IMG/VR virus record: IMGVR_UViG_3300008259_000562
Location: 1 to 36,247 of that record
Source of the DNA: a virus
Length of the DNA stretch: 36,247 bases
Strand: one strand, 5' to 3'
Part shown: positions 1 to 36,247 of the stretch, piece by piece
Position numbering within the stretch: position 1 is the stretch's first letter
Layout of the letters: each line of letters opens with the position of its first letter
The notes under the pieces: generated by a model
Databases searched by the model: none
The model's input: the letters and a program-made list of their open reading frames with translations, nothing else
Told to the model about the DNA's origin: nothing
Position numbers and translations under genes: made by a program

Positions 1-74
1 ACCAACGTGGATGCTTACACGCTTATCCCATTGCATCTGCTTAAACTCATCACTATTGAGCGTAACACTATCAT
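1..74. repeat. Left copy of imperfect terminal repeat
   Basis: Bases 1-74 align without gaps to 36174-36247 with 10 mismatches (about 86% identity). Both copies encode the same stretch of a glycosyltransferase. Six of the eight codon differences are synonymous, so these look like two diverged alleles or paralogs and not like sequencing error or an exact direct terminal repeat. Confidence 0.85.
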
Positions 75-192
75 CACTATCAACTGATAGTATCATAACC
101 CAATTAAGTACGGCGTTATCAACTACCGACTTGTACGCCTTGTACATTTTAGCGGGTCGGGAACGGCTTGTTAGCTTGTAAAGTATTACCAT
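1..192 (-). CDS. Glycosyltransferase, N-terminal part (runs off the window)
   Basis: The ATG at 192-190 overlaps the terL stop (ATGGTAA), so this gene is directly coupled to terminase. The visible 64 residues begin MVILYKLTSR and contain a GT-A-like acidic patch (ILSVDSDDS) at about residues 35-43. The last 24 residues match the start of the partial gene at the right end of the window (DEFKQMQWDKRVSIHVGT). If the genome is circular, the two fragments make one protein of about 218 aa. If not, they are tandem paralogs. The glycosyltransferase assignment rests mainly on the right-hand fragment. The sugar donor and acceptor cannot be read from the sequence. Confidence 0.7.
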   Translation of the reverse strand, partial: MVILYKLTSRSRPAKMYKAYKSVVDNAVLNWVMILSVDSDDSVTLNSDEFKQMQWDKRVSIHVG

Positions 193-1370
193 TCTGAACG
201 GGGTTTAAATACGAATTTAGGCGCATCATGATGGTTGAATATAGCATACCTCATTGCATCCATTCCGTCATCATTCGCCTTAACTGGTTCTTCAATGATA
301 TTATCCTCTTTATCTTTCTTCCACTTGTAGGACTGTATCTCACGAATAAGATTAGTGCTATTGTGTGTCAAAGATAGGGGAAACGACTTAACTTTCACAA
401 TACCCGCCCAAACATCCTTTGAAGCTGCTTTAACACCCCTAAACCCACTACGGTATATTTCCTCTATTGATTTAGGTTCGGCGGCATCTGCCCATATTGT
501 TGCATTGCCGATGTTCAATGTCTGCATCTTGCGTACTAATTCAGTTAGTGTTAGATTTGACTGATAAATCAATTCTTCAACATAGTGCGCTCCCTCGTAG
601 TATTCAACCCTTACCAATGCGGCGGGGTGATTATATCCAAAGTCTAAGCCGTAAAACTGTTCGCCCTTACCAGGTAGTTGCGTAATAGTATTCCATTTTG
701 TGTATATAAGTTCCTTTGCTGCCCCTCTTTGCCCTAGACCGTACACTTTCCACATAAAGTCGTCAGGTAGGTCTTTAAACGCCTCTATTGCGTTTATTTG
801 GCTATCCGTTAGGTTTGTGCGGTTGTTTAGGTAGGTGGAATGTATTCGCTTGTTCTTAGGGTTATCGGCTACGGTATAAACCCATGACACGAAGTCGGCG
901 GGGTTCCAGTCAAGGAATATCTGCCCCGTTGTACGCATTGCTAATTGGTCAAACAATGCTTTTGTAAGTAGGTTGGCCTCGTTTATGAAAAGTATATCAC
1001 GCCCTGGTCCACGTGCTTTCCCTTCATCTTCAAGACCGAACAGTTCAATATAACTGCCATTCTTGAATGTGTAAATGAAATCGGAGTAGCTGAAGTTATT
1101 ATCATCCCATAATTCCAATTCGGTCATAATAACCTTGAAATCACGATATATACCCCGCTTTACGTGGGGTAATGAATGAGATACGCAAGATATACGCTTG
1201 TTAGGTTCGTTTACGGCTATCTGAACCAATAGCTGCATAACGGAGTATGATTTGCTTGAACGTGATCCGCCCTCATTGCAGATTATCGGCCAACCTTCGT
1301 TGTACGCTTTAAAGTTAGCATCGTAAACGGGTGTTACCTTAAGACTCTTTGATTGGCTCATTGCCTCCAT
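186..1370 (-). CDS. terL: Terminase large subunit
   Basis: This is the ATP-driven DNA packaging motor and headful or site-specific nuclease, which docks on the portal. The 394-aa protein has a Walker A-like GGSRSSKS at residues 34-41 and a Walker B ILFINE at 126-131. The RNase H-like nuclease acidic residues are visible in GLDFGYN (D243), WADAAEP (D295) and NDDGMDAMRY (D367-D371). The pattern fits the PBSX/Terminase_3 group. It overlaps the terS-like gene upstream by 32 nt. A second in-frame ATG (1361) lies right behind GGAGG and is a possible alternative start. Its stop overlaps the first glycosyltransferase gene, and not portal as is usual. Confidence 0.95.
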   Translation of the reverse strand: MEAMSQSKSLKVTPVYDANFKAYNEGWPIICNEGGSRSSKSYSVMQLLVQIAVNEPNKRISCVSHSLPHVKRGIYRDFKVIMTELELWDDNNFSYSDFIYTFKNGSYIELFGLEDEGKARGPGRDILFINEANLLTKALFDQLAMRTTGQIFLDWNPADFVSWVYTVADNPKNKRIHSTYLNNRTNLTDSQINAIEAFKDLPDDFMWKVYGLGQRGAAKELIYTKWNTITQLPGKGEQFYGLDFGYNHPAALVRVEYYEGAHYVEELIYQSNLTLTELVRKMQTLNIGNATIWADAAEPKSIEEIYRSGFRGVKAASKDVWAGIVKVKSFPLSLTHNSTNLIREIQSYKWKKDKEDNIIEEPVKANDDGMDAMRYAIFNHHDAPKFVFKPRSEW

Positions 1371-1671
1371 CTATTACATAGTTTATCTGTATAGGCACTA
1401 ATGCCCCAGAATGTTCAATCTTTTGGTTTGCTTTGCCGTATGCTCTATCCAATAGTAATTCTGCCGCTCTAACATCTCCTTTGGTAGCTTTTGCCCGTAA
1501 TGCCATAAGTATTGCTTTAGCTGCGCTTATGCCGTCTTTATCCTCGGCTAATACTTCTGCAAGTAGTTGCTTTAGTTCAGGTATGTCCTTTGATCTACCC
1601 TTTGGGTTTCCGCTTTGCCCCTTTACAAAAGGCTTTGCCCCTGGTGGTGTAACTCCTTTTTTAAATGGCAT
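1339..1671 (-). CDS. terS: DUF5681 protein, probable terminase small subunit
   Basis: This 110-aa protein carries the DUF5681 signature near the N-terminus (KGQSGNPKGR, residues 18-27), followed by a helical region (about 30-85). DUF5681 proteins are regularly found directly upstream of phage terL and are treated as small-terminase-like DNA-recognition subunits. The start ATG overlaps the end of the ParB-methyltransferase gene by 11 nt, and its own end overlaps terL, so the three genes are translationally linked. Sequence alone does not prove DNA binding. Position and family make the packaging role likely. Confidence 0.8.
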   Translation of the reverse strand: MPFKKGVTPPGAKPFVKGQSGNPKGRSKDIPELKQLLAEVLAEDKDGISAAKAILMALRAKATKGDVRAAELLLDRAYGKANQKIEHSGALVPIQINYVIDGGNEPIKES

Positions 1672-2851
1672 TTCCGTTCTTTTTAATTGTTATACTTGGA
1701 TCTAACTTTCTCATGCGGTCAATAATTACTTGGCAATATTTAGGGTCAAGTTCCATGCCAAAGCATTTGCGGTTAAGTTGGTGGGCTGCTACCATTGTAG
1801 TACCTGAACCCAAAAATATATCCACAATTATATTAGCATCTTTACAAAATTCATTAATCATTCTACTAATCAATTTAGATGGCTTCATTGATGGATGTTG
1901 TCTATTTCTTGCCTCGTTAGGATCATCTTTACTTAAAAATCCAAACCACTCAAAATCTAACACAAATCTTTTATGTTTATTTAAAGACCAACATAATTCA
2001 AAACAATTGCCTATACCTCTTTGTTGTGCTTCGCTACTTCTTTTATTCCAAACAAGCCAACTTCCATCTTTGCCATAATTAGGCAATAAATCAACAAAAT
2101 AATCTGCTCCCCATACAAATATTTCTTTTGTTTTAGGGAATGAAGCAAATATTGTATTTATTAATTCAGGTGTAAAATCTTCATTATCACCTATAATTTT
2201 ATCATACTTGTTACCTGTCTTATTACCTTTAAAACCAATAGAATTTTCACTTCCTTTAATTTTTGAATAATCAGTATCTAAAAACATTCCATAAGGCGGG
2301 TCGGTAAACACCATATCAGCCTTTTGCCCATCCATTAACCTTGCAACCGCATCACTATCCGTACTATCCCCACAAAGCAACCTATGCTCTCCAATTTCAA
2401 ACAAATCGCCTAATACTATATCCGTTTCAATTTGATCGGGTATTTCATAATCATCCTCCTCTGCTTCGGCTTCTACCTTAAACTCCTTTGGTATATCCAA
2501 CCCCCAATCTTCTAACTTCTGCACATCCCAATCGGATTGCAACTCATCCCAATTCCATTCTCCAAATCCTACGTTATCCTTAATTAAGAACTGCGCCTTT
2601 TGTTCTTCTGTCCAATCGTCTGCTATTATTACTGGCAATTCCTTTAACCCTATTTCTTTTGCCGCTTTAAGGCGCATGTTGCCGCCTAATACAACAAGTT
2701 TACCATCTGTATCGGTAAAGCAAACCAACGGCCGCTTTTCAAGCATTTCAGGAAAGTCCTTTAACGATTGAACCAACTTAGTAAACTTATCGTCTTTTAT
2801 TACCCTTGGGTTTTTCGGGTTGCTTTTTATTTCTGCAATGTTTCTGTTCAT
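1661..2851 (-). CDS. ParB-like domain fused to DNA adenine/cytosine-N4 methyltransferase
   Basis: The 396-aa protein has an N-terminal ParB/Srx-like domain (residues about 1-100, with GGNMRLKA at about 56-63) and a C-terminal amino-methyltransferase. That part carries catalytic TDPPYG (about 183-188) and the SAM-binding loop IFLGSGTT near residue 345, the beta-class order (catalytic motif first). Such fusions are common in phages and usually methylate phage DNA against host restriction. The ParB part may set DNA specificity. The listed start ATG (2851) is preferred over an in-frame TTG nine bases upstream because a perfect Bacteroidota promoter ends 6 nt before it. The gene begins beside an iteron-like array. 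No partner restriction enzyme is visible. Confidence 0.9.
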   Translation of the reverse strand: MNRNIAEIKSNPKNPRVIKDDKFTKLVQSLKDFPEMLEKRPLVCFTDTDGKLVVLGGNMRLKAAKEIGLKELPVIIADDWTEEQKAQFLIKDNVGFGEWNWDELQSDWDVQKLEDWGLDIPKEFKVEAEAEEDDYEIPDQIETDIVLGDLFEIGEHRLLCGDSTDSDAVARLMDGQKADMVFTDPPYGMFLDTDYSKIKGSENSIGFKGNKTGNKYDKIIGDNEDFTPELINTIFASFPKTKEIFVWGADYFVDLLPNYGKDGSWLVWNKRSSEAQQRGIGNCFELCWSLNKHKRFVLDFEWFGFLSKDDPNEARNRQHPSMKPSKLISRMINEFCKDANIIVDIFLGSGTTMVAAHQLNRKCFGMELDPKYCQVIIDRMRKLDPSITIKKNGNAI

Positions 2852-2857
2852 ATAGTC

Positions 2858-2888
2858 CAAAGTTAAGCCAAATTATCAAATCGGCAAA
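2858..2888 (-). promoter_or_regulatory. Bacteroidota-type promoter for the ParB-methyltransferase/terminase operon
   Basis: On the minus strand there is a -33 TTTG (2888-2885), a 19-nt spacer and a -7 box TAACTTTG (2865-2858), matching TTTG-N17-23-TAnnTTTG. The ATG follows only 6 nt after the box, so the mRNA may be leaderless. Confidence 0.7.
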
Positions 2889-2905
2889 GGGTAAAATACC
2901 GGTTT

Positions 2906-3102
2906 GGTAATAGGTAATAGGTAATACTCTGTATAAAGTATAGGTATATATATATTATCTAGTATTATTATGGTTTTTACTATTACCTTATTACCTTGCG
3001 TTTAATCGTTTGATTATTAATTAGTTAAGAGGTAATAAAATGGTAATAGCTTATTACCAAAAAAGGCATAAAAAAACGCTTTGGTTATTACCAAAACGCT
3101 TT
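2906..3102. repeat. GGTAATA iteron-like cluster, candidate replication origin or control region
   Basis: Nine perfect GGTAATA heptamers occur in this AT-rich gap between helicase and ParB-methyltransferase. Plus-strand copies start at 2906, 2913 and 2920 (three in perfect tandem), 3031 and 3042. Complementary copies (TATTACC) start at 2981, 2989, 3052 and 3086. A direct repeat AAAACGCTTT lies at 3073-3082 and 3093-3102. Clustering beside replication genes suggests an origin or an operator. That is inference. Confidence 0.6.
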
Positions 3103-3110
3103 CTTTATTA

Positions 3111-4445
3111 CTAAACTTTCTTATAATGCTTATCATCAGCTTTAATAATATACTTACCCTTATACTTTTGCCTAAATGTTATTAGGAAGTATTTATTAGA
3201 GCATTTCAACTGTACGCATATATCAGCCGCATCCTTAGCGGTAAACTTATCCGGCAATGCATTAAATAGTTCCAACTGCTTACCCTCAAGGTCTGTTTGA
3301 GTGCTATTGTTTATTTCAGTTAGCAATTGTACGGCTTGATTCTTAAAGTAATAAAATACCTTTTCGGCGTTTTGTACATCAACCACATCAATAACCGGTG
3401 CTTTATGGTTTCTAATAATTGAGCATATTAATGTGATTCGGCTATAATAAGCAAACATTTTACCTAAATAACCAATTAACAGTTCGCTAACATCTCCCTC
3501 CCTTCTATTCTTAATTATTACATTGCTTTCTGCTGTTATCCGGTTTCTTATTGTATTAAATAATACTTTTGCTTCGTCTGTGAATTTTACCCATCTTGGA
3601 TTACCTTCTACATAATAAACCCCAATACTAAACAAATGCTCTATCAATGACTGCCAGTAAACGCAAACCCTACTTTTTTGGCTAAAGACATCTCTATTCT
3701 CATTTAGTTCTACATAATCGGATGATACAAATAAAAACCTATTGAGTAAGCCGGATTCAACTGCTTGTTTATTAAACATCTCGTTTATTCGCTTTGACTG
3801 CATACCGGTTAAAACGCTAATAGCCGGATTAGTTACCCTAGTCTCTAATGTTGGGTCTTTGCGAAGATCATCTATTGTCTTACCGTTCCAAACATTATTC
3901 CAAAAGTCTACCGAATTATTATCCTTAGCGTATGAACCGCCCTGGTATAACTTCTTACCCTCGTCAAAGTAAACCCCGAAACCGGCGTGGTTGGTAGATG
4001 CGTATTTGGTAATGGCTTCCAATGTTGCTCCGGATGCAGAACGAATAATACGAACCGGTCTTGGTTCTGTATAAACGGTATTGTTCGCTTTGGCTCTCAT
4101 TCTTTCTACTTCCCAATCTTTCTCTTTGGTAATATATTCCTTATACAACCTATCCGCTAAAGGCTCTATAATATCCCCGAATACTAAATCGTATGCCTTT
4201 GTCTTGCCGATTGAAGAAGGGCCAACCATCATACAGTATAGTATAGATTTCATTTCCCCATTTAATTCAGTTGTGTGCATATTGCCTGACAATGATGCAA
4301 CCGCCCATAAAGCAGATAAGGCAATATAATCAACCGGCAAAGAATATTCTTTAGCAAGGTCTTGAAAAGATTGCGCTACAATAGGTTCAAAGATCTCTAA
4401 AGGGAATGAATTGTTTTGCTTTTGTAATTTTAAATCAATAATCAT
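3111..4445 (-). CDS. DUF3987 family replicative helicase/ATPase
   Basis: This 444-aa P-loop protein has a Walker A GPSSIGKT near residue 75 and a Walker B-like VYFDEG near residue 160. The overall pattern is that of DUF3987, found with primases in Bacteroidota phages and integrative elements. It starts one base after the stop of the VirE_N primase gene, so the two are a translationally linked pair that probably act together as primase-helicase at the phage fork. The region downstream of its stop is the iteron-like cluster. No other replicative helicase or DNA polymerase was recognised in the window, so the phage probably relies on the host polymerase. Confidence 0.8.
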   Translation of the reverse strand: MIIDLKLQKQNNSFPLEIFEPIVAQSFQDLAKEYSLPVDYIALSALWAVASLSGNMHTTELNGEMKSILYCMMVGPSSIGKTKAYDLVFGDIIEPLADRLYKEYITKEKDWEVERMRAKANNTVYTEPRPVRIIRSASGATLEAITKYASTNHAGFGVYFDEGKKLYQGGSYAKDNNSVDFWNNVWNGKTIDDLRKDPTLETRVTNPAISVLTGMQSKRINEMFNKQAVESGLLNRFLFVSSDYVELNENRDVFSQKSRVCVYWQSLIEHLFSIGVYYVEGNPRWVKFTDEAKVLFNTIRNRITAESNVIIKNRREGDVSELLIGYLGKMFAYYSRITLICSIIRNHKAPVIDVVDVQNAEKVFYYFKNQAVQLLTEINNSTQTDLEGKQLELFNALPDKFTAKDAADICVQLKCSNKYFLITFRQKYKGKYIIKADDKHYKKV

Positions 4446-4446
4446 G

Positions 4447-5643
4447 TTACCAGTTTAAAGGGAATGAATAATCTTTGTCTACCCATACTCTTTGCCCATT
4501 GCAAGAATCAAGTAAACAATTTGGTTTAATAATATCTTTTATTTCTTGTATCGTAAATCTGTTTGGGGCATCTAAGATAGTCCAAGTATAGTTAGGAGCG
4601 GCAATGTGCATAAAAAAAGCCAATAACTTACTATCAACAGTATAAGTTCCATCAGTACCGGCGTATGTATCTTTACCATAATCATCTATATGATGCTTTA
4701 ATAATTCCTTTTTTACATACTTTAACAACCATTTAAGAATCTTAAAAGAGTACTCCGGCTTAGGTAGTTGTTTTGTAGCGTGTTGAGCCTTGTATGAACG
4801 GTAAACTAAAGTTACCGGCTTTATTAAATCGGATTGCGTAATATGTGTTTTGTTGGCAAATTCATTTATAACAAAACTTTTGCAAATATCTTCTTTCATC
4901 CCTACCAAATTACAATAAGCCGCTACCCTTAAAAGATAATGATGCTTATACCCATCTTGAAACTTACCCCATTCGTTAGCGTTTTCAATAGCGTGTTTAA
5001 ATGTCCGGATGCTATTTACATTATTTGATGGCTTGAATTGTATCTTAGGTTCTTCGTCTTGGTATTTATCATTTGGTAATGCTAATTCTGTTTCTTCATA
5101 AGACCTAATCTTTGCATCCGGATCATAACTGCTAAATCTAACCCTTACATAGTCCTTACATTGAACATCAATAATAATGTTTAAGTAAGCTAATTCGTGC
5201 ATAATTGTATTAAACACTTGCATATGGTGAGCCGGTAATATCTTGAATATAACAGCTAAACCGTTTCCGGATGCGCTAATAAATGCAGCTACTATTGATT
5301 TTCCATTATTAAATAAATCATCCCTTAGCTTTCCCCAGTCCTCAATATGCGGGTTATTATGCCCGTCTATATCAATACACAACAAGCCGGTATGAGATAC
5401 TATGTTTTCAGTCTTACGCCAATCTTTGCAAATACTACTAACGGTAAAGCATGGTAATTGAGCGGCTTTAAATGTCCGCTTATATTCTTGGTCGGTTATT
5501 GACCTAAGCTTAGTAATAACTTCTAAATGTGTACCGTCTTTTATTTGCTGTATTTCTTCCTCTAATGTAGAATTGTAAGGTATGCAACCGGCTGTGCATT
5601 TACCTTCTTTATTAGTGTATGGTAAGTATGCGCTTATTTGCAT
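4447..5643 (-). CDS. VirE_N/BT4734-like primase
   Basis: The 398-aa protein matches the BT4734-like/VirE N-terminal arrangement. RSITDQEYKRTFKAAQLP lies near residue 45, a metal-binding-like LLCIDIDGHN (DxD) near 90, SGNGLAVIFK near 125 and RVRFSSYDP near 168. These are the positions expected for an archaeo-eukaryotic-type primase core. A helical region follows (about 210-300), then a C-terminal part I do not recognise (about 300-398). It overlaps the upstream nuclease gene by 10 nt and is followed after one base by the DUF3987 helicase. The likely role is initiating phage DNA synthesis. Confidence 0.75.
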   Translation of the reverse strand: MQISAYLPYTNKEGKCTAGCIPYNSTLEEEIQQIKDGTHLEVITKLRSITDQEYKRTFKAAQLPCFTVSSICKDWRKTENIVSHTGLLCIDIDGHNNPHIEDWGKLRDDLFNNGKSIVAAFISASGNGLAVIFKILPAHHMQVFNTIMHELAYLNIIIDVQCKDYVRVRFSSYDPDAKIRSYEETELALPNDKYQDEEPKIQFKPSNNVNSIRTFKHAIENANEWGKFQDGYKHHYLLRVAAYCNLVGMKEDICKSFVINEFANKTHITQSDLIKPVTLVYRSYKAQHATKQLPKPEYSFKILKWLLKYVKKELLKHHIDDYGKDTYAGTDGTYTVDSKLLAFFMHIAAPNYTWTILDAPNRFTIQEIKDIIKPNCLLDSCNGQRVWVDKDYSFPLNW

Positions 5644-6185
5644 TTGTTGTACTTTTCAATATTAAAAAAAGTAGGGTTTAACGAATCCCAAACTATGTAT
5701 GTATTAGCAACTAATCTAAATCTACCAATACCATTATAATCATAAAACTTTTGTAACTCTCCAAAACCATGCGCTTTAAATAAATAAGAATTTACGTTAT
5801 TATGCGCTCCGGCACTATATGGCTTTTCTACATTGTGTTTTGCTACTCTTTCTCCTTCATCTAAATACCATCCGCTTATTTGAGGTGCAATAAAAACTAA
5901 AGGGGTTTGGTTCATAAATATAAGCCTTGTATATTCTGATGCTTGTAAGCACCAATCGGCTATATTAGTTCCACGTTTTACACTAGTTTTCTTTAATTCA
6001 ATACCGATAGGATATTGCTTGTTTGTATCAGAATAGTGGTACATTAATAAATCAATCCGGCGTTTACCGCAAGATGATGTAACCTCTGATGAGATAAAAA
6101 AGTAATTAGCAAAATATTTGATTAATCTACCTTGTAGTTCTCTTTCAGGTAATGCTTCAAAATTAAATCTGTCTTGTAGTGCCAT
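5634..6185 (-). CDS. PD-(D/E)XK-like nuclease family protein
   Basis: This 183-aa protein has a nuclease-like core: an N-terminal helix with a conserved glutamate (PERELQGRLIKYF), then GKRRIDLLMYH and IGIELKKTS, giving the D...ExK spacing of PD-(D/E)XK enzymes (about residues 40-70). No specific family was recognised. It lies directly upstream of and overlaps the primase gene, which suggests a part in replication, recombination or end processing. The start at 6185 follows a TTAATATATGG context also seen before 11852 and 21022. The fold is inferred from motif spacing only. Confidence 0.55.
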   Translation of the reverse strand: MALQDRFNFEALPERELQGRLIKYFANYFFISSEVTSSCGKRRIDLLMYHYSDTNKQYPIGIELKKTSVKRGTNIADWCLQASEYTRLIFMNQTPLVFIAPQISGWYLDEGERVAKHNVEKPYSAGAHNNVNSYLFKAHGFGELQKFYDYNGIGRFRLVANTYIVWDSLNPTFFNIEKYNKCK

Positions 6186-6194
6186 ATATTAAAG

Positions 6195-6284
6195 AAGCCC
6201 CAACGATTGCGGCGAAGGGGCTTTGTCTAAATGTGGGGTTTAGACAATAGTTTCATAAATAATCCGCAATACTATTTATGAAAC
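6195..6284. promoter_or_regulatory. Three consecutive inverted repeats in an intergenic region
   Basis: Between the two nuclease genes lie three hairpin-forming repeats: AAGCCCC/GGGGCTT (6195-6201, 6217-6223), TTGTCTAAA/TTTAGACAA (6223-6231, 6239-6247) and GTTTCATAAATA/TATTTATGAAAC (6250-6261, 6273-6284). None has a clear poly-U tail on either strand. They could be attenuators, RNA-processing sites or operators. Confidence 0.6.
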
Positions 6285-6301
6285 GAGTATAAGCAAATAT
6301 A

Positions 6302-6673
6302 CTACAAACTCATTACATAATCAAACAACATAAAAAATTCTTCAGGGTTATGTACAATGCCGTAAATCGCACCGCTTTTCTTTATTGTTGCCTCGTAATC
6401 TTTTTGATCTTGTGACTGCTTATCTTTTATTTTTATCTCAATATAAACGGGAATAGGGAATTGATGTTTAGGGTTGTTTATATGCCCTTTTAAATCGCTT
6501 GAACCTTTTGCTCCCGTTCCTTTACGCCATTCTATACCTCCGTCTAAATGCTCTAGTTTTCCGCTAAATATATTAAACTTAGGTATTTTCTTTTTAACTG
6601 GAACTCCCATATTGTTGGTGCGTTCTAAGTGATGCCCTAGCCAATTACAGTAGTTGGTGCAAAATGTTTGCAT
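6302..6673 (-). CDS. VRR-NUC domain nuclease
   Basis: The 123-aa protein shows the VRR-NUC (PD-(D/E)XK superfamily) order: an ERTNN-MGV segment (about 17-24), GTGAKGSSDLKG with the catalytic Asp (about 51-62), PVYIEIKIKDKQS with the E-x-K pair (about 75-88), and a helix with a conserved Gln. Stand-alone phage VRR-NUC proteins are predicted structure-specific or Holliday-junction-type nucleases. The 6673 start is kept because the ERTN region before the second Met (6610) looks family-like. It overlaps the tiny gene upstream by 37 nt. Confidence 0.8.
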   Translation of the reverse strand: MQTFCTNYCNWLGHHLERTNNMGVPVKKKIPKFNIFSGKLEHLDGGIEWRKGTGAKGSSDLKGHINNPKHQFPIPVYIEIKIKDKQSQDQKDYEATIKKSGAIYGIVHNPEEFFMLFDYVMSL

Positions 6674-6798
6674 CCCGTTAGCTGTTTTAGTCTTAGGTAT
6701 AATATTTTAGTAAGGTACTTACGCCCTATCTTATCCGCCCTTACACGCCGTTGGATAACGCCGTTCTCGTAAAGTTCTATGTGTACTAGGTGTTGCAT
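6637..6798 (-). CDS. Small basic protein of unknown function (53 aa)
   Basis: This ORF was found by reading the gap between two genes. It starts with an ATG in TAATATG directly after the stop of the C5-MTase-like gene and ends inside the VRR-NUC gene. The protein (starts MQHLVHIELYENG) has a beta-like N-terminus and a very basic middle (RRVRADKIGRK). No family was recognised. The operon spacing is the main evidence that it is real. Confidence 0.5.
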   Translation of the reverse strand: MQHLVHIELYENGVIQRRVRADKIGRKYLTKILYLRLKQLTGCKHFAPTTVIG

Positions 6799-6799
6799 A

Positions 6800-7444
6800 T
6801 TAGAATAGTTGTGTTTTGTCTGTTAAATATAAGCTATTTAATATTTCTTTACATAATTCTTTTGGTATGATTGATCTATCATAGCTTCCTTTTCTTCCTT
6901 GAGTTCCAGTTTTACTACCTCTCGGTGCAGCTTCATGATGGCATTTTTTATTACCGTTAAAGCATTGCGGTTTTGGTTGCCATGTTAATGAGTTAGTCCA
7001 TATATCAGTAGGCTTTGCTCTATTATCCCCGTATCTGCAATACCAAACTGTATGTCGTTTAAATTCTTGCATAAATGGCATTTTGCGAAGCATCCCTCTG
7101 GGGTTTTCAATAAAGAATACTAATTCAGGATTAATCAATAACCATTTCTTTATTAAAGATATAAAATGCTTATTTACATTATCGCACTTACGAGCGTATG
7201 CCGTCTTAGGTTCAGTTTTGTTTCTATGATGACTTATAGCTGCAATAGTGTAAGTAGTGCAATCGGGAGAAGCCCATACCATATCAGGAATAAATGGAAT
7301 ATGATTAAGCGTTAATTCTTCAATATCAACTGTTAAATCAATACCGTTAAATATTGCCCAATCAACACTAAAAACATTCATTCCTAATGATTCAGCTTCT
7401 TTGCCTATACTTCTTGATCCTGCAAATAACTCTAGTACGTTCAT
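6800..7444 (-). CDS. C5-cytosine methyltransferase-like protein
   Basis: The 214-aa protein has a DNA C5-methyltransferase layout. Motif I-like LELFAGSRSIG is at residues 3-13, a catalytic-loop-like ASPDCTTYT near 60 takes the place of PPC, and motif VI-like FFIENPRGML is near 110. The C-terminal half is short with several Cys/His residues (about 155-175) and no full target-recognition domain was recognised. Phage proteins of this type are annotated as Dcm-like methyltransferases. The nucleophile Cys is present but the usual Pro before it is Asp, so activity or target may differ. The ATG overlaps the stop of the DnaA-like gene (ATGA). Confidence 0.65.
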   Translation of the reverse strand: MNVLELFAGSRSIGKEAESLGMNVFSVDWAIFNGIDLTVDIEELTLNHIPFIPDMVWASPDCTTYTIAAISHHRNKTEPKTAYARKCDNVNKHFISLIKKWLLINPELVFFIENPRGMLRKMPFMQEFKRHTVWYCRYGDNRAKPTDIWTNSLTWQPKPQCFNGNKKCHHEAAPRGSKTGTQGRKGSYDRSIIPKELCKEILNSLYLTDKTQLF

Positions 7445-7821
7445 ATCTCCGTGTCTTTAACGATTTGTAATGCTTTGTCGTACTTTGCCCGATAATATTC
7501 GCACGTTTGATATAGTGCTTTATGTTGTTTATAGTTGTGTATTACGGTTTGATGACTTTTCTTTAACATCATCTTGTATAATCTTTCGCAAGATATATCT
7601 GTATTTTCTCTCATTATCGCAATCAATGCGTGTGATGCGTTACCATGTTCTTGTGAACGTCTTTGCCCCTCCGCTATCGGTTCAGCGTTAAACGATTGCC
7701 TTACCGCATCCGCAGCAACTGTGAACAACGGGTCGTAGGTGTTGTAGCCCAGATGGATGGAGCGTGATAATTCCACGAACTGCGCTTTGATAAAAATATA
7801 TTCTTCTTCTATTGTCCGCAT
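7441..7821 (-). CDS. DnaA domain IV-like DNA-binding protein
   Basis: In this 126-aa protein the C-terminal half resembles the DnaA DNA-binding domain IV: a first helix ASHALIAIMRE, an intermediate TDISCERLYKMM, then the recognition-helix-type KKSHQTVIHNYKQH (DnaA has D/S-H-x-T-V here). The N-terminal 60 residues are helical and unrecognised, and there is no AAA+ domain. It may bind origin or regulatory sites in the phage or divert host DnaA sites. It overlaps both neighbouring genes, so it is part of the replication/recombination operon. The similarity was judged by eye. Confidence 0.55.
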   Translation of the reverse strand: MRTIEEEYIFIKAQFVELSRSIHLGYNTYDPLFTVAADAVRQSFNAEPIAEGQRRSQEHGNASHALIAIMRENTDISCERLYKMMLKKSHQTVIHNYKQHKALYQTCEYYRAKYDKALQIVKDTEI

Positions 7822-8054
7822 CTTACCAGGTTTTCAAGGTTCTCAATAACACTTCCCTCAACATTAAGATACTGATGCTTACGACAAGGGTTTGAAGCGC
7901 AGATATAAGGTCTTTGCGGCATTTCGGTAGCTTTCATAAAATCTTCTTCAGGTATCTCTACACCTTTGTATAAACGATAACCCTTTCTATTTTTGTGAAT
8001 ATAAGTAGTGTATATTCGTAGGTGTCTTCTTAATATAAATTCGCTGTAATTCAT
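7809..8054 (-). CDS. Hypothetical protein (81 aa)
   Basis: I do not recognise a family. The protein has a basic N-terminus (RRHLRIYTTYIHKNRKGYR) and a later CASNPCRKHQ segment with two cysteines four residues apart and a histidine, possibly structural. It overlaps the DnaA-like gene by 13 nt and follows a hairpin in the leader. Confidence 0.65.
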   Translation of the reverse strand: MNYSEFILRRHLRIYTTYIHKNRKGYRLYKGVEIPEEDFMKATEMPQRPYICASNPCRKHQYLNVEGSVIENLENLVRCGQ

Positions 8055-8068
8055 GTTAATTTGTTTTA

Positions 8069-8096
8069 AACACCCCTACCAAATGATAGAGGTGTT
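8069..8096. promoter_or_regulatory. Intergenic hairpin
   Basis: AACACCCCTA (8069-8078) pairs with TAGAGGTGTT (8087-8096) over 10 bp with one wobble and an 8-nt loop. No U tract follows on the minus strand, so it is more likely an attenuator or mRNA-stability element than a full terminator. Confidence 0.5.
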
Positions 8097-8104
8097 GGGG
8101 TTAG

Positions 8105-8398
8105 TTACTTAAGGAAGTCGGGTAAATCGTCTACTTCAGGCGCAGCGGGTATGTTGTCTTTCTTCGGTGCAAGTGTTACTTTGCCATCCGTCCAGAAAAC
8201 TTGTCCATTTCCGTAATAAACTTTAGGAACTTTTGCAGCCCTATCTTCTTTGCTTTGAGGTTTAAATACGGATACGTTTTGTCTGTAATCATTTGCTTCA
8301 TCGTTTACAGAAACGGTAACTTCAAAACCCTTGTCTGCTGCATTGAGCATCTCTTGTAGTTTTGATTTGGTAAAATAAAGGCTTAATAGTGTAGCCAT
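8105..8398 (-). CDS. Conserved small protein of the recombination operon, acidic C-tail
   Basis: In this 97-aa protein the first 60 residues look like a compact alpha/beta domain (FTKSKLQEML, then VTVSVNDEANDYRQNVSVF). It ends in an acidic tail with a hydrophobic tip (EVDDLPDFLK) reminiscent of the SSB C-terminal peptide. With the Erf annealing protein two genes upstream, a single-strand-binding or annealing-accessory role is possible. No OB-fold was identified with confidence, so the function is left open. Confidence 0.65.
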   Translation of the reverse strand: MATLLSLYFTKSKLQEMLNAADKGFEVTVSVNDEANDYRQNVSVFKPQSKEDRAAKVPKVYYGNGQVFWTDGKVTLAPKKDNIPAAPEVDDLPDFLK

Positions 8399-8429
8399 AA
8401 TTGAATCACGAGTTACGTTCTCGCAACGT

Positions 8430-8690
8430 TTAGATGTTATTCACTACCTCACGCATAATGAGGTGGAAATTCGGTTTCGGTGTTCTCATTACTTCCCCCA
8501 CATCGTACTTGCTTGTATCAATGGTAGGGATTTCTATTTCTTTAAGTGCGCTAAGTAACACACGCCTTACATCGTCTCTCAATGGTTCGCCAAAGATACG
8601 TTTAACGTGCCAAATCTCACGCTCTAAAGCTACACGATATTCGTGCGCTTGATTGTGGTAAAGGTCGGTTAGGCTAATAGTATTCTGCAT
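8430..8690 (-). CDS. Hypothetical protein (86 aa)
   Basis: This is a helical, charged protein starting MQNTISLTDLYHNQ. The ATG at 8690 gives a 17-nt overlap with the previous gene, the same overlap seen one gene earlier. An ATG at 8726 would add 12 residues. No family was recognised. It lies in the Erf operon. Confidence 0.6.
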   Translation of the reverse strand: MQNTISLTDLYHNQAHEYRVALEREIWHVKRIFGEPLRDDVRRVLLSALKEIEIPTIDTSKYDVGEVMRTPKPNFHLIMREVVNNI

Positions 8691-8898
8691 TGCGTATAGA
8701 TTTTTGATATTCCGCTTCCCTTTCATTATGCTGCTGCCTTTCTTCAGGTGTCATTTCATCCAACCATGCGTTAAGGTACTTACGAGCATCTTTACCCTCT
8801 CTACGTTTAACCCATGTGGGGATAATGCCGTTTGATCGGGTTGGATAGTTTTCGGCTTCGTGTTGCTCTATGTCGTGGTCGTTACTTGGTAGTTTCAT
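8674..8898 (-). CDS. Hypothetical protein (74 aa)
   Basis: A highly charged protein starting MKLPSNDHDIEQ, with a C-terminal helix (MTPEERQQHNEREAEYQ). An ATG at 8916 is also possible. The 8898 start gives a 17-nt overlap with the Erf-like gene. No family was recognised. Confidence 0.6.
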   Translation of the reverse strand: MKLPSNDHDIEQHEAENYPTRSNGIIPTWVKRREGKDARKYLNAWLDEMTPEERQQHNEREAEYQKSIRNAEYY

Positions 8899-9505
8899 TG
8901 GTAGCGGTTTTAACAACTTTAAATGATTCGCCTTTAGTTTTACAAGCCTCTACCACTTCGGCGATAGCACGAATGTGAGCGGGTAGTTTATTCCATACGG
9001 CGGTAACATCGGTGATTGATTTGCATACGTTGAAATCACGAATGGCTTTGCTTTTAGCTTCCTCCAATGCCTTACGTTCTTCTTCCTTACGTTCAGGGTT
9101 GTCTATATCATCTTCGTCTGTGGCAATATGGAAGTACTTTAGTAGGAAGTAGCGTTCAGCGTAAGTCAAAGCAGAACCAACACCCTTATCCCAATCGTTT
9201 TGACCGTTAGCCCCAAATAGGTTTTCGTCTTTCTCCCCAGTTTCGCAGTCAATCCATGTAAACTTCTGCATAACCTTAGATAATACTTCGGACTTGTTCG
9301 GGTTGCTTTTGGTAGCGTAATCCATGCGGGTGTTTTCAATGGATAACACTTCTTGCTTTAGGATAATGCCATGCTTATTCATTAACGGCTTTATAAACTC
9401 TAATACTTTAGTGCCCGTAACGTATTGGTAGTTGTTTCCGTTCTTATCCTTAGCTAGTCCGATGACTTGCGTTTGGATAATGTGTAATTTTTGGTAAAGG
9501 TTCAT
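8882..9505 (-). CDS. erf: ERF-family single-strand annealing recombinase
   Basis: The 207-aa protein matches the ERF superfamily: an N-terminal helix-strand region (KLHIIQTQVIGLAKDKNG), then the signature GSALTYAERYFLLKYFHIA followed by acidic TDEDD (about residues 112-137), and a charged helical C-terminus. ERF proteins anneal complementary single strands during phage recombination and end repair. The ATG overlaps the stop of the HNH gene (ATGA). The neighbouring small genes and nucleases probably belong to the same recombination set. Confidence 0.85.
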   Translation of the reverse strand: MNLYQKLHIIQTQVIGLAKDKNGNNYQYVTGTKVLEFIKPLMNKHGIILKQEVLSIENTRMDYATKSNPNKSEVLSKVMQKFTWIDCETGEKDENLFGANGQNDWDKGVGSALTYAERYFLLKYFHIATDEDDIDNPERKEEERKALEEAKSKAIRDFNVCKSITDVTAVWNKLPAHIRAIAEVVEACKTKGESFKVVKTATNETTK

Positions 9506-9966
9506 GTTGTTTTTGTTTTAGTTCTTTGAAATTGTTTTAATGGTTGGTTAAATAATTTATCGTAATCCCAATTATTTTTAATTCGCTTTTTAATTGTGTT
9601 TGCTCTAATTCCAGTTATTTCGGTTATTTCTGCCATTGTTATAAAACCCCAAGGAGTTTGCAATTTATTGTTTTTTCTCATGTTTCTAGCTTGTTCTTTT
9701 CTAGATGCCCATTTGCAATTATCTTTTGAATAACCTTTATTGTTATCAATCCTATCCAAAGAAGTGCCAATAGGTCTTTCGCCCATATCATTGAAAAAGT
9801 TAAGAAAAGACTCTTTCCAAGAATCACAAACAGTGATTCCCCTACCGCCGTAATTATGATAGTCCGTATATTTTACGTTGTAGCATCTTTGGATCATGCA
9901 CCCCCATGAATTATATGTAGGCGTTTGCCACATCCCATGTTTTTTATTATGATTTGTTTTGTTCAT
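9502..9966 (-). CDS. HNH-type homing endonuclease-like protein
   Basis: The 154-aa protein has the common phage HNH layout: RCYNVKYTDYHNYGGRGI (about 28-45), FLNFFNDMGERP, then SLDRIDNNKGYSKDNCKWAS with the His-Me/HNH-type residues (about 70-92). A C-terminal helix-turn-helix-like DNA-binding part follows (ITGIRANTIKKRIKNN, about 120-135). The start ATG at 9966 is chosen because a promoter box ends 4 nt upstream. Longer in-frame translation would run through the promoter. It sits upstream of erf as the first gene of the leftward operon, a position typical of a mobile intron-less homing gene. Confidence 0.85.
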   Translation of the reverse strand: MNKTNHNKKHGMWQTPTYNSWGCMIQRCYNVKYTDYHNYGGRGITVCDSWKESFLNFFNDMGERPIGTSLDRIDNNKGYSKDNCKWASRKEQARNMRKNNKLQTPWGFITMAEITEITGIRANTIKKRIKNNWDYDKLFNQPLKQFQRTKTKTT

Positions 9967-9970
9967 GATG

Positions 9971-10002
9971 CAAACATAAGTTAAAAGATATAAACCAACA
10001 AA
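9971..10002 (-). promoter_or_regulatory. Promoter of the leftward recombination/replication operon
   Basis: On the minus strand a -33 TTTG (10002-9999), a 20-nt spacer and -7 TATGTTTG (9978-9971) match the Bacteroidota consensus. The HNH start codon follows after 4 nt, which implies a leaderless or near-leaderless mRNA. Confidence 0.65.
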
Positions 10003-10010
10003 AATTATTT

Positions 10011-10069
10011 TTGCAACATATTTGCAAAGAATTATTTTGTAATATGGTTTATAAGTTTCAATATTGCAA
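10011..10069. promoter_or_regulatory. Palindromic TTGCAA sites, candidate operators
   Basis: Three copies of the palindrome TTGCAA lie at 10011-10016, 10022-10027 and 10064-10069 in the divergent promoter region (offsets 11 and 42 bp, about one and four helical turns). A fourth is at 10241-10246. They may bind the HTH protein encoded right beside them. Confidence 0.4.
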
Positions 10070-10071
10070 GT

Positions 10072-10254
10072 ATGGAAAAAATGACTATAAAACAATATGC
10101 GGTATGGAGAGGGATTTCCGTACAAGCAGCCCATAAGCGGATAAAGTCCGTTAAAAATTACCCTGAAATTAGAGGGGTTGAAAAAATTACAGATAAATTT
10201 TTTATGCTGAAAGTTAATAAGGATAAGGCTTTACAAGAATTTGCAACAAAGTAA
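10072..10254 (+). CDS. Small helix-turn-helix DNA-binding protein
   Basis: This 60-aa protein has an HTH-like N-terminus: MTIKQYAVWRGISVQAAHKRIKS fits helix-turn-recognition helix, as in the Cro/MerR-type mini regulators frequent in Bacteroidota phages. The rest is basic. It is the first gene of the only rightward block and is transcribed divergently from the main leftward operon, the usual place for an early switch or regulator. The start could also be the ATG at 10081. The partner site may be the TTGCAA palindromes upstream. Confidence 0.65.
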   Translation: MEKMTIKQYAVWRGISVQAAHKRIKSVKNYPEIRGVEKITDKFFMLKVNKDKALQEFATK

Positions 10255-10289
10255 CAAAAATAAATTAGGTTTATATCTTTAAACTCCCT

Positions 10290-10297
10290 TATCTTTG
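10290..10297 (+). promoter_or_regulatory. -7 promoter box TATCTTTG
   Basis: An exact TAnnTTTG match 22 nt before the ATG of the 86-aa gene. The -33 region (TTTA near 10270) is weak. Confidence 0.5.
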
Positions 10298-10319
10298 ATT
10301 TATCAAAAACGAAAAACAC

Positions 10320-10580
10320 ATGACAACGATTAACGAATTAAAAGCATCAACCACGGAACTAGAATTTGAAATGTTATCAAAAATTGTAGGCTATTATACT
10401 TTTGATGATAATATTTGCTACGCTGAATCTTTAACCGCTTCTGAAAAAGGTATTGTTGGAAGTTTAGTTAAAAAACGGTTGGTTTATGATTCCTTTATTT
10501 CAGAAACCGCAAAGGGATATAAAAGCAATTTTTTTCCAGCAGATGAAGTGTTAGATGTTTACGGTTTAGAGCATTACTAA
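10320..10580 (+). CDS. Hypothetical early protein, possible winged-helix (86 aa)
   Basis: An 86-aa acidic protein. The segment LTASEKGIVGSLVKKRLVYDS (about 39-59) resembles the recognition helix and wing of small winged-helix proteins, but this is a weak visual match. It has its own promoter box and is followed by a hairpin at 10600-10624, so it may be a monocistronic early transcript. Confidence 0.65.
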   Translation: MTTINELKASTTELEFEMLSKIVGYYTFDDNICYAESLTASEKGIVGSLVKKRLVYDSFISETAKGYKSNFFPADEVLDVYGLEHY

Positions 10581-10599
10581 TTTTTTTAACATTATAACC

Positions 10600-10624
10600 G
10601 CCTCGCTATCGCAAGTAGCGGGGC
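10600..10624 (+). terminator. Hairpin, weak terminator
   Basis: GCCTCGCTA (10600-10608) pairs with TAGCGGGGC (10616-10624) over 9 bp with one wobble and a 7-nt loop, followed by ATTTTA. The T tract is short, so termination may be partial. Confidence 0.45.
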
Positions 10625-10646
10625 ATTTTAGGCAAAACTATTAAAC

Positions 10647-10964
10647 ATGAAACACCAACAAATCACCAACCTCCTAGAACTGCACAAATCAGCAGTTTAC
10701 ACGCTTAACCAAATCAACGCAATCAAAGCAGACATTGCCCACACGCAAGACCGATTAGTACTTAACAGTAAAGACCCTTTGCAAACTACACGCACTAGGG
10801 CATACCACGAAGATCAGTTAAACGACTTGTTAGCTCAACAGCGTAAGCTGCAGGATATGCACGTTGAAAAGTATGCACACATAGCGCAGCAATTGGCTGA
10901 ACCGTTTGTGCCAAAGGAATCTTATTTAGTAACTACGTTTGAAATGGTTGAAGTATGTCAGTAA
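10647..10964 (+). CDS. Hypothetical coiled-coil protein (105 aa)
   Basis: This is an almost entirely helical, Gln/His-rich protein with heptad-like spacing over residues 20-85 (INAIKADIAHTQDRL, DQLNDLLAQQRKLQ). No family was recognised. It overlaps the next small ORF by 10 nt. Plus-strand early block. Confidence 0.65.
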   Translation: MKHQQITNLLELHKSAVYTLNQINAIKADIAHTQDRLVLNSKDPLQTTRTRAYHEDQLNDLLAQQRKLQDMHVEKYAHIAQQLAEPFVPKESYLVTTFEMVEVCQ

Positions 10965-11050
10965 CCGAACAAGCCATCTGGCTATTGCTTGAGAAAGCGA
11001 AGCCTAGAAAAGTGATACCGCCTAAAGTATTTGTAACTCCTAAACCTTAA
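10955..11050 (+). CDS. Tiny basic protein (31 aa)
   Basis: An ATG inside GTATGTCAGTAA overlaps the stop of the upstream gene. The peptide starts MSVTEQAIWLLLEKAKPRK and ends in a Pro/Lys-rich tail. Overlapping start and stop signals support coupled translation. Function unknown. Confidence 0.45.
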   Translation: MSVTEQAIWLLLEKAKPRKVIPPKVFVTPKP

Positions 11051-11053
11051 CCA

Positions 11054-11143
11054 ATGATATACGTACTAATAATAATTTACATCGTATGCCTCCGCCTTGC
11101 ATACCTATCCGTTAACCGAATGAATAAAAATGAAGAGTTATGA
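11054..11143 (+). CDS. Tiny membrane peptide (29 aa)
   Basis: It begins MIYVLIIIYIVCLRLAYL, a single predicted transmembrane helix (residues 2-19), followed by a short basic/acidic tail. It starts 3 nt after the previous stop and its own stop overlaps the next ATG (ATGA), so it fits the operon well. Function unknown. Confidence 0.5.
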   Translation: MIYVLIIIYIVCLRLAYLSVNRMNKNEEL

Positions 11144-11355
11144 AAGTAATGTGTATAGATGATAAATTTACCATTATAAAGAATCATCCTAAATATGGCG
11201 AAGTAGTAACTGCTAAGCAATCCCCGATTGTTGCAGATGCTTATATTTTAGCTGAATATATGGAAGACCCAAATGGCATTAGTAATCATTTTCGTAAAAG
11301 ACGATTCATCCCCCTTTCCGACATTGACGAAACAGAATTAGTTAAAGAGCGTTAA
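11140..11355 (+). CDS. Conserved Bacteroidota-phage protein (71 aa)
   Basis: This 71-aa protein has a beta-rich SH3-like pattern: MKVMCIDDK, a central GEVVTAKQSPIVADAYILAEY, and a C-terminal RRFIPLSDIDETELV. Proteins with the same layout and the ending FxPLSDIDE are frequent in Bacteroidota phages and mobile elements. No biochemical role is known to me. The ATG overlaps the stop of the tiny membrane peptide. Confidence 0.75.
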   Translation: MKVMCIDDKFTIIKNHPKYGEVVTAKQSPIVADAYILAEYMEDPNGISNHFRKRRFIPLSDIDETELVKER

Positions 11356-11381
11356 TTAGTAACCCAATAAACATTTAATTT

Positions 11382-11552
11382 ATGAAATGGATTTCAGTAA
11401 AAGAACGATTACCTGAAAGCGGGGAATATTTAAAAGTAATAACCTTAACAGAATTTGGTGAGGGCATTGAATATTGGAAGTCATCTTATTGGGAATCCGA
11501 TAACCATCCTAATCCTCTTTGCTATCCTTTGCCACTTGATTATTCGTGGTGA
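11382..11552 (+). CDS. DUF551-like small protein
   Basis: This 56-aa ORF opens with MKWISVKERLPESGEYLKV, the characteristic DUF551 start (WISV-x-x-RLP-x-x-G). It is rich in Trp/Tyr/Pro. DUF551 proteins are common in phages and have no established function. It is the last gene of the rightward block and is followed by a strong terminator hairpin. Confidence 0.75.
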   Translation: MKWISVKERLPESGEYLKVITLTEFGEGIEYWKSSYWESDNHPNPLCYPLPLDYSW

Positions 11553-11579
11553 GGATAGTGGGGATGCTGACTAGCACAC

Positions 11580-11606
11580 GCCTACCCTAATCGGTAGGCT
11601 TTTTTA
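11580..11606 (+). terminator. Rho-independent terminator of the rightward block
   Basis: GCCTACC (11580-11586) pairs perfectly with GGTAGGC (11593-11599) across a 6-nt loop and is followed by six T residues. It sits between the converging plus block and the minus gene ending at 11604. Confidence 0.85.
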
Positions 11607-11852
11607 TTCCTCATCATCCTCAAACTCCACTTCATACAAGTCTTTAATACAACTATCAATAAGCCTTAAACTACGCTTCATTATGCGCTTAACCATAGCT
11701 TGTTCGCTTTTGCTCATCATTGCGGTATCAAGATCAACCACGCTGCTAATGGCGTAGAATGAACACGCTATTAACTCGCTTTGCGAAGTCGTTTCAAAGT
11801 AGGCTTCTTCGCTTTGTTCTTGTTCATCGTTTGGTACTATTGGCGTTTCCAT
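11604..11852 (-). CDS. Acidic hypothetical protein (82 aa)
   Basis: A very acidic protein (ends EVEFEDDEE) with a helical middle (SELIACSFYAISSVVDLDTAMM and a basic KRIMKRSLRL). No family was recognised. It is convergent with the rightward block. Its start lies in the TTAATATATGG context used by other genes here. Confidence 0.6.
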   Translation of the reverse strand: METPIVPNDEQEQSEEAYFETTSQSELIACSFYAISSVVDLDTAMMSKSEQAMVKRIMKRSLRLIDSCIKDLYEVEFEDDEE

Positions 11853-11863
11853 ATATTAAGGCT

Positions 11864-12148
11864 CTAAGTTGTTGGTATAGTATTGCTAACTCCGCTTCTT
11901 TCTTCGCTATCTCCGCTTTCAGTTCTTCTTTGTTCATAGGTTTCAATCGTTTTCGCTAAGTACATACATAAGTCTAATGCTTCCTCGTAAGCGTGTTTAA
12001 TCGTTTCTAATTCGCTAAATGGCTTATCTAATGTCCCGCCGTACTTGTTAAGTCCTTTCTGCTCCTGGCGTTGCAGGTCGGCGTAAACTTTGTTTAGAAT
12101 ATTGCTATCTTCCTTAACTACTCCGCCGTAATAACTTATCTTTCTCAT
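11864..12148 (-). CDS. Conserved phage protein with MazG-like helical core (94 aa)
   Basis: The core QRQEQKGLNKYGGTLD (about 27-42) followed by IKHAYEEALDLCMYLAKTI (about 50-68) matches a widespread small phage family with a KYG motif and an H-x-x-EE-x-x-D helix. It resembles one half of all-alpha NTP pyrophosphohydrolases (MazG-like). Catalytic function is not assured. The C-terminal 25 residues are low complexity. The start is in TAATATG after a possible tiny ORF. Confidence 0.6.
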   Translation of the reverse strand: MRKISYYGGVVKEDSNILNKVYADLQRQEQKGLNKYGGTLDKPFSELETIKHAYEEALDLCMYLAKTIETYEQRRTESGDSEERSGVSNTIPTT

Positions 12149-12149
12149 A

Positions 12150-12221
12150 TTATACTGTTAAAATTGCTGCAACAAGTGTAGTCGGTTTCAGTCCTACATC
12201 CACCCCTTTAACCGTTCGCAT
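12150..12221 (-). CDS. Possible tiny ORF (23 aa)
   Basis: ATG at 12221 (starts MRTVKGVDVGLKPTT), with its stop in TAATATG overlapping the next start. The frame stays open upstream to about 12271 without an ATG. Only the coupling to the next start supports it. It fills most of the 145-bp gap between 12149 and 12293, where nothing else was seen. Confidence 0.25.
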   Translation of the reverse strand: MRTVKGVDVGLKPTTLVAAILTV

Positions 12222-12293
12222 CTTGCAGCCCAATCTACTAGGTCGTTTGTTCGGGGCGTTCTCTTTTTGAATTAACTTGGGTTATCTAAGTTA

Positions 12294-13412
12294 CTAAAAT
12301 ATCTCCGTCAATCTTGCTATCTGTCCGTTATCCTTATGGTGTACAAATGCCTCTATTGCTTTCGGTGCGTGTTGATAGCCATTTCTATGATGCCAACTAT
12401 CCGTACCACTTGCACTCCTAAAACTTTCCACGTTAACGCTCATTATATCCTTACTACTCTTATGGTGAATATGGTTGGTATAAACGTACCTATGTTTGCA
12501 AATACTCCATTCTGGTGCTTCGTGAGCCATTAATAAAGGTAAGTCTTGAAACTTTGCACCATCGCCATGCGTGTATCCCATTAAGTTATTACCGTAAACT
12601 ACATACTTGCGATGCGCTGGGCTAACATCAAATGTAATTCCTTTATGATTCCTAAACCACGCTTGAACAGATTGAGCCAACATATACCCGCTTACGTAGT
12701 CATGGTTAGATGGGTTGTAAGTAATATGCAAAGGGGCTATTGTTGCAAGGTGTTCAATCGTTTCAATGTATAGCTTAAAGGCAAAATTAAACGCATCGTA
12801 CCACATTAAATTACTATCCTGAAATGTACCGCTTGTAGTAGAAGATTTAGCGTTATCGGTATGCAGTATGTCGTTACCTATAACCGTTACTATTTTGTTA
12901 ATGCCAAACATTTTAGCTTTATCGGTTAAAGAGTGTACGCCTTGCAATACCCTTTGCCTTGCTATTTCGTGATTGTATTCATCCCCCGTTTCGTAAGCTG
13001 AACATAGTTTACCAATGTGAATATCGGCGGGGTTAATAACCATCAAATGATCGTGCTTAGTAGATGGCTTAACTGGCTTGTACTTGGGTGCGTAGGCTTT
13101 CATTTCGCCAACAATTAAATCGGCAATATCCATTAACGATACTTGCTGATTCTTAACGTGGATTGAGTAGTGTTTGCCTTTGTACCAATAGTTGCCTACG
13201 TTATCCGTTGGTATCCCTACCGCTTCGCATTCGGCTTGTAGACCTTTGTGTTTTTGGTTGGGGTCTTGTCGTTCTAAGTTGCCTTTTTCAATCCAATACT
13301 TTCTAACTGTTTTTATGTTACCCTTGTTTATACCTAATGCATTTGCAGCATCTTCTAGCGATGCGGTTGGGTGTTTGGTGTAAAACTCTAGAACCCTTTG
13401 TCTTGCAGTCAT
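12294..13412 (-). CDS. HTH-metallophosphoesterase
   Basis: The 372-aa protein has an N-terminal helix-turn-helix (about 1-45; LEDAANALGINKGNIKTVRKYW) joined to a calcineurin-like metallophosphoesterase. Metal-ligand motifs appear in order: ADIHIGK (D130, H132), VIGND (179-181), SNHDYV (235-238), YTHGD (280-284) and TNHIHH (312-317). Similar phage proteins are annotated as DNA-repair exonuclease-like or phosphoesterases. The HTH suggests a DNA substrate, but this is inferred. The gene stands downstream of the endolysin with a short hairpin-containing gap, so it may be read from the lysis transcript. Confidence 0.85.
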   Translation of the reverse strand: MTARQRVLEFYTKHPTASLEDAANALGINKGNIKTVRKYWIEKGNLERQDPNQKHKGLQAECEAVGIPTDNVGNYWYKGKHYSIHVKNQQVSLMDIADLIVGEMKAYAPKYKPVKPSTKHDHLMVINPADIHIGKLCSAYETGDEYNHEIARQRVLQGVHSLTDKAKMFGINKIVTVIGNDILHTDNAKSSTTSGTFQDSNLMWYDAFNFAFKLYIETIEHLATIAPLHITYNPSNHDYVSGYMLAQSVQAWFRNHKGITFDVSPAHRKYVVYGNNLMGYTHGDGAKFQDLPLLMAHEAPEWSICKHRYVYTNHIHHKSSKDIMSVNVESFRSASGTDSWHHRNGYQHAPKAIEAFVHHKDNGQIARLTEIF

Positions 13413-13434
13413 GTATTTTGTTTATTGGTTAGTC

Positions 13435-13449
13435 GGATTGTTTCCGATT
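13435..13449. promoter_or_regulatory. Short intergenic hairpin
   Basis: TCGGA and TCCGA pair around a 5-nt loop between endolysin and phosphoesterase genes. The stem is only 5 bp with no U tract. The role is uncertain. Confidence 0.3.
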
Positions 13450-13450
13450 A

Positions 13451-13990
13451 TTACGCTTCATTCTCGCTAATCTTTCCTACTACCGCCGCTGTAAACTTTT
13501 GCGGTCTATGGCTTATGTAGTTTGGACGTAAACAATGTACTAAACGGTCTTTATGGATTGGGTCTAAGCCAACTTGGTTTTTTTGATTACCCCCTAATAC
13601 GCTATAAAAGTTTTCGCTTTCGCTAACATAAAACCCGATATGCCCTCCGCCAGGTCTTTGAAATATCAGCACATCCCCAAACGCTGCATCTTTCTTATCT
13701 ATAATTTCAGCACCGTTCATCCCTACGTACTTTGCAGCCCTTAAATAATCGTAAGCGTCTTTGGTATTTAGATCAACTCTGCGCCCCGCTTCTTTCATTA
13801 CATGGGCAAAGAATAGTCCGCACCAAGCTAATTCGTCATTTGTGTAGACTTTGCCTAACCCTAAATCTTTAGCCCATTGTAGAATCATTGCGTTATGCTT
13901 TGAGCCTACTATTTCTTTAGTGCCAATAAGACTAAATGCAATCTGCATGTGTCGGGGCATTTGGTAGCCCTTTAGAAAGTTTGGTATCAT
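13451..13990 (-). CDS. Endolysin, CHAP/NlpC-P60-like (TIGR02594 type)
   Basis: The 179-aa cysteine-peptidase-like protein has the TIGR02594 pattern: IGTKEIVGSKHN near the start, catalytic Cys in LAWCGLFFAHVM (about 57), and GDVLIFQRPGGGHIGFYV with the catalytic His (about 118). YSVLGGNQKNQVGL follows near 130. It would cut peptidoglycan peptide or amide bonds at lysis. There is no signal peptide, so release needs a holin, and candidates lie just upstream. The ATG at 13990 is preferred over a TTG at 13999 because it overlaps the upstream stop as ATGA. Confidence 0.85.
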   Translation of the reverse strand: MIPNFLKGYQMPRHMQIAFSLIGTKEIVGSKHNAMILQWAKDLGLGKVYTNDELAWCGLFFAHVMKEAGRRVDLNTKDAYDYLRAAKYVGMNGAEIIDKKDAAFGDVLIFQRPGGGHIGFYVSESENFYSVLGGNQKNQVGLDPIHKDRLVHCLRPNYISHRPQKFTAAVVGKISENEA

Positions 13991-14130
13991 TTTATCCAAA
14001 GTTTAGTATTTATAAAAATCCATTCAGGTTTATCTGTACCGTATGGCCATACTTTAGAAAGTCTATTTAACCCGCAATAAAATTGCTTGTGGGATAGTAT
14101 TTGATGCATACGTTTTAGATTCAGCTTCAT
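13987..14130 (-). CDS. Small basic ORF A of the lysis region (47 aa)
   Basis: It starts MKLNLKRMHQILSHK, with FYCGLNRLSKVWPYG in the middle and an aromatic basic tail. It is joined to neighbours on both sides by ATGA overlaps (14130 and 13990). The C-x-x-L-N/A-x-x-x-KV-x-x-x-G spacing weakly resembles the two ORFs upstream. No known family. Confidence 0.5.
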   Translation of the reverse strand: MKLNLKRMHQILSHKQFYCGLNRLSKVWPYGTDKPEWIFINTKLWIK

Positions 14131-14270
14131 ACATCATATTTAAACTCGTTAATAAATAACTTATTAGCCCTACCATTAACGCCTTTATTACAAACCTTAC
14201 GAAATGCGTAATAACATTTCCACTTACACTTTAACTGCTTCATTCTGCTTATAGCTTCTTGTAAGGTCAT
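14127..14270 (-). CDS. Small basic ORF B of the lysis region (47 aa)
   Basis: It starts MTLQEAISRMKQLK and contains CYYAFRKVCNKGVNGRANK. It shares C-x-x-AF-(R/K)-KV-x-x-(K/R)-G-x-x-GRA-x-K with the ORF directly upstream, so the two look like tandem paralogs. ATGA overlaps on both sides. Three cysteines. Function unknown. Confidence 0.55.
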   Translation of the reverse strand: MTLQEAISRMKQLKCKWKCYYAFRKVCNKGVNGRANKLFINEFKYDV

Positions 14271-14386
14271 ATCCAATATTTATAAGTCTTTAACGCTCTA
14301 CCATACCAACCACGCTCACTTACTTTCTTAAATGCGTTAATGCACTTTATTTGGCAATAGTAGTTCTTTAATTCTATTTCGGTCAT
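14267..14386 (-). CDS. Small basic ORF C of the lysis region (39 aa)
   Basis: It starts MTEIELKNYYCQ and contains CINAFKKVSERGWYGRALK, the same core as ORF B. Stop and start overlap ORF B as ATGA. It begins 46 bp after the spanin-like gene. Function unknown. Confidence 0.55.
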   Translation of the reverse strand: MTEIELKNYYCQIKCINAFKKVSERGWYGRALKTYKYWI

Positions 14387-14432
14387 TTGGGTATAATTGG
14401 GTCGGTTTATGGGTATATCTTATTGGGTAAAA

Positions 14433-14945
14433 CTATAACTTTACTTTAAACTTAATTAGTAAACCTATAACTATACCAAGTACCAAGATTATACCCGCCA
14501 TCCAAAAAAGCCTATTATTAGCCGTTTTAAGCCCCTTATCTTTCTCTTTAATACTTCCTTTAGCTTGGTTTAATTCATTCGTGTATTTGCCCAAAGAATC
14601 AAGCAAACGAGCCATTGCACGATTATCGGGTGCTTTTTGTCGGATGATAGTATCAACCGTTCGGATATTCCGAACAGTTCGGATGCGGATAGTATCGGTT
14701 GTAATGGAATCCTTTACTACTCGCAAGGTGTCTGTATGCTCAATGACAATACTATCCCCCTGAATAAAGAATAGTTTCTCCGTAGTATCACGCGGCGTAA
14801 GTACATCATAAACAGCCCCTACCTTTGCGATTGCATCGGGGTTAGATAGTACTTTATTAGTAGCCCACTTAATACCACAACCCGCAACTAGTACGGATAA
14901 ACATATGGTAAAAGCCATTCGGCGATTCGGTAGAACATTACACAT
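14433..14945 (-). CDS. Probable unimolecular spanin (u-spanin)
   Basis: The 170-aa protein combines an N-terminal lipoprotein signal (FTICLSVLVAGC, lipobox VAGC with Cys at residue 23), a long Thr/Asp/Arg-rich beta-like stretch (about 50-110), a coiled-coil segment (LLDSLGKYTNELNQAKGSI) and a C-terminal transmembrane helix (LFWMAGIILVLGIVIGLLI, about 145-163). A lipid anchor for the outer membrane plus an inner-membrane helix is the topology of T1 gp11-type u-spanins, which fuse outer and inner membranes in the last step of lysis. It is placed between holin candidates and endolysin. A start at Met10 is also possible. Confidence 0.7.
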   Translation of the reverse strand: MCNVLPNRRMAFTICLSVLVAGCGIKWATNKVLSNPDAIAKVGAVYDVLTPRDTTEKLFFIQGDSIVIEHTDTLRVVKDSITTDTIRIRTVRNIRTVDTIIRQKAPDNRAMARLLDSLGKYTNELNQAKGSIKEKDKGLKTANNRLFWMAGIILVLGIVIGLLIKFKVKL

Positions 14946-15018
14946 AGATTACGAGTGTTATAAGAGTAAGTAGGAAGAACACGCCTAACAATAGGTCGCT
15001 TGTTTGTTGTTGTTTCAT
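14938..15018 (-). CDS. Tiny membrane peptide (26 aa)
   Basis: It starts MKQQQTSDLLLGVFFLLTLITL, with one hydrophobic helix covering most of the peptide. The ATG overlaps the stop of the 37-aa gene (ATGA) and its stop overlaps the spanin start region. It resembles the 27-aa peptide at 29424-29507 in size and layout. Possible holin or antiholin accessory. Confidence 0.55.
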   Translation of the reverse strand: MKQQQTSDLLLGVFFLLTLITLVIYV

Positions 15019-15128
15019 ATAGTTGGTTTTGCTAATTCGGATGCTAACCATACAAGAAAACCGCCTACTGCGAATAAGGCAATGGCTAGTAAAGCATATA
15101 TGATACCATCTCTTAAATTAGATTTCAT
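15015..15128 (-). CDS. Tiny membrane protein (37 aa)
   Basis: It starts MKSNLRDGIIYALLAIALFAVGGFLVWL: a basic start, then one transmembrane helix (about 9-28) and a short polar tail. It follows a promoter-like element and terminator upstream and overlaps the next membrane peptide as ATGA. Candidate pinholin or antiholin by position only. Confidence 0.55.
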   Translation of the reverse strand: MKSNLRDGIIYALLAIALFAVGGFLVWLASELAKPTI

Positions 15129-15132
15129 AAAC

Positions 15133-15163
15133 CGAATATAAGTAAAATAAATATACCAACAAA
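15133..15163 (-). promoter_or_regulatory. Possible promoter of the distal lysis genes
   Basis: Minus-strand TTTG (15163-15160), a 19-nt spacer and TATATTCG (15140-15133), one mismatch from TAnnTTTG. It lies directly after the terminator hairpin at 15161-15183. Confidence 0.4.
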
Positions 15164-15183
15164 AAAACCGCTTGTTAGGCGGC
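15161..15183 (-). terminator. Terminator within the lysis region
   Basis: On the minus strand GCCGC pairs with GCGGT around a 7-nt loop and is followed by seven U residues. It sits directly after the holin-like gene ending at 15191, which separates it from the tiny membrane genes. Confidence 0.7.
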
Positions 15184-15190
15184 TTTCAGT

Positions 15191-15433
15191 TTATTTTGGT
15201 TGCTCATTCGGCAACTGCGCCATAAGAATAGCCGTTAATGCTCCGACCTTTACCGCCTTAGTGTGTAGTACTTCAAGCCATGACGGCGAAGTAATATCCA
15301 GATAAGCGAACAAGTCAGGAAGGAAAGCAACGATAGCAACCGCTCCGCTAATGGTTTGAATCCATTTAAAAAAGGTTGGGTTCTTAGTTGCGAACCTTCG
15401 CAGTAATTCTGTTAAAAATGTAGGTACTTTCAT
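15191..15433 (-). CDS. Holin-like membrane protein (80 aa)
   Basis: It starts MKVPTFLTELLRRFATK, with two hydrophobic stretches: TISGAVAIVAFLPDLFAYL (about 28-46) and VGALTAILMAQL (about 63-74). The chosen ATG (15433) lies in TAATATG right at the upstream stop. A longer ORF from 15457 would overlap it. Size, two helices and position beside spanin and endolysin fit a holin, but no named family was recognised. Confidence 0.6.
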   Translation of the reverse strand: MKVPTFLTELLRRFATKNPTFFKWIQTISGAVAIVAFLPDLFAYLDITSPSWLEVLHTKAVKVGALTAILMAQLPNEQPK

Positions 15434-15434
15434 A

Positions 15435-15665
15435 TTAGTGTGATTTAAAAAGTTCAATAAATTTATCTACGCAATAGCCAATTATACCCGCCAATGATAC
15501 TAGAATACCGCCACTCCATTTAACACGACTAATAAACCGTTCGTGCTTAGTGGTTGTATCTTCAACCCGCTTAACACGATGAATTAACCCTCCGTCATTA
15601 GTCAAAGGGTTACCAACTAATGCATTGTGTATATCGTCTATCTTCTTTTGGTATTCTAAGTCCAT
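15435..15665 (-). CDS. XhlA-like membrane-associated protein, possible holin partner
   Basis: The 76-aa protein has a coiled-coil-like N-terminal part (EYQKKIDDIHNALVGNPL, then HRVKRVEDTTTKHERFISRVK) and one transmembrane helix near the C-terminus (GGILVSLAGIIGYCVDKFI, about 52-70). This layout resembles XhlA/haemolysin-type lysis proteins. It lies between the exported 104-aa protein and the holin-like gene. Confidence 0.6.
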   Translation of the reverse strand: MDLEYQKKIDDIHNALVGNPLTNDGGLIHRVKRVEDTTTKHERFISRVKWSGGILVSLAGIIGYCVDKFIELFKSH

Positions 15666-15668
15666 TGG

Positions 15669-15983
15669 TTACTTTAGTTCTAGGCCTAGTGAAAAAATAA
15701 TATACTTATCAATTATTGCTAAATTTGGGTACTTGTGCAAAGTAGCCTTGTCAATTGGTACATTCTTATCGTATAGCTTTTTACCGTTACGGTCTAAGAT
15801 TTCAACGTAAGAATTACAACCTTGTGTTGTATCTCTACTAACTTGGAATAACTGCCATGTAATTTGATACGCTGTGTCTTTGGTTATCCAATTTTGCAGT
15901 ACTGGTTTAATTAGTACTGTGTTCTTCTGTGCTTGTGTACTTAGTGCGAATAGTATCGCAAGGGTTGTTAGGGTTTGTTTCAT
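15669..15983 (-). CDS. Small exported protein (104 aa)
   Basis: The N-terminus MKQTLTTLAILFALSTQAQ is a clear Sec signal peptide (basic start, hydrophobic core, AQA-type cleavage near residue 18). The mature part has about 85 residues, beta-rich (VLIKPVLQNWITKDTAYQITWQLFQV), with one Cys. No family was recognised. It follows by 8 nt the large fibre-like gene, which also carries a signal peptide, so the two may act together outside the cytoplasm or be periplasmic factors made at lysis. Confidence 0.65.
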   Translation of the reverse strand: MKQTLTTLAILFALSTQAQKNTVLIKPVLQNWITKDTAYQITWQLFQVSRDTTQGCNSYVEILDRNGKKLYDKNVPIDKATLHKYPNLAIIDKYIIFSLGLELK

Positions 15984-15990
15984 AATTAGT

Positions 15991-18120
15991 TTAGATTACT
16001 CGGTATGTAAATTGATAGGTTACTGTTATTCCCCCCCCTGACCCAAAGGCTGGGGCTTTCATTATAAACTTTGCCCTATCGTTTGTATCTTCTGCTATTA
16101 TAGCCATTGATACACCATCCCCATCCGCTGCATTATAGTATTTGGCTACGCCCCCACAATTTGAACGTATTGCAAAATTGCTTGAAATAGGCAAAGACAA
16201 TTGAAAATCAGTTAATGTACTATTTGATGTAGTTGTAATAGATACCTCCCCGCTAACCGTTACCACATCGCCAACCCTTGAATATTGAGCAGTGTTTGAT
16301 GTGCTACTACTTACGTTAGTTCCGTTAGTAATCGTCGGCGTATACGTTCCACTCGTCAAAGTCTGTACACTACCGTCAGCTATAAGGGCTTGGGTTGAAG
16401 TGACCCCTGACTTAATTAGTGATGAAGCCGTTACGCTGCTGCTTGCTGTGACTGCGCCTGTGGTATTTATTGTTAATCTTGCTGAACCGTTTGTTTGTAG
16501 TTCTATCCCTTGCCAATATGAATTTGGTGCAAATTGTGCAGTAGTCCCACCATACCCAACAATAGGAACTCCACTTGCTTTATAAAACAACGCTTCTACT
16601 GCCCCCGTAAACAACCCACTCCCCGCCACCTGCAAAGCATCTGTGCCGTTGTCGGTAGTGGTCTTGATGAGGGTGTTGCCGCCATTAAATGAATGGGATA
16701 AAGCATAATATCTTAACGGTATATTAGCTGAGGTTGCATCATTGTATGCATCAAATGACAAAACCCCCGAAACTTCACGAACTGCTAAATTATTATCTGT
16801 TCCAGTCCTTACTTTAAATTTTGCAAACGCTTCTATTGTAGAAGTTCCTACAACCAACCCACCGCTTGTCGTACCAAAACTACCCGCCCCACTCATAGAC
16901 AAACTTGTGCCGTTGAGAGAGCCTGTGAAAGTTCCCGCACCTGCAAATAAAGCACCTGAACCTGTTCCAACTGTTGAACCTAATGTTAAAGAACCTGTTG
17001 AATAAGCTAATATTAATTTGTCAGAAATAGCATCATTCCAAACAATATGGTTTGAAGAATTTACTTTGTTCTGCCATTGTATTGCTGTGTTGTTAAGATA
17101 TAATGAAGGGTCTGTTGCTTTAGTTACTTGAACATAATTGTTGAACACTCCTATTGTTCCATTTAATCCTCCCGTCAACGTTCCCCCACTCAACGGCAAA
17201 TACAACCCACTCCCAATACTTGATTGCGCTATCTTCCTAAGTTCTCCGTTGTTGCTTACGATTACGCTATCGGATGAACTACCGTTAGCCATGTTTTTTA
17301 AGAAAGCTGTACCGTTGCTGCTGCGTATGTTGCCCGAAAAATAGTTATTGGTTATTGATGAGTTACCTATCGTTACGGTGTTTGAGCCGTTTGATATAGC
17401 ACTATTACCAATAACTATTTGATTAGTTGATGTTGCAGTAGCAGATGCAGTTTGATGTCCTATATAAATAGAACTACTTGACGCTGTATTATTTGAAGTG
17501 CCAGCACCGAAATAAACCCCCGCCTCTGCGCCAATAGCAGTGTTTCGCTCACCTGTTAAATTTGTCTGTAATGCATTCGCACCAATAGCAGTGTTTCTAT
17601 CTGCTGTTGATAGAATTAATGCGCTTGTTCCAATTGCTGTGTTTTGATTATTGCTTACGTTTGAAGCTAAACTATTTGCGCCTATTGCCGTATTTGAAGT
17701 GCCTGACGTATTTACATTTAATGAACTTGAACCTACTGCTGTATTAGATGATATACTTCCCGCACCTCTACCAACGGTTAAACTATTCACAACAATATCA
17801 TTACTAAATGTTTTATTACCCCCTACCGTTTGCGTTCCAAATGTTCTTACCACTTGACTAAACAACGATGTCGTATCACTATACGGGATATACCCACCAC
17901 TCACCGCAAACAACAACGCCCTCGCCGTTCCCTTGTACTTGGCCATTACTACACTATCCGCTCTCCAATAGATAGCGTTACTATCCGCAGCGTTAAAATA
18001 TGAATCTAGCTTAGTGCCTACGTATAAGCCGTTGACGAAGCGGGTCTTGGCGCTCGTGGGATTACTTTGCCCGTAAGCGATACCAATTAACCCTACTAAT
18101 ATTATAACTATTCTTTTCAT
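15991..18120 (-). CDS. Large fibre/adhesin-like protein with signal peptide
   Basis: The 709-aa protein begins with a signal-peptide-like MKRIVIILVGLIGIAYGQ. After about 100 residues come YadA-head-like repeats of the type NTAIG-x-x-(A/S)L (residues about 125-200), then long Ser/Thr/Gly-rich beta segments with collagen/fibre-type LPLSGGTLTGGL motifs. The C-terminal beta domain (about 590-709) is GTYTPTITNGTNV...YSRVGDVVTVSG, a common phage tail-fibre tip. It is the last structural gene before lysis, the usual place of a receptor-binding fibre. A signal peptide is odd for a virion protein assembled in the cytoplasm. A run of eight G residues lies near the 3' end. Confidence 0.75.
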   Translation of the reverse strand: MKRIVIILVGLIGIAYGQSNPTSAKTRFVNGLYVGTKLDSYFNAADSNAIYWRADSVVMAKYKGTARALLFAVSGGYIPYSDTTSLFSQVVRTFGTQTVGGNKTFSNDIVVNSLTVGRGAGSISSNTAVGSSSLNVNTSGTSNTAIGANSLASNVSNNQNTAIGTSALILSTADRNTAIGANALQTNLTGERNTAIGAEAGVYFGAGTSNNTASSSSIYIGHQTASATATSTNQIVIGNSAISNGSNTVTIGNSSITNNYFSGNIRSSNGTAFLKNMANGSSSDSVIVSNNGELRKIAQSSIGSGLYLPLSGGTLTGGLNGTIGVFNNYVQVTKATDPSLYLNNTAIQWQNKVNSSNHIVWNDAISDKLILAYSTGSLTLGSTVGTGSGALFAGAGTFTGSLNGTSLSMSGAGSFGTTSGGLVVGTSTIEAFAKFKVRTGTDNNLAVREVSGVLSFDAYNDATSANIPLRYYALSHSFNGGNTLIKTTTDNGTDALQVAGSGLFTGAVEALFYKASGVPIVGYGGTTAQFAPNSYWQGIELQTNGSARLTINTTGAVTASSSVTASSLIKSGVTSTQALIADGSVQTLTSGTYTPTITNGTNVSSSTSNTAQYSRVGDVVTVSGEVSITTTSNSTLTDFQLSLPISSNFAIRSNCGGVAKYYNAADGDGVSMAIIAEDTNDRAKFIMKAPAFGSGGGITVTYQFTYRVI
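16031..16038. repeat. C8/G8 homopolymer in the fibre gene
   Basis: An uninterrupted run of eight C (G on the coding strand) lies about 15 codons before the fibre stop codon, in an otherwise AT-rich genome. It encodes SGGG. Confidence 0.6.
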
Positions 18121-18121
18121 A

Positions 18122-18808
18122 TTATTGACACATTATTATAAATTCTTCACCGTCTACCGTTGGCGTTGCTAATGTCAACACCCCCGTTGATATATTCCAC
18201 GTTCCACCGTTACCGCTTAACGTACCGATTGGTTGGATGGTTATGCCGCCCCTTGAACCGTATAACAAGTCCAATCCAATTGCACCGCTAAAGGTTAACG
18301 ATGTTTGACCTTCGGTTGCTGTAAGTTGGAATACTTGTACTATTGATCCGCCCGTAATGATAATGCCTCCTGGCGTTACGGTTGTTCCCGCCAAAGATGG
18401 TACTCCAGTACCTTGCAGTTGTATTGAATAGGTACTAAGGTTATCATCCGCTCCAACTGTTGTATGGGATATTAAATAACAAGTTCCCGTAAATATTGAC
18501 AAACCATTAACACCGCCGTTATCTATGATAAACTTAACTGTTAAAAGCTCCCTATTTATGATTGCACCTAACTGCGAAAGGTAGTTGTATTCTGTATTTA
18601 GGATAACAAACCCACTCCCTGAAATAGACCAGCTATTCATATCGGGTTTAAATTCCCTAAAGTTGGCAGAACTTTGGTTAGTAATTTCTTTTAGTTCTAA
18701 ATTGTTTGTTAAAGTACATTCTGTTGCACAGGCGAATGGAATGGATTCGTAAGTCGTTCCATCGTATTTATATAGTACTACATTACGCCCATTTATTAAT
18801 TCTGCCAT
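18122..18808 (-). CDS. Second tail-tube-like protein with extra C-terminal domain
   Basis: In this 228-aa protein residues 1-140 follow the TP901-1-type major tail protein pattern: GRNVVLYKYDG, PFACATECTLTNNLELKEITNQ, then NSWSISGSGFVI and a late beta strand STYSIQLQGTG. After a Gly/Thr linker (about 140-155) there is a beta domain of about 75 residues (QVFQLTATEGQTSLTF). It lies after the tail hub, far from the tail-tube gene at 23485-23922. It could be a tail-tip ring, a tube decoration or a terminal ring protein. Confidence 0.65.
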   Translation of the reverse strand: MAELINGRNVVLYKYDGTTYESIPFACATECTLTNNLELKEITNQSSANFREFKPDMNSWSISGSGFVILNTEYNYLSQLGAIINRELLTVKFIIDNGGVNGLSIFTGTCYLISHTTVGADDNLSTYSIQLQGTGVPSLAGTTVTPGGIIITGGSIVQVFQLTATEGQTSLTFSGAIGLDLLYGSRGGITIQPIGTLSGNGGTWNISTGVLTLATPTVDGEEFIIMCQ

Positions 18809-18812
18809 GTTA

Positions 18813-18820
18813 CAAATTTA
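18813..18820 (-). promoter_or_regulatory. -7 promoter box TAAATTTG
   Basis: An exact TAnnTTTG match on the minus strand ending 4 nt before the ATG of the 228-aa tail protein. No clear -33 element. Confidence 0.4.
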
Positions 18821-18838
18821 CGTTATTTTATAGACTAC

Positions 18839-21022
18839 CTAACAAGTGGCAACCTCTGTAATAACTCCACTTGCATTAATGCGATATGAGCGTGTTGTGT
18901 TGAAGTATGGAATAAAAAACTTATACCATAAAGTACCACCGCTAAAAGGAAGTGTTAAATTTATATCGTTGTAAATAACATCATTAACAACTGGTAAGAA
19001 TTGAGTAGAATATTTAGTTAATGTATAGGTAGCAAACAGACAAGCAGCCGCCGAACTCAATGCAGCGTTGTTGTGCATTGACAAGGCAATACCCGCCCCT
19101 ACACCGTTATCAAATACGGTTACTATATTGGCTTCTTGGTAGGTATTATCAATCTGCAAGTATGTACCGTAACATTCATTCCGTTTAGTGTCAAATGTGC
19201 TATTTCCTAATAAATACTTATTCCCTTGTACGCTTATCTGCGATGGGTCGCTATCTGTGAATGTAAGTACATCGGATGAGTAGAATGTACCCTCAATGGC
19301 TGCATCTATGTTAATGATATTCTGCCTTAACATATTAATGTAGTTTTGAAACATCAACTCCGCAAGGCTGAAATAGTTATCAACCCCGACACGCTCAAAC
19401 ATATACCATCCGTAAAGTTGACCGCCCGTACTATCGGTAATTGCACCATAAAATGCGGGTGTCTGTGCATCGCCCAATAGGTCTGTAGTATCCGTATTAT
19501 ACCCATGCGGGAACGCAATATCTTTGCGGTACGTATCGGTAGCGTTTATTTCAGCCGTCATTAAAACGCTCTTAAACTCGCTTGAATAGGTTATTTGGAA
19601 ATCTCCTATAATAATAGCCGATTGAGTATTAACGCCGCTACCTTGAATGAATACACCAAAGGATAAAGTTCCGTTTATTGGAGCGCCTGGAATTTCCTCT
19701 AAGTTTACAAGCGTGTTGTTTCCTTTGTCGTTTACCTTGTAATAGTCCGTTACTCCAATAGTAAACAATGCCCATTCGTTTGCATCTGTAAGATAGTATG
19801 TTGAACCACCACCCGCTATTAATAGTTTTATAATACAGTTAGGAAGCAATGCCCCACCGCCGTCTAAGTTAGCTGTTGTGTTGTATATCCTGAATTGAAC
19901 CTTTGGCGAATCTCCAACGCTTATAGGCATCGGAGTGCTGCTATCAATCTGCGCTAATGCCCCCGTTGTAACATCGCCTAAAGCAAGTATAAAAGCATTA
20001 ATCTGTTTATCTTGGTTCTCCTTTATTGCGACATAGCCCGTACCGCCAACTGTTTCAACCCAATTAGTCGCATCGTTGCCACTAAATAGTTTTAGGTCGG
20101 GATTGTAAAGTAGGTTGGACGGGAACTCAATCTTCTTGTAGCTTACGAAGTTATTATACCCTTTCTTGTATATCTTTAGTTGGCTATTGTTTACGAATAT
20201 CGCATCTGTTGGGATGTTTATATCTCCCGTATCTGTTCCATCGTTTAAATATCCAGTTGTAAGGCTGTATCTTGTCCAATAGCGTGTTGATTCGGTTTGT
20301 TGGTTAATTTGCACTATATTCCATTCACCATTAGCCATAAATATACGGCAACCCCAAGAAAGTAATATATCCCTCAAAACCCCTAAGCAATTAAACTTGT
20401 TTCTGCTTACTCCGCTTTCATCGGTTTCAACTTGCACAAAGTTATTGACCGCCATATATGCCTGATTCCAAGGCTCACTATTTGGGTTGTCGGTACGGTT
20501 GAACATCGTAGCCGAATAAATGCTTATACTGCTTTTAAGGTTCGGTTGTGTTGGATATTCTAGCGGTGTAAGACAATCGTAAAGTACTTGTAGTATCTGT
20601 AATCTATAATCGGTTATGGCTGTTGAATAGTCTATGTTCTGCAACATACCTAATCCGCAAATAGCATTGAATTGTAACTCTTTAAACCCCGTACTGAATA
20701 AGTATTGAACATTATCCGATAAAGCCCAACCTTGCCACTTTAAAACGCTATTAACGTACATTTTGACCCAATACTTACGGTCATCCATTGTAGTGAAATC
20801 GGGCATATTAGCAACATCATCTGTTACGTTAATGCCTATATTCAACTGACTTGCGTAGATAGGTTCAAACGGATCATCGGAAGATGGAATATATTGTAGT
20901 TGTATTGTTGTAGCATCGTAAGTAATAACGCTACCTACATAAGCATCTTCTAATAAGTCAATTACGATAGTGTCGTTTGATTGCGTTTCTTGCTGTATCT
21001 TATATTTAATACCGTATGCCAT
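18839..21022 (-). CDS. Tail hub/tip protein
   Basis: In this 727-aa protein the N-terminal 130 residues show the beta pattern of Bacteroidota-phage tail-tip proteins (YKIQQETQSNDTIVIDLLE, then VTDDVANMPDF, YWVKMYVNSVLKWQGW and LQFNAICGLGML). A long mixed region with many beta strands follows. Position right after the tape measure gene points to a Dit/Tal-like distal tail or tail-tip attachment protein. No enzymatic motif was seen. It begins in the TTAATATATGG context, 3 nt after the tape-measure stop when read in the reverse sense. Confidence 0.7.
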   Translation of the reverse strand: MAYGIKYKIQQETQSNDTIVIDLLEDAYVGSVITYDATTIQLQYIPSSDDPFEPIYASQLNIGINVTDDVANMPDFTTMDDRKYWVKMYVNSVLKWQGWALSDNVQYLFSTGFKELQFNAICGLGMLQNIDYSTAITDYRLQILQVLYDCLTPLEYPTQPNLKSSISIYSATMFNRTDNPNSEPWNQAYMAVNNFVQVETDESGVSRNKFNCLGVLRDILLSWGCRIFMANGEWNIVQINQQTESTRYWTRYSLTTGYLNDGTDTGDINIPTDAIFVNNSQLKIYKKGYNNFVSYKKIEFPSNLLYNPDLKLFSGNDATNWVETVGGTGYVAIKENQDKQINAFILALGDVTTGALAQIDSSTPMPISVGDSPKVQFRIYNTTANLDGGGALLPNCIIKLLIAGGGSTYYLTDANEWALFTIGVTDYYKVNDKGNNTLVNLEEIPGAPINGTLSFGVFIQGSGVNTQSAIIIGDFQITYSSEFKSVLMTAEINATDTYRKDIAFPHGYNTDTTDLLGDAQTPAFYGAITDSTGGQLYGWYMFERVGVDNYFSLAELMFQNYINMLRQNIINIDAAIEGTFYSSDVLTFTDSDPSQISVQGNKYLLGNSTFDTKRNECYGTYLQIDNTYQEANIVTVFDNGVGAGIALSMHNNAALSSAAACLFATYTLTKYSTQFLPVVNDVIYNDINLTLPFSGGTLWYKFFIPYFNTTRSYRINASGVITEVATC

Positions 21023-21025
21023 ATA

Positions 21026-22840
21026 TTAATTTCCTCGTCTAAGGTCTAAGTTTACCCCCGCACGTTGTAATGCCATAACAAGGTCTTGACCTCTTAATAT
21101 TACTTGTGTTGAACCACCTTGCATTGAACTGCCTTGACTTTGCATCGCACCCATATTCATCATATTGCTAGTAAGGTTCTTAAACTGCTTAGGGTTTAAT
21201 ACTGCTTCTGTCCCATGTAACATAACGGGATAACCCGACTTAGGCCCTGAAGCTATACCGCCATCTGCGAAGCCCATAAGCCCTTTGAATATATCTAAGA
21301 ATGAACCACCTCCACCAGCCGCACCCGCTACTGCACTTGTTCCACCACTTAACCCCGCAAGAATAGCCTTAAATATTAATGCTCTTGCTATCATAGCCGT
21401 AAGGTCAATGATTAGCTTCCTAAACACATTTCCCAACGCTTCACCAATATCTTGACCTTGCAACATTGCGTTACCAAGTGAAGTAAAAGCCGACATAGCA
21501 ACGTTAGTCATAGCTGCAGCCGCTTCTTCATTCATTGTTGTTAGTCGTAATGCGTTGGCGTAGTCTAGTTGTACTTGTGTTGCAGCAATAACCGCTTGTG
21601 TTCTTGCTACCATCGCTTCGTTTCCACTCGCTTCTGGTGCTTGTACTTCTGCAGAACGAACACCACGAGTAGAAACATCCCTCATCCCTTGCTGTTGCAA
21701 GATACGAGCATATTGCAACTCTTTGATGTAGTTAGCAACCGCATCGGTAACGCTTACTACTTTAGTTTTCTGCGTGTCAAATGATAAGTTAAGACCGTTA
21801 CTCGCTTGAATAAACGGCTGCATTGCATTGAATGAACCTTTAATCTTATTCTCTAACGCTGTGTATAATGGCAATAATTCGTCTAGCTGTTTTTGTGCTG
21901 CTCGTCCTTCGGCTTGTAACCCCTTGAATGGGTTTATTTTTCCCGCCGCCGTTGCGAACTTATCCCCCTCTAATACTTGCTGATTAGTAACGCTCTTAGC
22001 CGTTGCTACTTTACGTTCTGCAACCGCTATCTTTTCAGCGATGTCTAACTGCTCTTTAATTATTGGTATTAGTCTTTCCTCTGCTGCTTGTAGGGCAATC
22101 TTAGCCTTTAACGCTACTACGATTTGGTCGTAAGCAGTACCTAGCTTACCCGCTAAAATATCTTCTTGAGATAACCCACTAAGGTAAGCGGGATAGTCTT
22201 TTTGCAAGTCCTTAACCGCTTGAATACGTTGGTTAAGTGGAATATTAGCATTAGCCGCAACCGAAGCTAATTCTTTGAATGATATTATCTCTTTTGCTGC
22301 ACTATTTTTAAACCCGTCTATACTTTTCTTTAGTTCTTCATTCGCTTTGCTTAGGCTGCTTGTACCCTTAAACAATGCCGCTATTTCATCGCCGAATGTT
22401 AGTAGTAAAGCACTACCCACCGACAATGCCAACCCCAACCCCGCTGGGCCAATCAATGAACCAGCTAACGATTTCAACGCACCGCCCGTACTTCCGCTTT
22501 CAGCCTTTAATCTTTGGAAACTTTCAAGTAATGGGTTAAGGTTATTCTGTATGCCTATAAACCCGAAAGGGGCATCTTGTGCAACCCTGCCTAAGTTAGT
22601 TAATGCGTTAGCTGCTTGGTTGCTGCCTTTGGTTACCTTATTGGATGCTGTATTAGAAAGCGCATCCATTTCGCCCTTTAACTTGCGAATTTCATCTTGT
22701 AGCTTAATAACACCTTGAACCTCTGTTGTCTTTCTAAGTTGCTTTTGTAGAACTAGCAACCTATCATCCATTAGCTTCAAATCGGCTAACGCCCTTTTCT
22801 GCTCAACTGTTATGTCAATCCGTAGGGTTTCCGTTGCCAT
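21026..22840 (-). CDS. Tape measure protein
   Basis: The 604-aa protein has an N-terminal coiled coil (LADLKLMDDRLLVLQKQLRK and on to about 70), a hydrophobic segment (LIGPAGLGLALSVGSALLL, about 128-147), helical central parts and a second hydrophobic region (LIIDLTAMIARALIFKAILA, about 483-502). It ends with the classic FADGGIASGPKSGYPVMLHG-type segment. It sets tail length. By the usual 1.5 angstrom per residue the tail would be about 90 nm. It overlaps the end of the frameshifted chaperone gene by 26 nt, as normal for siphovirus tail operons. Confidence 0.9.
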   Translation of the reverse strand: MATETLRIDITVEQKRALADLKLMDDRLLVLQKQLRKTTEVQGVIKLQDEIRKLKGEMDALSNTASNKVTKGSNQAANALTNLGRVAQDAPFGFIGIQNNLNPLLESFQRLKAESGSTGGALKSLAGSLIGPAGLGLALSVGSALLLTFGDEIAALFKGTSSLSKANEELKKSIDGFKNSAAKEIISFKELASVAANANIPLNQRIQAVKDLQKDYPAYLSGLSQEDILAGKLGTAYDQIVVALKAKIALQAAEERLIPIIKEQLDIAEKIAVAERKVATAKSVTNQQVLEGDKFATAAGKINPFKGLQAEGRAAQKQLDELLPLYTALENKIKGSFNAMQPFIQASNGLNLSFDTQKTKVVSVTDAVANYIKELQYARILQQQGMRDVSTRGVRSAEVQAPEASGNEAMVARTQAVIAATQVQLDYANALRLTTMNEEAAAAMTNVAMSAFTSLGNAMLQGQDIGEALGNVFRKLIIDLTAMIARALIFKAILAGLSGGTSAVAGAAGGGGSFLDIFKGLMGFADGGIASGPKSGYPVMLHGTEAVLNPKQFKNLTSNMMNMGAMQSQGSSMQGGSTQVILRGQDLVMALQRAGVNLDLRRGN

Positions 22841-23153
22841 TGTTGCTATATAATTTTATTGCTCTTAATACATCTTGTTCGCTTATCGGTTTGCCTCTGT
22901 CAACCTTTGGATCATTTGGTAGCGGTAATATCTGTTCGGGTTTCTTCTTAACCTTATCGCCCGTATTCATTACATAAACCATGTGCATTATTGCCCTTGT
23001 TCTATGCCACTCTTTCAACTCCCTTGCTTCATCTGCTTTGATATGGATAGTAAATTCTCTCCATGTCATCTGCCAAAAATCATTTATCGTTATTCCAATC
23101 TCAACCGCTTTGATAAGCAAGTCATCCCACGTTTCAGTTACGCCGCTTCGCTT
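22815..23153 (-). CDS. Tail assembly chaperone, frameshifted extension (GpT-like)
   Basis: This frame has no ATG. It is open from an A9 run upstream to 22815 and encodes KRSGVTETWDDLLIKAVEIG and onward, about 112 residues, with a helical region (FTIHIKADEARELKEWHRTR). It is read as the -1 continuation of the upstream 128-aa gene, as in lambda G/GT. Slippery heptamer A-AAA-AAA lies at 23159-23153. After the slip the next codon is AAG. Independent initiation from a TTG at 23120 is possible but less likely. Confidence 0.8.
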   Translation of the reverse strand, partial: KRSGVTETWDDLLIKAVEIGITINDFWQMTWREFTIHIKADEARELKEWHRTRAIMHMVYVMNTGDKVKKKPEQILPLPNDPKVDRGKPISEQDVLRAIKLYSNNGNGNPTD

Positions 23154-23524
23154 TTTTTTTCTTCGGGCTGTTCGCTAATGTTTACCAGGTGCGAATCCGC
23201 TATCCATTGAAAGAACGCTTTAACTTGTCCGTTAGGGTTAACAATCCCGCCATCTTCATCTATCCATTCGCATACCTCAAACTCGGTAAACTTAACCGTT
23301 CCTTTGGTTGCCATTTCAGCCGCCGCTTGTAGTATAATAACCACATCTTCAAGCGCAATGTTGCCGTTACCAATCAAATCAAAGTATTGCCCTATGGTAA
23401 TGCCTTTAATCTCACAAAATCTTTTCATAGACCAAGTACCCCATTTAAGGGGTACGGTCTTATCTTTCAGCTTAAATTCAAACATTAGTATGTTATTGTC
23501 TGTGTAAATGGAGGTGCAGCGCAT
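23138..23524 (-). CDS. Tail assembly chaperone (GpG-like)
   Basis: In this 128-aa protein, residues 1-90 look like the tail-chaperone/GTA-type fold (FELKLKDKTVPLKWGTWSMK, then FCEIKGITIGQYFDLI and VVIILQAAAEMATKG). The zero-frame ends shortly after the A9 run with EEKKSEAA. A share of ribosomes should shift -1 there to make the longer form. The gene sits between tail tube and tape measure, exactly where chaperones occur. Its start at 23524 overlaps the tail-tube gene by 40 nt. The ATG giving MFEFKLKDK at 23485 matches the upstream stop better and may be the true start. Confidence 0.75.
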   Translation of the reverse strand: MRCTSIYTDNNILMFEFKLKDKTVPLKWGTWSMKRFCEIKGITIGQYFDLIGNGNIALEDVVIILQAAAEMATKGTVKFTEFEVCEWIDEDGGIVNPNGQVKAFFQWIADSHLVNISEQPEEKKSEAA

Positions 23525-23922
23525 TTGAATGTAACAGTAAATGTTACTAATTCATCATCGGGTGCAGACAGTTCAAGGTTAGTGATAAATGCAGTACCCG
23601 TATAAACAGCTTCGCCGCTTGTAGGGGTTGCTTTACCGAACTTAATACCAACGATAGTACGGTTTACTAAAGCTGTGTACAATTCAGGAAACCCTTTGCT
23701 TGTAGGGCTTCCAGTATCGGGGTCAACTAAGAACCCTTCGCCGTCTATGGAAGCATCAAACTTAACCCCTGGAACGAACTCATTACCGCATTTAGCAGAA
23801 CCATCCAATTCAGTAACGCTGTTGGTAATGGTATTACTCGTTAAACATACAACAGTTGTGTATGATGTACCACCCGCAAGGTCAATGGCAATTAGAATAT
23901 CCCTACCGTTTACTTTTGACAT
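23485..23922 (-). CDS. Major tail tube protein (TP901-1-like)
   Basis: The 145-aa beta-rich protein shows the compact tail-tube pattern: MSKVNGRDILIAIDLAGG, VVCLTSNTITNSVTELDGS, VKFDASIDGEGFLVD and a C-terminal LVTFTVTFKCA. It would form the stacked hexameric tail tube. It is followed by the chaperones and tape measure, as in most siphoviruses. A TAACTTTG promoter box lies 16 nt upstream, fitting a highly expressed structural gene. Confidence 0.8.
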   Translation of the reverse strand: MSKVNGRDILIAIDLAGGTSYTTVVCLTSNTITNSVTELDGSAKCGNEFVPGVKFDASIDGEGFLVDPDTGSPTSKGFPELYTALVNRTIVGIKFGKATPTSGEAVYTGTAFITNLELSAPDDELVTFTVTFKCAAPPFTQTITY

Positions 23923-23938
23923 AATTTAAAGATTTGTA

Positions 23939-23946
23939 CAAAGTTA
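23939..23946 (-). promoter_or_regulatory. -7 promoter box TAACTTTG before tail tube gene
   Basis: An exact TAnnTTTG match, overlapping the stop of the upstream gene. The 15-mer ATTGCTTAACTTTGT at this site is identical to that before the portal gene (33901 region). No clear -33. Confidence 0.5.
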
Positions 23947-24369
23947 AGCAATTTGAGTAACTACATTTCGGAAGCGAATGAGTGTACGAAACACATTATC
24001 CGCATCGTTTAAACCGCTTAGGTTGTTTATACTTTGTACGCTAGTGGTAACGACTTGGAATGAACTTGTAGGAACTAAATTTGCGTTACTGTTAATTATA
24101 TCTAAGATTTGATCCGCTGCTTCTTCTGTGTCCTTAAACCCATAACCGTAACCCTTTAAGACTATATCAATCAGCACAAAACATTCGCTTGTAAAGCTGC
24201 ATTTTGCGTTTAGTTGGCTGCTTGTTCGTTCGCCTATCATAATGTATGATGAATCTGCGTTAGGGGCTGCCATACCATCGTAAACGGGCAATACTGTACC
24301 GTTAATGGTTATCTGTCCATTAAGGGCTGTATAATAAGCGGGAATGAGATATTTAAAAGGGTTCTTCAT
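23944..24369 (-). CDS. Tail terminator/completion-like protein
   Basis: The 141-aa protein has an alpha/beta pattern as in tail terminator or DUF3168-type proteins: an N-terminal YYTALNGQITINGTVLPVYD, SSYIMIGERTSS, CFVLIDIVLKG and a helix AADQILDIINSN. Placed after the HK97 gp10-like gene and before the tail tube, it probably caps the tail tube or joins it to the head. The start is at 24369, with a promoter box 4 nt upstream. Confidence 0.6.
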   Translation of the reverse strand: MKNPFKYLIPAYYTALNGQITINGTVLPVYDGMAAPNADSSYIMIGERTSSQLNAKCSFTSECFVLIDIVLKGYGYGFKDTEEAADQILDIINSNANLVPTSSFQVVTTSVQSINNLSGLNDADNVFRTLIRFRNVVTQIA

Positions 24370-24373
24370 TGTA

Positions 24374-24381
24374 CAAAGGTA
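24374..24381 (-). promoter_or_regulatory. -7 promoter box TACCTTTG
   Basis: An exact TAnnTTTG match on the minus strand ending 4 nt before the tail-completion ATG. The same TACCTTTGTA sequence precedes the 79-aa gene at 29107-29346. Confidence 0.5.
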
Positions 24382-24490
24382 CTAAATATAGTAAGTATTG
24401 CCGTAGGCTGGACCACTCCCGAAAATCCCGCAAAAACAAAAGGAAATGGGTTAAGTCCTATAACCGACTTTTATGTTAAATACCGCACAA

Positions 24491-24508
24491 ACACGTTAAA
24501 GAAAAAAG
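24491..24508. repeat. Left arm of 18-bp perfect inverted repeat
   Basis: ACACGTTAAAGAAAAAAG matches the reverse complement of 24812-24829 exactly. In the left arm the plus strand reads in frame ...NTLKKKG stop. The arms flank the isolated plus-strand gene. Confidence 0.85.
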
Positions 24509-24550
24509 GCTAGGCTGCTTATTTATTTATTAAATTAGTAAAAACATTTT

Positions 24551-24754
24551 ATGTCAAAAAAATTAGGTGAAACATACAAAGAAGGATTAGACGAGTTGAA
24601 AAGACAGCACGATTTAAAGTTGCAATCTCAACAAGCTGTTATTGATTTAGCTAACAAAAAGCAATCTTGGGGTCAAAGAAACCCTTTACTTGCAAATATT
24701 ATTTCTGCAATAGTGGGCGGAATAATAATGTATATAATAGAACGCCTTCTATAA
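24551..24754 (+). CDS. Plus-strand coiled-coil membrane protein (67 aa), possible moron
   Basis: It starts MSKKLGETYKEGLDELKRQHD. A charged helical/coiled-coil region covers residues 3-42 and a single transmembrane helix NIISAIVGGIIMYIIERLL ends the protein. It is opposite in direction to the whole structural operon and lies inside an 18-bp inverted repeat, which suggests acquisition as a moron or an invertible unit. A membrane-anchored small protein of this kind could act in superinfection exclusion, but that is speculation. No exact Bacteroidota promoter box was found just upstream. Confidence 0.6.
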   Translation: MSKKLGETYKEGLDELKRQHDLKLQSQQAVIDLANKKQSWGQRNPLLANIISAIVGGIIMYIIERLL

Positions 24755-24902
24755 GTCCAAGTATAATTGCAATATTTAAAATATACCTACTTTGTGGAGT
24801 GCTAGGCTCTTCTTTTTTCTTTAACGTGTCTGCCATCTGATGCGCTTTTATATGATAAATCAATTTATAAAACCGCATCCACAAACCAAATGTAAGTAAC
24901 AT
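24699..24902 (-). CDS. Small membrane protein (67 aa), antisense-overlapping
   Basis: The ATG at 24902 gives MLLTFGLWMRFYKLIYHIK. A later ATG at 24836 gives a 45-aa form starting MADTLKKKEEPST. The C-terminal half is a transmembrane helix (ILNIAIILGLIEGVLLYTLLF). The last 56 bp overlap, on the opposite strand, the transmembrane coding part of the plus-strand gene. The right arm of the inverted repeat lies inside this gene (DTLKKK). Follows the HK97 gp10-like gene in the operon. Function unknown. Confidence 0.5.
   Translation of the reverse strand: MLLTFGLWMRFYKLIYHIKAHQMADTLKKKEEPSTPQSRYILNIAIILGLIEGVLLYTLLFRPLLQK
24812..24829. repeat. Right arm of 18-bp perfect inverted repeat
   Basis: This is the reverse complement of 24491-24508. 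The internal distance between arms is 303 bp. Both arms encode TLKKK in the same frame on their own strand, and a direct GCTAGGCT copy lies just inside each arm (24509-24516, 24801-24808). Confidence 0.85.
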
Positions 24903-24934
24903 AATATTGAGTTATAGTAATTACCCATACCCCT

Positions 24935-25258
24935 TTAGGTCGTTTTTGCGGGAGGCAGCCGATTTATTCCTAAGCCTTGCGGTATAAGTGTTAAACCACC
25001 CGTTCCAAACTCTTGGTAAGGCGCATATTCGCTACCCGCACCCGTTGAAACTATTTCGTAATCTAGTGGCGCAATCCTAGTAAACTTTAGGGATGAACGC
25101 AATGTTCCAAAGTCTACGGGTGCTAATGCTTTCTGTTGTGCGTTTATCTCCGCTACACTTGCAGCCATTTGCGCATCAATACCTTTAGTTAAAGCACTTT
25201 CTTTGTCCTTTATAGCCTTTTGTAGCCCCTTTAATCCTGAAAGTGATAAACTTATCAT
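24935..25258 (-). CDS. HK97 gp10-like neck/tail connector
   Basis: The 107-aa protein has the HK97-gp10 pattern: an N-terminal helix (LSGLKGLQKAIKDKESALTK), the PVDFGTLRSSLK segment (about 51-62) and SEYAPYQEFGTGGL (about 76-89). This family forms the stopper/adaptor at the head-tail interface. The start overlaps the stop of the head-closure gene (ATGA). It may be short at the C-terminus compared with typical members of about 130 aa. Confidence 0.85.
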   Translation of the reverse strand: MISLSLSGLKGLQKAIKDKESALTKGIDAQMAASVAEINAQQKALAPVDFGTLRSSLKFTRIAPLDYEIVSTGAGSEYAPYQEFGTGGLTLIPQGLGINRLPPAKTT

Positions 25259-25605
25259 AACGCATCACTATAAGCCGTTATTTGCCAATATTCGTATCGT
25301 TGGTCTATATCGTGTACGCTGTGAATCAAATATGTTTTACCATTGAATACAATACGCCAATCTTGTGCTAGGGGTATTTCTTGTACACGAATAATGAATT
25401 GAATCGGTTGACTAAACTTAACAGCCGCTTGTTCTAATTCTCTGCTTCCTCTATTAGGGTTCGCCTGACACCATACGGTATAATCATTACCCCACGAAGT
25501 AGTGCGTCCACCCCTACCATCGCTTGTATACGTTGGCTGTTGTAGCGTTAAGCGGTCTTTTAAGTTACCCGCTACTATGTAGTTTTGTCTATGGTACTTT
25601 ATCAT
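25255..25605 (-). CDS. Head closure / head-tail joining protein (SPP1 gp16-like)
   Basis: The 116-aa protein has the head-tail joining pattern: AGNLKDRLTLQQPTYTSDGRGG near the N-terminus, then TVWCQANPNRGSRELEQA, IQFIIRVQEIPLAQDWRIVFNGKTY and QRYEYWQITAYSD. It closes the portal channel after packaging. The ATG at 25605 is chosen because it overlaps the upstream stop as ATGA. Earlier in-frame codons would run back inside the connector gene. Confidence 0.8.
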   Translation of the reverse strand: MIKYHRQNYIVAGNLKDRLTLQQPTYTSDGRGGRTTSWGNDYTVWCQANPNRGSRELEQAAVKFSQPIQFIIRVQEIPLAQDWRIVFNGKTYLIHSVHDIDQRYEYWQITAYSDAL

Positions 25606-26117
25606 CTCTTCCATTTTTGTGCGATGGCAATCACGCCCGGAGCGTAAGCATCCGATGGTTGGTCTCCGCGGTTGGACCACCAAAAACATACTTGCATCAT
25701 TATCGCTATCTGTAATTCTTCAGGACACTCCCCATCCGCATAACCCGCTGTATAGGTCGCTTTGGTGTATATTACGGGTTGGGGAATGTACAAGAAGTCT
25801 AAACCTCTTGTGGTAATCTCTTGCGTAACGCCTTCGGTATCTACAAAGGTCGGTGTACCTGTTACTGGACCAAACGGTAATTCCATATTACCTTGTGGGT
25901 TGGTAAGTATGGCAACGATATTGCGTGGGATAAGTGAAAGCCCCGTATATTGTTCAATCTTGGTACGTGCTGCTCGTATCCACAACGCAAATAAGGTATC
26001 TTGGTCTGCAGATGTATTTTCAGCCCTACAATAGGCCTTAGCTTGTGCAACGGTAACTGGGCCGTTTATATAGCCTACTTCGGTGTTGGTATAATCTAGT
26101 ACAATGTTGTATGCCAT
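25602..26117 (-). CDS. Head-tail connector (HK97 gp6-like)
   Basis: The 171-aa protein shows the gp6/adaptor layout: GPVTVAQAKAYCRAENTSADQD, ALWIRAARTKIEQYTGLSLIPR and a late helix CPEELQIAIMMQVCFWWSNRGD. The adaptor ring docks below the portal. The ATG overlaps the stop of the GT4 glycosyltransferase gene (TAATG), so a glycan gene and a connector gene are translationally coupled. Confidence 0.85.
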   Translation of the reverse strand: MAYNIVLDYTNTEVGYINGPVTVAQAKAYCRAENTSADQDTLFALWIRAARTKIEQYTGLSLIPRNIVAILTNPQGNMELPFGPVTGTPTFVDTEGVTQEITTRGLDFLYIPQPVIYTKATYTAGYADGECPEELQIAIMMQVCFWWSNRGDQPSDAYAPGVIAIAQKWKR

Positions 26118-27100
26118 TATTTATGTTTATGCTTATCTACAAATTTCTTTATCCATTGTGCGAACCGTTCCAACTTTGTAGGGTCGGAAAGTTCCTTTGC
26201 TCGTTTCCTTGCTGCATCACTTGCGGCTGTATATTCTTTCTTACCTTGTAATTTTTCAATCTCCATTATCCACGATTCTATGTCGTTACGTTGTACAAAG
26301 ATACCACTTTCATTAAGGTTCTCTTTTAACCCAAATGTAGGGGCTGCAATGACTGGAATACCGCTGCACATTGCTTCGGTTGCAACCATGCCCCAACTCT
26401 CATAATCGGATGGCATTAATAGTATTTTAGTTAGCTTGTACACCTCTCTTATATCCGTTGTATTCTCCATTACCGTTACATTCGGCAAAGCCCCTAAGCC
26501 GTATTTAACAGCGTAATTATCCATGTTTATTACTGGCTGCGTATCATCGGTGCTAATGTACTGCGTACCGTAAGAACCTAGAACCTGCAGGAACTTTTGG
26601 TTAGGCATCCGCTTGGCTATCTCGTGGAATATCTTACCGCCTTTGTTTTCGTTGCAGTTTATTAGGGTAATGTATTCCCCCGTTGATCCGTTGTAGTAAT
26701 CGTAATCAATCGGTGGTGTAAGTACAAAACCATCATTTTGCCATTGTTTCATGTCTTTGGCTGCTTCGCTGTTATACACTACGCCAATGTTGGGATTCTC
26801 TTGTACCGTTGGGTAAGCAAATGTGTTGTGCATTATCCAAATTAACGGCTTATTGCCTCGTAATATTAACGCTTCCTTAACTACATCAAGTTGACAGATA
26901 ACTAATTCGGCTGTCCTTAGTAGACTACTGCATCTTGGGATAACTTTAACGCCATCAAATTCGTATTCTGTTGCTACATTCTTGCAAACTACAATACATT
27001 CATGCTCACTCTGTAAATAGGTTACAATCGTATGCAGCATTGCCGTATCGCCTTTATTATGTGTCGGCTTGTAGTGGGGGCAGTAGAATACTATTTGCAT
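26117..27100 (-). CDS. GT4-family glycosyltransferase
   Basis: The 327-aa retaining-type (GT-B) enzyme has an N-terminal Rossmann part (VFYCPHYKPTHNKGDTAML) and a C-terminal donor domain with LMPSDYESWGMVATEAMCSG (E-x7-E-like motif near residues 234-250), followed by IPVIAAPTFG. It would transfer a sugar from a nucleotide-activated donor. The acceptor is unknown. Embedded between hypothetical genes and the connector genes with overlaps on both sides (10 nt and TAATG), it is part of the structural operon. Possible targets are virion proteins or the host surface. Confidence 0.85.
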   Translation of the reverse strand: MQIVFYCPHYKPTHNKGDTAMLHTIVTYLQSEHECIVVCKNVATEYEFDGVKVIPRCSSLLRTAELVICQLDVVKEALILRGNKPLIWIMHNTFAYPTVQENPNIGVVYNSEAAKDMKQWQNDGFVLTPPIDYDYYNGSTGEYITLINCNENKGGKIFHEIAKRMPNQKFLQVLGSYGTQYISTDDTQPVINMDNYAVKYGLGALPNVTVMENTTDIREVYKLTKILLMPSDYESWGMVATEAMCSGIPVIAAPTFGLKENLNESGIFVQRNDIESWIMEIEKLQGKKEYTAASDAARKRAKELSDPTKLERFAQWIKKFVDKHKHK

Positions 27101-27513
27101 GGGTTGTATTGCAGTTCTTCTCTATAAACAGAAAAATACCAGTTTTGAAAATCATGAACATATTTTATAAAAGACCTACCTACAATATTGTACCCTTTGT
27201 AAAATATATATTCCCCTTCTTTATGTAAAATGTATCTATGGGTTTTCCCACCTAAGTTTTGCGTTTGCCAAAAATCATACTGAATAAGTCCATCAATATT
27301 AGTTTGTCTACCGCTTGTAAAACCGAATTGTTGTAGCATTTCTGGTTTTAACGGTATGGGCTCAAGTGCCTCAATAACATTACCAAAATTACCTTGCTTT
27401 AGTTTGCCATAAACAAGAAAAACAACTCCATCTTTTTTTATTGTTTCTACTTGCCCGTAATTACCAAAGTAATCTACCCAACTCCCGATTCGTAATTCAT
27501 TTGGCTGTATCAT
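27091..27513 (-). CDS. Conserved Bacteroidota protein (140 aa)
   Basis: It starts MIQPNELRIGSWVDYFGNYGQV. LRIGSWV, an IPLKPEMLQQFGF segment (about 53-65) and a C-terminal aromatic beta region match a small, widespread family in Bacteroidota genomes and phages with unknown role. The start is ATG at 27513. It overlaps the GT4 gene by 10 nt. Confidence 0.75.
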   Translation of the reverse strand: MIQPNELRIGSWVDYFGNYGQVETIKKDGVVFLVYGKLKQGNFGNVIEALEPIPLKPEMLQQFGFTSGRQTNIDGLIQYDFWQTQNLGGKTHRYILHKEGEYIFYKGYNIVGRSFIKYVHDFQNWYFSVYREELQYNPCK

Positions 27514-27561
27514 ATTTTTATGTTTTACGCAAAGTAATAACTTTATTCCATATAAACAACA

Positions 27562-27810
27562 TTACGCCGCAGACTGTATAAATTCTTCAAATGTCATTAC
27601 CTTAAAGTCTTTCCATAGGTAGTAAAACGCTATGCCGCCAAACTCTTTATCGGGCTTACCATAACCATGATATGGGGAAAGTTTAGCATCTTCTTTAGCG
27701 TAAGGCTTTATCTTAAATCTGTCTAAGTCTAATACTAAGAACTTATACTTTAATGCTAATTGGTTAATGTAGTACTCCCCGTACTTTAATGAATCTTGAA
27801 CTGCTTTCAT
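27562..27810 (-). CDS. Hypothetical protein (82 aa)
   Basis: It starts MKAVQDSLKYGEYYINQ, with conserved-looking FLVLDLDRFKIKPYAKED and GGIAFYYLWKDF segments. No family was recognised. The first ATG is at 27810, and the longer reading from a TTG runs into the terminator region. It is preceded by the fibre-gene terminator, so it begins a new unit. Confidence 0.6.
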   Translation of the reverse strand: MKAVQDSLKYGEYYINQLALKYKFLVLDLDRFKIKPYAKEDAKLSPYHGYGKPDKEFGGIAFYYLWKDFKVMTFEEFIQSAA

Positions 27811-27837
27811 GTTTATATGTTTTGACTGCAATATAAC

Positions 27838-27867
27838 AAAAACCCCTCAACCTACAAGGTCAAGGGG
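27838..27867 (-). terminator. Terminator after the beta-helix fibre gene
   Basis: On the minus strand CCCCTTGACCT pairs with AGGTTGAGGGG around a 3-nt loop (11 bp, two wobbles) and is followed by TTTTTG. Strong rho-independent-type signal. Confidence 0.8.
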
Positions 27868-27913
27868 AAAACAAAAAAACATGATTGCTATGAGAGATTC
27901 AAAGATACTACTT

Positions 27914-29110
27914 TTAACTCAAAGCCTCAACTATTACCGATAATTCCGTTACTGTTATGTTAGTAGCAGTTGTTGAGTTCTCTACAAATATTTCAATATA
28001 ATCATTGGTTACCAATTGCAATATCGCCTGAATCTTACCACCCTCTGCTCTACCACTACCGCCCGTTGTAATATAAACCTCTGATTCAGTTAGTATAGCT
28101 CCATTCTTGGCAATATAAAGCCCTATTTGGTTGTTATTGCCCGATGTGCAACTAAGTACCGCCGAAACGCTAAATGCTCTTGTTATTGCCCCCGTATAGG
28201 TAGCACGATTATTGGTGTTGGTAAACTTCTGTGTTACTGATTGACTTGTAGTCGTTCCCGCTACTTTATAAGCAACCCCTGAACTTGCTACCGTTGTAGC
28301 GGTTGCGTTGTTGTTCATTGTATAGTAGGCTATTTCAGCACTATTGTTTATACCCCTATTGTTGCTGAACAACGCTTTGTTATCGGTATAAGCTACCCCC
28401 GTTGTATAAGTACCGCCACCGCTAAAGTTTACTGTATCTAGGATATACCCCTCAACGGGTATGGTTGCAGATGAACTAACATTAATACCCGTTTCACCAC
28501 TAAGTATCACAAACGCAGAATAGATTATCCTAAACCGTCTTGTTATGGTTGCAGTTGATGGAATGATTATACTTGTTCCCCCCGCTTTACAATCAAATAT
28601 TGTTTGAGCAAATCCAATCGTGCCTACTGAACCATCAAAGGTTAACCCTTGTGTATTCAAGAAACCACAATCCGATGCAATAAAGTTGGTATAATTAGCA
28701 ATCGTTCCAACGGTGTTTGAATCAATCACATTAACCCCAAACCAATCCAACGCTTGGTTAGCGTTTCCGTTTGCGTTAAGGTTAAATACTATATCCGCTT
28801 CAAATGCTATTGAGCGAATGGGTAAAGACCATGCAGAAGTTATTAAAGCCGTTCCCGTTAACCCCGTAGATTTGATACGGCAATTTTCGGATGAACCACC
28901 TAAAATAGTTGTGTTTTGACCGCAAACTAATCTACTACCTAATAAGTCTATTGTAGTTGTAAAAAAGTAAGTTGTATTATCTTCTAAGGTAATTACACCG
29001 CTAACTGACTGTGGCAACTTTGCCGTACTGTCAACTATTACATAGTCAACAACCCTTGTTAATTGACTGCCAATAGCCGCCCAATCGCTAAATAGTTGTT
29101 GTACACTCAT
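27914..29110 (-). CDS. Beta-helix/jelly-roll fibre or capsid decoration protein
   Basis: In this 398-aa protein, residues about 20-270 are a repetitive pectate-lyase-like beta-helix (GVITLEDNTTYFFTTTIDL, LGSRLVCGQNTTILGG and repeated V/I-x-N turns). Residues about 285-398 look like a C1q/TNF-like jelly-roll head (YTGAITRAFSVSAVLS, QIGLYIAKNGAILTESEVY and a final TELSVIVEAL). It lies just downstream of capsid and not with the tail genes and has its own terminator, so a head fibre or capsid decoration is more likely than a tail spike. A depolymerase activity cannot be excluded. Confidence 0.65.
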   Translation of the reverse strand: MSVQQLFSDWAAIGSQLTRVVDYVIVDSTAKLPQSVSGVITLEDNTTYFFTTTIDLLGSRLVCGQNTTILGGSSENCRIKSTGLTGTALITSAWSLPIRSIAFEADIVFNLNANGNANQALDWFGVNVIDSNTVGTIANYTNFIASDCGFLNTQGLTFDGSVGTIGFAQTIFDCKAGGTSIIIPSTATITRRFRIIYSAFVILSGETGINVSSSATIPVEGYILDTVNFSGGGTYTTGVAYTDNKALFSNNRGINNSAEIAYYTMNNNATATTVASSGVAYKVAGTTTSQSVTQKFTNTNNRATYTGAITRAFSVSAVLSCTSGNNNQIGLYIAKNGAILTESEVYITTGGSGRAEGGKIQAILQLVTNDYIEIFVENSTTATNITVTELSVIVEALS

Positions 29111-29346
29111 TGTTTAACCCAATTAGAGATTGATGTAATTCTGCCGTCTGTATAACCGTATGTTTGGCGGTAATTTGATCCGCTTTGTGTTACTTGAATA
29201 TAGTTTAACGTTCCATCTACATTATATGCAAATGTTTGAGCTAAGTCATCCACTTGTAATAATACACCGTCACTTGCTATACTTGAATCGTTAGCCGCTA
29301 CTGGTAACGGCCTTTCGGCTGATATTTCATTTAAACCTAAGCCCAT
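29107..29346 (-). CDS. Small beta protein (79 aa)
   Basis: It starts MGLGLNEISAERPLPVA. The C-terminal half (FAYNVDGTLNYIQVTQ, YRQTYGYTDGRITSI) resembles a single RHS/YD-like beta hairpin pair. Similar small proteins are found after capsid genes in other phages. The ATG at 29346 is chosen because a TACCTTTG promoter box and a terminator lie just upstream. The longer frame would run through both. The stop overlaps the fibre ATG (ATGA), so it may be a fibre adaptor. Confidence 0.6.
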   Translation of the reverse strand: MGLGLNEISAERPLPVAANDSSIASDGVLLQVDDLAQTFAYNVDGTLNYIQVTQSGSNYRQTYGYTDGRITSISNWVKQ

Positions 29347-29360
29347 AATTGTAATTTCTA

Positions 29361-29368
29361 CAAAGGTA
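29361..29368 (-). promoter_or_regulatory. -7 promoter box TACCTTTG
   Basis: An exact TAnnTTTG match 14 nt before the 79-aa gene and right behind a terminator hairpin, so the fibre genes form a separate transcript. Confidence 0.55.
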
Positions 29369-29377
29369 CGAAAACAA

Positions 29378-29402
29378 AACAGCCCCATATTTCTATGAGG
29401 CC
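29378..29402 (-). terminator. Terminator after the 27-aa peptide gene
   Basis: On the minus strand GCCTCATA pairs with TATGGGGC around GAAA, followed by TGTTTTGTTTT. Boundaries are approximate. Confidence 0.65.
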
Positions 29403-29423
29403 GCCTAAACTAATGGGATAGTA

Positions 29424-29507
29424 TTAGATATTAACCACTATGAGAACAACTGTCAATAAGAAAAATACTAAGGCTACAATTTCAATGGGTTGTGTTTGAG
29501 TTTTCAT
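29424..29507 (-). CDS. Tiny membrane peptide behind the capsid gene (27 aa)
   Basis: It starts MKTQTQPIEIVALVFFLLTVVL: a polar start followed by a single transmembrane helix. It lies between two terminators, 83 bp after the capsid-gene terminator loop. It resembles the 26-aa peptide at 14938-15018 (MKQQQTSDLLLGVFFLLTLITL). Function unknown. Confidence 0.55.
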   Translation of the reverse strand: MKTQTQPIEIVALVFFLLTVVLIVVNI

Positions 29508-29569
29508 GATGTTTTGTTTTGTTATGTAAATATACATAGTTTAATTCCAAACCACCAAATTAAATTTTC

Positions 29570-29605
29570 CTTAAAAACAAAACAGCCCCCAATTAAGGAG
29601 GCTGT
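29570..29605 (-). terminator. Terminator of the capsid gene
   Basis: On the minus strand ACAGCCTCC pairs with GGGGGCTGT (9 bp, one wobble, 6-nt loop) and is followed by TTTTGTTTTT. It lies 22 bp after the capsid stop. Confidence 0.85.
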
Positions 29606-29626
29606 CGTTATCATTCAAACTAAATA

Positions 29627-30820
29627 CTATAAAGTACCTAAAGAAGCTGATGCAGCTAACATTAAGTTTATTTCAGTTTGGCACTCAATACGTGCAGTAA
29701 CTTGGTTCTTCTCAAAGTTAGTACCGTTCTCGTAGCTTAACTCAATCGCCAAGCCTTTAACTTGTACACGCTCAATGAAGTCGTTATCAATTAACAACGC
29801 TTGACCGCTTGTAGCCCAAGAAGCAGCAACTACTGGAACACCCATGATAGTGATGCCTTGACCTGGTAACTGTACCAATCCCGCACCCGCATAGTATCCG
29901 TTGGTGTAAGTAGACTTAACCAAGCTACCCATATCAGCGTGAGAAACGATGATAGAAGATACGCCGTAGTTAAGGTCTTGTTGTGCAGTAATGAAGTCAA
30001 TCAACTTCTTAACCTTGTCTGTTTCAGCAGAAGTATCAGCAGTTGCAGCACTAGTTACAGTTGCATAGAACAAAGCGTTCTCTTTCTTGTAGTAGTCACG
30101 CATTAACATTCTTGGTAAAGTACCTTGTAACCAAGGCAATGATGTTGCCATTTGCTTGGTAAAGTTTACAAAACCAGCGATGTATTGTTGAACTACTTTA
30201 GTTTCGCTTAATGCGTAAGTATTCTCACCTTTGGTTGAACCTTCAGACTGAACAGCGATATTGTTACCAGTTGCAGTTTCCTTGTAGAAAACATACAAAC
30301 CAGTTTCGGTGTTCAAGGTAGGAACTAAATCTCTAAAGTTCACTTTCTGTGAAGGTAAGATAGCTTGACGAGGGCCGTAAGAAGCTACTGGATCACCAGA
30401 AAGGTTGTTAGTTAATCCCATTGCTTTTGCTTCGTCAGCACCGAAAATGCGCTTCACTTCAGGTAGTTCAAAACGGATAGACTTCTTAGAACGTAGTTCT
30501 TTTACTAACTCACCGTCAACACCTTCAGCACCAAACTTGTATTGGCTAAGTATGTCGTTGATTCCTTCGTTTAAAGACTTTTCTTGAGCAGCAACATTAG
30601 GCTTACCCTTAGTTACGAACTCGTCGTATTGTGCTTGTAACGCTTGTTTAGCTTCTGCTATTTCAGTTGCAGAACCTTGTTTAATCGTTTCGCTCAATTC
30701 AGCCATTTTAGCTTCCATTGCAGCGGTGGTTTCTTTACTCTTGGCTTCTGCTTTGTTAATCACATCAGCCACAATTGAAGTAAGGTTTTTAACCTCTACT
30801 TGTAATTCGTTATTTTCCAT
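29627..30820 (-). CDS. Major capsid protein, HK97 fold
   Basis: The 397-aa protein has the HK97 gp5 organisation: an N-terminal coiled-coil delta domain (about 1-100, rich in Ala/Glu/Lys/Gln) that the protease would remove, and a shell domain from about residue 120. The shell domain contains FRDLVPTLNTETGLYVFYKE, the spine-helix region MLMRDYYKKENALFYATV and a late VPVVAASWATSGQALLIDND and LAIELSYENG. Codon choice is more uniform and less AT-biased than its neighbours, as expected for the most abundant protein. It overlaps the protease gene by 11 nt and has a strong terminator behind it. Confidence 0.93.
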   Translation of the reverse strand: MENNELQVEVKNLTSIVADVINKAEAKSKETTAAMEAKMAELSETIKQGSATEIAEAKQALQAQYDEFVTKGKPNVAAQEKSLNEGINDILSQYKFGAEGVDGELVKELRSKKSIRFELPEVKRIFGADEAKAMGLTNNLSGDPVASYGPRQAILPSQKVNFRDLVPTLNTETGLYVFYKETATGNNIAVQSEGSTKGENTYALSETKVVQQYIAGFVNFTKQMATSLPWLQGTLPRMLMRDYYKKENALFYATVTSAATADTSAETDKVKKLIDFITAQQDLNYGVSSIIVSHADMGSLVKSTYTNGYYAGAGLVQLPGQGITIMGVPVVAASWATSGQALLIDNDFIERVQVKGLAIELSYENGTNFEKNQVTARIECQTEINLMLAASASLGTL

Positions 30821-31550
30821 TTTCTAGGATTTTTTTGATTGTTAGGGTTGCTTGTTTGATTGCATTTACATCTGCACTTCTATCAACTATTAGCGGGTCA
30901 GGTGTCTTAACAACGGGCTGTGTGCTTATTGCCAATATTTGCGCTTGTATTTGCTTTATCTCAATCTCCATAAGGGAGAAAGTTTCGTCTGTAAATAACC
31001 CATTCTTAAACGCTGCTTGTAATTTCTCCAAACGTTTAACAAGTGTTTCAGGGTCGTTTTTGTGTTCGGATTTCATGCCTAGTGTTGGCGTTTCAGGGTT
31101 AGCACCCCAAAGAACCGCCGAACCTTCGTACAACATAACTTCGGTAATGGTACGAACACCGCTTTTATCATCCATTGTAGAATTGATAGTTCTAAAGCCT
31201 ACTGAATGTTCGTTTATCACACCCTCATTGTATAGCTTTATTACATCCTCTCCAATTTCAGTATCAACTATCTTAGTAACAGCTACCAACATATCACCCT
31301 CAACATACAGTTCACTAGGTTTACCTAATGCGCTTTTAATGCTTGGGTTGTGGTCAACTAAAGACCATATTTGATTCTTACCGCTTGGGCCACGCTGCGA
31401 AATAGTTCTATTGAAACACCCCGCCGCCATTATATCCATATCCAAATCAATATTGCCCATTCTTGACCAAACGGCCTTAACAGTACGTTTTTCGGTGTCT
31501 ACATCTAGTACCGAATCCATTACTGTATCAATTGATTTATAGTTAATCAT
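30810..31550 (-). CDS. HK97-family prohead protease
   Basis: The 246-aa protein has an N-terminal U35-type serine protease: RTVKAVWSRMGNIDLDMDIM, catalytic His in SLVDHNPSIK (about 67) and catalytic Ser in GVINEHSVGFR (about 115). VMLYEGSAVLWGANPETPTL follows (about 138-157). The C-terminal 90 residues are helical and may serve as internal scaffold. It matures the capsid by cutting the delta domain. The ATG at 31550 is preferred over an upstream TTG. A TAATTTTG promoter box ends 6 nt before it. Confidence 0.9.
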   Translation of the reverse strand: MINYKSIDTVMDSVLDVDTEKRTVKAVWSRMGNIDLDMDIMAAGCFNRTISQRGPSGKNQIWSLVDHNPSIKSALGKPSELYVEGDMLVAVTKIVDTEIGEDVIKLYNEGVINEHSVGFRTINSTMDDKSGVRTITEVMLYEGSAVLWGANPETPTLGMKSEHKNDPETLVKRLEKLQAAFKNGLFTDETFSLMEIEIKQIQAQILAISTQPVVKTPDPLIVDRSADVNAIKQATLTIKKILENGK

Positions 31551-31556
31551 ACAGTA

Positions 31557-31564
31557 CAAAATTA
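31557..31564 (-). promoter_or_regulatory. -7 promoter box TAATTTTG before the protease
   Basis: An exact TAnnTTTG match on the minus strand, 6 nt before the protease ATG. No clear -33. Confidence 0.45.
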
Positions 31565-31569
31565 ATCAT

Positions 31570-32472
31570 TTAAAAATTGTCGTTTTCAATGCTGCTTATT
31601 AGTTCGCTTATGAGCATATTGCTAATACTGAACGATGCAGCTAACGTGGCTATTCGTAAGAATTGATTACCCGCTTGTGGTGCAACCCTTGACATTGGTA
31701 TTGGTTGCCCTAATGCATCCCGCAAGGGAACAAATGCAACGGTGCAACGGCAATTGCAAACGTTACCCGCCGAAGCGGTTGGGTCACCAGGGTATTGCAT
31801 TAAATCAATCGTTTTGGTAGATGGAACTACAAACCCTTCATTATATCCAACCTCACGCCCGTTCATGTGTAAATGGTCGTATTGATCACGTGGTATGCGG
31901 CGGGTTCTGTTATCGTTTGCGCTAATCCATTTCTTATTAACGGCTATATCTAATTCTGCCGCCGAAAGCATTGCACCCGCATTAGCCGCTTTCATTGTTT
32001 CGGTTCGTACAATCAATTCAGCCCTTGCTCTTGTTATATCTGTTTTCTTTAGTGCTTGAACGGTTTTCTTTATCCCCCACCCCTCGGCGTTGGCTTGTTC
32101 TAATACTTGCGCTATCTGTTTCTTTGTGGTGTTGGTTATCGGTGTAACGGCTTGACTAAGCAAGTTCTGTCTGTAATACTCATTAACCATCCATTGTAAC
32201 TTCTCCGTTGGGCTATCAAACCCCTTGCGAAGTGAACGGCGTATTTGTTGACGAACATAAACAGCGTTTTGTACCCCCGCATCTTCGTATATCTTGCGAA
32301 GCGCTTTGATTAACGGTAGCTTAGGCAAATCTGTTACCGTTATGCCGTTGGCATAATTATCGGCGAAGTAGTTTATTTGGTCACGAATGGCACGATAAAC
32401 CGCCTCACGATACTTATCTTGTACGGAAGTAATTAGTTTAAGAAATCGCTTCTGTTGGTTGGTCATAGTCAT
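31570..32472 (-). CDS. MuF/SPP1 gp7-like minor head protein
   Basis: The 300-aa protein has a helical N-terminal half and the typical minor-head signature at about 150-245: ELIVRTETMKAANAGA, NKKWISANDNRTRRIPRDQYDHLHMNG split around D-x-R-TR and H, and QYPGDPTASAGNVCNCRC with paired cysteines. These proteins attach to the portal and may enter the host with DNA. It overlaps the portal gene by 35 nt. Confidence 0.88.
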   Translation of the reverse strand: MTMTNQQKRFLKLITSVQDKYREAVYRAIRDQINYFADNYANGITVTDLPKLPLIKALRKIYEDAGVQNAVYVRQQIRRSLRKGFDSPTEKLQWMVNEYYRQNLLSQAVTPITNTTKKQIAQVLEQANAEGWGIKKTVQALKKTDITRARAELIVRTETMKAANAGAMLSAAELDIAVNKKWISANDNRTRRIPRDQYDHLHMNGREVGYNEGFVVPSTKTIDLMQYPGDPTASAGNVCNCRCTVAFVPLRDALGQPIPMSRVAPQAGNQFLRIATLAASFSISNMLISELISSIENDNF

Positions 32473-33883
32473 TCAGTCCGTTAGGAATGTTAATCGGTGC
32501 GGGTGTAATTACTTCGTCTAAGGTTGTTGAACCACTACCGATAATGATAGAGTCTAATTGCTCGGTACTATACCCTTCGGTTGATTCGCCTAATATCTCT
32601 AACTTTCTGCCCGTCTTAATTGGTGCATCTTTCAGCCAACGTACTTGTTTCTCTTTGTCCTCTTGGAGTTCACCGTAAACACTAATATCAAAATCAACAA
32701 CTGTTTTAGTACCTCCCCAATCTTTCATTAATTTGCGGTTAATTTGATCCCGCAAATCTGCCAACAATGGAATAGCGCAACGGCTTGTTAGTGCTTTTTC
32801 AGCTTCAGGCATACCGTTGTATGTCATGCCGCCTTTTACGCCTAATAATGCAGACGGAACACCGTAAGCATTACATAATGCTTGAATATCATAACTTTCT
32901 GCATTAAGTAAATCTAATTCAACTGGGGTTAATCCTAATGGAACATAACCCATTTTATAGGCTGTTGTTTCAACTTGGTTTACATTTGTTGAACCCTGAT
33001 TCCTTGCTAATGTTTTCTTAATATCAATAACTTCTTGAAATGATAGGTTAGGGTCAAACTTTTCATCATCCATAAACAATAATCCTTTAGGCCCTCCGTT
33101 TTGGTAGTTACTTACCGCCGCTTGTTTGCCCTCATTTGACCTTGTTAATACTTTTGCGGCTGCTTTAAGTGGAGAAAACCCGTATAATTGGCTGCCCACT
33201 ATATCCCATTTAGGGTTCGTGTACTTATCATGCAAAACTTCTTCAAATGTAAAATTCTTTACATACTGCATCAATAATTGATAGGCAACGGGAATATTTG
33301 GGAACTGCTTGTCATCCATCACGATAGACATATATTGAGCGGGTAAATTCCATAATTCCAACGGTATATTTTTGTTTATCCCCGCTGTAATCTGTTTGCC
33401 GTACAAATAACCGTTGCCCGTTGCTAACTTAAATACACAATGCCCATCTATTATATCTTTCCATGAATCAATAGGGTTAGGGTATTTAAGTAATTCAGTT
33501 ATTCTGCCGCTTACTTTAACAAGTTCTAACGCTTTAGTTCTAATATCTAAAATTTCCCTTTGCGTAAACATAGCGTCTTTTTGGCTTGTAATGGCTATGT
33601 AACGCTTGTACTGTTCTTCGTCTTTGACCTTATATTCTGCCCAAGGCGCGGCCTTTGCTTTATCCGTAATCATTCGGATAATTGAATAAACTATATCGTT
33701 AGCACAATAACCTGAATCTATTTGCTCTTTTGCACTGCTTCCTTGCCATGTAATTAGTCCGCTATTTATTTCTTGCAGCTTTGGTAGTTGTTGAACCGAT
33801 ACAACTCTTGATTGCGGCGTTGCTGTATTGGTTGGTAAAGGAACTTTCTCAATTCGCTTTATGTCAAGTCCGAATAACTTCAT
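32438..33883 (-). CDS. Portal protein
   Basis: The 481-aa portal has the HK97/phage_portal pattern: YCANDIVYSIIRMITDKAKAAP near the start, LEKYPNP-like ELLKYPNPIDS (about 130-141), GNGYLYGKQI, a VGSQLYGFSPLKAAAKVL segment and the late GVPSALLGVKGGMTYNGMPE. It forms the dodecameric DNA channel. The start ATG at 33883 (MKLFGLDIK) is preferred over a TTG at 33913 because the promoter box lies between. It is separated from terL by the glycan cassette. Confidence 0.93.
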   Translation of the reverse strand: MKLFGLDIKRIEKVPLPTNTATPQSRVVSVQQLPKLQEINSGLITWQGSSAKEQIDSGYCANDIVYSIIRMITDKAKAAPWAEYKVKDEEQYKRYIAITSQKDAMFTQREILDIRTKALELVKVSGRITELLKYPNPIDSWKDIIDGHCVFKLATGNGYLYGKQITAGINKNIPLELWNLPAQYMSIVMDDKQFPNIPVAYQLLMQYVKNFTFEEVLHDKYTNPKWDIVGSQLYGFSPLKAAAKVLTRSNEGKQAAVSNYQNGGPKGLLFMDDEKFDPNLSFQEVIDIKKTLARNQGSTNVNQVETTAYKMGYVPLGLTPVELDLLNAESYDIQALCNAYGVPSALLGVKGGMTYNGMPEAEKALTSRCAIPLLADLRDQINRKLMKDWGGTKTVVDFDISVYGELQEDKEKQVRWLKDAPIKTGRKLEILGESTEGYSTEQLDSIIIGSGSTTLDEVITPAPINIPNGLNDYDQPTEAIS

Positions 33884-33900
33884 TATGGGGAAATTTAAGA

Positions 33901-33908
33901 CAAAGTTA
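33901..33908 (-). promoter_or_regulatory. -7 promoter box TAACTTTG before the portal gene
   Basis: An exact TAnnTTTG match 17 nt before the portal ATG and just after the stop of the last glycan gene. It shares the 15-mer ATTGCTTAACTTTGT with the tail-tube promoter. It would let head genes be expressed apart from the terminase/glycan unit. Confidence 0.55.
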
Positions 33909-33913
33909 AGCAA

Positions 33914-34543
33914 TTATATTAGCCCGCTAAGGTAGCTTTGATCGTGGCGGTCTGTTTTAAAGTCAGGTCTATTGCTTCCATTTGTTGAATGGTGGAAACT
34001 ATTATTTCGGCTTCCTTCAATCCATTGCCTTACGATTGTTTCTGTTATCGGGTTGCTGAAATCAAACATAATGCAACACGCCATTATCTGCTTTGCTTCC
34101 ATATCTTGCAATCCCGTCTTTTGTACGGCGTAATCGCTTATCCAATGTTTAAGCGGGTGTCCTTCGTTATCCCACGCTAATATCCCACGTTGGTTACATT
34201 TCTCCCATAGTGGTTCGGGGTTCTTCATTATCCGCATAGTACTATCGCACCACAATACACGCTGGTAACCTTTCTCAAACGCTTCCCAAACGGCGTAAGG
34301 CTTGAACTGGTAGGGCATATCCTTGTGCTGCCATGCAACGCCGAACTCTTTAGTTTCTGGCCATCCTTTAGTTATCTTAACTCCTAAGTATTCATCTACA
34401 TACCCATCCACGCTGCGGATAAGATAATCACCGTACCAATTACGGCCGTTGTTCGTGTTAAGGGAACTACGGATAAGGTTTAGTTGTGCAGCATTATAAT
34501 TTTCACGCCCTTGAGAGGCTACGGATACTAATACTTCTTTCAT
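33914..34543 (-). CDS. Putative GT-A-type glycosyltransferase (209 aa)
   Basis: It starts MKEVLVSVASQGRENYNAAQ. The core YQRVLWCDSTMRIMKNPEPLW (about 85-105) looks like the DxD-type nucleotide-sugar site of GT-A enzymes. Late DRHDQSYLSGLI resembles the C-terminal acidic DQ motif of GT8-like and related proteins. I did not identify a named family, so the assignment is by pattern and by the neighbours. The ATG at 34543 overlaps the FkbM gene stop (ATGA). Confidence 0.6.
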   Translation of the reverse strand: MKEVLVSVASQGRENYNAAQLNLIRSSLNTNNGRNWYGDYLIRSVDGYVDEYLGVKITKGWPETKEFGVAWQHKDMPYQFKPYAVWEAFEKGYQRVLWCDSTMRIMKNPEPLWEKCNQRGILAWDNEGHPLKHWISDYAVQKTGLQDMEAKQIMACCIMFDFSNPITETIVRQWIEGSRNNSFHHSTNGSNRPDFKTDRHDQSYLSGLI

Positions 34544-35148
34544 CGTGCCATTATTACGTTTTCCATACATTCGTATATCTTCTTATTTAACCCCGCTTTA
34601 CCGCAATAGTCTATTATTGCGTTGCGTACATCCCTTACACTGTTATGCTCAATACATACCATTTGCGTGTGCTTCAGGTCTATCTGCCTTAACACATCCA
34701 AATCCAACCCCTCACAATCAATGGTAATGAAATCGTAAGTGTCTATAATTTCAGCGTATGTTACTGCTTTAACTTTAATCTTCTTAAATTCTGTTGTTGC
34801 AGCCCATTTAGGTAACTCGCTTACTACGGCTGTAGATAGTAGCGAAGTATCTCCCTTGCCTAAGTGGCTCTCCATATCGTAGAACTCAATGCGGCCTTTC
34901 TCATTAGCTATTGCTACGTTCAAGCATTCAACCAAATCATTATCCTTGTACAAGCTGTTTAGCTTCTTGAACGCTGTCGGTGATGGCTCAACCAATAAAC
35001 CAGACCAATCCTTGTATTCAATCAATGCTCTTGAATTGGATAGTGTTTGCCCATCATTTGCACCAATATCCAACAAATGACCTGGCGCATGGTTAGCGAA
35101 GTAGTTTAGGATGTAATCTTGTTCTAAATTCTGCGAATATTTGGTCAT
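34540..35148 (-). CDS. FkbM-family SAM-dependent methyltransferase
   Basis: The 202-aa protein has a class I methyltransferase with FkbM features: LDIGANDGQTLSNS (SAM motif I, about 22-35), LLVEPSPTAFKKL (about 50-62), VAIANEKGRIEFY, and the diagnostic FITIDCEGLDLDVLRQIDL (about 140-158). FkbM enzymes O-methylate sugars and related groups, often as the capping step of glycans. It is coupled to glycosyltransferase genes on both sides by ATGA overlaps. The substrate is probably the glycan they make. Confidence 0.85.
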   Translation of the reverse strand: MTKYSQNLEQDYILNYFANHAPGHLLDIGANDGQTLSNSRALIEYKDWSGLLVEPSPTAFKKLNSLYKDNDLVECLNVAIANEKGRIEFYDMESHLGKGDTSLLSTAVVSELPKWAATTEFKKIKVKAVTYAEIIDTYDFITIDCEGLDLDVLRQIDLKHTQMVCIEHNSVRDVRNAIIDYCGKAGLNKKIYECMENVIMAR

Positions 35149-35705
35149 GCTTTAACAGTTTGGTATAGGTAGAAGTATAAAGGCTTGTTAATATGCACCT
35201 CGGTTGTAAGTAACTTACGTTTATGTATCTCCGTTGCCCATGCGTAATCCTCTCCCATTGTTACGTTAGGGAATGGCACTTGTAATGCTATGCTTCTTTT
35301 AATCGGTGTTATATGGTTAGGGTATCGTAAGTAAACCTCATTACCATTCTCCCATACGGCTGTATATGGGTAATTAATGGATAGCCTAAACTCTTTGCGG
35401 TTTGATCCGTCTGTTTCCATCCACCCCCTGAAAGTAATACAATCGGGCTTTGACTTAGCGGCGTTAAGTATATCGGGAATATAGGTATCTGCTACCATAT
35501 CGTCATCGTCTAAGAACACGATATATTCACCTTGCGCTTGTTTCATTAGGTCATTGCGTTTCCTTCCCGTTGTTACCCTACCATCATCGGAGTAGGTAAG
35601 TATTTCAACCTCATTTGTCCGTTGTGGTGCAAGTGATGCTAGTAACCGTTTTAGCAGTCCTGACCGTTTAGGCATTGTAGGAATTAATATACTTAGGATA
35701 ATCAT
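35145..35705 (-). CDS. GT2-family glycosyltransferase
   Basis: The 186-aa GT-A enzyme has an N-terminal LSILIPTMPKRSGLLKRLL, the donor/metal site YIVFLDDDDMVADTYI (about 63-78) and an acceptor-side catalytic TMGEDYAWATEIHKR (about 148-162). It is shorter than many GT2 proteins (about 240 aa or more), so it may be a compact phage version. It starts 3 nt after the preceding glycosyltransferase stop and its end overlaps FkbM (ATGA). Cytoplasmic, no membrane helix seen. Confidence 0.85.
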   Translation of the reverse strand: MIILSILIPTMPKRSGLLKRLLASLAPQRTNEVEILTYSDDGRVTTGRKRNDLMKQAQGEYIVFLDDDDMVADTYIPDILNAAKSKPDCITFRGWMETDGSNRKEFRLSINYPYTAVWENGNEVYLRYPNHITPIKRSIALQVPFPNVTMGEDYAWATEIHKRKLLTTEVHINKPLYFYLYQTVKA

Positions 35706-35708
35706 GCG

Positions 35709-36247
35709 TTACGAATATACAGAACTCAACGGAAATCCCAAACTTTTTCTTTTCCTAAAGGTTCTTTCATCCTGACGGTAGTAATTCTGTGTCTTAATCA
35801 ACTGCGCATCTGGTTTCTCTCCAGTCCAAGCGGGGTGTTCGTGTTCAAATATATGTTGGTTTAAATACTTATAACAACCTAATTGCTTTGCCACATCCAT
35901 TGCCTCATTGTCCGACCATAAACTAGCGTAATCAGGATGGTAGATATAACCGAACCGTTTGTAGTAATCAATACCCATAATTGACATAGTAGCCAATCTT
36001 TCATTTACATACCCATCGGGCAAATGAAGAAACGTGTCGTTACCGCAATGCTCGGCAATAACCTTATCAAACCCTTTAACTGTGAATACTTGATCATCGC
36101 TAAGATTAACCAATATATCCCATCCGCTTTGCGGTACATCCCGATTGATAGCATCTATCTTGTTCTTGCTCGTACCAACGTGGATACTTACACGCTTATC
36201 CCATTGCATTTGCTTGAACTCATCGCTGTTGAGTGTAGCTGCATCAT
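35709..36247 (-). CDS. Glycosyltransferase, C-terminal part (runs off the window)
   Basis: The partial protein is open to the right edge. The visible frame reads DAATLNSDEFKQMQWDKRV and onward, 178 residues. GT2-like features are WDILVNLSDDQVFTVKGFDK (acidic DD site) and a late SLWSDNEAMDVAKQLG followed by IFEHEHPAW, as in GT-A acceptor regions. Its first 24 residues match the end of the fragment at 1-192. The joined protein would be about 218 aa. No membrane helix or signal peptide. Confidence 0.7.
   Translation of the reverse strand, partial: DAATLNSDEFKQMQWDKRVSIHVGTSKNKIDAINRDVPQSGWDILVNLSDDQVFTVKGFDKVIAEHCGNDTFLHLPDGYVNERLATMSIMGIDYYKRFGYIYHPDYASLWSDNEAMDVAKQLGCYKYLNQHIFEHEHPAWTGEKPDAQLIKTQNYYRQDERTFRKRKSLGFPLSSVYS
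36174..36247. repeat. Right copy of imperfect terminal repeat
   Basis: It pairs with 1-74 at 64 of 74 positions without gaps. See the left copy for the codon-level comparison. Confidence 0.85.

Follow-up and report, generated by a model that had tools for sequence, protein, structure and literature searches.

To our knowledge, the glycosylation of the phage particle by enzymes of the phage itself has so far been shown mainly in the mycobacteriophages. Glycosylated proteins have been reported in Che8, Corndog, and Myrna (PMC12363180; PMC11256854), and the products of Che8 gp110 and Corndog gp38 are named in one of these sources as essential for the glycosylation of the capsid (PMC12363180). 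The tail tube subunit of mycobacteriophages is also described as carrying glycans (PMC12619734). The glycosylation of the Che8 virion, to which gp108-gp110 are linked, is credited to Freeman et al. 2023 (as cited in PMC11256854, PMC12363180, and PMC12619734). In Che8, gp108 encodes a family-2 glycosyltransferase (GT2) fused to a methyltransferase, and its neighbours are gp109 and gp110.

The sequence analysed here (the window) is the whole of the 36,247 nt of viral DNA recorded as IMGVR_UViG_3300008259_000562, positions 1-36,247, which was compared with contigs of its relatives, designated by L-numbers, such as L018. The window encodes a GT2 that aligns with the N-terminal half of Che8 gp108 (36% identity over 150 aa, 94 bits). 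A search of 50,697 deposited phages with this GT2 recovered 59 records, all of them phages of Mycobacterium, Gordonia, or Actinoplanes, and the GT2 profile scored 125 bits against Che8 gp108, 157 against LittleE 15, 139 against Yvonnetastic 25, and 163 against Mareelih 91, in comparison with 8 bits for an ordinary GT2. Given that the same gene set recurs at head-gene sites in the relatives, the particle of this phage most likely bears a methyl-capped sugar chain that its own enzymes add; read from the genes alone, this phage-encoded virion glycosylation, probably of the capsid, is assigned a probability of roughly 70%.

The late genes are all encoded on the minus strand, from the terminase genes through the head genes to the head-tail adaptor, in the order terS-terL-GT1-GT2-FkbM-GTd-portal-MuF-protease-capsid. 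The probable small terminase subunit (terS; 1339-1671) is recognized by its position only, that is, the same place before terL in the relatives, and the large subunit (terL; 186-1370) matches PF04466 and PF17288. The junctions of the four-gene cassette that follows are tight, with a terL/GT1 overlap (ATGGTAA) at 192-186, a GT1/GT2 gap of 3 nt (35708-35706), and ATGA overlaps of GT2 with FkbM at 35148-35145 and of FkbM with GTd, which begins MKEV, at 34543-34540. The spacing between GTd and the portal gene (32438-33883; PF04860, 7e-30) is 30 nt. The initial annotation had placed this four-gene block between terL and the portal, within 33914-36247, and all of its genes and junctions exist. The coordinates, in turn, have been corrected, given that the three junctions within the block fall in that interval, but terL and the ATGGTAA overlap are found at the opposite end of the window.

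This arrangement is explained by the GT1 open reading frame, which is cut by the ends of the contig, its N-terminal part (1-192, with the ATG start at 192-190) continuing across these ends into the remainder (35709-36247), to give a joined product of 218 aa. The ends of the window overlap by 63 bp (1-63 and the repeat at 36174-36236), with six mismatches, all of them synonymous, at third codon positions, and in a single reading frame. In L018, one uninterrupted 654-bp open reading frame aligns with the joined GT1 across all 218 residues, at 89% identity, which, together with the synonymous overlap of the ends, establishes that the join is real. The genome of the window is thus circular or circularly permuted, the assembly mixes closely related variants, and GT1 crosses the junction. 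An imperfect terminal repeat of this kind, in which the contig closes across strain variants, would be overlooked by end detection of the IMG/VR style.

The first three cassette genes can be assigned to families from their sequences. GT1, a GT-A glycosyltransferase, matches phrog_14945 (2e-13), and the AlphaFold model made on its L018 orthologue has a predicted GT-A fold (pLDDT 92.5), to which the nearest structure is the WrtF fucosyltransferase (VIA-align Z 17.8, 192 residues, 2.6 A), with the polypeptide GalNAc-transferases close behind. The GT2 (35145-35705) matches PF00535 (6e-10) and phrog_14775 (1e-42), and the acidic motifs are invariant across the alignments of both GT1 and GT2. The FkbM-type methyltransferase (34540-35148; PF05050, 4e-16) is above the curated cut-off of its family, with 60 bits against 22.7. 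The fourth gene, GTd (33914-34543), yielded no significant match in sequence searches of Pfam, PHROGs, PDB, and the deposited phages, although its AlphaFold model (pLDDT 79.3) has a predicted GT-A fold, in agreement with the GT-A-like protein that had been proposed for this gene. The fold neighbours of GTd are BoGT6a, glycogenin, and the capsid glycosyltransferase of PBCV-1. The BoGT6a and glycogenin comparisons, which would be GT6/GT8-like and retaining, give a Z of ~11 over 152-175 residues, with many GT-A families tied, and the sugar specificity of GTd is not fixed by its predicted fold alone.

In alignments, the C-terminus of GTd is approximately 31 residues short in relation to its homologues. 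In L028 and L029, GTd is reduced to a vestige of 12 residues, and several of the contigs L033-L044 lack the gene, which is therefore the dispensable member of the cassette. The neighbouring portal gene (32438-33883) is only 69% identical to that of L018, while the flanking terL and MuF genes are 98% identical; to judge from these sequences, a recombination event that exchanged the portal may have clipped GTd, where the local exchange would end. The dN/dS values of the window against L018 or L029 are 0.04-0.12 for the cassette genes and for the GT4 gene described below, in the same range as terL, MuF, and the capsid gene, and the cassette is under purifying selection.

A fifth enzyme, missed by the initial annotation, is encoded away from the cassette, between the capsid gene and the head-tail adaptor (25602-26117; phrog_442, 6e-17). 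This GT4 glycosyltransferase (26117-27100) matches PF00534 (1e-15) with 57.9 bits against a cut-off of 26.4, as well as phrog_26352 (9e-59), and it contains the EX7E motif, with ESWGxxxTE conserved in the alignment. Four variable or small genes separate GT4 from the capsid gene in the window, whereas GT4 follows the capsid gene directly in most of the relatives. In the 80 loci fetched with the GT4 profile, GT4 adjoins the capsid gene and/or the adaptor in all 80.

The conservation of the cassette was surveyed in 92 GT1 contigs, a set composed of the best 80 of at least 433 profile matches in IMG/VR (where the GT4 relatives number at least 576), together with others. The full order GT1-GT2-FkbM-GTd is found in 59 of the 92 contigs, and the order of the block is kept among homologues that share 42-60% protein identity. 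In all of the 72 contigs that could be judged, GT1 is no more than 6 kb away from terS, terL, or the portal, with the other 20 being too short, and none was found to carry the gene elsewhere as unlinked cargo, the outcome that had been named in advance as contrary to a virion-linked role.

The block occupies the interval between terL and the portal in the window, L018, L030, L033, and similar loci, and stands before terL in most of the relatives. In the distant phages L245-L248 and L269, either FkbM or the series GT25-GTd-methyltransferase-FkbM-GT11 is found between the capsid gene and GT4, while in L258, GTd, GT2, an epimerase, and GT11 precede GT4. The survey thus bears out the conservation of the block and its order, but the insertion site alternates among the head-gene sites, and a fixed insertion between terL and the portal was rejected. 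The initial annotation had also relied on the tight coupling to the terminase as its key argument for a glycan that is built and capped in connection with the virion. This argument does not hold, since in the relatives the block can also precede terL, and parts of it can follow the capsid gene; the late, virion-linked building and capping of a glycan is favoured, instead, by the confinement of the genes to head-gene sites and by the homology of the GT2 to the Che8 gp108 locus.

The composition of these loci varies in other ways. The L258 locus (968-4350) contains the GT2, an epimerase/GDP-mannose-dehydratase-like gene, and a GT11 fucosyltransferase-like gene, as if it made its own nucleotide sugar. 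In most of the blocks that precede terL, one or two extra genes lie between GTd and terL (L056:12732-13944 and similar loci), one encoding a methyltransferase (PF08241), and the other a protein of 192 aa for which Pfam gives no match. Genes that resemble HNH homing endonucleases in their sequence are found within or beside the cassette in L033 (2727-3218), L041 (11897-12388), L030 (5994-6470), and L255 (910-1533).

Variable insertion sites, the entry of HNH-like genes into the block, and the truncation or loss of GTd are all features that would be expected of mobile cargo of little benefit to the phage, found among the head genes by chance. This explanation is nevertheless highly improbable, given the order that is kept over 42-60% protein identity, the purifying selection, and the confinement to head-gene sites.

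The distribution of GT4 provides a further comparison. A capsid profile led by a phage without the cassette was used to retrieve 80 loci, none of which contains either GT4 or the cassette, and one nested clade lacks both. In a rule-based count, the cassette and GT4 occur together in 26 contigs, neither is present in 34, and no contig has a split state, while the gene strings of the distant relatives L251 and L257 include GT4 without the four-gene block. Among the loci seen, the cassette implies GT4, and the reverse fails. When mapped on the capsid tree, the presence of the cassette and GT4 requires only two changes, with the joint absence amounting to approximately one event, so the evidence consists of a single joint absence in a nested clade, and not of many. 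The reading of a perfect co-occurrence as an independent correlation was dropped, given these two changes and the presence of GT4 alone in L251 and L257.

In the mechanism proposed here, a short glycan would be assembled on one of the structural proteins by soluble enzymes from the packaging and head block. The major capsid protein (29627-30820) is the most likely acceptor; its gene comes after that of the prohead protease, and its sequence can be aligned with the protein annotated as the capsid protein in Flavobacterium phage 11b. The first sugar would be added by the capsid-linked GT4, the chain would be lengthened by GT1, GT2, and (where it is intact) GTd, and the FkbM enzyme would O-methylate the glycan as a cap. 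From these genes and their placement, we infer the acceptor, the order of the steps, the sugars, the capping, and the timing. When the capsid proteins of GT4-bearing phages were contrasted with those of phages that lack the enzyme, no position held across the clades, and the identification of an acceptor residue by this approach was rejected.

The acceptor may also be a different virion protein, such as the tail tube, or the spike-like protein encoded between the capsid gene and GT4 (27914-29110), a variant that overlaps with the reading of virion glycosylation as a whole. The spike-like product, which matches a tail fibre family (phrog_24754, 5e-6), has a composition rich in S, T, and N, and, with this position, it is the second candidate in the window, while the glycosylation of the mycobacteriophage tail tube subunit (PMC12619734) provides a precedent for the former. 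The spike-like gene is, however, variable or absent where the relatives have GT4 immediately 3' of the capsid gene, and an acceptor other than the capsid protein is somewhat unlikely. At this position, L018 has an unrelated gene of 404 aa, and most of the relatives lack the gene.

The initial annotation had left the choice between a structural protein and the surface of the infected cell. The GT2, GT4, and FkbM families are frequent in the pathways of surface polysaccharides, and WrtF, the nearest structure to the GT1 model, has been solved in complexes that contain oligosaccharide acceptors, so the enzymes might alter the glycans of the host surface, either masking receptors or excluding superinfection, with the late-gene placement serving for expression only. 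Against this, no strongly hydrophobic stretch of 19 residues was found in GT1, GT2, FkbM, GTd, or GT4 (maximum 1.28), and the five enzymes have no transmembrane segment. A pattern scan of cellular genomes, which may miss distant homologues, matched GT1 in only 2 of 84,980 species, in each case as a lone gene, while GT4 keeps to the capsid-adaptor site, and homology links the GT2 to the Che8 locus. A role at the cell surface is thus weakened, and appears distinctly unlikely, while the virion is favoured, with GT4 beside the capsid gene as the best pointer to the acceptor. The two cellular matches, which are the only ones of the scan, are GT1 relatives with 49% identity on Synechococcus MAG contigs (L274:3205-3855 and L275:8001-8651).

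The cassette and the head genes may share a transcript, a presumed unit delimited by a promoter-like site and a hairpin, both of them consensus matches only. The former is a Bacteroidota-type promoter pattern at 2888-2858, near the start of the methylase-terS-terL run (the window has six such patterns in total, against 1.9 expected), and the latter is a terminator-like hairpin of 10 pairs at 29606-29581, 3' of the capsid gene. The methylase of this run (1661-2860) is a fusion of a ParB domain with an N6-N4 DNA methylase, located just 5' of terS and conserved in the relatives, and a second DNA methylase is encoded at 6800-7444.

The presence of two DNA methylases might suggest that the enzymes glycosylate the DNA of the phage, or a modified base, and phage glycosyltransferases are described as able to hypermodify DNA (Pyle et al. 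2024, cited in PMC12619734). This reading was rejected as very remote, given that the window genes that were compared with Pfam and PHROGs include no TET/JBP, hydroxymethylase, or thymidylate-synthase-like gene. In addition, the methylase to which Pfam gives a type belongs to the N6/N4 kind, and the placement among the head genes would be left unexplained.

The host is probably a member of the Bacteroidota, given that portals like that of the window occur in Flavobacterium phage 11b and the Cellulophaga phages, and that the exonuclease gene shares 78% DNA identity with Flavobacterium phages. In phage 11b, the portal directly follows terL. A search of the literature found no report of an FkbM-containing cassette in flavobacterial phages.

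It is possible, albeit at somewhat less than even odds, that these loci represent a large clade of uncultivated phages, probably of Bacteroidota, with a modular capsid glycotype locus. This would consist of a conserved, capsid-linked GT4 and an exchangeable set of genes (GT1, GT2, GTd, FkbM, GT25, GT11 fucosyltransferase-like, and nucleotide-sugar epimerase-like) at three head-gene sites, so that the capsid sugars would vary between phages as the O-antigens do between bacteria. If so, the glycosylation of the capsid would not be a peculiarity of the actinophages, but would be widespread in a second large group of phages from the environment, with at least 433 GT1 and 576 GT4 relatives in IMG/VR. 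It would also provide a testable set of genes, and a natural comparison with the sister clade that lacks the system. The question would then be why an environmental phage, with no antibodies to evade, pays for a coat of sugar on its capsid.

The closest of the known systems, that of Che8, also combines phage-encoded glycosyltransferases with a methyltransferase, and shares with the window the homology of the GT2. In Che8, however, the methyltransferase is a fused TylF/Methyltransf_24 domain, rather than a separate FkbM gene, and the enzymes are encoded at the right end of the genome, rather than among the packaging and head genes. The GT1, GTd, GT4, and FkbM profiles have no significant match in Che8 gp108-gp110, and no homologue of gp110 was found among the cassette and GT4 profiles, which indicates a variant that would work like the Che8 system, and not the same system. 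A GT25-type enzyme of the Pfam family of gp110 (PF01755) is present at the capsid site of L248 only among the relatives of the window.

The chlorovirus PBCV-1, which is, unlike the window, a virus of eukaryotic algae, also encodes soluble enzymes that glycosylate its capsid; the GTd model matches the fold of the PBCV-1 capsid glycosyltransferase (structure 2p72) with a Z of 10.3, a score equalled by many GT-A families. The gtr seroconversion clusters of prophages likewise encode glycosyltransferases, including the GT2 fold, but they do so with a flippase (GtrA) and a membrane-anchored bactoprenol glucosyltransferase (GtrB), while the five enzymes of the window, whose genes are part of the head block, include neither a flippase nor a membrane enzyme, and the GT2 matches the GtrB-like PHROG with an E of 0.04 only.

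Among the actinophages, LittleE has the order capsid-GT2-kinase-methyltransferase-glycosyltransferase, followed by the adaptor, with its GT2 relative immediately 3' of the capsid gene, Yvonnetastic has its pair of genes, with a GT2 relative, just 5' of terL-portal, and TurkishDelight has a double GT4 between the capsid and tail genes. Related enzymes are thus encoded at the same types of position among the head genes of phages that are themselves unrelated. In Mareelih, the GT2 relative comes after the adaptor, while in Wofford a GT1 relative lies outside the head block. The first four of these phages have other hosts and other gene sets, and the system of the window is distinguished by a different set of enzymes, a separate FkbM gene, genes split over two head-gene sites, and a different phage lineage.
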